DNA of 64,000 nt from Eutypella sp. D-1 (taxonomy: Eukaryota; Ascomycota; Sordariomycetes; Xylariales; Diatrypaceae). This document shows, in pieces, positions 1 to 64,000 of the stretch (position 1 is the first letter of the stretch; each line of letters opens with the position of its first letter). Where the stretch lies: NCBI GenBank assembly GCA_023313575.1, contig JAJTTP010000031.1, positions 124,001 through 188,000 on the forward strand, read 5' to 3'. The notes below the pieces were generated by a model. That model saw only the letters and a list, made by a program, of their open reading frames with translations. It did no database searches and was not told the origin of the DNA. The position numbers and the translations under genes were made by a program.

Positions 1-1046
1 TCAGCAATCTTGCCCAGGACTTTCTCGCCCGTGCGACCACCCAAGCGTTTGACCTCCTTATAGATGCTGTCGAGCGAACCACCTTCGCAAAACTCCATGG
101 CGATGGAGATGGTGGCGGTTGCTGGGTCGACAAAGGCACCGTAGTATCGACAGATGTGCTCGGACGCACATGATTTGTTGAAGTTAATTTCACGGAGAAT
201 CTGCTTCTTGACATCTGGGTCCGGGTTCGTCGTGATCACCTGGCAATCTTGTTAGGATGTATGTAACGGAAATTCTTGGTGCGTGCTTACCTTCAAGGCG
301 AAGACGGTTTTCCCTCCCTTCAACTGACACCTCGTGACGGCACCTCCAGCACCTTCGCCCAAGCCGCCCAGCTCAATGATACGGTTCTCGGAGCTAGCAA
401 TTCTCCAGCCATCATCGTCGAGATCATCGACATCGGCGGTCCTGGCCTTCTCCAAGGTGAGCTTATCGAAGCTGTTCTCGAGACCCTGCGTACTGCTATC
501 CCTCTCCATTCCAACACCACCCTCGCTCCGTTCCGAGTATATAGAGCCGACGGCAGATATTGGGTCGGGGGTTCCGTGTGGTCTCGTGCCGATGCCATAC
601 TGTGAGGCGAAGGACAGGGCGGAGAACTGTGAGCCCGCGGAGGTAGGGTTACTGGCTCGACCGTCCATAGGACCAAAGCTGCCTGACCTCGAGTGAGCGG
701 CACTACTCTCGCTTCCACCGCTCGCGGACTGACCGGTCTGGAGGGTGACCATAGGGCGCGGAGGCTGCTCGTATGGCGTGACGGTGCTGCCCATAGGCGT
801 GGCCAGGTGTAATGTAGGGAGTTGAGGACGGGCGGGAGCGGCTCCCACGGCACCACCGACGGGTTTCGCATTAGGAGAGGGAGGAATGGCGAGACCTAGA
901 CGAGGGGTTCGAGCACCACCTGGCCTCCCACCCCCGAGAGCTGGCCGGAGCAAAGGAGCGGGAGAGGACATGGTGGGGACGTTGGAGGGCGAGGATTGTT
1001 GCGGGACGGATGTCGGTGCGTCTAGAGAGGTATTGGAGGGCTTCAT
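1..1046 (-). CDS. MKK1: MAP kinase kinase of the cell-wall-integrity pathway (Mkk1/MkkA type), 5' part only
   Basis: This is the N-terminal part of a dual-specificity MAPKK, which in this family phosphorylates the Slt2/Mpk1-type MAP kinase downstream of Pkc1 and Bck1. Exon 1 is 1046-291. Intron 1 is 290-240 (51 bp, GTAAGC donor, TCCTAAC branch, CAG acceptor). Exon 2 runs from 239 off the left edge. The first ~205 residues are a disordered Ser/Pro/Gly-rich region containing the family-typical [17 protein letters not shown]. The kinase domain then opens with a glycine loop ([11 protein letters not shown]) and the VAIK-equivalent lysine in FALKV at the splice junction. It continues through [14 protein letters not shown] and [19 protein letters not shown] to KVLGKIA. 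An internal ATG at 971 ([10 protein letters not shown]) has a good context (CCACCATG) and fits the start of related proteins as I remember them, so the true start may be 971. The catalytic loop and activation site lie outside the window. Confidence 0.9.
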
Positions 1047-1510
1047 GGCGAGAGAGAGAGAAAGAGAGAGACAGAAGAGTTAGCGTTTTTATCATTTCAT
1101 GAAGTTATTATCATTGTAGGGTGTGTCTATGTCGACTGTGCAAAAGTCAAGTATGGAGAGAGTGTGGTGGTAGTGTCAAGACTACATAGGGTAGGTAGAA
1201 ACAAAGAAAAGGGGGTATATAAAGGGGCGGAGAGAGAGAGTAAAAATAAATACATTTTGAGCCGCGGATTCAGCAGGCAAAGTCGGGTTCTCGCTTTCAG
1301 GCATCGTCCGTCGTATGGAGTTGTGTATTGTATATATGTATGTGTGTATATGTGTGTAAGAAAGAGAGAAGGAAAAAAAAAAGGATTCCGGCTGCAGGTG
1401 CAGGGGTGCGAATGGAGTTGTGTATGGTTACAAAATGCTGGCTAGATGGGGTCCCTTTTTTTTTTGGCTTTTTTTCTTTTCTTCGAGAGAGAAAAGCAAC
1501 CGTGCGGCAC

Positions 1511-1558
1511 TGACTGGCTGACTGACTGGCTGGCTTGCTTGCTGGCTTGCTGGCTGGT
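1511..1558. repeat. Imperfect tetranucleotide repeat (CTGG/CTTG/CTGA)
   Basis: An uninterrupted run of four-base units alternating between TGAC, TGGC and TTGC types lies about 0.5 kb upstream of the MAPKK start codon. It is a simple-sequence repeat with no coding meaning that I can see. Confidence 0.7.
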
Positions 1559-4500
1559 GATGGAGAAGCGGACGCAGGTGGGCAGGCGGACAGGCAAGCG
1601 GGCGAGTCTAGATGGACCTCTTTTGTTTTCCCCTTTGGCAGATGTGTGGACTTGAGTGGATGTAGATGTAGAACCAAATATGCAGATACAAATATAAGTA
1701 CTTAAGTAGGTAGTTACGTATGTAACCTTGGAACTGATTGTTGTTTTATGGTCAAGTCGTGGAGGATGTCCACCAGTGAGTTTCCCGCGTAATACTCAAC
1801 TCAGTAATACTCACTCAGTATGATATGGGCTCACGTACACCAAGAAGTGGTGAGGGGTGGGGGGACATGTGACAGCAAGCGAAGGTAGGAGAGAGACACA
1901 GAGAGCTCTCACGCGTAACATACACTCCTGAACTGAAAGGAGGTTGTACCCGACAGTTATAGGAGTGTAGGATTGTAAGATTGTAGATGTTGTTGGCAAG
2001 CAACGTTGGCTTAAAATGAAGCAATTGTGTGTGTATTATACCTCAAGGTTGGGTAGGAAGCGAACGTCAAAAGCAGTAGTTAATAGCAGAGCTTAGCTGG
2101 CTGAATGGAATCCCAAAAAGATACTTGGGCAGAGCAGAGAGATCTAGATTTAACTAATTGATATTTAAACTCAAGCCAAAAAAAGAATGGAAAGAGAGTT
2201 AAGTAAGGCGAACTGTCATTCCTGATGTTGAGGAAGGGAGGGAATAGAGCAAAGCGTATAAAATAATAATAATAATATCATGAGACGATAAAATGATATA
2301 AAAAGGCCTTAAAAAAGAGGTTTGTTTCCAGGTGGCCTGCCTTAAAGAGATGGGGGGAGGGATGGAAGTAAGAGATGACGGGAGGTTTTAGTTAACTACT
2401 GTACCTGTCCTAAGTACCTAAGTAGGTACATAACTCCCTAGCTTACATACTCCCCCGGCCAGCTTAACTAGTGGTTTTTGGGGGGTCTAGTGATCGTACC
2501 AGTAGGGCTAGGAGGAGTTTCCCTTGCCCTTCCCCTCACTACCAGGTAAATACATGGATGTAACTAACTGAACTACAAGTAAATGAAACCTTCTCTCCCC
2601 CAGTTCAACCTGGGATGGCTGGGTGGTAAGTATGGGAATTGATCGATTGATACCCGGCGACCCACTGGGACCTTGGAATTCAGTTACCTGTCGCCTGTTG
2701 GCCAACTACTAGGTACCTGCCTACCCTATCTATCTATACTAAGGGAGAGGTATCTTTCTTAGAAAAAAGCGGAGAACCAGGGTAGGGGGAGGAGGAGGGA
2801 GAGGGGGTTGATCAAGTGGGGACATGGGTAGAGAGGAGTACTCAGGTACCAACTAACTACAGGTATGTAGTCGTTCTCCTCAAGTCCTGTCCCTGGAGGT
2901 AACTACAATCCATCCCATTACTTGACTGACTTCCCGTAAAGTTCCAAGGTTGATAACTGATCGGGACACTTGGCAGGGATGTCATGCAGCGGCCATAATC
3001 TCTATGTAGTAAGTAATAACTAACTGACAGCCCTGGCGATATATCATCTTGTCTTCTCGAGACTATGAGGTCAGGCTTGTCAGTCTACAATATGTGTATG
3101 AAGTCGTACTACTAGAAGCGTGACCAGAAGAAGTGACAAGACAGGGATCCTACTACACACTATACTTAGTCTACGTTGTGGCTGGCTAAAGCAACTTGGA
3201 AGCGGGTGGGCGGCCAGTCGGGCAGTTTGACGGAAAAACGAACGGCATATCGGCTTCTTAGCTTTTCTTTTTTTTGTATTTCTCTCTCTCTCTTTTCCTT
3301 TCCTTTTTTAACCAACCTAGTTAAGAGGTACGGAGTAGGTAAGTTTTGGTCAATTAGTTACCTACCGAGGGTAGGCTAGGTAGTAGTTTAAAACACCTTG
3401 CAACACCCACCCTAACGTAAGAGAAAATTGGGCAAGCGGGGGATCGACAGATGGACACAACGCACCCAAGCGCCCTTCCTCCTCCATACACACACCATAC
3501 ACCAGACAGACGTTCCCTGGTCTGGTCTTGCAACAGCCTGCTTGCCCTGCTCATCAAGTTTAACAATCAGAAAAAAAGAGCCAAGCAACCAAGCAGCCTT
3601 TCGGGATCGTGCGCGCGGGTGGACCGATCCAGTTTTTTTTTTCGAGGCCATCCGAGACATCTACATATGTCGTTACATAGAAGCACACAACCTAGCACAA
3701 CCACAACCTTGAATACCAAGTACACAGTCAATATGTAGTAGACTATTGACTACAGATCTTACTACCTTACACTAGTACATCCAAGGATGCGATGGCCTCC
3801 CTTGTACATACATAGGCTACCAGGATACCCTGAATACCCTGAGAGATGAGACGACGCCCGGCGCCTAACGGTGCCCGCCAACCGTCTGCCCGTCTGCCCG
3901 TCGAGCCCTAGTCAGGCTTAGTTGCTTGTACTCTTTTCGTATATACCGTCAAAAGGTGCCTACCTACCTAGCTGAGATGCTACTTTAGTGTAAACATTCG
4001 AGGCGCTCTCTTCCGGGTAATCGAAACGCATCAACCTACCCGAGGTACGCAGGGAAGCCGGGGAGCTACACTACCTAGTTGACCTGTCTACATACTAACT
4101 ACTTGCTTCCTTGAACGTACACACACACACCCGCGCAACCAGGACCCGGCTCCGGCTCCAAAGTATGGAGATCGGCATACGTCAGCGCTTGTTGTGTGCA
4201 TTATTACACATGTAAACGCGCTTATGTCACCCCGGATTGGACGAGAGCCATATCCGCGCATCCCTCCCCCTCCCCCGGTCATCCATCTTCCAGGAGGCTA
4301 ATAACAAGGGCATTGCAACAATGCTCCAGTTGTGTGCGGAGAGCGAGCTCAGTGAGTGATTTGATCTCACGAGGTCGGGGTATGGGGGTTGGTTTCTTCT
4401 CTCCAAAAAACGGCTACCAACCGTGCCATCGGCCGCATCATCTCTTTCTTTCTTTCTTTCTGGAACCCAGCGAAACGATCAACATCATCACGGTCCTCAT

Positions 4501-5780
4501 CAGCCCGAACGGGCTCATCATTTTTTTACGACCAGCGTTGCGCGCCAGCCCTTGCCTCGCCCGCGCCAGAAAGGATCCCGGTTCTCCCGATGGTGCGCGT
4601 ATGCACTCCCGTGTAACCCTGGATTCCCATTCGATGGGCAGGTACCGTCTGATGCTCCCCTGGCGGCTTCGAGCCCCCCCCCTTTCCAATGGGAGCCCCA
4701 TGAATTGCCCCTCATCCATGGATCATGGGGCCCGCTTATTACTCCCATCTCACCAAACTAACATGTAGCGTAGCCTATGTAGATACAACCGCAGTGACAG
4801 TGATAGTGACAGTGACTACGAGAAACCCTATTCGGGAGACGCGCATCCCCTTCAGCGTCGTCGAACCAGTTGCATTCCACAGATGCGGCGTGTTGGTTAT
4901 TGAAGCAATGAGGGGGTCTCCTCCTTTACCATGGCATGTTTCTTTCCTAGATATCACCGGGGGGAAAAAAGAGGTCATCGCCTGATAAAAACGGGGGACG
5001 TATGAGACTCGATCGCCCCCTACGTCGTCGACGTCCGTAGGGTTACAGCGCAGAAACCTGTCCCTCGCAGCTGAAACCCGCCATTTGGGGGTCGTGCAAA
5101 CCATACCATTGTGCGGCCGTATGTATATACCGAGTAGCAATATCGAGGCACCGTTACTAGGCAGAGTCTCGACGTTAACAGCTGAGGAGAGGGAGGAGCT
5201 TGTGATGCCGTACAACCTCTCCCCCCCACCAAAAAGTCTCCCAATGAAAACGGATACTAGGCACAGGAACGGCGCGAGTAGTATGCGGCTTTCTTACTAT
5301 TATGTACTCCGAATGGGGGCCAAAAATTCAGGTAGGCTTATCAAACCTATGTCTGCGTCGGGTTACATAACATAACTAGGGCCAGACAAGAAGGTCGTCC
5401 ACCTGCAGCAAGTAGTAATAAATTGGGGGCCAAAAGCACCTTTCCCCCCAAAAACGCCGACGGATGCTACGTAGCAGGCAAATTACCAAGATCAGCCGTA
5501 CGATGACGAGGCGGGTCGTACATGAACCTACCTCTCTCCCTCAACGGCATCTCGTAGCATCACTGAAGCTTCGTAGATGATAGATGGTGTTTTCTCGTGA
5601 TGTTCTTCGTTGCCCCCTATATGTATGTAACATGGCACAAACACACGCACTAGTTCTACATAACCCCTATCTATCGGTGGAGATTTGGACCAACCTCGAC
5701 GCGGAACGGCCGTGCGTGTGCGTGCGCGTGCGAGCCTTTTGCCTGCCTGCCTGTATATATAGTTACCGGGAATCCGGTAA

Positions 5781-5793
5781 GGGGGGGGGGGGG
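5781..5793. repeat. Poly-G tract (13 G)
   Basis: A homopolymer of 13 G follows a CCGGTAA sequence in non-coding DNA. Its length is likely to vary or to be miscalled in sequencing. Confidence 0.7.
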
Positions 5794-7154
5794 TGATTCA
5801 GAAATACTGCTAGACTTGCCAGGATCACTTAGACATCTCGAGACGCCTTTCCCCTGGCAGCAATGGACGGACGGCCCTCCCCACGGTATGTTTTTGATCC
5901 CACCTCAGCCCTCGAGTTCCTGAGTCCGTCAGCCCGTTGACTAGCTAGCATCCTCCTCCTAGCTATGCTAGCTAGCCTGGATACTTACTTATGTATCTAA
6001 GTTGCCAAGTGAGCCGTAAATCTGACAGGATACCTGAATGAATTTTCCACGTGGCAGTACCCCCCCCTCCCCCCCTTGTCTGGGGCCCAATGGGAGGCGC
6101 TACGCATCTTGCATACATATACATAGCCGGCGGTAATATCATCCCTTATATGAACCGGGGAGTATGTATGTAATACGGTCTTCGGGATGGCCGAAGTTCT
6201 GACATGGGGATTCCAAGCTTCGACCATACCAACGTATTATATAGCAAGGTAACCCCTACCTACATATTTATCTACTACGTAGGTAGGGTACTGGCTATTG
6301 AGTAGGCAGGTCGAATAGGGACTCTGGTAAACTGTGAATATGAAGCTGAAGCTTCCGGGCCTTGTTATACTCTATATCCTAAGTATGTAAGCATGAAACG
6401 GCGTCATGCTACCCAACTGGACACTGCTTGCCCACTTACCTAAGTGACCCAGATAAGCAGGTAAGTGCTTACATGTGAGATAGGTACTTCCGTTGACCAA
6501 GGAGCTTGCAACATTCGAGATACCCAGGACATATCGGTTGAACTACTAGAGAAAAGGAGTTATATAATAGTATTAAACAACGAACCTCCTACCTGATCAA
6601 ACTGGAGATACTATATTTACCCGGACAACATAAAACGTCCTAAAATGACCTTGGAGATCCGGGAGATCCACCGATCCTAGGCTTAGGTAGGGAGGTATGT
6701 TATATGTTAGTCTAGGTATGTATTACAGCTCTAGGGTATATACATACATACCTGTACCTACTTACATATTACACATCCATCTAACCTGCTGCTACCTAGC
6801 CCTATTAAAGCTCAGGGTAAAGCAGTAACCCAGGGGTTAGCAAAGCGCGCGCTTAAGAAGTGGGTCCAGCTAAAGCTTCCCCGTTCCACTGGAGTCCCTT
6901 GTCGCGGTATTTCTCCACAATTGGAAGTAACCCCTGCTAGGTTTCAACTAAGATTTTTTTTTTCTTACTCTTTTTTTTTTGGCCTTTCTGCTTGGTCACT
7001 GGCTGATGGATGGTGAGGCTCGCATTATATCACATTACTTGATCAGAAGGAGGGAAAGTCCTAATAGGTCCCCTACACGTTATTCGTGACGAGCCTGTTA
7101 AAGAAGTACGAGCAACGATCTGGGAAGTAGTAGTATAATATTTGAACTACTAAG

Positions 7155-8822
7155 ATGCCGTCGTCCGTGGATGGGGATGATGACCCACGCATCGACTCCG
7201 ATGATGCTTCATCGGCGTCTGAGATATCGGCAGCATCCCAGCCAAGCGAAGGGAGCGACTCGGGGTCTGAATCCGACTCCCTTGATAGTCTTGGCTCTCG
7301 CAAGCGACGTAAGATCGCAGATGCGGGCACGGACACCCCCCTTGCGAAGAAGAACCCGGTAGTAGTGTCTTCTATACACGCGCCGTCCAGGATCAAACGA
7401 AAAACCGGGAACGACTCAGCACCGGCCAGCAAATCACAGCCGGAAACGTTACCCGTCACTACCGCCGAGGCTGCCGCTGCATCCGCGGACGCTGTTCCGG
7501 CCGCCAACCCCACGCCCAGCCGCAATGCAACGTTCGAGTCCCTGCAGCTGCGGCCCTGGCTCGTCCAGTCCCTGAGGAACATGGCCATCCGGCGCCCCAC
7601 CGGCATCCAGGCGCGGTGTATCCCCGAGATCCTCAAGGGCCGCGACTGCATAGGCACGAGCCGGACGGGCTCCGGAAAGACGGTAGCCTTTGCCGCCCCG
7701 ATCCTGCAGAAGCTGGCTGAGGACCCGAGCGCCATCTACGCCGTCGTCCTGACCGCCACGCGCGAGCTGGCCCTGCAGATCTACGAGCAGTTCAAGGCCA
7801 TCTCCGCGCCCCAGAACGTCAAGGCCGTCCTGGTCACCGGCGGCTCTGACATGCGGCCCCAGGCCATCGCCCTGGCCCAGCGCCCCCACGTCGTCATCGC
7901 CACCCCCGGCCGCCTGGCCGACCACATACGCTGCTCCGGCGAGGACACCATCTGCGGGCTCCGCCGCGTCCGCTTCGTAGTACTCGACGAGGCGGACCGT
8001 CTCCTAGCCGCCGCCGGCCCCGGGAGCATGCTGCCCGACATCGAGGAGTGTCTCGGGGTCCTACCGCCCTCGACGGAGCGGCAGACACTGCTGTTCACGG
8101 CGACGATGACGCCCGAGGTGCGGGCGCTCAAGGACATGCCGCCGCGGGCGGGCAAGGAGGCGGCGTTCGTGTGCGAGGTGGAGACGCGGACGCTCGCGGT
8201 GCCGGCGACGCTGCGCCAGATGTACGTGCAGGTCAACGTGACGCACAAGGAGTACTACCTGCACGCGTTCCTGCTGACGGCGCGCAACGCCGCCCGCTCG
8301 TCGCTCATCGTCTTCTGCAACCGCACCTCCACCGCCGAGTACCTGCACCACCTGCTGCGGCTGCTGGACCACCGCGTGACGTCGCTGCACTCGCGGCTGC
8401 CGCAGCGCCAGCGCGTCGATAACCTGGGCCGGTTCCGCGCCGCCGCCGCCCGCGTCCTCGTCGCTACCGACGTCGCCTCCCGCGGCCTCGATATCCCCGA
8501 GGTTAGCCTCGTCGTCAACTACGACGTACCGCAGGAGCCGGACGATTACATCCACCGCGTGGGACGAACGGCGCGGGCTGGCCGTACCGGCGACGCCGTC
8601 ACTTTCGTCGGCCAGCGCGACGTCGGTCGCGTCCACGCCATCGAGGACCGCGTCGGCTCCGCCATGGTCGAGTGGGAGGAGGAGGGCGTCAACCTCGAGA
8701 CCCGCCTCGTCAGGGACCACATCAAGACCGTCGCCGAGAAGAAGAGGGAGGCCCTCCTCAATATCGAGGAACACCGCGAGGTCGGCGGCAAGCGGAAGCG
8801 GAAGAAGCTCCGGCTGGAGTGA
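7155..8822 (+). CDS. DBP8: DEAD-box ATP-dependent RNA helicase Dbp8 (18S rRNA / 40S subunit biogenesis)
   Basis: A 555-residue intronless protein. The first ~125 residues are acidic, Ser-rich and Lys-rich with nuclear-localisation-like basic clusters. The helicase core follows with all motifs in order: Q motif ([20 protein letters not shown]), motif I SRTGSGKT (K175), Ia [11 protein letters not shown], Ib TPGRL, II DEAD (278-281), III TAT in [43 protein letters not shown] (H467 onward). TAT in place of SAT and the short C-terminus ending in [10 protein letters not shown] fit Dbp8 rather than other DEAD-box paralogues. The family acts in the nucleolus in early 18S rRNA cleavages. Motif I has Ser where Ala is usual. 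The coding sequence is strongly GC-rich compared with its flanks. The start codon at 7155 begins a typical acidic leader; no other upstream in-frame candidate is needed. Confidence 0.93.
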
Positions 8823-11800
8823 TCCGGTCACTGCGCGGCGAGGAGTGAGCTGACACGATACCTCAACAGGTAGTTCGTCAATGGGTTGGGTGCGTAGCCT
8901 ATGTTCCAGCCTATGGAGAGAGCTATGTACATATCTTGGCGCGGCCCGGAGGCCATGTTAGGACACGGCGTCTCTACGCTGCTTCGTGAGTCCGGTTGCT
9001 CCGCTACGCTTCTCGTTCGCGAGAAGCCCGCCCGTCCCTTGCCGTAATCAACGACGGTGTTGACTCCGCAGCACGGCATGACCGCTGTGTCAGCTTGAAA
9101 GGCATCCCGCGGCGTGACAAGGGAAAGCCGAAATTTGCATATATTACATTGCATCTAGCGGAACTCGTCCAATTGAGCGGAAAGCGCAGGGAGGGCTACG
9201 TTACCAGGTAGTGGGACCAGATAGATCGACTCACGAACATGTCGAGTCCCTGCATACATAGAGATACACATAACGAAGATAATAAGCATTCCCCCATGCG
9301 CCACACACACACAAAGCATACATATACGCGCATAGATGCATGAGGGACACAATAAGCCCCTGTGACTCCACCCCGCCAGATACAGTCAGACGTGATGATG
9401 ATGATGTACGTAGTAGGTTGGTTCATTTCGAACCCTAGATTGGTGCTGAAGAAAAAGCAAAAGAAAACGCCCAAAAGATGGTACGCAGAGAGGAGAATCC
9501 CGTGGCTCGTTTCTCCGGTCAGCTCAGGCGGGTTGGGTTTCGGCTTGCCCGAACGAGAACGAGGGACTACATAGCAACGAGCGAGCGGATGACAATGTTC
9601 GATAAGGGTGATTTACGCACATCTGATCTCCCGACCTACCCGTGTCTGTTCATCAAGCGTGCTCATGCCCCATGTCCGGACGGTCAGGGCACGGCACGTT
9701 GGTTACCAGGCGGTTGTGGCTTGAATGTGAGGAGCTGTGAGCCGATCTCGCCCCTCGGGATCGGCTCGGCGGGTCCCCGGGCGCAGATGCTGCGGTCTCG
9801 GTTTTTCCGTCGTCCGATTGCCCTCGGTGGCGGCGGCGACAGGGCTGAAATCGGCTACGTCCACATATCCCGGTAAGGGCAGTCCGCTTTCCCGTGAGTC
9901 GATAGGCATATGTTACACGTACATTCCCCTAATGACTATTGGCGAGGTCTTCACGGTGCAACCCGGCTCTCGTGTAGGAGGGTCACCGTCTTACCGGAGA
10001 CGAGTACACAATAGCGGCATCCTCGAACTGTCTCGGGTACCTATTACTACGATCCGAATATAGCCTTTCTATTACTCCAGGTATTCATCCTGCTTCGGAA
10101 TATACATAGTAGAGCTTGGGACAATTACTGGTAATGGTAATACCCAGTACCTAGAACACCAGGCAACCTATTTGCCTGGGTCTCTCCAGTTTTAGAACTA
10201 CAATAGCTTGGTTCAATGGATTCCCAGTGAGACGAACAGCAGATCTTTCAAGGGCAGCTTTCTTCTCTAGGTAATCTAACCTCATACCCCTAATCATAAC
10301 AGGGACTTCCTCTCTGTGTGACCCAGTAACGGCGCTTACATGATTACTGTGACGCCTTGGCGGGGCGAACCAACAAAAGTCAAGGTGAGAGAATTTGGAA
10401 TCAACGCTTTTCTCCGTTTTCATCTTTCCGTTCGCGGAGAAACTAACTACATAGGCGTGTGAAGAGTTTGAACAGGTGGATAGATCGCGTGTTCTACTTA
10501 CTAAGTATGTCGTCAGGAAGGATTTTTAAAAAAGTGCAAGGAACGGGGAATTGAATGAAAAAAGTCCCTGCATGACGACGATCAAATGACAAGATGCAAG
10601 GGACCACCAACCTTTCATGAGATATGGGGACAAAAAGGCGTTTAGCGTACCTAACGCCGGAGACATTCGGCGTACAGTGGCGATGACCTCGGGGTTTAGA
10701 CAAATCGCCGCGGGGAGATTCCTCGGCGAACACTGTCAACAACCAATTGAAGACTTTCTGCTTACGACTTGCACTGGGTAATTGACTCTATAACTATTCA
10801 AGTCCATACATACTTAGGTATAACCAGAACTAGTGGTTTGAGCTGTCCGGGATAGGTAGGTCAGCGGTTGTTGATGACAAAAAGCAGAAAAGGTACCGTG
10901 GCTATAGAACTCATTTGCCGGGACCTATGTATTTGTCATTCTGTTCCCAGGTTCCCCGTAAGGCGTATTTCTAACGGTAGTCAGCTAGGAGGAGCCCCTA
11001 CCTACCCGAGCCTTCCAGGCCGACGCGATAAAAAGTTCGCAGGACTTCTCCAGCCCTTGACAACTGGCAACTGGGAAGAGGCCTGTCAGCTTTGCTACAG
11101 CCAGGGTGATTATGGTTAATGGATGACACACTTTTGCTTTTTTTTCTCTCTCTAAACCCCAGCAATCGCGGTCGGACAAGTCGGGTCGGTCTACGAATAG
11201 GCAGCCTAAGGACAACTTCCGACTAGGCTGCGACAAGGGACCTGTGACGCATTATACACAAAGTAGTCACCGAAACTGGGCAGTAAGTCTTAAGAGATTG
11301 CAGATGGGGTTTTAGACACACACAATAATTACCTAGATACATCGTCATGTAGATCGATCGTATGGTTTGTCTCGTACGAAAGTACCGATTAGGCATAATT
11401 CTGCGAAGCCATCGCACCCTGGCGGTAGATCACTCGATAGGTGCTGTAGGAAGGTGACCTGGTAGCTAGACGGCGTAGCAGGACATATGCAACTTCGTGG
11501 ATATGATGCCGCCGTCGTCGCCGCTGCTTCTTTGATCTGGCTGTGATGACCCCAGTTGCGTACCCCTGAGGGAATCGTGTGTCATCCAAAGACATAAGTG
11601 TTCCGGGTAACGTACTATTCATTCATTGCCAAGCGATTGGCAGACGATGCAATCAATATACGATAGCGCTCGGACACCTGCGCCTTATCGCATATAGCAT
11701 ACACGATAGGTATTAACGCGTCGCCGGCAGACTACCGGGGACAGTTGACTAGGGTGATAGGAAGGCCAAGCCTCCCCGACCCTTTCCCCTCTCATGCAAA

Positions 11801-14800
11801 TGCGTGCATGCATGTATCATTATGAGATGGTGAGATATGGAAGAAAAGACGACGCCCGCCTTTTCGGAGCTGAGGGCGTCACGTCGTCCCCGATTGGTGG
11901 GATAGGGCATGGGCAAATGGGCTTTTCCCACTCAACCGCTCCACCCCAAGCCGCTGGTGGGCCATCTTCCCTGCCGCCGATACGTGGGAAACAGAATACG
12001 ATTATGCAAGAGAAGGTTTCTAGAAGGGAGAGCCCGGGGTGTTGAATCCCGTCCCCCTGTCCTGGCGCACTCGCACCCCTCTTCTGCTCCCCCTGTCCGC
12101 TTCTTGGAAATTACCGCGTATATGTATGTGCTGGCTGGCGACAGGGTAGCTGATGAGTAAGCTCTGGAGAGACGAAAAAGTAGGGTGTAGATGCGAGATT
12201 GCGTTCCTGGGGATGATCGTATACATATTCTATCAAGCTAGTTAGGTATGTGATGAATGCCGAGCTAGAGGGGAAGGGCGCGGGGGGTAGGAGACTGCTT
12301 TCATGAATGGTAGAGCCCGCTTATACCTAGAGAGGGGAAAGATCGCGATGGTTTCGTGTGGTCCGGTTCTCACACATACGCGCATCAAACTAGTGCTTTA
12401 CATAAGACACAGCGGACTAGTCACATATATGCCTGGGTTATAATACGCGTATCGCGGATCATCGTCCGTCCGGGGTGTTAAGAAACACAACATGGGATAG
12501 AACTGCCTGAACAGCCCCCCCCCCCCCTTCCCGAGTCTAGTGCGAGCACGACGCGGGATATTGACATAACGTCTGTTGAAACTCTCGATAGTACCCTCCC
12601 TACCTTACACATAGCAACCCTTCTCCTAGAAACTGCTTACGTCCCCAGAAGAACGAAATACCATGCCGCTTACATACATACATACATACATATATACATG
12701 CCTCTTATGTCGCAATCAAATGAAAGATTTAGTGCTGATGACATACCTGCCACGAGGCCGGTTCCCCCACCCTGTCAGCTTGTCTGCCCAATCCAAACTC
12801 GAGCGAGCCCTTTCGCGCTTGGCAGGTAGGCGGGAAAGTAGGTAGCAAAGTAGGTACCGTATAGTGTAGTTAGAGCTATGTAGGCAAGTGACCAGGAAGG
12901 AAGGGTACGACTCCCGAGATTCTGGGGGGATGTATACTTCCACTCTGTCAAGGGCGTCGCACAGTATTACCAGATCGGAAGGCGTTCCCTGTTTTATGCT
13001 ACCGCTGGGTGCTACAGTCTACTGCCATTGCTGCTGTTTCTGCTGCTGCTCAACGTTTGATGGCGTGCCGTCTGTGCTCCTGGATTGCGACGTAGCATTC
13101 CGGCTCGCGACATGCAGAAAGGCAATCTCAGGAGAGCAAGCCCCCTCTGCCCGCTATGCCCGTGGTTTTGGGACATTGCGCCATTACGAGCTGCACCTCA
13201 CAACGCCATACTCATGCACCCCGGTAGCTATGGTGACGCCTTAGAGGACTGTGGTCTTCTCAACCGCGGTACCTACCTATCTAGACATTGCCAACGGGGT
13301 TGACCGACGACGCCCAGGGAAGACACACAGACACATGAGGCGGTGTCTCTATGCTTGCTGGGTGAATCAGGGTCGACTCGGCGTCATGTGGCTGAGTGGT
13401 ATCCATTACCGGGGACGCGGTTGTTGTCTTACCTATCGGGTTCTAGAACGACTCTCGTAAGGGGAAGTAAGTATAGCTAGTATTTTGTAGGTGGTAGTCG
13501 CAGTTCACTATGAAGACGGATTAAAAGAGAGCAGGGAGGGAGGTGTCGTTTTTTTTAACGGGACACCCTCTCTAGCTACTACATAGCTACTAGCAACTAG
13601 GCATGGATAGGTAACTAATAATGTATAGCCGTTATGCATTTACGTTTTGACATAACGGTCCCTGTCCCTTCTGTGTGTGCGTGGGTGTGTGAAGGTTTTC
13701 CTCTCCTTCTTTATTAAGCTGTCTGATACGGCACTAGGAAAGGGGGAAAGTGGAAACTCAATCTCAGCTTCTTCAGCTCAGCCTTACGATCTAATCTCTA
13801 CACTAGTTACCCTCCCAGCTACGGATAGTTATTAGATAACACCGTGCACTCGGTAAATTAGTATCATTATTTTCCTTTTTGAAGAAAAAAAAAAAGAATT
13901 TCAGCCCACTTCCCTGTAGTTAGTGCATGAATACTAGAAGCACGTATACATAGACCGGCCTAGGGAGGTAGCTTAGGTAATTACCGATATTAGTGCGCAA
14001 GAAAAGAATGGAAGCGAAAGAAAAGCAAAAGCAAGGGGAAAAGGGCCTTCGTATCGACCCGAATGCCGAATCGGGCGATTGAGAGGCTCCATCTCCATTA
14101 TCCGTCCTGCACGCCACGTCTTCAAGCCACCAGTTGCTGGTCTTGATTACGGTGCTTGCTATACGAAGTTACCTTATGCTACCTATATAGTAAAGTAATA
14201 GGTAGGTAGGTAAAGAGAAAGAGACTAGGTTGCAAGCTAATAAGTAGCTACTACACATATTTACCTAGGTAGGTTACCTACTTGCCATGTCATCAGGAAT
14301 CCATTCGATGCAGATACACGTATTATGTACGATATATGACGCTGTGCCATAACATTCATCGGGAGAGCGACAACAAGCTCGCTCCGCTTTCACTTTTCCC
14401 GCCCCAGAAGCTTCGGCCCAGGCCTTTGCGCGGGCCAGCAGAAGCTATTGGTTTCAGTTCCAGAGCTGGGTCCAGGCCCTCGGCCACCTTTCATTATGTT
14501 TTTTTTCTCCCCTTCATGTAACCGCGGGCCAAGGGCTGGCTTAACGTACGTTTTTTTCTTTGCTATGCTACTTACTGTATGCCACGGCGGCTATGGCACA
14601 CATACATAAAGGAAATAGGCAGGCAGGCACTTTAAGTATGTAAGTCAGCCACGGTGAACCGTACGTTTTTGTATGACCCGCGCCTCCATCCTGACTGCGC
14701 CCCTATCTATGGCGCGCAGTGGTGTTTCCCGCAGCTGGTGCACGTATACAGACCTATGGACGGACGGTGCCATTTTTTCATTTCCATCCAGAAAATGCGG

Positions 14801-17800
14801 TTCAAAATTGTGCGCGGCGGCGCAGATCGGATCCCGGAAGCCGCGAGTCCCCGCCCCCCGCCGCGTTAGATGGAAGCCAAGTCCGACCGATCTTGAAGTG
14901 GATCCCTGCTATTTTATTAGGCAGCTTTGTTGAAACTTTCCGATATGTACGAAGTCGTACGGAGTAGTTGGTGGTATTTTATTAGTGTGAAAATGTATAC
15001 CTATGAAGATGTTTCGCGCCGGGGTAGGATTACGAAAAATGCGAAGTTACAATGACTACAGCCTACCTAGAAAATTCAGTACTTAGAAGATTGGCCTATT
15101 TCATGATTATATGATGACTAATTGGGGACAACTTTTCTTCGTTAGTGACTTAGAAAAGGAAAGTTACCTACAAAGTGGTGAAATATGCTGCTATATCTCA
15201 TCATCTCGATTCACCCGTTACATGTGTAATTGATTACCAACTACGTTGTATACTTTATGTATGACGAAGCCTATAGAACTATAATGAATCGCAACTATGG
15301 GAAATGTTCCTCCTGCTCCCTGCCTCAACCCCTCAATCCCAAAACATTTTAACTCAACACCGGGATTTCCAATGTGTGCGATGGGGCCAGCGGGGGAGAG
15401 CACGATGCCTGTCATTCGGCGGCATCTAATCCTAAGTAGATCCAATCTACTATGGATGTTTCCGCCCAGCCGGGTTGTCTCTCGGCACCGATGGGTCAAT
15501 CAACGGTGACAACAGATGATTCATTCTCCCCCAAAATTAATTATTAATCGGTTCATTAGCCCGGCCCCGCTTCTTCGCTCTCGCTTTCTTTGTCAGCTAT
15601 CAATCAATTGAACCAAAAGCTACCAATCAACCAGAGGTGGCTGAGCAATCTACATATAATATTCCCTGGCTTGGCGATCGTCGCTTGTCAACCCCCAATA
15701 TACCGGCAAGATGGGCAGGCGGGCCTATTTTTACGATAACTTTCGAGGGTAAAGTGAACGAGGTAACTATCGGCAGACCGGGGAATATATGGCACGGGTC
15801 AGTAGAAGTACGACGAGGGTAAGAGAGTAGGTAGGCAAGGGGACAAGGGGGATCTTGAGCTTCCGGCTTCTTGATACCACGATCGGGTTCCATGAATCCG
15901 CGAACAGACAACGGGGGCCAAAGAGAACAAGCCACATTGCCTTACTAATTAGTCCTGGTAGCCCTTTTAGTGTAGTTGGTTGAAAGGATTCCCAGGATTC
16001 CTAGGATTGCCTGCGCCCCATGCGGGCAGCGGATTTTAACAACATTCCAAGTCCGGATCTACGATAACTAGTAGTTATAATACCCCGTACGCACTTTATA
16101 GTAGGCTGTATGGCTGGTTAGGACCCCGGGGGTCTAATAGATCGTGACTGCTAACAAAGACAGATGATATAGCGTCGCACGAATTTTGGTCCAATGATGG
16201 TGAATTCCGCGTGACCACGGGCTACACGGGTTTCAGCGGTCCCGAGATTTAGGAATTCTCCCCAAACTAGTGGGGGAATTCTTTATTACTAGGTAGGTAG
16301 TTATCTAAGGAAGGCAGAAGAATCGCAGGCTAGCAAACTTGCAGCCTAGTCACTAGGTAAGGATGTAATAGTCATCAATAAACTTAACGCCCGGAGTTAT
16401 GCACGTTTTTACCACTCGGATATCGGACTCATGATATAAAGTAGTCTAACTACTTCAAAGCTAGGCGAGGTTTCTAGTGTACCCCGGGACTGGGTGCTGG
16501 GTTAGTAATCGGATAGGTTACATAAGAAACCTCGGAACGGATTTGGGACTTGGGAACAGGGTTTAGCGAGTTGAGCCGGCGAGGACCTACTTAGTAGTAA
16601 GTAGTATACTTTTAGGGCTGTGCATTAGCTAAGGCAGGCAGTCGTCGTAGTAGTAGTTCGTACGTCGTACTTCTTTAGGTGACAAGGAAGGTCGTAGGCC
16701 GCGGAATGCGAGAGAGAATGCGAGAAGAACTGCGGGATTGCGGATTTTGCGGGTTTGCGGGTTTGCGACTTTACGACTTTCTGAATGAGGGTGATGTGGC
16801 TTTTGGATCACAATGAGATGGATGGTTTGTTCGATAAACTGGGTGAGTTCGAGATAGACAGGCATACTCCCCATACTCCCGTACAGAACGGGTTAACATT
16901 GGCATTCGCAGAAATGCGAAAATGGCAAATAATTTAATTACTTGGTACCTGTGGTAACGTCTTGCCTGTGTAAGTAAATTAATTGTAAATGGCAGGGAAT
17001 GATAGAATGATGCATCATGGATTATGGTCTTGCGGTGAGTGTAAAGGAGGTGACAGTAGTAACCTGATATGCATACTTAAGTAGGTATGTAAGCATCTGA
17101 AATGGATGTACATACACATATCCCAACCCCGATGATGGGATTTGATGGCTTGAGAGTCCGCAATATGTTGCCTGCCAGTCTGTCTGTCTGTCTTGTCTGC
17201 CTGCCTGATTGCTAGCTTGCTCGACAACTCGCTTGCCTATCTGCGCCCCCTCCCTCAACCCCCTCAATCCCCATACAACCTTACCCTTACCTGTAAAAAA
17301 AAAGTAACTATGTACATGATAAAATGTTTCCCCCTTCTTGATAGGTTAAGCCATCTTAATAATGTCGGTGCCTGGTTTCCGCCCAGCAACATAATCTGTC
17401 CGCTGGGTGTCGAGTGTTATGTATGTCGGGTACTAGGTTACCTGTAGAATAGTTATGGTATTCGTAAGTCTCGTCTCGCAGATTACGAATAACCCGACAC
17501 TACGACCACCGCCTAATTCTTGGGAACTACCCGCTACCTAGGTAGGTACTATTCACCACTACTACCACCACTACTACCGCTACTACCGTTACCGCCGCTA
17601 CAACCGCTACCACCGCCGCATCGGTTAGTTAAGCCCGACTCAGAAACCCCCATGTGCATTTCGTACATTGTAACCGTAGCACAAAGGAAGCTCGGCTCCA
17701 GAAACATTATCCGAGTCCACTACCAACAAACACATGTGCTTAGGTTTTCCCTTGCTTTATACATACCATAATACCTAACCTAGTATCAGGGGATCCGAAC

Positions 17801-18877
17801 CAAGGGCACTTCGGGGAGTCAGCAGGTTAACAACCCCGGTTGCACATCTCTAATACTGCCTGCTGCCGTCCATCCACTCCGTCCACTTCGTCCACGTTGA
17901 TACAAAAGAATCCAGCATCCCCGTTCCTGATCCGACTATCCCATTTATTCCCCTTTTCATAACAAACAACAACTATTCAAACAACTCACTATCCAACGAT
18001 ACATCTCAACGTTGCCTATCCGTTGTTGCATAGTCGGTTCTATCATCTAGGTATAACTCAACTCAGACTCGAGCATATTTACATAAGTATAATATATATA
18101 TACTCTTCACATATATCGAGGACGATCTGAAACCACTGGTTTCGGCCTGATTATATAACATCAATAGCCTCATCTCAATATCCGCTCTATTATTTCTACA
18201 TATTTCATCCTCGACCTCCTGATATTCTTCTTTCTCCCAACTCAATACTCCCCACTCGACATTTTACTATTTTCACCCCACCCCCCCAAGGTACCGAAAG
18301 CCAGAGCTGGGCCGTCAGCTCCGACGTATAAGTACCCTGCACGCCCAAGACAAGACAGCCTCCACAATCTTGTTGTACCCCTGTCATATAAGAAAAGAAG
18401 GAAAGAAAGAAAAAAAACACCCCTACCGCCTATCGCCTACCGCCTACCGCCAAGTACCCTAGGGCTAGTCATACAGGTACTTAGCCAACAAACCCTTGTC
18501 TACTAGGCAACTAGTCTAGGCTGGCTGACTGGCTGGCATCCGCACGCCCTTGCGACCTTCAACTGCTGCAAAGCGGAGAGCTCTGATACAAATACTCAAG
18601 CCCGTCAAGGATAGGGCTCCCAGGCTTCCCTTGCTACTTACTTACTTAAGTACATCTTTACTGCCTTGGCCCCGGACATCGGTGCCTGACTCACACTTAC
18701 ACGCAATATCTGAAAAATATTGTTCACTACTCGATATATATTATAAACAAGAAACTCGGACCATCCGTGCGGAACAGAAATTTCACAATGGTTTCATCAC
18801 TTTCCTCATCACCACTTCACCCTTCACCTCCACACCACAGGACATCCGGAGTATCATCACCACTCCAGAAGAAGGCC
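8823..18877. other. Long non-coding spacer, about 10 kb
   Basis: The largest gap in the window. Every open frame is short, of odd composition and without a recognisable motif. It contains several small inverted repeats (10158-10184, 13538-13571, 16253-16281), a poly-C tract near 12515-12527, CAC/TAC trinucleotide-rich DNA at 17556-17612, and repeated TACCTAGGTA-type palindromes at 14262-14273, 16289-16301 and 17535-17550. TACGGAGTA occurs at 14958-14966. I see no transposase, reverse transcriptase or RNA gene. Confidence 0.55.
17556..17612. repeat. Imperfect CTACTACCA/CCG trinucleotide repeat
   Basis: A run of CTA/CCA/CCG-type trinucleotides in non-coding DNA. The plus strand could be read as a Leu/Pro stretch, but no gene surrounds it. 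Confidence 0.65.
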
Positions 18878-19606
18878 ATGTCTATCACCCAGACCTACTT
18901 CCTCGCCCACAAGGCGCGGGCTAAGCTCTCGCGAGAGGCTGCCCAGCCCGATCACAACCTCCGTCTTCTCGTCGGCCACGCCAACCTGCTGGACTCCCTG
19001 ATGCTTGACCTTGCCGATGCCGAGCGGGAGCAGGAGAGCTGGTTCACACAGTCCGTCCAGGGCGCCTCAACAAACTCCAAGGCCGAGGAGAGGCACATAC
19101 AATGGGTCGACTCTATCGGCCATGAGGACGACTGGGACGTCGACTCCTCAGATTCAGACAGCGACTCGAGCGAGGATGAGGATGAGGACGAGGACATCGA
19201 GATGGAGGATGCTCCCGTACCACTCAGCAGGATACCTTCCCGGGCCGTACCTCCACCATCTCCAATGCTACAACCCATGGACACCGACTTCGATGACGGC
19301 GATGAGGAGGAAGAAGAAGACTACGATTCACTAACTCTGACGCGGTCACAATCCCACTCGGCATCACCACCGGAGCTCGAGCACGACGAGGACCCGTCAG
19401 ACGACGAATCGATGCCGCCATCGCCGCCCATAGTCAACATACCATCGTTCTCCCAGAAGCAGAGAGAAACTACCGTCTCGACAAAGTACTTCGACCCAAC
19501 ACAAGATGAAGATGATGAACATGCCAAGTCCGATTTTTACCACGAGGGCTACTACCTTCCCCCAAGAAATCCCACAAGAGTGGTACCTACAATACCAGTC
19601 TATTAA
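18878..19606 (+). CDS. Small acidic Ecm13-like protein of unknown function
   Basis: An intronless protein of 242 residues from this ATG. The N-terminal ~60 residues (MSITQTYFLAHKARAKLSRE, then PDHNLRLLVGHANLLDSLM) are a compact conserved-looking module that resembles, from memory, the N-terminus of yeast Ecm13/YJR115W-type proteins. The remainder is disordered and very acidic (long D/E/S runs around residues 95-115 and 145-155), ending in PTRVVPTIPVY. No catalytic motif is visible. The frame stays open upstream to an ATG at 18767, with another at 18788 in good context (TTCACAATGG) that would add 30 Ser/Pro/His-rich residues. I chose 18878 because the conserved-looking part begins there. It stands alone, with long spacers on both sides. 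The family assignment is moderate; no function is claimed. Confidence 0.72.
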   Translation: MSITQTYFLAHKARAKLSREAAQPDHNLRLLVGHANLLDSLMLDLADAEREQESWFTQSVQGASTNSKAEERHIQWVDSIGHEDDWDVDSSDSDSDSSEDEDEDEDIEMEDAPVPLSRIPSRAVPPPSPMLQPMDTDFDDGDEEEEEDYDSLTLTRSQSHSASPPELEHDEDPSDDESMPPSPPIVNIPSFSQKQRETTVSTKYFDPTQDEDDEHAKSDFYHEGYYLPPRNPTRVVPTIPVY

Positions 19607-22600
19607 GGGCTTCTCGGCTTGGTTTAACTTCTTCACTTCTTGAACTCGCACCAGTTTTGGGTCTGGTTTACAACAAAAAGTACTTTATTCTCTCTGCATC
19701 TGGGCGGCGTTACAAAAATACCACTCTGGGGCATTGCGGGGCATATTGGGCATGTTACGAGCGCAAGCGATTTGATATTTCAACTTACATTGTTTATTTT
19801 CTTCTTATCTCATTACTCCTCTCATCACGACACATCGATTACACAGTGGGACACATTCGGAAAATGTGATCCTTAATCATCTCTTCTCTGTTATCACATA
19901 CGCATACACAGCACAACACATACACATACACACACAAAGGACGTCACCACTCAGAGGACAATTTTCTATTGGAGGAAGCGCTGGGCGGATTACTTGATCA
20001 GGAAGTCAGGAAATCAAATCTAAGGAAGATTTGTGATTGCAGAAAATGGCGGGGCCACAAATGGACCTCAGCGGTCCGCTCCCTTAGTCTCCTGAGAAAA
20101 ACCCCCCATCAGATAACTATCGTATCTGTCGGTGGCCCCTCAAGAGACTCCATGGTTGAGTGGAACAACTGCACACCGACCTTGGGTCAGGCGAATTATC
20201 TCATTACCAACCCTAGCTTAGCTATAAACAAACAAGTACATAGTGATCAAAGGCGACCGACCATCTTCATAAAGATGGTTGGGTCCAGCCCCGAATGAAA
20301 CGATTCGATTATCACTGAACACCAAATGTGTCCTCGATTGCATGTGCGTCATGTGAAATGTGAGACCATTGTATTTTTTTCGTCCTTGTTCCTATGGACT
20401 TAACGAGCTAATCACATCGTTTGATCCAAATGCTAATAAACATCAATCTTGAACTTGACCTAAAATTTCCTAATCCGGAAGCATCATGTGAAACTGATAA
20501 AGATCCAATCCAACTTGATTGCTAAAGCTGCTCCTCCTCGGATTAATCATCAGGAATATGTATGTAAGCAAGCTATAAGCTATAAGTCACTTCGGTAGGC
20601 TAATTTGAAGCTAAGCTACCTTGTATGTAAGCTAATGGTGCACTACTTGCACTGCATTTCTGAGTTGTATTTCCAATCCCGCCCTTTTGTTTTTGTGTTG
20701 AGTCATTGAGGAGGAACTTTTGCAGAGAGGCCCTTTCTTTTGTCTCCGATCCGAGCCAGCTAACCAAAACAGAAAGAACAAAAAAAAATTATAACGGCCT
20801 CAAACTCGACTTCACCGAACCCACACACAACTAGATTTGGGGGGAAAAAATTGCGTGCGATCTCGAAGTCGACACGGCATCGGTTCGGCATCGGTGGCGG
20901 GTATTTAGACAAGTAACAAACTGGCTGGTGGGGTTAAAAAATCCAGACCGATTGATAATCGCGAGAAATCTCCCCCTAAGTCTTTTTTAGTTGCCGAATC
21001 TATCAATCAAATGAACAACAAAAATTTTGTTGTTCTGATGAGCCCCACGAGAGAGAGAGAGTCTCGACTAATATTCCGAATTACAGGATTTTACTTCTTT
21101 TTATTTTCTTTTTTCCTTTTATTTCCGAGCCGCCGAATACAATTTGATGTTTTCCTTTTTCCTCGGATAGTTTCATTGTGGTCATTGTTGTTGTCCTCGC
21201 CATCGTTCTCGTCATCGTTATCGTCACCATTGTCTTGGGGGCTAAGTTACGACCATGTGCAGGGGTCCAGGGAAGTGAAGGTTCGTGACCATTCGACATC
21301 TCGGGCAGATGACAAAATCCGCTGTGCGCCCGAGGGACTGTCCATCTCGGACCAAAGCCCCTCAAGCCCGTCCGCCCGTCAACCCGTGACTCCACCGACC
21401 GACCGACCGACCCGTGGACCTCTCCTTATGTACATTGCGCTAGGTTGGGGGGTGTGTTTTTATACGAAGTATTTCGTACCGATGTACAGCGCCTCGCTTC
21501 ACCACCTGGGCAACCCATCCCGACGTATCAGGATGCATTCATGGGGGCCTCATGGGCCATGGATGACTGTCCCGGCCTGGCTGTCTCGCATAAAAGGTCC
21601 CATCCACATAACTCCGTAACATACATACAGATGCATAAAATCCGACTATCTACAATCTACAGGTCGGTATGTAGACGTTTCAACTCACACTAGGCCAATA
21701 TAGGCAATACTTAGCGGGCGTGTATGTATCACTTATTCGTACCCGCGATACCCTAACTATACACACTTGTACATACATACACGCCTTATAGGGCATTTTC
21801 AGGTTCCCAAATTCTCGGTAGCAGCCAAAAAGCAGCCACGCCCTGACGCCCTGGCCTTCCGTCCTGACGGCCCTGAATAAAAAGGAAAGAAGCAGCAGAT
21901 GGAACAAGGGGGGATCCTCAGATATCAGCTGTCCCTGTCTCGCGGTTATAGGTACTAATCGGGAAATACGTTCGCAGAAGAAGGGCTTGTGGGATATTGA
22001 TATTCATTATGGCAATCATAGCAATCAACACTTTCGGTTTTGGCTTTTTTTTTCTGTACCGAACTTGCCCTAGCTAATTTCCTCTAACGTCCTTGTCCCT
22101 TCCAGACCTTCGGGTCTATGCGAATCACCCAAAGCCATCTATCTGACTCGCCTTATATAAGGCCTCACTAGACAAGTACATACCTAGGTAGCTTCCAATG
22201 ATGGGTTTTTAATAAGTGACGACACCCCCGTTCCGTGACCAATCATCGCGCGCCGCGAGTCTTCGCATTCCGCGGGCTGCACGGGTATAGCGAGAACGAG
22301 AAGTCTCCACAAAAGAAAGACGGGAGACCGGTGCCCCAAGCCCCATCAAGTCATCGACTAATAAATGAAACCGGCCTACTATTACTACTGCTGCTAGCCC
22401 CGGCCTGACAGGTACATGACGGTAGATATGTGATAAGATAGATAGATATGTAGTGGTTGATGATCTCGGGGAATGAACACCTCGTATACAAGTAACGAAC
22501 AGCCCGTAACCGTGGACGGCTGCGTCCATTGGGATTGCGAACAACAAGAATTCGAGTCTCGTCCTACAGTACGAGGCCTTTTTCTGAGCTGTGCCTCCCT

Positions 22601-25600
22601 TCTTTACTACCTGGCCTCGCTGCTCGAAATCACGGGACGTGAACGAGCCGAGAGCACAATGGTTGAGAGCGGTGCGACACATGGTCTTTTATTGTTTCTT
22701 TCCTCCCCCCCATCTCCTCAACCCATGATGTAACCAGGGATAGATAGGTAAAGTAGGCTGGCGGTTAGATCTAACAATTGCGCTACGGTGACTCGGAGCT
22801 TTCTTTTCGCGTCGTGGCGGGCGACACAACAATACGATGCGGCGGCATAGGGGCCGTCCCCCCTAATAGGATTTCCATTGAATCGTGCTCGCCGTCCGTG
22901 GATCGATCGATCGGGACTAGCCCAGCTAGTTACGTTGTTGTTTGGCAAAAAAGGCGATCGGTGTTCTGAGGCCAGAACCTATTATCACAACGACTCAACT
23001 CTACTTGACTACACAGCATTTGAATATAACCCCTGGTCGAATCCTCTTACATCATAGAGATAGATAGATACCTAGCTCCTACAAGAGAGGGCTCATAATT
23101 CACGAAGCTCCCTGGACCTTTTTCTCGTGCTGATATAATCCACGGGAGATGCGGTGTTACCCCAGAGCCACGCTCCCCTGATCCCCTGATCCCCTGAAAT
23201 GCGACGGCAGGCCCGTTTCGTCACCGCTTTCCTTGCTGGCGGTAAGGGAAGGAGCTCGTTCCTTCTCAACCCACCCCCCTATATATCAAGGGCGTTCATA
23301 TATATCTATAGGTTTGCTGGTCTATGTACATAACATACTAAGGTAGATAGATATGTGGATACGTAGGTGTATAGTCCGCTAGGCGACGAGATATGTACCT
23401 GTCAATCTGTCAAGCTAAGGTTGGTATTTTATCTGTCTGTGCACCCAACCACCTAACGCTATGGCTTGTGTGATGCATTCAAGAGGTCCGCTGCCGGCAT
23501 GTGATCGATCTAACCTCCGATACGCCCAAGAAACCAGTTCCGTGGGGTAGGTAAAGGTTCTCGGGCTGGGGTGGTTTTTGCTGGTTTTGTTGGTTTTTTT
23601 GGCTAACAACCGTGGCTCGAGTGCAGGTGAGAGGTACATAACATGCATAGATACACACCAGGTCCAGGTCAACTGGAAGGGAAATGCAAGTCTGAAACAA
23701 CAAAACGTAGTCGAGATAGATAGGCGGCCCCTCCCCAGATCGGGCGAATGACAATGACAGTGACACCTGCATCATCGGCGGGAACTTTGTTAGCTGGCAA
23801 TGCTGAACAACTAGCCATCCAGCCAGCAGGCCTGTGGGGGTGGCCAACAGGGCAGATAACGGACAAGTTGCCAAGGGTTCATTCACACTACTACTATCAT
23901 CCTGCCCTCCCAATGGACGCAGGTGGTTGGTTGGCAAGTTTGGCTGGCTGGTTTACTAGTAGTAATAGTCGGCTGGGTTGGCCAAGTTCAGGTCTAGTGA
24001 TTGACTGCGTGGATGACTTGACCCAGCCGGCCAAACGCCAAAAAAGCGACTGCGTCCCATTTACGCCAGAAGAGAACGGAGGAGGGCGCAGGTGCCGGAT
24101 CTCGTCATCTGACTAGATTTCGCTACTTGTCCGGTTTTCTTGTCTCGGGGGTTTCTATCGACTTTTGTGGTTTTGCCTTGCGCGCCCTTCGTTTCGTCGT
24201 TTTTTTGGTCTTGCCAGCCAGCCTACCTGCTTGTCCGTCACATCGGCCTTGTAAGTAACAGTCGCAGTAGCAGCAGCAACGATATGGATGGGGAGGGGTG
24301 GAGGGTCCCCCCCCCCCCCGCCTGACTCCACATCACAACGCACACGCACACGCATTGCGCAACGCACACGCGCGCGCACAACCACGCACACATTCATAAA
24401 AACTCTTGCGACGGCCTCGAAATCCGAAACGGGCAAACTATCCCATGACACACCTCTTTTTCGAGTTGGGTTGGGCCAACAGGCTCGGTCCGTTGGGTTT
24501 GTTTCGATATGTAATCCCTACTACGTACGTCCTTGACATTACATACTTAACGTATACATTTACCTACCATGTATTTGAGGATATCAAGCAGGCTACGTGA
24601 GGGGGCTTAAAGAAAAGTATCTTGCAAAGACCAATACCCTTAACCGGCCTCCCTCCTTCGCCTACAAGGCGGAGGGGATGTTTCAACGTGACCACGTACA
24701 CGTATAAGTGTAGTGTATAAAATATCACACATAAACTACCTAACCCCATAACTACCCCATACGTACATACCAACCTCGAGGAGCGTGACGGAAAGAGCAG
24801 GCTCTCAGCGGTCTGTTCACCGGGGGAGGCGACGATCTCGTTTTCTGGGGTCAAGTGGTTGCATTCGCGTGATTGAACTTATTGCCTCGTCAACGTTGTG
24901 CTCAACCACTAGAAGTTATGTGCTTTGGTGGCGGCGGGCGGGCGCGCGATAGTAGGCCAGTCGGCAGCGGTGACGGTAGGGTGGAGGTAGTGGAGATATC
25001 AGATATCTACTCTTGTCTGCTACGATATCCATAGATACTATAGTACATTGCAGTGTGCGGTAGCATGTGCTAGACTCGGGTACTTAGTAGGATCTCCGGA
25101 GGTAGTCAAGTGGGATCACGGCCCTCTCCCGCTGCCCCCACCCCCTTCTCCCCCCCCCTTTTTTTGCCCTTCTGGCCCCCCCTTTTTTACCCCATACCCA
25201 CCCACCACCGCCAATAGATGCCACCCCTTTCCTCCATATTCAGATTGACCGGCATATCGAGTACTTATGTAATGACCACCTACCCACCTACCAACCACTA
25301 CATGGAGGGCGTCGTACAAATCGATAATATGTAAAGGGGGATGGGGGTATGGGGGGGCCGACAGCGAGAGGTCCCCAAAGGACCCTCAAAATTGCGGTGA
25401 GGTGCAAATCGCGGAAAGGGGAATCTCACTTATGGGGTAGTAGTAGGGCAGTCAAAAAACCAAAACTACACTATACACTTGTTTCGTACCTAAAAGCTAC
25501 ATAGGGTTGGCCGGCCGATGATGGGAATTGGTTGGTGGACGATGATGAATCATCCCCCTCCCGGAGTCGCAGTGCAGTGCGGTGCAAGCGCGAGTTGTAG

Positions 25601-27476
25601 CTGCATCTCCGTTCCTCCCTCCGATCGCGAGATATGGATGGGGCCCTGGCTAAACCCTCGCGCTTTTCTCCTCGGCCCTCACACACACACACATTCACTC
25701 TCTCTCTATCTATGCACCCAAGCACCCTACCTCGGGCTTCGCTGGCAGCCTCGACACCAACACAAAGGTACAGCGCGCGATGCGATGCAGTGTGGTGCGG
25801 TGCGGTGCGGTACGGTGCCGCGCGCTGAGTAGCGTAGCGCGATTGTAGTGGCACTTCCCTCTTTTTGCGATGGTGGTGGTGGGTGGGAACGTCGGTCCCC
25901 TAGTGTACGATACGTGCCGCCTATCCCCTTCTGCCCTGATCGATCACCACATAGGAGGTAGGTATGTGCGCTTGCGAGACGGTTTTATCAAAAGTGGCAT
26001 GCAGTAGTGTATTGGACCGTCCAGCTACGTAGACAAGACAAGATCTCTGCGTAAGGCGGCTTTGCAGCCAGTTGTGTCTTCTCTTCCCCCTAAGTGTATG
26101 CGTCGATGTGTCGAGGTGGCAATGTTGTCTCCCGTAACACTCTCCCGCCCCTAAGTCGTTGTTCGCAGATTGCTTCCTGCCAACCGGTTCACTCCAGCGC
26201 AATGCCTCTAGTTTGGTATCGATATCGACTCTATTATATTTCATATATTATATATACACACACTATGATACTGACCACCTACCTAGATTCTCTATCTACG
26301 CATATTAGAACCCTCGGAAACAAGCAGACTAATGTCCAATATCACATTTGTTGGCCGCCGGGAGTATCTACTCACACGTAATCGCCGATACTTGCGATAA
26401 TTCGTGCTCGCTTATAACGGGTACCTTTTTCGTGCAGTATCCGTGATACCCGAGCAAGGCTTGCTTGCTCGTTCACATGCCATGGCAACATCGGGTAAGA
26501 AGCCCGTGAAACTTGTTGCCTAGAGACTTGCCTAGTCACATGTAACACTGATTAACACCCACCTGTATTGATGTGTTTTAGCTGCTGTGATTGGGGACGT
26601 ATTTGTTCAACCCGCCGGTACCAACTCAACGCCTGCGAGGTTAAGCATCCTGCTCTATGTAGTAGTATTGTTAGTAAGCTTATTTGATACGTCATTTGTT
26701 TAGTAAGTATTCCATCGTCCCGTTGAGGTACAATTCCTCCTGGCAGTCAATGAGGTCACCTGCTAAGTACGAAAGAGAGAGCCCGATTATCAGGTAGAGT
26801 CCGGTACGATATAGCGAAAACTTTATCGTAGTCGGGTCTTCGGGGCACGGGCAAAGTCGCGGGGAGCAAAGGCGGGGTGAATCGGCGTTTCGCAACTAGA
26901 AGATGCCGATCCCGGTAAACCTCGGATGTGGCGGGGCATCGTGCGGCTCAGTAGTAACCTGCTTAGTAACTAAAGGGCTTCAAACTTTTGGGAAGGGGCT
27001 TGGTTCTTTCATTCACCTAGGTGTATGCACGTTATGTAACGATATCAGTGGATCCATGACTTATCTCCCTACCCTATAACTTTTTTTCCAACTTGGTGAT
27101 GACATCACCTACACATGTAGTAGTTTAGCCATCGACATCCGGCCTAAAGTTTTTTATGATATTAACCCCGCGAAGCCGAACCAAGAAAACGCGGCGTTAG
27201 CTCGGAGTTTGCAGCAGTTGCCTCTGATCGGGAAAAACTGGAATTCATCCCTTCCTGAAAGCTGGGCACCTAAGGCTAGGTAGAACCTCCACCCGGTTGG
27301 CCGAACCGTCGAAGGCTTCTGTGGTCATGCTTTGCATTGTGTGGGAAGAACAATCTCTAGTCCCCTCTTCTCCGATCCGACCCGATTTGATCCGATCCAA
27401 GTGCTGTTAGTCAGTCAGGTGGTACCTTTGATCTGCTCCTATCTGTTCCCTTCTATATCTACACCCACCAACTATC
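19607..27476. other. Long non-coding spacer, about 7.9 kb
   Basis: No supported gene. Most frames, including a 202-codon one at 21011-21619, have low-complexity or repeat-derived composition. The stretch holds CA/CACA microsatellites (for example near 19905-19940 and 24340-24395), C-rich tracts near 24307-24320 and 25140-25190, GCGGT-type short repeats near 25793-25818, a CGAGCAAG/CTTGCTCG inverted repeat near 26452-26472, and a TACCTAGGTA palindrome at 22181-22190. The promoter of the IBA57-type gene must lie at its right end. Confidence 0.55.
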
Positions 27477-28997
27477 ATGACGACACAAACGGTTAGCTCC
27501 AGGGTCACGCTGGCAGCAGCGGCGCTCCCTCGGCGTGCACATGCCGCAGCCGCCGCCGCAGCCGCGAGATCATCGACTCTCGGGGCTCGGTCCCGGTTCG
27601 TATGCACTTCCTGCCGGCAGCAACAACAGCAGCAGCAGCGGCGGGCAACACGCCATCATGCACCCTTAGGACGACGGGCCTTCTCCTCTTGTGCCCCCAA
27701 GCGGCAGTCTGCTTCTTCTCAAGCGCCTCCCCCGCCGCCCCGGGCCGGCTATGTCCGCCTGACATCGCGGCGCCTGATCTCCCTGAGCGGGACCGACGCG
27801 CCGAAGTTCCTGCAGGGCATCCTCACGGCGTCGGTGTTCCCCAATCCCAACGCTAACCGCGTAGGTGGAGGCAGCGGCGCGGGCAACTCTCAGGGGCTGG
27901 CGACGACACCGGGCTTTTACTGCGGGTTTCTGAACGCCACGGGCCGCGTGCTACACGACGTCTTCGTGTACCAGGACACGGGGATGCTGGGCGGCGTCGG
28001 GGCCGACGACCCCTCGCTCGCGGGCCCCGGTAGCGGCGGCGCCTTCCTCATCGAGGTCGACGCCACCCAGGTCGAGGCGCTCGCCAAACACCTGAAGCGC
28101 TACATGCTGCGGAGCAAGCTCAAGCTGCGCGTCCTCGACGAGGACGAGTGCGTCGCCTGGCACGTGTGGGACGACCGAGCCAATGCCAACGGCGGCCCCG
28201 ACCTGTCCACGCTCCTGGCCCCCAGCGACAAGCTGGTAGTCGGCCCCGTCGTGCTGCGCGACGACAGGGCGCCGGGGCTCGGATACCGGGTCCTCGGCAG
28301 CAGGGCGGGGAGCGGGAGCGGATCGCCAGTCCCGGCACCGCTGCAGGCGGCGGCGGGTGAGCTGGGCCTCGAGCCCGTCGACGACGCGGCCTACCGCGTG
28401 CGGCGGTATCTTCTCGGGGTGCCGGAGGGACAGGGCGAGATCCCGCGCGGCGACGCGCTGCCTCTCGAGTCCAACATGGATCTCATGGGGGGCATTGATT
28501 TCCGCAAGGGCTGCTACGTCGGCCAGGAGCTTACGATCCGCACGCGCCACCGCGGCGTCGTCCGCAAGCGCATCTTGCCGTGCGTGCTGTACGGCGGCGG
28601 GGAGTCGGCGGCGACCATCCCGCCGGAGGTGATGGAGTACGTGCCCGGCTGGACGGGCCCCGGCGAAGTCGCCGCCGAGGATGTGCCCCATGACCTATCT
28701 ATCGGCCGCGAGGGCAAAAAGGGACGTAGTGCCGGGAATTGGCTCGCTGGCGTCGGCAACGTCGGTCTCGCGCTCTGCCGCCTCCAGATCATGACTGACG
28801 TCCAGCTGCCTGGCGACACGGCCGTGGCGCCTTTCGATCCGGCCAACGAGTTCGTGATGAAGTGGGGCGCCGAGGTCAAGGAGGGCGGTGATAAGGCCGA
28901 GGGTGAGGGTGTGGGTGAAGGCAAGGCCGTCAAGATCAAGGCCTTCGTACCTGAGTGGTTACGCACCAGGCTCGACGAGAGCAACGCTTCGCACTAA
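27477..28997 (+). CDS. IBA57: Mitochondrial iron-sulfur cluster assembly factor Iba57 (Caf17, YgfZ/GcvT-like)
   Basis: A 506-residue intronless protein of the tetrahydrofolate-binding YgfZ/GcvT-like family, which works with Isa1/Isa2 in the mitochondrial matrix to mature [4Fe-4S] proteins such as aconitase and lipoate synthase. Residues 1-50 look like a mitochondrial presequence: Arg/Ala/Ser-rich, no acidic residues, followed by a poly-Gln stretch. The GcvT-like fold begins near residue 92 (YVRLTSRRLISLSGTDAPKF, then LQGILT). The signature K-G-C-Y-V-G-Q-E is intact at 344-351 with C346, preceded by DLMGGIDFR and followed by LTIRTRHRGVVRKRILP. It is longer than the ~400 residues I associate with the family because of Gly/Ser-rich inserts (around residues 122-135 and 278-287) and the long leader. 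The gene is convergent with the J-protein gene at 29448-30715, with 450 bp between the stop codons. Confidence 0.93.
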   Translation: MTTQTVSSRVTLAAAALPRRAHAAAAAAAARSSTLGARSRFVCTSCRQQQQQQQRRATRHHAPLGRRAFSSCAPKRQSASSQAPPPPPRAGYVRLTSRRLISLSGTDAPKFLQGILTASVFPNPNANRVGGGSGAGNSQGLATTPGFYCGFLNATGRVLHDVFVYQDTGMLGGVGADDPSLAGPGSGGAFLIEVDATQVEALAKHLKRYMLRSKLKLRVLDEDECVAWHVWDDRANANGGPDLSTLLAPSDKLVVGPVVLRDDRAPGLGYRVLGSRAGSGSGSPVPAPLQAAAGELGLEPVDDAAYRVRRYLLGVPEGQGEIPRGDALPLESNMDLMGGIDFRKGCYVGQELTIRTRHRGVVRKRILPCVLYGGGESAATIPPEVMEYVPGWTGPGEVAAEDVPHDLSIGREGKKGRSAGNWLAGVGNVGLALCRLQIMTDVQLPGDTAVAPFDPANEFVMKWGAEVKEGGDKAEGEGVGEGKAVKIKAFVPEWLRTRLDESNASH

Positions 28998-29447
28998 TAG
29001 GTGTCAACTATAAACGCAACGTGCATATAATTATTTAAAGAATCTCCCATCGCCCGAATGGACAAGCCCTATGCATATCTAGGAGTCATCGGCTGAGTCT
29101 CACAGCCTGATCCGGATGATCAGAAGAAACACCTTCGTGGCAATGACAATATCTGAGCAGACATCACTCGATTACCCCCTTTTAGTAGATATAGCTAGCT
29201 AGCTGTACCTGATTTCTTAACCTCTGCTCTATTCGTAACCGTACTGAAAGAGCGCATAATGATGGCAGATATCAGGGGAGTCTAATCCATCTTTAGATCT
29301 AAACATGTTGGTTCGACCCGGAATAAACCTTTGACGATTACAAAAAATTTTCATGTATTAAAAGAATTCGTTGTCTAGCTATTACCAAAATGGGTATCAT
29401 ATCATCGTTGAAGACGTGTATCTATATACTATAATATATCCACGTAC
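28998..29447. other. Convergent 3' spacer
   Basis: A 450-bp AT-richer stretch between two convergent stop codons. It must contain both 3' untranslated regions and polyadenylation signals. No other feature is visible. Confidence 0.6.
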
Positions 29448-30715
29448 TTAGCTCACAGGGCTGGAATTTGCACCAGACGCTGCGGCGGCTTCTTGTTCGG
29501 CCTTCCTCTTCGCATCCTTTGCGGCCTGCGCCGCGCGGAGCCTCGCCATGGTGGAGGAGAAATCGCCCGGAGCACGTGGCGGCCGAGGCCCCGCTGCTGC
29601 TGCTGCCGCCGCGGCCGCCGTGGAGAACGGCTTGGGTTCTGATTTCGATGGTGCTGGTGTTGGCGCTGATGCTGATGCCGGTGAGGGCGCCTTCTGATGG
29701 TCAGCCTTTGACTCTGTGATTCCGGGGGGTTGGGTAGTGGGTGATGGTGTATCTTGGGCAGCCTTCTCGTCTCCATGTCTGCCACCCTGCGCGTTCTTGT
29801 TCTTCTTCGCCTCTTTCCTCGCCGCCTTCTTTGCCTGGCGCTCCTGTAACCGCCGCTCGATATCCGCTATTCTCGCGTCGTATTCGTCCCCGTCTTGATT
29901 ATCGCCGCCCCCGCCACCACCACCAACCGCGTCGGCCATTGGCGTGTCGGTGTCGGGTGGGTTAAAGGTAGTTCCGCCTTTTGATGTAGTAGAAGAAGAA
30001 TCACGCTCGGGTGGTGGCGGTGGTCGGCGATGCGCTGATTGTTCCTGCTCCGTTTGCTTCTTCTCTTTCTCTTTCTCTTTCTCTTTCTCTCTCAACCTGT
30101 CGCGCTCCTCAGCCTCCCGCATCAGACGTTCCCTCTCTTCCCTCCTCCTACGCCCAGCGGCAATAAGACGCTGCTTCTCCTCCTCCGACATGGCGTTCTC
30201 GTTCCTTCCCGGGGCGTCGCCGTGGTGGCGCGGACGCTTGATACCGCGCTCGCGGGCCTCGAGGTCCTCGATCATGGCGCGGCGCTTCGCGTCCATGGCG
30301 TGGCGCTGGGCCTCGCGCAGGAGGGCGGCGGACCGGGCGCTGTCGTAGGCGGCGCGGGCCTCGGCGTCGGACAGCACGTCCCGGGCGCGCTCGAACTCCT
30401 GCCATTTCGCCGCGTCGAAGTCCTTGCCGGCCTTGTCGGGGTGGTATTTCAGGGATTTCTTGCGCCTGTTAGGTGAGGTTCAGAAGCGAAAGAAAAAAAA
30501 AGTCAGCCCAGTCAGCTCATGAAAGATAGGAAGGAGGTGAAGAGGGGGGTTTCATTATATACATATATATATATTTTTAAATAATTTATTACTTACCATG
30601 CGCGGTGGATGTCCTCTTTCGGTGTCGTTGCGTCAACACCGAGAAGGGTATAGAGGTCTACATTCTGACTAGAAAAGTCGCGGGCATATTGTAAGAGGTC
30701 CGACTTATTATCCAT
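29448..30715 (-). CDS. CWC23: J-domain spliceosomal protein Cwc23/Cwf23 (DNAJC17-like)
   Basis: Two exons: 30715-30597 and 30465-29448, with a 131-bp intron (GTAAGT donor, AACAG acceptor) splitting Trp40. The protein has 378 residues. The J domain occupies residues ~20-90: VDLYTLLGVDATTPKEDIHR, then AWRRKSLKYHPDK with the HPD triad at 48-50 that stimulates Hsp70 ATPase, then ARDVLSDAEARAAYD. After it comes a long basic/acidic helical region rich in R/E/K with a REKEKEKEKEKK run, then a low-complexity Pro/Ala/Ser segment with a poly-Ala run and a final GDFSSTMARLRAAQAAKD motif typical of the family's C-terminus. Cwc23 associates with the NineTeen complex and spliceosome disassembly factors in yeast. 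The start is placed at 30715 because the upstream in-frame extension has no family resemblance. A MITE sits about 200 bp upstream. Confidence 0.88.
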
Positions 30716-31665
30716 CGTGATGCAAGTTATGTAGATAGACACTAGATAGACACCAGCACCACGACCGTTAACTGAGTGAAGATGGATGATAGTTTTTATT
30801 ATTGTACATGTTTTAGTGGCTTCAAGGTTGGGATGGGAACTATGCAAATGGTACGCTGTTAAGCTGTACAAGTACATGTGATATATCCTGTAACTGAATA
30901 TTGCACTATAAGCATAACGTTATTCACTAGGTTTTGGGCCAGGACAGGTTTTAGGCCACCCTATTTTCCCATACAAATTTTTTATTTTTAAAAATTCGCC
31001 ACGCCACTAAAGCTGTCCTAAATATTTTATAAATTTATTTAATAGTTAATTATATAATCTCGATTATAATGAAAAATCGAAAAAAAGATCAGTCGGGTAT
31101 CGGAGGATATACGGGTATAATACCGAATATATGCATATATCATATATGGTATAAATACATATCGGTACCGCGGGATCGGATTTAAGCCGTAAAAATTAGT
31201 ATACGTATATAATCGGCTATATATAATCTTATTTCGAAGTTATATCGCGGTCGGGTATCGTATGGCTCGGTTATTGCTAGTAGTTTATTATTATTTTGGT
31301 TGTTATTTTGGTAAGAAAAGGAGGGAAATAGACTAAACCTAAGGTGGCCCAAAACCTGTCCTGGCCCAAAACCTAGTGAATAACGTTATAATCTGTCTGA
31401 TTGCATAAATTGTCTAGTTAGTGTTATTCCCATGCCCCTTTCTATACGAATGCCTCCTTAGGGGTCCACGTATGTCATTTACAATAGCAAGTGAAGATAA
31501 CCTTGGACTGGGGACTTTTACATCTCTTCTGGCACTTGGATCTTTTCTATATTTTTGAAAACTTCCATAATAGCAATTTGTATCTTGATCATTTCGTAGC
31601 GTAGGAACACAGGTTCACTCGTTTTTCAGGTTGGTCCCACCAGGACCTAGAACACGATGATACCA
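30716..31665. other. Spacer between cwc23 and the decarboxylase gene, holding the MITE
   Basis: The cwc23 promoter (minus strand) and the 3' end of the isoorotate decarboxylase gene lie here, with the MITE at 30917-31386 occupying half of the spacer. Outside the MITE nothing else is recognisable. Confidence 0.6.
30917..31386. mobile_element. MITE-like non-autonomous DNA element with ~45-bp terminal inverted repeats, TA-flanked
   Basis: The two ends are near-perfect inverted repeats, starting ACGTTATTCACTAGG and ending in its complement. The matching sequence at 30914-30960 and 31343-31389 is 47 bp with one mismatch (A versus G), counting the flanking TA and neighbouring bases. Each arm contains two tandem copies of an AGGTTTTRGGCCA unit about 16 bp apart. 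The interior (~375 bp) is AT-rich and has no open frame. TA directly flanks both ends, as in Tc1/mariner/pogo elements. However, the end sequence ATAACGTTAT is itself a 10-bp palindrome, so a longer target duplication (element 30924-31379) cannot be excluded. The single mismatch and AT-rich interior would be compatible with mild repeat-induced point mutation. Confidence 0.85.
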
Positions 31666-32835
31666 TCAAACTATTGAGCCCGTAGCTTCATTTTCCTGGG
31701 GAATGTCGTATAGCCGGAGAACCTCAATGGCATTACCTCCCATGACAGCTTTGGCACCGTCGCTACCGTCTCCGAGTGCTTTCTTAACTGCTTCCGCATT
31801 CCATGTCATACTCTCCCACTCTCCCTGCTCGTCGCTGGTTAACGGAGGGAAAAAAGGGTGATCCGTTCCGAACATGAGCCTGTCCACCCCGCTAGCATCT
31901 ATAGCAGCTTTGAGTCCCACGTCCGAGTATATCACGGCGTCGAGATAGACCTGTTCTTTGAGGACTTGCCAGATTGTCCGTCGGCTCGCCTTGACTTTTC
32001 CTTCCCCTACTAGATGGCGGTCATGCACAATGCAGCTCTCGATTCTCCCGGCCAAGAACGGCAGCGTCCCTCCGCTGTGTGCTAGGAGCAATCTCAAATC
32101 TGGTACCTGATCAAAGACGCCGGCTAGGTACATCCTAGCCACCGCAATCGTCGTCTCCATCGGGAACCCCAGGGCCAGTGGAAGCACGTGGCCATATTCC
32201 TCTGTAGCCCTCGGCCCCCATACCTCGCTCGGCAGTCCGTAATGCGGATGGAGGAAGATGGTCAACTTGTTGGCCGCAAGCGACCTGAATACCGGTATCA
32301 GTGCCGGGTCATCGAGCCCCTTGCCTAATCCCGATGTACCGAGGATAACGCCCCTGCAGGACCTGAGACCCTTGATGTGACCGATCGATGCGAGCAGTGT
32401 CTCGGGCGGCGCAGTCAGCGGGAGCGTGGCGAAGAAGTAGAGCCGGCCAGGCGCGTCCGCACACATGTTGGAGAACTCTTGGTTGACCGACTTGGCCGTT
32501 TCGCCCGCTTCTTCCGAAGCCACGAAGTCGAGCCACGGGTTCGCGAGCGATATGACGGAGATGTCGATCTGGTGGGTGTCCATGAAATGTAACTTCTGCC
32601 CCAAGGACGAGTAATGGCTCGTCACTGGCCGGCCCGGAAGGTTCGAAGAAGTGGCATCCTCGCTGATCTTCTCGAGGGCCTCTGCTTCTGCTGGCAAGAT
32701 GATATAGCGGGGATCTTTTGCGCCGGCGAATCTCCGTATGAATGGGATGCTTTTCCTAGACTCTAATAACTGAACATACGCTGGCGGGTACATGTGTGTA
32801 TGAATGTCAACGATGCGCAAGTTTGGGGACCCCAT
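31666..32835 (-). CDS. Isoorotate (5-carboxyuracil) decarboxylase, amidohydrolase superfamily
   Basis: A 389-residue intronless protein of the ACMSD-like amidohydrolase family. It closely resembles, from memory, the fungal isoorotate decarboxylases described from Cordyceps/Metarhizium (about 375 residues), which convert 5-carboxyuracil to uracil and CO2, the last step of thymine salvage. Visible features: DIHTHMYPP with metal ligands H12 and H14, the family stretch LHFMDTHQIDISVISLANPW (residues 82-101), GRLYFFATLPL, CRGVILGTSGLGKGLDDP, metal-ligand H196 in FLHPHYGLP, EYGHVLPLALGFPMETTIAV, H253 in LAHSGGTLPFL, and D325 in MFGTDHPFFPP. It is transcribed away from a thymine-7-hydroxylase gene whose start codon is 985 bp away. 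This supports the assignment over a generic ACMSD or gamma-resorcylate decarboxylase. Confidence 0.87.
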   Translation of the reverse strand: MGSPNLRIVDIHTHMYPPAYVQLLESRKSIPFIRRFAGAKDPRYIILPAEAEALEKISEDATSSNLPGRPVTSHYSSLGQKLHFMDTHQIDISVISLANPWLDFVASEEAGETAKSVNQEFSNMCADAPGRLYFFATLPLTAPPETLLASIGHIKGLRSCRGVILGTSGLGKGLDDPALIPVFRSLAANKLTIFLHPHYGLPSEVWGPRATEEYGHVLPLALGFPMETTIAVARMYLAGVFDQVPDLRLLLAHSGGTLPFLAGRIESCIVHDRHLVGEGKVKASRRTIWQVLKEQVYLDAVIYSDVGLKAAIDASGVDRLMFGTDHPFFPPLTSDEQGEWESMTWNAEAVKKALGDGSDGAKAVMGGNAIEVLRLYDIPQENEATGSIV

Positions 32836-33820
32836 CTTGATCTACCCCGGGACGGATAGTCGTCGGTCACGAAGCAGAGATAACGCGGAGGTAGCCTTGA
32901 CCCCAAAGAAAATGGGTTATTAGGGCACCAGGAACCTGAAATTTAGCGTCTTGAAGAAGCGTCTTTAACGGTACCGATCCGTCTGAATGAGACGACGGCG
33001 AACAGATAAGAATCATGCCTGACCGGTGGCTTCGATACCTTAATCGGTAAGTTGCCTAAACCTCCCTACCTCCCAGACTCTGTCCCCCAATCAACAGACT
33101 TCGATTATTACCCCACTCGTAACTTCCGGCCTCTCCCCCCCCTGAAACCTTGCCCTCCCCCCCCTCTCAAACCTCCTTACTTATCTACCCGGGACCGGAA
33201 GGGTATCTTATCCTCAAAAGCTTCCCCCCTCCTTATCTATAGGGCGGGGAGGTCATACATATGACAGTGACATTCATTATATGGTCACACAGGTTACATC
33301 TATGCCATCGTGCCACTGTTGCAATACGTTATCGCTAGCTTCCTAGGTAAGTCAGCTCGTCTGACTTTCTTGCTAGTAAACACCGGGAATGGTGATGATA
33401 AGGAAACGGCTCTGCCCTATACCCTACACGTTAACTTTTGTACCCCGTAGTCTCTCCCTAGACCGTTCAACTACATGCATCGAGAGCAGAATATATATTC
33501 GCGTTGGGCTGCATTGTGTACACAAGGCTTCTTGCCAATTATAGCTTCGCCTTGGAATTAGACATGTCACATAACCTTACCTCGGTGGCTTGATTCAGAT
33601 TCTCCCGTCCGGCAGCGCCCCCCTCCTCTTTAAAGTTTAAGACCGCTTCCGCTTTGCACACCCGATAATCACGTATTTGGGCGTATCTTGTATTCGATTC
33701 CTACCTTGTCTTGCTTTCTGTGATATAATCGTGCGACCAGAACTATCACACTAGTGAATCGGGACACTGTATCCCAACCCTTGCTTATACCTTGACCGAG
33801 CCAAAAAAAAAAAAAAAAGA
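32836..33820. promoter_or_regulatory. Shared divergent promoter region of the thymine-salvage gene pair
   Basis: These 985 bp separate two divergently transcribed start codons, so both promoters must lie here. The middle part is C/T-rich on the plus strand (33060-33240). A run of 16 A (33803-33818) ends two bases before the hydroxylase ATG. I cannot name specific transcription-factor sites with confidence. Confidence 0.5.
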
Positions 33821-35064
33821 ATGGAGGCCACAGCCGTGAAGGGTGAGGGATTGGTGATCCCGGTATGACCAAGTAACCCATGACCAGCCAGCGAAACTGA
33901 TCATGGTTTGACTTACCGTTTTGCATGGAATGAAAATGACAGCTCATCGACTTCTCCGCCTTCCTGCACGGCAACCCCGCGCAGCGCAAGGCGACGGCGG
34001 ACGCGATCCTGCACGGGTTTCAGACCGCGGGGTTCATCTACCTCAAGGGCCTGCCGATCGCGCCCGCGGTGCGTCGGCACGTCTTCGAGACGTCCGCCCG
34101 GTACTTCCGGCTGCCGACGGAGGCGAAGCTGGCGCACAGCTGGACGACGCCCGAGGCGAACCGGGGATACTCGGCGCCGGGGCGCGAGAAGACCACGACG
34201 CTGACGGACTACGAGGACGTCGGAAGGTTGCGGGACGCCGCGCCCGACCTCAAGGAGAGCTTCGAGATCGGTCGCGAGGGCGAGCCGGGCCACCCGAACC
34301 ATTGGCCTGATGAGGGGCAGGAGGAATTCGCCGAGCTGGTCGGCTTCCGCCGCACGATGGTCGACTTCCATGACACGTGCAAGGCGCTGCACATGGAGGT
34401 CATGAGGGCCATCGCTGTCGGCCTCGGCATCGACGAGTCGTGGTTTGACGCATACACCGACGTGGGCGATAACACCCTGCGTCTGCTCCACTACCCCGAG
34501 GTCCGGAAGGACGTGTTTGAGATCAACCCGGGCCAGGTGAGGGCCGGCGCGCACAGCGACTATGGGTCTATTACCCTGCTCTTCCAGGACGCCAGGTGAG
34601 CGCATCCATAGCTGTCGACGGGCCGATGTTGCGTTTGCTTGTCTACTAACCTCGCCTGACAGGGGTGGGCTTCAGGTCCAAAGTCCGACGGGTGCGTTCG
34701 TTGACGCTGTCCCGATCGAGGACACCTGCGTCGTCAACGCCGGCGATCTTCTCGCCCGGTGGAGCAACGACACGATAAAGAGCACTATCCACCGAGTCGT
34801 GGAGCCTCCTGCCGCCGACGGCCCTGTCCACCCGGCACGATACAGCATCGCGTGAGTCCATCTAATCCCCAAGGCATCTCATCACGCCGTCCCCTATAAC
34901 ACCTGGGCTGACATGACGCGATGCCATAAAGCTACTTCTGCAATCCGAACTATAAGAGTTATATCGCCGCCATTCCCGGCACATATGCTACCGAGAAGGA
35001 TCTGAAGTACGACGGAATCAAGAGCGGGGAGTATCTCGTCCAGAGACTGACTGCCACTTACTGA
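33821..35064 (+). CDS. Thymine-7-hydroxylase (thymine dioxygenase), Fe(II)/2-oxoglutarate-dependent
   Basis: Four exons: 33821-33862, 33943-34595, 34663-34851 and 34932-35064, with introns of 80, 67 and 80 bp. The protein has 338 residues, close to the Neurospora enzyme's length as I recall it. The family oxidises thymine successively to 5-hydroxymethyl-, 5-formyl- and 5-carboxyuracil. Exon 1 encodes only 14 residues ending GLVIP and joins in frame to LIDFSAFLHG, the usual start of the fold. The stretch WTTPEANRGYSAPGREK is characteristic of thymine hydroxylases. The iron triad is H218 and D220 (GAHSDYGSITLLFQD) and H275 (STIHRVVEPP). R291 (RYSIAYFCNPN) would bind 2-oxoglutarate. The protein ends YLVQRLTATY. 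It pairs head-to-head with the gene for the next enzyme in the pathway. A related isopenicillin-N-synthase-like oxygenase is less likely given the substrate-specific stretches. Confidence 0.93.
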
Positions 35065-36962
35065 AGCGGGCTGGCCGGGTATCAATGTGCTTTTCTTGGT
35101 AACGGCGTTCATGCATTATTGTTCCGAGGGCCATATCTCGAGCACTATAAGGGCAGCTATACTTGACTTCTCTGTATGCATGAATTCTGCATATAACGTG
35201 CTGCTCTGCTCATCGTCGAACGAGAGAGTACGCAGGCTTACCCGTCGTCGTTCTCTCGTGGTATCGCGAGAGCTCTTATTTCATTCAAAACTGGTTCGAG
35301 TACTCGATGAGCATACTTGACTTACATCCCATCGAAGTTTATGAAAGGGAGGCCCGGGAATGCAAGCGAGAAATATCGAACGAACGTCTCGTTCATTAGG
35401 TTATGTATGGGCTAAGGAAAAATGTCTTATGGATAAGAAGTTGGAACTGGAAGAAGACTGGATGGGATAGTATTGCCCTGCGACCAGGTAGCCGAAAAGG
35501 GGACAACTGTGTGAACCGATGCATTTTCTCGGCATACATCCATACCATTCGCATTTTGTTTTGTAATTTCTTACCTCATTCCCCAAGGCCCCTTTCAAGA
35601 AGCAACGCCACATTTGGTCAGCCACATTGTAGTTATTGCATTACATAATAACATTCATCTAGGTGTAATTAATCCACTGTCTCCACAAAAGTCACTAGCC
35701 ACAAGACAGGGGAAAAAAAAAAACCAATTACCTATAACTTAACGGGGATCTCATAATTTTCCTTCTGTCTTTCTTCCTTCTTCTTCTCAACCAAGGCACC
35801 ACTTCCTTATCATCAAGACCCGTCCCGGAAGGAGAAGATGTTCTTTCTTCTCTTTTTCCCCCCAGGACGTCCTGATCATTTACCGGTGCCGAGAAGGAAT
35901 GATAAAACGCAGTCTTTTTTCGCTAGCGGTACCTGCAAAAATACGTTTTATTTACTGGGTTGCTGTTAGATAGATACTGCTGACATTTATTGGTAAGGGC
36001 GTTGCCGTGTGGGTGGGCTTGCTTGCTTGATGGTTTACCTCGTGAGCGAGTTAAACTTGCTGCAAGCTGGACTTGAGATTTGAAATTATGTAGTCCGTAG
36101 ACGTCTGAGAATCTTCGTGGTGTCACTGCAAAACTTCTGAGATGTTTTATTTTTTTTCTCCCCTCTGCCGCCCGTGCTAAGTCCATTTTATCTGACTCCC
36201 CGCTACATACATATTGCACGTTCAGCCAGTTGAATTAAGAAAAAAGCGCGGTAACTCATAGGCCACCCTCTGCTAAGTATCAAGTGCCATCATATCACCA
36301 TCTGTCACACTTACGGCACGATTTGTCGCGAAGCATGAAGTTACTTTTTGAAACCACTAAATGCTTTCAATGTATATATATAGGGTTGGTTGGGGTAAGG
36401 TAAGGTAAGACTGGTGGTATTATACAGGTAATACACATATATGCGTATATGTGCATGTCAAATGGCTTTCCTGATCATTTCTACCTAAAAGGCAAGGCCC
36501 TACCGGGAAAAAGAGAGAGGGGGAGGGAAATACTAGAAACCAAAAAATATGATTGATTGGAGCCGTGGTGGAACCCAACGTAGGATAAACTATGAAGGTT
36601 GTTGTATGTATAAAAAATTCCCTAACTAATGTTCCAAAAATGAACATGTTCCCTAGCTAATTGACGGTTTGAACCCTCTCCCCGAAGAGCTTGACCGGTT
36701 CGAGAGAGAGCGCCTGCCTGAGCCCGGACGCCCCTAAATATGCGAGAACACAGAAACCGCGAAATGCTGGAGCCAGCGAAGGAAGATAAAGATGAAATCT
36801 GATCATCCCCAGGGTATAGTTAAGATGCCAATGATATCAGGTGAGGTTACCCAAGAGGAGGGGCCTGTGAAGCTGATTTCGCCTAGGAACGCCGTGCAGA
36901 TGCCGATATTGTCTACAAAATACACATTGTCATGTCATTCATGATCATACGGTTGCGCCATT
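35065..36962. other. Convergent spacer, about 1.9 kb
   Basis: This lies between the 3' ends of the thymine hydroxylase gene (plus) and the RING/PHD gene (minus). An ACGAGAGA ... TCTCTCGT inverted repeat followed by a CTCTCGTGGTATCGCGAGAG hairpin lies at about 35219-35272, roughly 150-200 bp past the hydroxylase stop. No coding sequence is recognised. Confidence 0.55.
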
Positions 36963-39239
36963 TCATCCCTTAAGACCCGCGACCGCTTTTGCTACCTCGG
37001 AAATAGCAATCTTCTCACACCGATGCCTTATGTCGTCATTCAGTGCTATATCTGAGACTTCCTCGTATAGTCTGCGGCTGACGTCCCGGTTGATAGTCGA
37101 GTACTGGTCGGCTGTGATTTGTCCCGATTTCCAGTGCGACTTCAAGGCGTCTTTGACGATCCCGCTGACGTTCTCCTTTGTCTCAAAAGGTAAGCCACGC
37201 GTAGGCGATGTGTCTTGTGAGCGCGCGAGGCTAGCGCTTATAGTAGCTGCTGTCTGTCGCCGAGGCCGCGGCTGGCGGATCTCTGGAGAGCGGGTTGGAG
37301 AAACACTGTTTTGTGCCCGAGATCTGGATTCCGAGTCACTGTTATCGGCCCCATTGCGATTCGGCGAATAGTTTGCGGGTGGGTAGATAGGCTCAATCCT
37401 CGAGGTGAGAGAAAGCGGCGACCCGGGACGGTCAATGCTTCCACGTGGCGGCGGGGTCGTCGAAAGGGCTCGTGGGCTATTATGAGCTGATGGTGACGGG
37501 GATGTAGGGGGAGATGAAGGATCCGCGCCACTCCTAGGCGGGCAAAAGAGCGCCCGGATATTTTCATCGTCCGAAGACGGCGTCATCTCGACCTCCCTCA
37601 ATAATGAGGAAAGGAAGGTGGGCGCGTCTTCGCTTTGCGGGCTTGGTTGGTGGTGAGGGCGACTGGATGATGAATCATTCTGTGGGGGCACATTGGTTTG
37701 CAAGGCGGGTATCTTAGACGAGGAAGCCTCACTCGTTGTGGGAACACGCCTTGTGCGAGGTCGCTTGAGCTTGCGTTCTGGTTGCGGAGGTGGTTCGACT
37801 GGAGAGGCGGTAATGGAGCGAGACTTTCTCTTACGATGATTTGTGCTGCGATTCGGGGTCGCGGCATCTATAGCCTTCTCCAGTGCGCCCCATGCCCGCA
37901 CCTCCTCGGCAGTCTCCTGAGGTGGTGGTGGCGGGGCTTGTTGCACGACAGGCCGGGGGAGCATGTTGGGTAAATTATTCGCGAACACTTCGCGTGCACC
38001 GAGGCGGCTCGCAATGTTAAGACGCTGCTGCCATCTTTGGTATTCGCGCCGCTCTCTTTCGCGAAGTTGCTGGGAGCGTCTGTAAGTCCGCAGGGCCTCA
38101 TCGTCGTCGTGACCATCGAGGTCTATATTGAGAGCATCCCAAACGCGACCGGCAATCTGTCCCCAAGCACCCTGCCACTCGTCAGAACGGGCACGTCTAC
38201 GTGCACGTCTCATTGTAGCCTGGGTACGGGGTAGGTATGAGGACCTATGGTTCACGAGACCAGCAAGCTCCACTGGTGCACCCACATCCTGGTCATCGAG
38301 TTCGTCTGCCAGAAGCTCAGCAGCAGCCTCGGAGCATTCCATGCAAAACCAGTGCCCACGAGGAACACTGTCGAGGCCTACGCAATAGGTATGATAGGGC
38401 GCATCGCAGTTGTCACAGAGCAGAAGGACATCTTCTTCGTCGGAACGACTGCAAATGGGACATGGTCTCGCGTTCTCTTCCTCTTCTGGATTCTCGTCGA
38501 GCCAGGCTTGGGGATCGAATTCGGCGACTTGTTTCTTGTCCTCGACGTCATAGGAAGACAGGCGGGTCCCTAGTGGTAAAACAATGAGGGTTAGTTAACT
38601 ATTCTAACATTGTCATGCAGTGAAAGGAGGATGCATCAACTTACCGCCAATTTTATCGTAGACATGGACCAAATGAAAGGTTTGGCGGCAAATAGGGCAA
38701 CTATTTGCCTTTCCGGTCCATTCTCTCAAGCAAGCATCATGTAAGATATGCCCACATGCATCAATAAGGGCAATTTTGTGGTCTTCGGTATGAGAAATAT
38801 GAGTGTCGGCATCGATACGGGGACTAGAATTTTTGCCTTTTAATTGTGCAGGTGGTGTTGTGGGTGCAGGATCCGGGAGCTCGGAATTGTCAGTTGTTGT
38901 AGAGATGGCGGCGGGATGAGAAGTATTGAGATCCGAGGTAGAGCTAGAGGTAGAAGCGGCAGCGGTGGTGGTAGCGGTGGTAGCGGGTGCTGGCGCGGCA
39001 GCGGATGCGGGTGCGGGTGCGGCGGAGGGCACGGAGGTGGTAGAACTGGGCGTAAGCACAGTGGTTGTAGCGGTGGTTGTGGTGGTGGTAGGCGGTTGGG
39101 TGGACAGCTTGGAAGGCAGCTGGGAGGACAAATGCAAAGGTAGCTGCAGAGCTATAGGGGGAGCCGCCGCGGCCGCCGCCACCGCCGCCGCGGGCTCCAC
39201 GTCTAGATTTTCTAGACAGACGATGCACTGATCAGCCAT
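36963..39239 (-). CDS. RING and PHD finger protein (chromatin/ubiquitin-type, S. pombe C126.07c-like)
   Basis: Two exons: 39239-38645 and 38569-36963, with a 75-bp intron (GTAAGT donor, CTAG acceptor) splitting a Gly codon. The protein has 733 residues. The N-terminal RING-H2 finger has C5 and C8, then C162, H164, H167, C170, C181 and C184, so about 150 low-complexity Ala/Thr/Pro/Ser residues are inserted in its first loop. A PHD finger follows directly: C235, C238, C250, C253, H258, C261, W272, C274, C277 (C4HC3), with GLDSVPRGHWFCMEC. The linker YDKIGGTRLSSYDVEDKKQV and the C-terminal helix (DQYSTINRDVSRRLYEEV, then EVAKAVAGLKG) are family hallmarks as I recall them. The middle ~350 residues are disordered with basic clusters. 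A RING suggests E3 ubiquitin ligase activity and the PHD histone-tail reading, but the specific targets are unknown. Confidence 0.88.
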
Positions 39240-40043
39240 CAGGGCAAAATTCTATAAATTGAAGATTCCGGTATGAGAACATATAAATTGGTTTATGCCG
39301 GTTATCTCTTCTTTTTCTGAGTTGTTTAATTTCAGAAAAGAAGTAGAAAAAAATCGATAGATGTAGATGAATGGGGGGGAGGAGTGGATGGAGGGATGAT
39401 CTCTGTGATGGATTCAAGGTCCAAGGTTCCAAGGTTGTGATGGATGTTGTAACAAAGAACCTTGTAGGAAAGCAGTAAACTTCCCACAGTTAATGACAAC
39501 CTAGGTTGGAAAGTAATTGATTGAATAAGAATGGTAGTAAGTAAGTAGGATGTAAGTGTACCAAAGTAGGTAGAAAATTAAAGATGTTAAGGATGCAAGG
39601 TAAAAAACCCTTGGTAGGTACTTTAAGTAGAGAGTTGGAAGGTACCTAGGTAACTGGCTAATCAGGAATGACTTCAGGAATTACCTAGGTGCATAGGTGC
39701 ATGTGGTTAGGCGCTGGGGCGCAGGTGCAGGTGGTTGTAATCAATACTAGGATGTACTTGGGCAATACAATGGGCAACAGGTACTTGACAGTCCTACAAT
39801 TAGGGGGGTTAATATGACAATGTGGGCAAGGACGGTGGACAAGTACGGTGGACAAGTACGGGGGACGATAGACAAATAACGGATAGTTCTACCGACTAAA
39901 TGGCAGGTAAGGGTTGGAGGAGAAGAGGGGTGGGAAAGGAAGCCCTGAAAGCCCACGCACGGGTAGGTTAGACCTGGTAGACCTGGTAGACTGATCGGCA
40001 GGCGGGCAGGCAGACAGACGGATAAGTAAATTGTAAATTAGCA

Positions 40044-40072
40044 GGGTAGGCAAGGTAGGCAAGGTAGGCAAA
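40044..40072. repeat. Short tandem repeat, AGGTAGGCA unit x3
   Basis: Three near-identical copies of a GCAAGGTAG-type unit in tandem in non-coding DNA upstream of the RING/PHD gene. Confidence 0.7.
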
Positions 40073-42642
40073 GGTGAGGTAAGGTAGATAAAGGTAATAT
40101 GTATCTAGATAGTGAATCTAGATAATATGTTTTGACCTTTACAAACGAAAGATAGTATTGTAAACAGACCCAAAAGCTCGGCCCCTGGGAATTTAGAGTT
40201 CAAATATGATTTGACTGTGGAATAATGATCGCTGATTACCTAGGGGAGTTGATCTGTGACTTCAGGATCAGTGGATGATAACCTTCAGCTGGAATTGTGG
40301 AAAAGCAATGGAAGTAGGTTTTATTCGTATATTCGTGTATTCGTTATATTGGTATAGCAGGGGCGTTAATGATAGAAACGATGCAAAAAGATATAATTTT
40401 ATATCTGGTAATTGCAACCTAGACAACTGCTAGCGCACTGCTAAGGCAGTAGCAATATGTGATATTCAATACACCATATACCATCAACTCTTAGTTCAAC
40501 ATATGACCGCATATATGCATACACTAGTATAGAAGAGGACGTGAGAAGTGACCATATATCCATCTAAGGGGGGGGGGGGGAATTTGGGGGGCACCTGGGC
40601 AATGGTTTAACTTTGAAGGAGGTTGGTACTATGCGCCTGCCTTTTATGTAGTAGGGAGGCCAAATAGCCTAGCAGGCGGGCAGGTCAAGTTGAACACGAG
40701 TGGGATGATACTTATACATACGTAAGCCGAATAGTAGTCATCTAATGCTCGTCTAAGTTGGTAAGGGTGGGAGCAGTAGTCAAAGTATGGAGTCGCAGTA
40801 GTGGCATTTGATCGTGGCGTCCTGATAGGTACGTTTAGTACATAAGTACCTACCTAGGGTATTTATATGACTCTATGTATGGCCGGGTGTATATGTGTGA
40901 ACGGAGTAACGTAGGGTACCTCTTAGGCACTTGTACAGGTCCACGAATGGGCAGCTGTGTAAAATAGTGGGGACGTCTGACTTCAGCGAACCGACGATAA
41001 GGAACAGTTAAGTTGTTGTTGCAAAGGTGCCTTAACATTTAATATTATTGGGTTGTCTTAACTCCTTGATCTCGGGGGTGGTTATTGAAGTGGTCCCGCT
41101 TACCTCCTATAAGGTCCTCGAGCAGAGCTGAAATTGGAAGTTGCCCGGGTGGAAATGGCGTTGGCTGGCTGGCGCTGGTTCAAATTTCCATGGATGGCAA
41201 CATTTGCTTAGTATGTATGATGTTGGGACGGGAGAGGAGAGAGAGAAAGTGGAAGTTATGCAGGTAATAATTATGGAGTAACCCGGTGACGGATTCCGGG
41301 TTGGTACAGTAAAGACTCAACCTTGAAACGTTACCAGTTCCTACCTACATGTCTAAGTATAGATACTATATACTGCTACGTCCATGGACAGGTTTGTATT
41401 TATTTAAGCTAGTATGGAAGCAAAAATATCGACATGTTCCATATGGATGGAAGCTAGACTTTCTCTTCCAAATGACAAGCAACAAGAAAGCCCCGAATTC
41501 GCAGATGATGATTAAGACATAGGCACTCCAAGTTCCGCAGTCTTAAAAGGTAAGAAGCACTGCACTATTTACAGTCTATTTAAGACCTCAGTTGCAACTT
41601 TACCCCGTTTTAAGCAACCTGGAAAGCGGGAATGACGAGAGTGATTTGCCGAGATAGGATTAGTTCCCTTAGCAAGGCGGGTACTTTAGAAGGGACGAGA
41701 AGTTATCTAGAACTGTGTACCTGTACCGCGAAAAGGCCCTATGCCGATACTTCCTCTTGTTATAGAGGTTGAGGTCAGCTGTCAATGTAATATGGAGAGA
41801 GTATTCACACGCACTTATGTACATGTAGGTTTGTCCCGTTACGACCTCTTAGCGAGCTACTTAGAATCTACAGAACCTGCTCCTATCAATGCACACGTCC
41901 ATTCCAACGAGCGCTCATTTGAAGACTTTGAATTGCCCTGATAGGAGCCAACAAGGTGTATATCCATATAGGATGTTGATTGGAGTTTATTCAGCTGCAA
42001 GTTTGACCTAAAGTACGTCCCTACGTTAGTTAGGCTGGCAACTTGGGCAAAGCACCTGGTTGGCACCCTACAGTAGGTAGGTAGGTAGGAAGGAGGAGGA
42101 ACTTATGCCTATTTCGATGACCCTTTCCGACTTCTTCCAAGGTTGCCCTCCTCGGGAGCAACTTCAACTTTTTGCTTCCGAGGTCCTCCGTAATGAAGAA
42201 ATCGTGCCTGTTTAGGTACCTGGGGATCTTAGGTATGCCCACCTGGGTTAGGGGTATCATTGCAATAGTGGAAATATAATCCTACGCAACCTTACCGTAC
42301 GAAGTAAGGAGAGTTGCCCTCCAGAGCTGTCGCTACTGCACGTGTGCGCCGACATTTTTTATACCTTTATGGCATAGGCATAGGTCGCAACCCACATTCC
42401 TTCTTTCTAAGCATGTACTTATGTAGCTGAACCGATAGACCCCATGATGCTTATCATATTACACATTTGTCTACCACAAGTATCCAACGACTGTCTGTAT
42501 GACTTAAGTCAGATTGTACAGAGAGGTAGGGAATATATGGTTGAACTGGACAGATATCCTCAGTGCGCAGTGGCTGTAACGCCATACGTTCCTTTTGTGA
42601 ACTGCTATAACGATTTTCTTTTTGCCTTGTCTAGCTTGCTCG

Positions 42643-42645
<3 letters not shown>

Positions 42646-42673
<28 letters not shown>
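42646..42673. repeat. (CT)14 microsatellite
   Basis: Fourteen uninterrupted CT units in non-coding DNA. Confidence 0.85.
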
Positions 42674-44463
42674 ACCCAACACTTCTGCGTTGTGTCATAA
42701 AGCATGGTATTTGCCAAGGATAGTATATCATAGATCAGCCCCCTAGCGCCTACTTGCTCCGGGCTTTATCTGGACTGCACCGCTCACTAATGCGAACACC
42801 GAAGCACATACGCTGCAAGATGGGCGTCAAGCTGCAGGACTAGGTAGGCACCATCACAGACACAGATACACATATATATAATACACTTCACGTTCTGTTC
42901 GTGTGGGCGGGTGTATATGCTCTGGGTTCACTGGTCCCAGCCACGGTCGTCAACGCCGGTCAGTCCAGAGGCGGGAATAGTCAGTAGTCTAGAGCCTTAC
43001 GCCATCTAAAAAGAAGAGGAAGAAGCCAACAGGTACACGTTGTTGGTAAGCAATGTAGAAGAATGGCATGCACAGACAGGCCAAGAAAGACAAGTCTGCT
43101 TTTCCAATGACACGATGACTGCATCCTCAATTCAGGAACAGGGCGAGCGGGGTGGGGTGGGGAAGGGGGGTGGGGATGCAGCAGGTGGTGACGGCAGCGG
43201 AACATCGGAGTAAAAAATCCATTCGGAAGGTATACAAGCAAGCAACAAAACCCTCGGTAAGGCTAAACGAACAGACATGTTTGGCGTAAGATCCTCATGC
43301 AGGGCACGTAAGAAAAGTCAGCAGAAGAAATAATAATCCGAAACGTCGGTGGGTAGGTAGTTAGGTGGTCAAGTCATTGTCTTTGGTAGGCGGTTGACTC
43401 AGACTTATAACCGAGATGGAATGACATATTGCCTCCCGCCCCCGTCTTCCCCAGGGTTGAAATAGTACGTGTGCATAATGAAATACATGATAAAATGGTC
43501 TCAACGAACCAAGATAACCATATGGTGCCAACAAAGTCGGGAAGCTACGTTCGTACAGTCTTAGGACGATGGGCGATACCTCTGGGCCAGTCAGGTGGTG
43601 GGGGGCGGCAGTGGTTTGAGACAAAAAAGTCCTGTAAGCCTGAATTATTGAATGGCGATGCGGAATTGCACAAGAGGGCACCATTCGGTACAAGTAACGA
43701 ACAACCACACACACACACCACTGGATAATTACGTAGAGACCTTACCTACCCTACCCAACAGACGCCCTCGCGTTCGATGGAATGGGATCGTGAAAAGCGG
43801 CGGGATTATCCTTGAAGCGGTTTCAACTAACTTCGATATCCAAAGCGGGGGTCTTAGCCTTGAAGTCGAAGAGTCATCATAGGTATGGTGCGGATCATGA
43901 TCCTTATTGGCTGGAGAGATAGGTTTTGCCTCAGGGGGCCAAGTCAGATAGCAGGTGCTCAGTCCCCATTCATTGAATTGCTGGACAACGCATCTCTTCG
44001 CGGCCAGGCGGTTTCGTGCCAGAACCTTGCTTTATACCAAGGTCGATGCTGGGGTGGCAGGCGAGCATTTGCAGGAAATGAGGCGAGATATTGATAGCAG
44101 GGTTGGCGAAGAACCTGCCTCATTTTATGGTCCTGACATCTTTCAGCATGCCGCGCCCGTCCCTTATGACCCGAGTACGCTGACAGGAACGAAGTGGCCA
44201 AAGGACGGTTTAGTTGCAGGTTTTTCTCATATTCACATCGACTCATGGGACTTCATGGGGGGTCTCTCTCGCGTGCTTGAAGATGATCATCGATTGAGTC
44301 ATCTCACCCTACGGGTGATAGGATCCAGGACGTCGTTTTGGATCGTAGTCATGGCTCCCCCTATTGTGGTATGCATGAAAATTCCGTTTTTTTCCCTGTA
44401 CACCGAAACCAAATAGCAAGTATAAACCTCAACCATTCGCTCCCACCCACACACCACACACAC

Positions 44464-45303
44464 TTAAACCTCCTGGATCTCCCTCAGTCTTCGCAGCGTC
44501 GATCGCATGGCGGCGGCAGCGGCGGTCCTGCGCAGTTATTATTAGCAACTATTTCCCTTCCCTCTTGCGTATGTAGTAGTAGCTTGGCCCATATCGCGAA
44601 TTGTGTGCGCTTTATGTATGTAGGAGCCTTGCTGGGGTCGTGGTTGAACGTACGATACTGTGTAAGCGCCACCAGCGACGGTCTTGCCGCAGCTCTTGCA
44701 GTCCCAGATACCAACGGCGCCACGCTTGACGGTGACCTTACCGCAGAAGGTGCCTTCGTGTAGGGATTAGTATCAAAGTTTTCGTCTCGTTCCGAGGGTG
44801 CGTCAATAGCTTACACTACACGTATAATGTTAGTTTATCTTTTATTTTGGTTTGTTTTCCTCTTTTGATAGCAAAGCTTGCGCCCAGGAGAGAGAGATAC
44901 ATATGGAAGATATGAAGCTGAATATTTCGAGGCCGTTATACTTACTGTGTACTTGGCGTGCTGAGTGATCTCCATCTTCTTCACCTGCTTCCGCAGAGAG
45001 GCACCATATCTATTCGAATCGAACACCAAGAGTTAGTGGGTTTGTTCCCAGCACCAGCAAAACATCCATCAGAAGGAAGAACATCGGCCGGAACATCGAC
45101 GAGAAGAGCATCGAATGAAGGCTTCGGGGGATCAATCGAGGAGCGGTAGTAGGGAGATGTCGTACCGGGTACCGTATTTGCCGACAACGCCGACCTTCCT
45201 GTTCACCAAAATTATTAGCATCGTTGTCTTTCCTTTTCCCCAACTCCGGCGTTTCGTTCGTTCGTCTGTGGGTTTTCCCGACTTACTTGGTTCTCTTGGC
45301 CAT
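44464..45303 (-). CDS. RPL43: 60S ribosomal protein eL43 (L37A family), six exons including a one-nucleotide exon
   Basis: The protein has 92 residues, the normal length, and is a zinc-ribbon protein of the large subunit. Exons on the minus strand: 45303-45287, 45198-45166, 45009-44946, 44815 (one base), 44753-44654 and 44527-44464. Introns are 88, 156, 130, 61 and 126 bp. The product starts [17 protein letters not shown], continues [21 protein letters not shown], then C-T-F-C-G-K. It carries the four zinc ligands C39, C42, C57 and C60, and ends [19 protein letters not shown]. Without the single T at 44815 the frame is lost between Thr38 and the downstream exon, and Cys39 cannot be encoded. 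With it, T plus GC makes the TGC codon. Both introns around it have canonical signals: GTAAGT ... CTAAC ... GTGTAG, then GTAAGC ... CTAAT ... CGAAG. No other gene overlaps. The gene is very intron-dense: five introns in 279 coding bases. Confidence 0.92.
44815..44815 (-). other. RPL43: Putative one-nucleotide microexon (T) of RPL43
   Basis: On the minus strand the sequence reads GTGTAG, T, GTAAGC: an acceptor dinucleotide, one base, then a strong donor. The branch-site A of the upstream intron is at 44830 (CTAAC, 14 bases before the intron end) and that of the downstream intron is at 44767 (CTAAT, 13 bases before its end). The base is needed for frame and for the conserved Cys39. This is an inference from signals and protein conservation, without transcript evidence. 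Confidence 0.82.
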
Positions 45304-47655
45304 CTTAAGTTATGTGTGGAGAAAAATGACTCTCGAAGATATGTCTTGGGGAGTGCGGTCGAGAGAGAGAGTGTGTGTGTGTGGATGCCGGGATCGTGGT
45401 GGTGATGTTGATTAATGTTCGATTGTTGCTTGGGCTGGAGCGTAGGTAGGGGGGGTGGGCCAAGTCCAACTTCCACTGTTCGGTTATCGCAATTTCTCGA
45501 TAATTTTTTCTGGTGGTGTCTTGTGGTGGTGGTGGTGGTGTCTTTGGTGCTTGATTCGCTGATTAGGGCGACCCAGTTTTCTCTTTAAGCGGGTGAACGA
45601 CGGCTAAAATTTTGAGCTAGGTGGAAACCAACCGAAATGTGGGGGCCGTACCAGAGACTTGGACTTATCTCCTGCTATCGATAAGATGAGCATGCTTAAT
45701 CAGTCGGCAGCTGCTCTCAGCTGCAAGACTGAAACTCATACCGCTGACGTTAGTGTCAGAGTGTGTAAATCATATCAATACCTACCTACCTAGGTACCCG
45801 TGGACCCTATGTACCTAAGGTAGCAGGGTACCTAGGTAGATAGAGCTTTGGAACATTCTGTATCTGAACTCCAGGTCGCTCGCTCCCAATAATCACAACT
45901 GCGTACAATCAGACGATGTACGGAGCAGTGTGGCTGTGGAAATCTATAAGCCTTGGCTTGTTCCTGAAGGATGACGATGCATGCAGACGATATATATTAC
46001 TTCACGCGAATTTCCGCCCTTTCTCTTTCCTACTTCCAAAACCATACTACCTACCTAAGTAGCAAGTAGCCAATCTACACTAATAACATCGTATTAGGTG
46101 CCGCAGTTTCCGAGCGCCTTACTTGCATACTAGAACGCCAGCAGAGATCAGTAGAGGTCAGCTAGGCATCTCGGCCATCCAATACAGGTAGGTAGGTGTC
46201 AGGTAGGTGACTAAGTAGTGCCTCGCCGATTGAATTTCATTCACCTTTACTACTAATGGTCAAAGACAAATCTCCCCCGTACGCCCGCATCGGTGCCTGT
46301 GCGCGCTTGTCAGGGTCCTTGTGGAGGCTAGAAATCGGCCTCGATTTCGTAATGCAGTAGGTCCGGGCAGATCGGGGCGGGTTACTAAGTATAACAGCCG
46401 TGTCTTGCCCAGCCGGAGAGCTTTCTGGCTGGATGTAACCTCACGATACAGGGACGCGGCATTGCCGAAGCACCAAACACTTGGCCAGACATGAATGATT
46501 CTTTTACATACACCGGAATGGGATGAGCCCGGTGGACTTTGAGAGATGTCTTAAGGGGAGGAGTGAACGGAATGTCCCATCATCATCAACCACAACGATG
46601 TAGTCGCTGCGACACTCATGTGCCTCGGTAGGTATAGCCAAGTAAAACTTTGCTAGGCAAGCTAGGCAGAAGACCTACCATACCATTAGTAGAGAGACTG
46701 CGGAAGTAGCCATTTTGTGTATGGCTTGCAGATGCAGCATTTGCATACCTCCCTGGGTAGCGACGCGGGAAGATAATCGATTGTACCTCTAGGTTACGTT
46801 GCCCTACGTTTCGGCAACGCCCAGGTGACATTGAAACTGACAGCCTCGAAAGCGGTGTATGCCCATCAATATAATGTCCGGTCCAATGAGCGCTCTTCTC
46901 CTAACCTTGTGACCCCATGTACGCGCACGGTAAGCACATATGTATAGGAGATGGTTGCAGGAAAGGGAGAGACAGCCGAAATCCGACTGTAGAAACGGAT
47001 ATCAAGGGGGACCCTAGATTGCGAGACCGTACGTAGTGCGCCACCCAGGCCCCCGAGGGAGGGTCTCCCTTGCGAATGATCGCCCCGTGGACTTAACCGT
47101 TCTGGGCCTCCTCCCCGGCACTTTCTTGGCAGTTTGATCCTGACGAAACTCGGCGCCGCGGGAGCTTATATCGATCTGGGGTGCTGCTGCCGACGTGCGA
47201 ACGGCATTCATTCCCATCGTAGGCAAAGGACAGCCTCGGTCCTTATATTTCTATAGCTTTGCCTCCTTTAGCGCAGCCCGCTTCCTTTCTGGAATGAATG
47301 AAGATGCCAATCTCAAACATCTACTCGCTGGGGGCTCGGACGCCTCTGACTCGCCTCTACATAGTAGGGGGGGCGGGGAGAGGTCTCTCGTCAGGCTTGG
47401 TGACCTAAATAGGCAGATTTGTATTTAAGAATGTCCAAACACCCCGTCATCATGATGTGTATAGCAAACTGCTTCCGTTGTGCATCTGGCTTATTGTTCT
47501 GCTGCTCACGTCTGACATAGCGACCGAGCACGGATTGCCCACTAGCGTGTCGTCCTAAGACAGGTCATTTCGAAGAGCTCGATTTTTGTCACGCGTGCTT
47601 CTCCTTGCTCTCTGCAGTCGCTCGGCCGGAGCCAGCGCGATAACGCATAACCAGC
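45304..47655. other. Divergent spacer, about 2.35 kb
   Basis: It holds the promoters of RPL43 (minus) and of the saccharopine-dehydrogenase-like gene (plus). Contents include GTG/GGT trinucleotide repeats near 45522-45541 and a dense cluster of TACCTACCTAGGTACC-type palindromes at 45781-45837. No coding sequence is recognised. Confidence 0.55.
45781..45837. repeat. Cluster of TACCTAGGTA-type palindromes
   Basis: Within 57 bases there are CCTACCTACCTAGGTACC, TACCTAAGGTA and GTACCTAGGTAG, each largely self-complementary. The same motif family recurs through the spacers of this window. Confidence 0.65.
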
Positions 47656-49167
47656 ATGTCTTTTAAGAAGCATGATCGCCAGTACGACATCATCGTATTT
47701 GGTGCGACTGGTACGTTACTCAATATCTAGCTACCTATGGGATGTTTCGGCGGGGTATCAAATCTAATGGTGGTGAACGTCGACAGGATATACCGGTCTG
47801 AGGACAGCCGAGCACATTGCAACAGAGTTTCCGACCAGCTTGCGATGGGCCGTGGCCGGGCGCTCGGAGGAAAAGTTGCGTCATGTGGCTAAGGAATGTC
47901 GGGCTCTGAACCCGGACTGCGCGGTGCCGGGCATCGAAGTCTGCAACCTGAGTAGCGCGGATCTCGCCGCGCTAGTGAAGAAGACCTTCATCCTTATCAC
48001 GACAGTCGGGCCGTACGCGAAATATGGCGAGCTTGCGTTCAGGGCGTGCGCGGAGGCGGGCACGCATTACTTCGATTGCACGGGCGAGGCCGTGTGGACT
48101 ATGGACATGATCGAGAAGTACGAGGCGATCGCAAAGAAGACTGGCGCCTGCATGTTTCCCCAGAGCGGACTCGAGTCCGTGCCGTCCGACTTGTTGACTT
48201 ACCTGATGGCATCGCATATCCGCTCCGAGCTATCGGCTCCGACCAGCGACGTCGTGGTGGGCCTGCAGGAACTCCGGTAGGTGCAAAATCAGAAAAGGAA
48301 CAACGGCAACGACGAGAGCTAAGAAAGGAACAGGGCGGCACCTTCAGGAGGCACTTTGGCTAGTGCCATCGGCATCTTCGAGACGTATCACTGGAAAAAG
48401 ATTCTCAAGTCACACGAGCCTTACGCCCTCTCCCCCGTTACGAATACGAAGTTAGCGCCCCGGCCCTCCCTATTTACCCGGTTAACGGGACTCTACGAGA
48501 TCCCCAACCTCGGGCTCTTCACGAAGTCCGTGACGTCGGGCGCGGACGCGGCGATCGTCATGCGGACCTGGGGACTGACGAAGCAGGAGCCGGGGCTGGA
48601 GGGCCAGTTCTACGGGCCGAACTTCACGTACCGCGAGTTCAAGAAGGCGCGGAACTTCCTCAACGGCATGGTCTTCCACTACACGCTGACCGTCGTGGGC
48701 ATGCTGATGACCTTCTGCTCGCCGTTCCGCAGCCTCCTGCGCAAGTTTGTCGTGAAGCCCGGAAACGGCCCGTCGAGGGAGCAGAGCGCCAATGAATACG
48801 TTGAGTTTCGCGGCATCGCGACGGCGGACCGGGAGGCGGGCGCCCGCAAGCAGCAGGCTCTGTCTAGGGCGTGGCATAGCGGGAGCATGTATATCCGTAA
48901 GTCACTCATTCACTTCACTCAACACTCAACTCTACTCGCCCGCCCGAATTATATGTTTGTGTGAAACTGTTAATCAGGCCTCTGACTAATGATCTCGGGA
49001 CACACACAGTGACGGCGAAGTTCCTCGGTCAAGCTGCCCAAACCTTATTACAAGACGATCTTCCGCTGAAAGGTGGTGTCTACACGCCGGCGTGTCTCGG
49101 ACAAGGATACCTGGATCGCATGGAGGAGCAGGGTTTCAAGACTGAGGTCAAGATCATAGATGCATAA
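47656..49167 (+). CDS. Saccharopine-dehydrogenase-like NAD(P)-binding oxidoreductase (SCCPDH / trans-enoyl-reductase-like)
   Basis: Four exons: 47656-47710, 47787-48276, 48334-48896 and 49010-49167, with introns of 76, 57 and 113 bp. The protein has 421 residues. The N-terminus is a Rossmann fold with IIVFGATGYTG (glycines 16, 19 and 22) split by intron 1. It continues RWAVAGRSEEKL, then TTVGPYAKYGE, HYFDCTGEAVW and CMFPQSGLESVPSDLL. These stretches are typical of SCCPDH and of the mycobacterial trans-acting enoyl reductases. It lacks the features of the true lysine-pathway Lys9 enzyme. A hydrophobic segment near residues 300-325 (FHYTLTVVGMLMTFCSPF) could associate with a membrane. The C-terminus (LTAKFLGQAAQTLL, then GVYTPACLGQGYLDRM) matches the family's usual end. 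The substrate is unknown. No polyketide synthase lies nearby, so a secondary-metabolite role is not suggested by context. Confidence 0.87.
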
Positions 49168-50350
49168 TCGTAAAATTAACTATAGCATGTCAGCTGTGGG
49201 GGGGGGGGGGTTAACCTCCGAGCGGCAATCGATATATGACTATATAATATGACTATAATGAAAATAATAACTGAGCTTCAGAAGTCTCTTAATTCACTCG
49301 GTGTCGAGATAGTTATTTTCAGCGTCGTACATTAATGGGTTGTTCATCATGCTTCGGTCATACCTATAAAAGGGCACTGCACCGTCCATGCTAACTGTTA
49401 AAACTACCACTACCACATGTAGAACTCATATTTATCCATGGATATATATATATGGCTACTCTGCCTAAGAACCTAAGTAGGTGAAGTACAGGGCAGGTTG
49501 TTCAGGGGTTTAGGAGCGTGGATCCGGATTATGAAATGGGACCCCGGGGTGCGTTGCGTTGCGTTGCGCGTTAGGTCTGGTTAGGTTCGGTTCGGTGGTA
49601 GGCACTCCTTATACAGATACAGAACAAATACGGGGCGTAGTTGCGGATAACGACGTCATAGTGAATAAGCTAGTTAATCAAAGTAAAGCCTTTAAATGCA
49701 TCTTCTGGTTACAATGTTAGCTACCTCGCTGATATAACGGGCTTGGCATCATGACTTGCACCGACCGCGATCTATGCTTATATTGGAGAAATAGCTACGT
49801 ACTTTCTCCTACCTACTTGTAGTAGATAATTGTTACGAGAACAATTTCTGAGAAAAAGCATCCACGGATGACATCTTCTACATACCTAGTTAGACAATTG
49901 CCATCTTTAATAGCTAATAACTACAGCTTAGGAACGTCGAATAACTCCCCTAATTGTTTTCTTACCCCGAGCGAAGTCTACCGCATTTTTTTCGTGTCCT
50001 TTGTTATTGCGTTTTACAGGATTACGATATAGTGTTTGTTATAAAGTTTCAATTGGCGTGTTAAGACGGGAAGTACGCGTTAGATCGATCCATCATCACC
50101 CATCGGTGCAGGTGGTGGTGGCGGTGGCGGTGGTAGACTTAAAGTCGTTGTGTTGTCTTGAAGTTGTCGGAGCACATTTAATAGCAGAGGAAAGAAAGCT
50201 AGGAGACATTTATCGTCTGTCTTGACTTAACCTAACAACCTGTATAACTTGACTGAGCAACGTTGTGCGCCGCGCCGGTTACAAGTGGTGTTTGTCCTTG
50301 GTTGTCTTTTCTTGTCCTTTCTTGACACTTGGTGCTTCTTCGATCTCACG
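49168..50350. other. Spacer between two plus-strand genes, about 1.2 kb
   Basis: It contains a G-homopolymer near 49198-49210 just past the oxidoreductase stop, a GCGTT repeat near 49551-49568, and the RMD1-type promoter and 5' leader. The reading frame of the next gene is open upstream to 50249, but the added 34 residues look like untranslated leader. Confidence 0.5.
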
Positions 50351-52294
50351 ATGGCTTCATCACCGCAACAACCGGGGAGCCCGACCACCCCGACCACCCC
50401 AGCCAGTTCCACCTCAGAACGCGCCCCTCTATTAAGACAAGACAGCGCGAGGCCTGATACAGCACGCCCAAAGGCTTCTCGTAGCGTTACTTTCAACCCG
50501 AATCCCGTTACGCGAACCATTGACCCCCAGCCATTTTCCTCTTCCTCCTCCTCCTTCAGCTCCTCGCCGCGCGCTGGGTCCTTAAGCTCTTTTGGCAACG
50601 CTCGTCCCAGCTCAGCTTCATCATTATCATCCAGCTCCGCCCACCACACGCCCGGATTATCAAACCTAAATACCCGTCTACGCCGCCGCAACAGCTATGG
50701 CTCTACTTTCACCTCCCTTCCCGCCGCCGCCAGCTCCGGCGCCAAGATTGGTCCCCAGCGTAGTTCTAAAAACGCCCAGAAACTCAAACTGCTCCCGACT
50801 CTCGAATTCGACGAAGGCTCCCCGGACGAGGAGAGTGGTAGAGATGTATATTCACAGTACACCCGAATCAAGGACCCTATGGCAAGACGGGATGCCGCGA
50901 GGCTAGGCAAGGCAGATCGGGATAGGCTCCCCAGAGTAACTGCCTACTGTACGGCAAATAAATATCAGATGGAAGGTCTCATGCGCTTTCTCAAGGGAAA
51001 AGCCCGGACGCGGTCGACAAACCCTAAGTTGATAGATGAATGCATCTACTCGCCATATAGTTACGGGATGGGAACAACGGGCACAGAACGTGCCGAGACA
51101 GGCAATCAGATACAAGAACGGCCAATAGCCACATATGAAAGGAGACATTCCACAGGCCAGGTGGAAGGGAATTTAGAATCACTCCGGAGGGATCAGAGGG
51201 ACCAGAGGGATCATCTCACCGATCTACATTCGGACCATCAGGATGACAACTCGTCGGATACACAGAACGGGTTTAACAGTGGAAGGGATATGGATAACGA
51301 TCTCGCCTACCCTTCTAACCCGGATGACGAGAGTGCCATACACGATCCGCCAGCCTCCCGAACACAAGGTGTCGACTTCGACACGCATGTGCATACACCT
51401 GAGGTGTTTCTGTTCGACTATGGCGTCGTCGTCATATGGGGGATGTCGCTTGCACAGGAGCAACGGTTTCTGAAGGAAATCGCCAAATTCGGGGAGGAGA
51501 AGCTGGAACCAGACGACGTGGAGACGGAATGCTTCAACTTCTACTATACGCGCGAATACCAGCCAAGGATCTACAACGATTTTATCACTCTGCGGGATAA
51601 GAGTAATTACATGACTAAACTGGCCATATCCCATGCGGTAGCGCAAAGTGTCAAGGTGAGTTGGCCCATGACAGACGAAGCTGCTTGCCTATCTGGCGAC
51701 GTCTATCCATCCATACCGTACCAGCGAGTGTTTATATCTGACTAACGAACCCCTACCACAGACATCCCTTTTCGAGGAGCTCATCGCCTCGACGGTCGAC
51801 ACGTGCAAAGACATACCCACGCAGATCGCGACCACGGGCAAGATCAACCTATCGCGGCAGCAGATCAACATGCAGATAGGCGAGCTCTTCATCCTCCGCA
51901 TCAACATCCACCTCAACGGCAGCGTGCTCGACACGCCCGAGCTGTTCTGGGTCGAGCCGCACCTCGAACCCGTTTACCAGGCCGTACGAAGCTACCTGGA
52001 GATGGACCAACGAGTAGGTCTGCTCACGGAGCGTCTCGACGTCATCGCCGACCTCCTGGCTGTGCTCAAGGACCAGCTCAGTCACGGTCACGGGGAGATG
52101 CTGGAGTGGATAGGTATGACCCCCTTCCCCCCCCCCCCCCTTTTTTTTTTCCCCTCCCTCGTAATCTTAGTTAGACCTTAGCGTCGCCTTTACTAATCAA
52201 TGTCTTGAATACTACAGTCATCATCCTGATCGCGGCCGAGATCCTCGTGGCTGCTATCAACATCGTCGTGGACCTCTACGCCGGAGTCGACTGA
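50351..52294 (+). CDS. RMD1: Rmd1/Sif2-like DUF155 membrane protein
   Basis: Three exons: 50351-51655, 51762-52113 and 52218-52294, with introns of 106 and 104 bp. The protein has 577 residues. The first ~170 residues are disordered and Ser/Pro-rich (MASSPQQPGSPTTPTTPASS, then APLLRQDS). A conserved stretch follows (DRLPRVTAYCTANKYQMEG and CIYSPYSYG). The DUF155 domain starts around residue 351 with EVFLFDYGVVVIWGMS, then YYTREYQPRIYNDFITL, KLAISHAVAQSVK, and helical heptads (QINMQIGELFILRINIHLNG, then LTERLDVIADLLAVLKDQLS). The extreme C-terminus is one hydrophobic segment, residues ~553-570 (VIILIAAEILVAAINIVV), a likely membrane anchor. Yeast Rmd1 is needed for meiotic division and S. pombe Sif2 interacts with Sad1; the biochemical role is not established. 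The start at 50351 has a good context (ACGATGG). The second intron contains a long C-then-T tract. Confidence 0.87.
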
Positions 52295-53783
52295 ACCAAA
52301 CAATTCTCTAGCTTGCCGATCCAGATCCCAGTGGTGGTAAATAGAATCGACCGGAGCCCTACCCAGGTGTGTGTCCGGCGAAAATACAATTCGCGGAGCA
52401 GAAGATTCGGAGGACGTCCTTACCTTGCCGGGCACTTGGCTGCTCCAATGCGAATGAATATAAGTGCCATCGCCGAGGTTAGAAGAAAAATCCGCGGCGC
52501 TCAGTGTCTCTCCCGTGGACCTCTGTAATAATATCTATCTTACCTACCTACCTACCTGCCTGTACACGTAACAATGCGTAGTTAGCGTAGGCATTTATGA
52601 CAGACGCGCTGGGCCGGGCGGACATAATAGGCGCGAGAAAAAAAAAGCAAAAGAAATCTATCTGCGGCGGCGGCTGCGGCGTTGGGGTGGGAATCTGTGT
52701 GTGGGGGGGGGGGGGGGGGGGAGGAGGAAAGAAAAGATCTCGTCTGAGCGCGCGTCTTAACCAGCAATTTGTCCCTCGGCAGCAAGCTCTCTCTCTATGG
52801 GATTGATTGACTGATGCGCCCAGCTAGCTAGCTGTCCTAGGTAGGTATGTATACACGTAATTGAAAGGAAAGGGGAACTGAACTATGCCTCACGACGAAT
52901 AGGGGGGGTGTCAGACGAGAGGAACTTTTGCTTAGCTTAGCAGAGCAAAGCGAAGCTCTTTGCTCTTCATCGATAACATCATTATCATGAATTTAATTAA
53001 TCGCTACCCCTACCTAACCCCCCTTGCTATCCATCCATCCATCCACCCATTCCTCACGTATGCGCGTGTTTTGTCTTTTTGTGTCCCAGCGCCGCCCCCC
53101 CCCCCTCATTCTCTCGATTAGTATTTGAATAAGAACCCCCCCTAAACAGCGTTTCACACATTTGGTGTTTATGCCAGAGGCCAATTCCTCTTGGTTTCTC
53201 CGCACCGTGGGATATTGAAAGAAGAAAACAAAAGCGACGCGGTCTATAATGGAAGAAAAGAAAGAGAAGAAGAAGAAGAGGAGGAGGGGGAGGGGGAAAA
53301 CCACCTCTTCTCTTTCGCCTGGCTATTCGTACACTTGTGTTTTATTTCCCTTCACCAACCCCCCTTCCCCCCCCTGCCTCCTGGCCCCTCGAGATGGCTA
53401 TATTTGAGCACGGATATACCAGTTCAGCAGCCGCTTCCGTGTCCCATATTTTCCTCGTCAACGAGGGCGCGCACCAGCGGCGCGAGCTCTGTATCAATTG
53501 GGGGCTTCCTGGTTTCGCCGCGAGGAAAAGGGTAAGACCCGCGCGCAAGAGGGCTAGAATTGGAAACGGGGGATAGTGCCAGTTCGCGCCTCTCCTTAGA
53601 GCATACGCACATCCCATAACGCCGCCGCGAGGTTTTTCTGGTATAGCTTAACAAAGATTGGTGCAAGCTCATCTCATGTCAGATTGGCCGTCGTTCGTGA
53701 GTGGCCTAACAATTCAAATCACGCTTTGAGCGCGGAGGGCGGCCTCGGCGACGTCGAGGAGTAGAAATGCGGGAAAGAAGTTC
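52295..53783. other. Convergent spacer, about 1.5 kb
   Basis: It lies between the 3' ends of the RMD1-type and HMG-box genes. It contains a 19-G tract at 52703-52721, a GAGCAAAG ... CTTTGCTC inverted repeat (9-bp stem) near 52941-52965, and a GAAGAAGAGGAGG purine run near 53255-53297. No gene is recognised. Confidence 0.55.
52703..52721. repeat. Poly-G tract (19 G)
   Basis: The longest G homopolymer in the window, in a convergent spacer. It is a plausible G-quadruplex former, and its length is unreliable in sequencing. Confidence 0.75.
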
Positions 53784-55238
53784 CTAGTCGTCAGCCGGCC
53801 CTTCATTCTCCTCCACCTCGGTCTCGTACTGGTCCGCGTCGGCGGCGGCGGCGCTGCCACCGCGGCGTGAGGGGGCCAGGTCGGCTGCATCGGCATCGGC
53901 CTCGCCCATCTCGACGTCGTGGTCGTCGTGATCGTCGTCGTCGCCCAGGATGGAATCGTCGAAGCGGGCAGACCGCGCGGCGACGCTGCTACCGCCGCCG
54001 GTGGCGCGATGACTCGCGCCGAAGTTGCTATCGCGGCCGCGCGAGCGGGAGCGCGCGGCGGCCTCCTTCGTGCTCCGCTTGAAGGCCTCGCGGTCCTCGC
54101 GCCACTGGTACAGCTCCTGCTCGTGGCGGGTCTGGTACTCGGCGCGCTCCTTGTCGGGCAGGTCCTTCCAGCCACGGGCCAACTCCTCCTCGAGGCGGAA
54201 CTCGCCAGCGGCGATCTTGTCCTTGTGCTTGGCCTGCAGAATGGGTCGCATCTCCTTGCAGTATTCCTCGAAGGCGTTGCTCGGTCTCTTAGCCGGTTTC
54301 GGGACTCCGTTGCTGGCACCGCCGCCGCGACCGGCACCGCCGTGGGACTCCTTCGGGGGCTCGAGCTGGGAGTGGGAGAAGGCGTCAGAGCTCGGGGATA
54401 GGGTGGTCAGGTGTTGGTTGATGAAGGTCGCATTATTGCTGCCGCCGCCTTCGCCGGCGGGTAGTGAGGGCTTTCGGTGTGCACGTTTAGTTCTCAGCGG
54501 CTTATCCTGGGGCTGGATGATATATTAGAATATCACATTCTCGGGGACCTCATGATTCTTTCTTTCTTTCTAAGGGAGTTAAAGTAGAGAAGAGACATAC
54601 GGTTGGGGGCGGGCTAGGGCTGCCGTCAGAATCCTCTACGTTGGTGCTGGTGCGGCGGGAGATCTGCTCGAGTAAGAATGCGCGCTCGAGACGACTCTTC
54701 TGGATTTGGCGCTTCAGTCGCGTGAGGCGGAGGCGATAGGCGTCGTTCTCGTCCTCGATCTCCTTGGTGCGCTGCTTCAGCTGGACACATTTTCTGCGAT
54801 AGGCCTCCTCGACGGTGGGAGGTAAGGAGGGAGGGTTTGCTGCTGCTGTTGGTGTTGTAGCAGGGATGACGATCTCTTCGTTAGTAGGCGTGTCCATGAT
54901 GGTTTTTGAAATGTTGATAATCTCTCATGTGGGTGATGATGGGGGGGGGGGGGATCAAAAGAGGAGGGAAACGGGGATAGATGTTTTTGGGGGGGGGAAG
55001 AAAGGGAGCAAGAAGCAGAAGCAGAAGTAGAAGCAAAAGCAGAAGTAGAAAAGCAGGTATCGAAGTGGGCTGGAATGAGACAAGTACATGGTATGGTATT
55101 ATGATGTGTAACATGTATGTAGGTTTGCAGTAAGTTTAGCAAGTTTAGCAAGTTTAGCAAGGTACGTAACATTTGTTGGGATGAAAAGCGAATGGGAATG
55201 GGAATGAGAAAGCATGACTTACCAGTTTGAGGCGCCAT
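53784..55238 (-). CDS. NHP10: HMG-box subunit of the INO80 chromatin-remodelling complex (Nhp10/Nht1-like)
   Basis: The certain exons are 54897-54601 (or a slightly different 5' end) and 54506-53784, joined by a 94-bp intron with GTATGT donor and CCCCAG acceptor. The first exon carries a coiled-coil: TVEEAYRRKCVQLKQRTKE, then RLKRQIQKSRLERAFLLEQ. The second carries RTKRAHRKPSLPAGEG, FINQHL, then an HMG box: PKPAKRPSNAFEEYCKEMRP, QAKHKDKIAAG, LARGWKDLPDKERAEY. The C-terminus is acidic with an Asp/His run (DDDDHDDHDVEMGE). This order matches fungal INO80 HMG subunits as I remember them. The start is uncertain. The downstream ATG at 54897 (MDTPTNEEIV) gives 339 residues. A 16-base first exon at 55238-55223 (MAPQT plus one base, followed by GTAAGT) can be spliced in frame to an acceptor ending at 54924 or 54876, and is chosen here tentatively. 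The gene is divergent from CCT8. Confidence 0.82.
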
Positions 55239-56295
55239 TGTGATCGTGACTAGAAATTAGAGAACTGTCACCAGAATGATGGTCGCAGTAGTACGACGAA
55301 TGGAATCGCAAATCCTCTGCGATTCCCCTTCGTGATGGGAAACCCGGTCTAGAACGTGTGTGTGTCTTGTCTGATACTGTTGAACTGTGGATGGTGATGG
55401 ATCAATCAATTGATTCACTGATGATGAGATGATGAGATGATGAGTAGGTTTGGTTTTGTAGTTTGCGAATAGTTTGCGAATAGTTGCAGCTGGAAAGGAT
55501 GGAGGAGAGGGAGGGAGAGAGATCGATATCGCGTGATAAACGCGGTAACTACTACAATGAAAGATAAATTATTCTAGATCTGATTTCGGAGGGCAATAGG
55601 AATGAATTGGGTCAAATTAGTTATAGGTCAAATTATACAATTGCGATACCTGTCGTCTGCGTATCGTATTGTAATATACTTAGGTAGTGATTAAGATGGT
55701 CGAGTACATGCCCAGGTGCTTCCAGGTTATGTACTTAACTTAAATAGCATTAGTAGTATTAGTGGTTTCCAAGGAGGTTTGTAACGACAGCAAGGCTGGC
55801 GATTATTCCTCAAGTCAGCAGCATTCAGGTACGTACTTACTTAAGGTTACTTGGCAGCTTGGTTACCACGAAGCTTCGTACATACCTTGTTACGGAGTAC
55901 AGGTCGGTCAATACAAGCCCCGACCCTACAGTATCGCTTATCTGCTTATCTAAAGAAGTACATGTATAAGCGCGCGTTGAATGTATCTTGTAATATTGAA
56001 GTATATGGAAGTGTACTTGGTGACACGTCATGATATGTAGTAGCGTATCTATAGACCCCACCTTGCCCAAGTGGTTTTTGAGCTATCTGCCTCTGTAGGT
56101 AGCTACGTAGAGGGTCTATGGCCTCCTCGAACCTTCTGAACCTTCTGAACCAAAATATCAAACAGCCCTGGACACTTCAGGCCCTCTTCATATTCCAACA
56201 TCGTAACATCACCTTGCAGAGGGACCAGCAACACTCGAGTTTCCCAACGGCAAAAGAAACAACTCGGAAGGTGAACAGCGGTCAACTCATCCATC
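55239..56295. promoter_or_regulatory. Divergent promoter region of the HMG-box and CCT8 genes
   Basis: About 1.06 kb between divergent start codons. It has GATGA-type repeats near 55418-55444, a TACGGAGTA motif at 55891-55899 and short inverted repeats, but no sites I can name with confidence. The stretch just before CCT8 contains the doublet CCTTCTGAA (near 56131-56148). Confidence 0.5.
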
Positions 56296-58198
56296 ATGTC
56301 TCTCAGCATTCCCAACGCCCCGAACGCCGGTCTGTTCAAGCAGGGCTACAATAAGTAGGTCGTCTTCCTGATATTGATATCTATATTGATATTTCATCGC
56401 CCCAGCCCCACCATCGTCGCCCTCATCGTCCCCGTCACCGTCACTGTCACTGTCACACTTACTTTCACTCTTGCCCTCACTCTTGCCCACACCATCAGAT
56501 ATCACCATTTGCTAACCACAATCATCCCCCTTCCTCACAGCTACGACTCCGAAGATGGCGCCGTTCTACGAAATATCGATGCCTGCAGGACCATCGCCTC
56601 CACCGTCCAAACCTCCTTAGGTCCTTATGGCCGGAATAAGATCGTCATCAACCATCTGCAGAAGATGATTCTCACTTCTGACGCCGCTACTATTCTCAAG
56701 GAGCTCGATGTCGTCCACCCCGCAGCTAAGCTCCTCGTCATGGCCAGTCAACAGCAGGAGGCAGAGATGGGTGACGCTACCAATCTTGTTATCGTCCTCG
56801 CCGGTGAACTCTTACGGAAAGCCGAAGACCTTTTACGCATGGGCCTCAAGACCGCCGATATCGTCACTGGCTACGAGCGTGCCCAGGCTTCTGCTCTGGA
56901 GCTTCTCGAGGAGCTCGTCGTTGACAAGGTCGAGGATGTCACAGCTCAGGATCAGCTCAGCAAAGCAATCCGCACTGTCGTTGCCAGCAAGCAGAATGGC
57001 AACGAGGATTTCCTAGCCGACCTAGTCGCCGAGGCCGTTCTCGCCGTCCTGCCCAAGAACCCCGCCAACTTTAACGTGGACAATATCCGCGTCGTCAAGA
57101 TCATGGGTGGCAGTTTAGAACAGAGCAGGGTTGTCAAGGGCATGGTCTTCCCTAAGGAGCCTAATGGATCCGTCAAGAAAGCCACCAAGGCCAAGGTCGG
57201 TGTCTTCTCCTGCCCCATCGACACCAGCCAGACCGAAACCAAGGGTACCGTCTTACTTCACAATGCCAAGGAGATGATGGACTTTACCAAGGGTGAGGAG
57301 GCCCAGCTCGAGACTGCCATCAAGGAGCTGCACGATGCTGGTCTCAGAGTAGTTGTCGCTGGGTCTACCGTCGGCGAGCTCGCCATGCACTTCCTGAACC
57401 GCTTTGGTATCCTCGTCATCAAGATCCAGAGCAAATTCGAGTTACGTCGGGTCTGCCGCGTGGTAGGGGCCACGCCGCTTGCCAGACTTGGCGCCCCCAT
57501 GCCTGATGAGATGGGGTCCGTTGACGTTGTCGAGACTCTCGAGATCGGCGGCGACCGTGTCACCGTCTTCAGGCAGGAGAGCGAGGTCACCCGGACGGCG
57601 ACTCTTGTCCTCCGAGGTGCCACCCAGAACCATCTCGACGATATCGAGCGGGCCGTCGATGATGGTGTCAATGTCGTCAAGTCCATCACTCGCGATCCCC
57701 GACTGGTACCGGGTGCCGGTGCAACGGAGCTGCAACTCGTCGAGAGAATACAGGCCCAGGCCGACAAGACGCCTGGCCTGGCCCAGTATTCCATCAGGAA
57801 GTACGGCGAGGCGTTTGAAGTAGTCCCGAGAACGATAGCGGAAAGTGCAGGACTAGATGCCACCGAGGTGCTAAGCAAGCTTTACACGGCACACCACAAG
57901 AGGGACGACTGGACAACTGGCGTTGATATCGAGGTAAGAAGACTTTTTCCGCCCCATTGAAAACCAATAGCAGCAGGTAAAATGGCATGGCTAACATGAC
58001 GTATAGAACAACGACAATACCGGCACTCTTGACGCTAAGAAGGAGGGAATCCTGGATCTTATGGTCACCAAGTCGTGGGCCATCAAGCTAGCGACGGAGG
58101 CGGCGCGGACCGTGCTCTCCGTTGACCAGATTATCGTCGCCAGGCAGGCCGGTGGACCGAAGCCGCCCGGTCCCAACCCGAACTGGGACGAGGATTAA
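56296..58198 (+). CDS. CCT8: T-complex protein 1 subunit theta (CCT8), cytosolic chaperonin
   Basis: Three exons: 56296-56354, 56541-57933 and 58007-58198, with introns of 186 and 73 bp. The protein has 547 residues, normal for CCT subunits. It is a group II chaperonin subunit of the TRiC ring that folds actin, tubulin and other proteins. Exon 1 encodes MSLSIPNAPNAGLFKQGYN, the family's theta-type N-terminus. Motifs seen: TSLGPYGRNKIVINHLQK, ILTSDAATILKELDVVHPA, the nucleotide-site loop as GDATN (most subunits have GDGT; the theta subunit commonly differs), KIMGGSLEQSRVVKGMVF (theta/CCT signature), LVPGAGATELQL, and the C-terminal VLSVDQIIVARQAGGPKPPG. It ends NPNWDED. Splice junctions keep the frame exactly, and intron 1 has a GCTAAC branch and CACAG acceptor. 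Confidence 0.95.
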
Positions 58199-59641
58199 AA
58201 AAGCTTTCCCATGATGTTAATTCAAAATGGAGGTGGGCTCTACATGTGGTGACATAGAAAAAAAGAAGGATCCCCTGGGTGTTTGATAGAACCTTCGATG
58301 CAGCAGAGCATAGCACACCTGCAATTGCAAGAAGATATACCAATATAAGAACTTCTCGCAACTCGTCTTCCCTTGAATCACTTTGTCAGTAACAAGTTAG
58401 TGACTAGTCAAACTGCCGATTTACCTTACGGCATATGCCTTAAATATAGACAACTCACGTAGCAACATCGAGTGACGACTGCTTTTCTTCGTGGAAACTT
58501 TCCGGTTTGAAACAAGCCGTATTCAAGAATGACACGGCATCATCTCACTCTCTTCACTCCCGCATATTACCAATATTTCCCCCTAGCTCTTATCTCCGTC
58601 AGTCTATGGCTCTATGGTCCCTGATACAGGTGTGATGTCTCGCTCTATGCATCTATTGTCGTCTGGGCCACCTGCTCATGCGAGCCAGGCAATAGCTTCG
58701 TGTCAGTGCGTCATTCTGGCAGCGGGGACAGTGAGTGTCACATGCTCGCTCACTCGGGAATATGGGCAGGAGTGCCAGCACGATTCCGGCTTTTGGAGCT
58801 CTACGTGTCTACCGAGGTCGATTAGGGCCCGTGGACTTTGTGCATAGAGAAAGAGGATACCCCCAACGTCCTGTATTGAGTTCGGGGGCCGATATCAACC
58901 CACCTGCCTGTACAGTTCAACAGCCTACCGGTGATTTCACAGCTCTTGTCATTTATTTTGTATCCCGTCTTATGATGATGATGTGAACAGCTAGGCTTGT
59001 AGTAGAGCTTACTCGCATAGCTTAGATGATACCAAGATGGCGGAAAGCTGTCCTCTGTATTCTGGCCTTCCACTATGCAAGCCATAACCTGTGCCGTATA
59101 CACTGCCTCGTCTCGTCTAACTACTACAGTGAATGCGATGCCAGGCGCCCAGGAGCTGATTCTAGCTGGTACTTTTCACAATGGCATCAGTGGGCGGTCG
59201 CTATTCCAACAGCCACCTTGGAGTCTCGAGATTACTCGTTTGCGGGCAGCAACATGAGAGACCCAAGTTTCCGTAATGAATCGTGTCCATTTTACACGCA
59301 AAATGTAGCCTTCATGTAGTTTACTGTATTTGGGCTTCTTCACTATTCTCTCCGTTGGCTGCAGGCCTAACAATCCAGGGCGATAAGGGCTTCTAGGCAA
59401 AGCTATTGAGAATACCTAAGTATGGATGATTTGCATGTGTGTACACCTATCGAACGCCCCTAACACTATCTGCAAACAAGCAGGTAGGTCCAGAGGATCA
59501 CATTCCCATGACTGTATGAAGTATTTGTTAGGCAATCTGTTACATCATGTGACTTCTGGCGACTACTATACTGGAGGCCCTCCTTGAATGTTCTATCGGA
59601 CAACGTCCCAAGACCTCATGATTTCACAGAGCTCGATAGAC

Positions 59642-59661
59642 ATATATATATATATATATAT
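59642..59661. repeat. (AT)10 microsatellite
   Basis: Ten AT units in non-coding DNA downstream of CCT8. Confidence 0.8.
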
Positions 59662-62374
59662 ACCCATATCTGTATGGTCCCGCCAAGATACACATCAGCA
59701 CAAACACACACGTGTCTGCCAGGCCCTTTAGAAAAAGAGCATGGAAGCTCCAGTGGCCCAATGCTACGATGAGTCCATACACCACCAACCAGGACCCGCA
59801 CCCTGTACAGGTTGATGGACACGGGACAACCCTTTCTATTGAGGAAGGGCCTGTAAGCTATAGATCACTGCGTCATAATGAGATGCGTAAATGAGCTAGG
59901 TGTGCTGCTTGGGACTCGGTCCGTACACTCGCTAGACACGACTTGTCGTCTAATCCTACCCAACTTAGTGTATCGATGTACGTCCTCTTAAGAGTGATTT
60001 GGAAACCTAGGACTCCGAGACGACCCCGTGGCCTGCACCTAGATCTGAGCATTATTAGTCAATCTCTCTAGGGTGTACCATTCGATCTTCACCCGTGCAT
60101 GAAGACATGCCACCCACGTGAGGAGATTTACAGCATGGAAGTTGGTTCTTGGCTAGATTGTGCATCTGTATTACTGTAAGGAAGACACTGCTTGACTGCT
60201 GCCCCTGTTTTTTCTTTGCTTTCCACTGGATTCCCTGCCACCTCATATCATCTCCGATCTCGAACCCCGTAAGACGCCAGTCCAGATGTAACCTCGTGGC
60301 TTTGTAAATTAGTTGCATATAACCTGACCCGGTGACTTGCTGCTTTACTCGCCGAGACGTTGGCAGAAGCTGAGACTCGCCATGCTATTTTGATCGACGA
60401 GAACCCAAACACTGCGTCCCACCCCATCCTCCTCTCCCCCTCCCCCCCTTTCTTCCCGATCCTTGAGTGGGGGCCGAAGCAGGCAGTGGCCGCTTGTAGG
60501 GTTACACCACGTGGGAACAGGGCTTCTGGCCACCAATGAGAAGGTGAACGAGCTTGCTTAAACGTCACCTTAGGGCTCCTCTAAGACAACGGCCACAGTA
60601 CGAGAGCTGGAGAGGCGGCAACCCCTTCTACCAGAAACAGGAAAAAGCCCCTCAGCCATGTAAGACATGCGTCTTATGGCGAGATCAGTTATAGTAGTAA
60701 TGCTAATATTCCCACTTCGCCACGAATCCTGGTAAGGCAGAGAGAGTTAGTTATATCTGATATGGAAGGCGGCGGATCGACCCCTACTATGAGGCGCCCA
60801 CACGAGGAGTTTCGTCTCGAAACTGACATACCTAAGTAGGTAGAGTTAGTTTGATGTATGCCGAGAGAATCTCTTCGAGTTACCAGCAATGCCGTCGCCC
60901 CCTGCATGTATTTTAGTGAGGGGTAGTTGGGGATACCGAGGCGTTGACGTGCTAATCAAGGCCAGAAACGCCGTTCACCGTTTCTTCATCCAGTTTTCAG
61001 CCTAGCGGGAGCGTACTCGCCAAGGTCTTGTGTGGCATAACGGACTTCTTAAAACTCCAAAGAGTTACTATTATTTTTTCTAGTCAAGGGTTTGGGCACT
61101 TGCGACTAGTTCCCGAGGGCGGCTCAGTCCCAAATTCGTCACCGTCAAGCATGCGTAGAAATTCCTTCTGCGACGCTGGAGTGACATCGCGCTGAATGCG
61201 CCGATCCTTGCCTGCATGGGTAGCTCTGTAGCCTTTGCTGCAAAAGTGCCTGGACGGTGCCGGGAGAAGGAGAAGTAGGCAGCTCCCTTGCGCAATCGCT
61301 CGTTGGAGGGTGTAGCAGCACCACGGTCATGTGCGTGCTGCTTGCCATGGTGCTGGAAGCAGCATTCAAGCAAGCAATCACCAGCTGCTGGGTTTTTTTT
61401 TCCTTCTTCGTCGTGGGCCAACCACAGAGCGCCTTGGCATACGGAGGCAGACTTTTGGCGTGAGAGGCTTGTGAATTAAGTAGGAGCCCTACAGAGAGTT
61501 GCCCTCGGCGGTGTGACTCGTCAATCAACCTTGAGGGAGGCACAAACACTTTCCTAAATGCCATATCCAGTCACGCACCTACTTCTCCAAGTCGAAACAG
61601 GGTATTCTTCTCGTGAGTGGGGAGGAAGGGGGGGTTGAGTGTGTCGGAGGTTGTGAAATCAGGGTCATGTCCGGGGGTAGAGTAGGCGCGCTGTCTCTTA
61701 AGCGCCTTGGACTACACAGACATCGCGCGCGTATTCGGGTATTTGTACGGAGTAATTATAACGCCTTGCCTTGAAGGGGGAAAGACAGTTTCAACGCCAA
61801 TTCTATGATACAGGGACACTAGAGCTCAGAATGCAACATCTCCTCGTGTCCTTTCCACTATATCCCGTAATACATATGTCCCCCGAGGGGTTCCACTCAT
61901 CGTCAAAAAGGAAAACCAGGATAGTTACCGCAGTGCGCGACCAAAATGTGCCTACACTCTATGATTCTTGACCTATCAACTTGAGTAGGTAGTATCACAA
62001 GGACCTATGTAGCCTCGATACATAGATTACGTGCGTAACGAACACGCCTTATTAGACACCGCTGATTTACACCTTGCACCTTTCTATCCTCCCTTGCCGG
62101 CAATCTTCATGGTGATCTCGGCCCCGCTAAATCACCTGCATGCGCGGTAACCTATGTAGGTAGGTGCCTGTTAGAACGAGATATATAATACTTGCGGATA
62201 TAAGGTCTCTACCGGCGCGCGGAGCCGAAGGGGAGATCAGGTCCATCACGTGGAAATACCCAGGGAGGCCAGATTCTCGGATGCATTGCCCGGCCTGTGG
62301 GAACTGACACGTCCCGCAAGTGAGCCGCCGTGCAACCCTGAATGGATGGATGATGCAGGACGATCGATCGTCTG

Positions 62375-62401
62375 AAAAAAAAAAAAAAAAGAAAAAAAAA
62401 A
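62375..62401. repeat. A-rich tract interrupted by one G
   Basis: Roughly 26 A residues with a single G inside. It could be a retroposed poly(A) tail, but no retroposon body is recognised upstream on either strand. Confidence 0.6.
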
Positions 62402-64000
62402 ACTCCCCGTGCTTGTGCGCTCCTAGGCCGGCTTTGTCCGGATCCCTCTGGCAGCGAGAGCTGGTATAGATCCGTACTGGAGGTCGGGATAACCAAGATG
62501 AGCGCTGCGCCTACGGTTTAGATGAGACTTTTTCCCGGTAGCCCATGTATATAATGCGGCATGTATATCCGCCCAGTCCCCCAACCTGGCTAGCCGGGTC
62601 AGTAAATCCATGGATCACATACCCAATAGTCTGCCGGGCTAAATCCATATAAGGTTGCGGGCAATCTGGGGGGAGGGGGGGAGAGAGTTATGGGAGGTTG
62701 TTATATGCTAGGCATAGGCGAACCCTGTCACTAGGCAGAGGCCGACATGCACTTCACGAATTCAGGCATTGCAGCAGCAACGTGGGCACGCCGGTGCGGC
62801 TGGAGCTTCTGCGATAGGCAAATACACACCGTGTATGCAACGAGCTGACTGGCTGCTAAGGTTTGTGCACGCATTCGCATGTCAGATCTCATCTGCCATT
62901 TAGGCGTCTAACGAAGTTGCTGACAAGGCTGCTGTCGTACAACCTAATGCCGTGCGACGGGCTGCGGGATCAAGCCCTCCTCCGCGTCCTCAGCCAAGGA
63001 CATCACGGAATGAGTTAAGCAAGGGGGATCCTAGGAGAAGTAAATGGTGCGGGGATGAAGCGGGGGGTTTGATGAGAATGGCGGCTGAGATATGAAATCA
63101 TGTAATCACGCCGTATCTTGTAGTTAATCGCCCCGTATTATGAGATATGTATCGGGTGTATTCGAGTGTATCTATATACGATGGTTAAGGTTGGATAGAC
63201 AGATATGTATGTACTGACACTTAGTCCCAGGTCATTAATTCAACTGTTATATCCCCCCAAGGCGCCTGGGTGCCATGCACAGATGCATATATCACGCACA
63301 CCGAACCAACGAACATAACGAGCCCGCGGATGCAATTCTTGATACCGCCAATTGTTGATGCCCCTCCCAGGGTGTGCTCTGATTAGAGGCCAGAGTATGC
63401 CGGTAAGGATGTTGCGGTCTGAACCGAGGTGATATACTTCATTCGTCCGGCATCGCAGTTGCTATAAGCAACTGCCGGGGAGAAAAGAGGCCAGAGCACG
63501 ATGAGTTATCTAGCGATCGAGCAGACTTAACTGTATGGTAACCATACAAAAGCCGTTACGTCACGGCTGCCCGGCGGGACCGGTTCTGTGATGTCGCTGT
63601 TATCCTTTGCAATACGAGGTGGCCCTCAGGTTGCACCCTCAGAGGGTAGTTATAAAGTAGAATGTTATGATCGGGGCCCTACAGCTAGTGACCTTCTAAG
63701 AGTCGCGTTTCTGGAACCTTATGATCATCGGTAGTAGTATCGTAATCTCCAACTGGCTGTTCACCTTGGACCCAAGAACATGGGAGGGTATATAATCAAT
63801 CCTCTGTGATGGGGGCGCTTTCTCGCCCAGTGACAAGCAGCCCAGCTTCGGCGGAATCCCTGTCTCACGTGCGCGAATCGCCGGTCACGAACCACTGGCT
63901 CGTATCAGCCCGTGCATCTGGGGTTCCCAGTGGACAACGCCGGGCCGCCTGCTGCCTCGATCGTGGGCTGCACCCACTTTTGCACTTGGGGAGATTGTAT

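Follow-up and report, generated by a model that had tools for sequence, protein, structure and literature searches.

A probable one-nucleotide exon at a zinc-ligand codon of the fungal ribosomal protein gene eL43

In the gene for ribosomal protein eL43 (RPL43, L37ae), a single base, T44815, is in all likelihood a genuine nuclear exon of one nucleotide, flanked by two GT-AG introns that would be recognized by intron definition and removed consecutively. The gene lies in a window of 64,000 nucleotides, the whole stretch of DNA that was analyzed, and an exon-by-exon search found this one locus only in the 48.5 Mb genome (72 contigs). In eL43, 192 nt separate codon 38 from the remainder of codon 39, and T44815 followed by the GC of the next exon gives TGC, which is Cys39, as the first-pass annotation had read it. 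The coding sequence including T44815 comprises 279 nt and encodes a 92-aa protein (..KYTCTFCGK..) that contains the four-cysteine zinc motif, matches PF01780 at full length (profile 1-85 of 85, 137.3 bits) and aligns over 1-91 or 1-92 to the best solved eL43 chains. Without T44815, translation goes out of frame at codon 39.

The gene model and the neighboring open reading frames are listed in Table 1. The seven window ORFs with Pfam matches that neighbor eL43 are ordinary fungal genes.

Table 1. Features of the eL43 gene and Pfam-matched ORFs in the window
Feature	Position	Strand	Remark
eL43 coding exon 1	45287..45303	-	ATGGCCAAGAGAACCAA
eL43 intron 1	45199..45286	-	88 nt, GTAAGT..CTAAT..CAG
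eL43 coding exon 2	45166..45198	-	
eL43 intron 2	45010..45165	-	156 nt, GTACGA..CTAAC..TAG
eL43 coding exon 3	44946..45009	-	last codons TAC ACA, final = Thr38 (ACA)
eL43 intron 3	44816..44945	-	130 nt, GTAAGT..CTAAC..GTGTAG
eL43 one-nucleotide exon T (predicted)	44815..44815	-	base 1 of Cys39 codon TGC; sole parse yielding conserved protein
eL43 intron 4	44754..44814	-	61 nt, GTAAGC..CTAAT..ACGAAG
eL43 coding exon 5	44654..44753	-	starts GC ACC TTC TGC (GC of Cys39 codon)
eL43 intron 5	44528..44653	-	126 nt, GTACGT..CTAAT..CAG
eL43 coding exon 6 + stop codon	44464..44527	-	
ORF, DEAD helicase	7146-8822	+	Pfam
ORF, Amidohydro_2	31666-32841	-	Pfam
ORF, DIOX_N	33940-34599	+	Pfam
ORF, saccharopine dehydrogenase NADP domain	47777-48280	+	Pfam
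ORF, DUF155 (RMND1/Sif2)	50231-51745	+	Pfam
ORF, HMG box	53784-54524	-	Pfam
ORF, Cpn60_TCP1	56359-57960	+	Pfam

A single base would complete the eL43 reading frame

Positions, splice signals, the need for the base and the uniqueness of the parse can all be read directly from the DNA. T44815 directly follows an AG and directly precedes a GT (GTGTAG T GTAAGC), and introns 3 and 4 each have their own donor, branch motif and acceptor. These elements, the phase 0 end of exon 3 after Thr38, the GC-ACC-TTC-TGC start of the next exon and the lengths of the flanking introns agree to the base with what the first-pass annotation had proposed, as does the distance from branch A to intron end, which is 14 nt in intron 3 and 13 nt in intron 4 compared to 16, 23 and 14 nt in the other three eL43 introns. 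In both introns the acceptor is the first AG past the branch; that of intron 4 is AAG. Measured against the consensus CAG|GTAAGT, the GTAAGT donor of intron 3 matches at 6/9 positions. The donor of intron 4 matches at 5/9 in its precursor context (AGT|GTAAGC), the same as the donor of intron 5, and at 7/9 once intron 3 is removed (CAT|GTAAGC).

We enumerated every single intron that could connect exons 3 and 5 (GT- or GC-AG, at least 40 nt). Only 38 of these 258 parses are open at full length and none gives the conserved protein; the four-cysteine spacing is found in one open parse only, a GC-AG intron that keeps intron-derived residues in its sequence. One intron would have to be 191 nt long, and there is no GT-AG intron of that length between the two exons. 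When two introns were allowed (GT-AG, at least 30 nt, separated by an exon of 1 to 90 nt), 57 of 767 parses proved open, five had the cysteine spacing and exactly one was identical to the conserved protein, namely GTAAGT-GTGTAG, T, GTAAGC-ACGAAG. The earlier suggestion that a one-nucleotide exon would be required at this position is thus supported by the enumeration.

The bare AG-T-GT motif is expected 0.11 times per 192 nt and YAG-T-GTRAGY 0.0015 times, both counted over 528,000 strand-bases with the eL43 site included. A pattern with both branch motifs (CTAAY-N4-20-YAG-N-GTRAGY-N20-50-CTAAY), composed with the eL43 site already in view, has four matches on both strands of the genome, the eL43 site among them, versus two for the reversed-pattern control, and these counts amount to roughly 4 to 8 in every million one-strand stretches of 192 nt. 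The three other matches were read individually, and none resembles a one-nucleotide exon: the sequence is stop-rich or low-complexity at L024 and L026, and at L025 (G000:C20:21300-23300, minus strand) a by-eye reading explains the GTAAGT by an ordinary intron. In L025, a gene that we take to resemble RNA polymerase II subunit 2, the GTAAGT of a late intron follows a chance CTAAT..TAG within a coding exon and so mimics a one-base exon. A splice-site model built from unsupervised patterns did not discriminate, with 133 matches in 264 kb versus 163 in a Markov control.

Weighing a base error, a single intron and nested splicing

Comparison with relatives bears on whether the missing base is a property of the gene or of the assembly. 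The eL43 protein has its top matches in Xylariales fungi, with the highest identity among the matches listed to Monosporascus ibericus (97%). Our homologue set consisted of 144 distinct records among the matches listed from three protein searches, which reported 2482, 12 and 1885, and C-x2-C-x14-C-x2-C is kept in 142 of them. The two records without the motif are both Monosporascus models, and both are broken exactly at the Thr38/Cys39 joint. P0003 (M. ibericus DL764_008029) has 93 aa and reads KYT-KG-TFCGK, and P0045 (Monosporascus sp. DL770_009474; four member sequences on four contigs) has 86 aa and reads KYT-VTVKR. In P0045, 85 of the 86 residues are those obtained from the window DNA when the T is disregarded and the intron is made to end at the next AG that fits (GGTAAG). 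The same one-base gap therefore seems to be present in other species, of the genus Monosporascus, although the broken models may have another cause; read in this way, the T itself may be conserved in relatives.

As deposited, the two Monosporascus eL43 records are without the Cys39 zinc ligand and were apparently mis-annotated at the one-base exon. Published Monosporascus assemblies, strain CRB-9-2 among them, were made from Illumina reads and annotated by AUGUSTUS with Neurospora crassa settings; they measure 70 to >100 Mb and have a mean GC content of 39.53% (PMC7407469). The GC content of our window, and likewise of 200 kb more, is about 51%.

A base or assembly error at ACGAAGGCACC would mean that in the true genome TGC directly follows the acceptor, that one ordinary intron is present and that the internal AG-T-GT arose by chance. 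One missing base would yield an identical frame gap, and AG-T-GT alone is expected by chance at the frequency given above, but the fuller YAG-T-GTRAGY is far rarer, even with the site itself in the count, and the pattern with both branch motifs exceeds its control by four matches to two. Because the two Monosporascus protein clusters come from other assemblies and break at the same joint, we consider an error in the window, which the first-pass annotation had itself named as grounds for rejecting its reading, very unlikely. We give still less credence to a single intron whose donor lies 4 nt downstream (ACAGTAA|GTATAA) and which runs to ACGAAG, leaving a divergent but working eL43 of 93 aa with Val-Ser in place of Cys39. 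That parse is open, and the M. ibericus model P0003 is likewise 93 aa long and carries two residues there, Lys-Gly. However, it forfeits the first zinc ligand, which is kept in nearly all of the homologues listed, and its donor, TAA|GTATAA, agrees with the consensus at 4/9 positions versus 6/9 for GTAAGT.

A stwintron, some other nested intron or translational frameshifting in place of an exon is the least credible of these readings. Stwintrons have been described from other Xylariales, and according to the abstracts those of Hypoxylaceae and Xylariaceae resemble the eL43 arrangement in having two adjacent introns removed consecutively. In the [D1,2] type, however, an internal intron splits the donor of an external one and no exon base remains, whereas eL43 keeps one base and both donors are intact. 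With T lying between the introns and no internal intron splitting an external splice signal, eL43 falls outside the stwintron class, and the genome has no excess of the strict [D1,2] pattern (13 matches versus 14 in the control). More generally, nested introns removed in two steps cannot leave the needed T, since ACA is followed by G and AAG stands immediately before exon 5. Two introns in series, one on each side of T, are the only arrangement that leaves it. Frameshifting at a joint without the T would give Ser (AGC) or skip a residue, never Cys. A recursive splice site, or zero-nucleotide exon, is rejected as well, in that AG does not directly precede GT and T intervenes.

Order of splicing and origin of the introns

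For a one-nucleotide exon at T44815, splicing and its order are what we infer. Both introns would be recognized by intron definition and removed in two successive reactions, because a single base has no room for two assembled complexes at once. The 130-nt intron would leave first, its GTAAGT donor pairing with the first AG beyond its branch. The 61-nt intron would then follow, as CAT|GTAAGC should be a better U1 target than AGT|GTAAGC, and the joining of ACA, T and GC would create the codon for the zinc ligand. The gain in donor match upon removal of intron 3 favors this order, so that the upstream intron is probably spliced first; this refines the first-pass annotation, which had envisaged two ordered steps as one option, for splicing that is still predicted. 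Skipping all 192 nt in one step is disfavored, since the acceptor is AAG and lies farther away.

An AAG acceptor is nevertheless usable in this genome, as an intron of L038, presumably a Rho-type GTPase gene, ends in AAG. This comes from a length-constrained method applied to Ras-family genes (51 matches listed; 19 exon pairs), which serves only to show that such an acceptor occurs: 14 of the 19 pairs were solved, 12 of those with one solution (nine of the 12 without an assumed indel), and five had no solution. Folding gave no sign that structure draws the eL43 splice sites towards each other; 185 of 200 shuffled sequences fold as well or better (z +1.29). A snoRNA within the eL43 introns was also rejected, as nothing in the entire window reached the gathering threshold of an Rfam family.

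The origin of the two introns was approached with a query from the start of exon 5, which had 12 matches in total, all of them short metagenomic proteins. Each reads without interruption from MEITQH, or the residues corresponding to it, through Cys39 and so has no intron there, although genes with an intron at that point may be less readily predicted as fragments of this sort. In 11 of the 12 the sequence goes on beyond TVS or VVS with residues that are not conserved, as if the last intron had been retained. As all of these outgroup fragments are without introns at Cys39, deep conservation is excluded, and both introns look like lineage-specific gains around Monosporascus, which we regard as a lead. 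An introner element was rejected as their source: in a search that skipped simple repeats the 192-nt block matches only itself in the genome, with no similar copies elsewhere. We found no insertion or flanking repeats at the block, the single repeat family there being a 17-nt one with two copies, within exon 5. For Fusarium, Nelson and Syed propose that a base was lost at an intron edge and a cryptic AG-N-GT adopted (PMC12940212). By analogy, this model would fit eL43 too, starting from a single intron before TGC.

One-base exons elsewhere and what eL43 adds

One-base exons are rare, as the first-pass annotation held, but they are already established, fungi included, and eL43 would add to a handful of known cases. 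The closest is Fusarium CYP621A, where a one-nucleotide exon is documented by RNA reads and 20 Fusarium orthologues (PMC12940212). As in eL43, one base lies between two short introns of a nuclear fungal gene, is needed for the frame and a conserved motif, and was missed by gene models. There, however, the base is a G in a P450 glycine codon, in a protein whose physiological role is unknown, whereas in eL43 it is the T that begins a ribosomal zinc-ligand codon, predicted here from sequence. One-nucleotide exons in Arabidopsis APC11 (PMC4674806) and plant VPS55 (PMC8831610) are likewise flanked by GT-AG introns and mostly missing from annotation, and they are constitutive; these plant exons have experimental proof and are conserved across the land plants, in contrast to the predicted, fungal and lineage-specific exon of eL43. 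Single-base exons in Candida snoRNA host transcripts (PMC5033589) also lie between nuclear fungal introns and undergo ordinary splicing, but those transcripts are non-coding, with snoRNAs in their introns, whereas eL43 encodes a protein. A one-nucleotide exon has been reported in placozoan mitochondrial cox1 (PMC5436844), and human RPS24, a ribosomal protein gene, has three longer micro-exons (PMC11162997). The 2026 Fusarium paper presents its exon as the first of one nucleotide in any fungal gene (PMC12940212), but the Candida single-base exons had already been described in 2016 (PMC5033589).

Among the matches listed from the open-licence literature, we found no one-nucleotide exon in any ribosomal protein gene, and it is this location, in a single-copy ribosomal protein gene, that makes eL43 unusual. 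We can also imagine, as an unlikely extension, that the one-base exon arose when two introns were gained with one base between them, became fixed in the whole Monosporascus-related lineage and makes obligatory ordered splicing a dosage valve. If so, a one-step skip of the 192 nt would give a frameshifted mRNA, and the efficiency of one-base splicing would set ribosomal protein output.

Taken together, these observations would place the shortest possible exon in a single-copy ribosomal protein gene. Genes of this kind are strongly expressed and normally not dispensable for cells, so that accuracy at T44815 would have to be high. The Monosporascus eL43 records, which look wrong at the zinc ligand, illustrate how gene prediction can silently break universal genes. 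Because inclusion or skipping of the T decides the entire downstream frame, eL43 would be a natural reporter for the way in which two spliceosomal reactions come together at one base and for their order.
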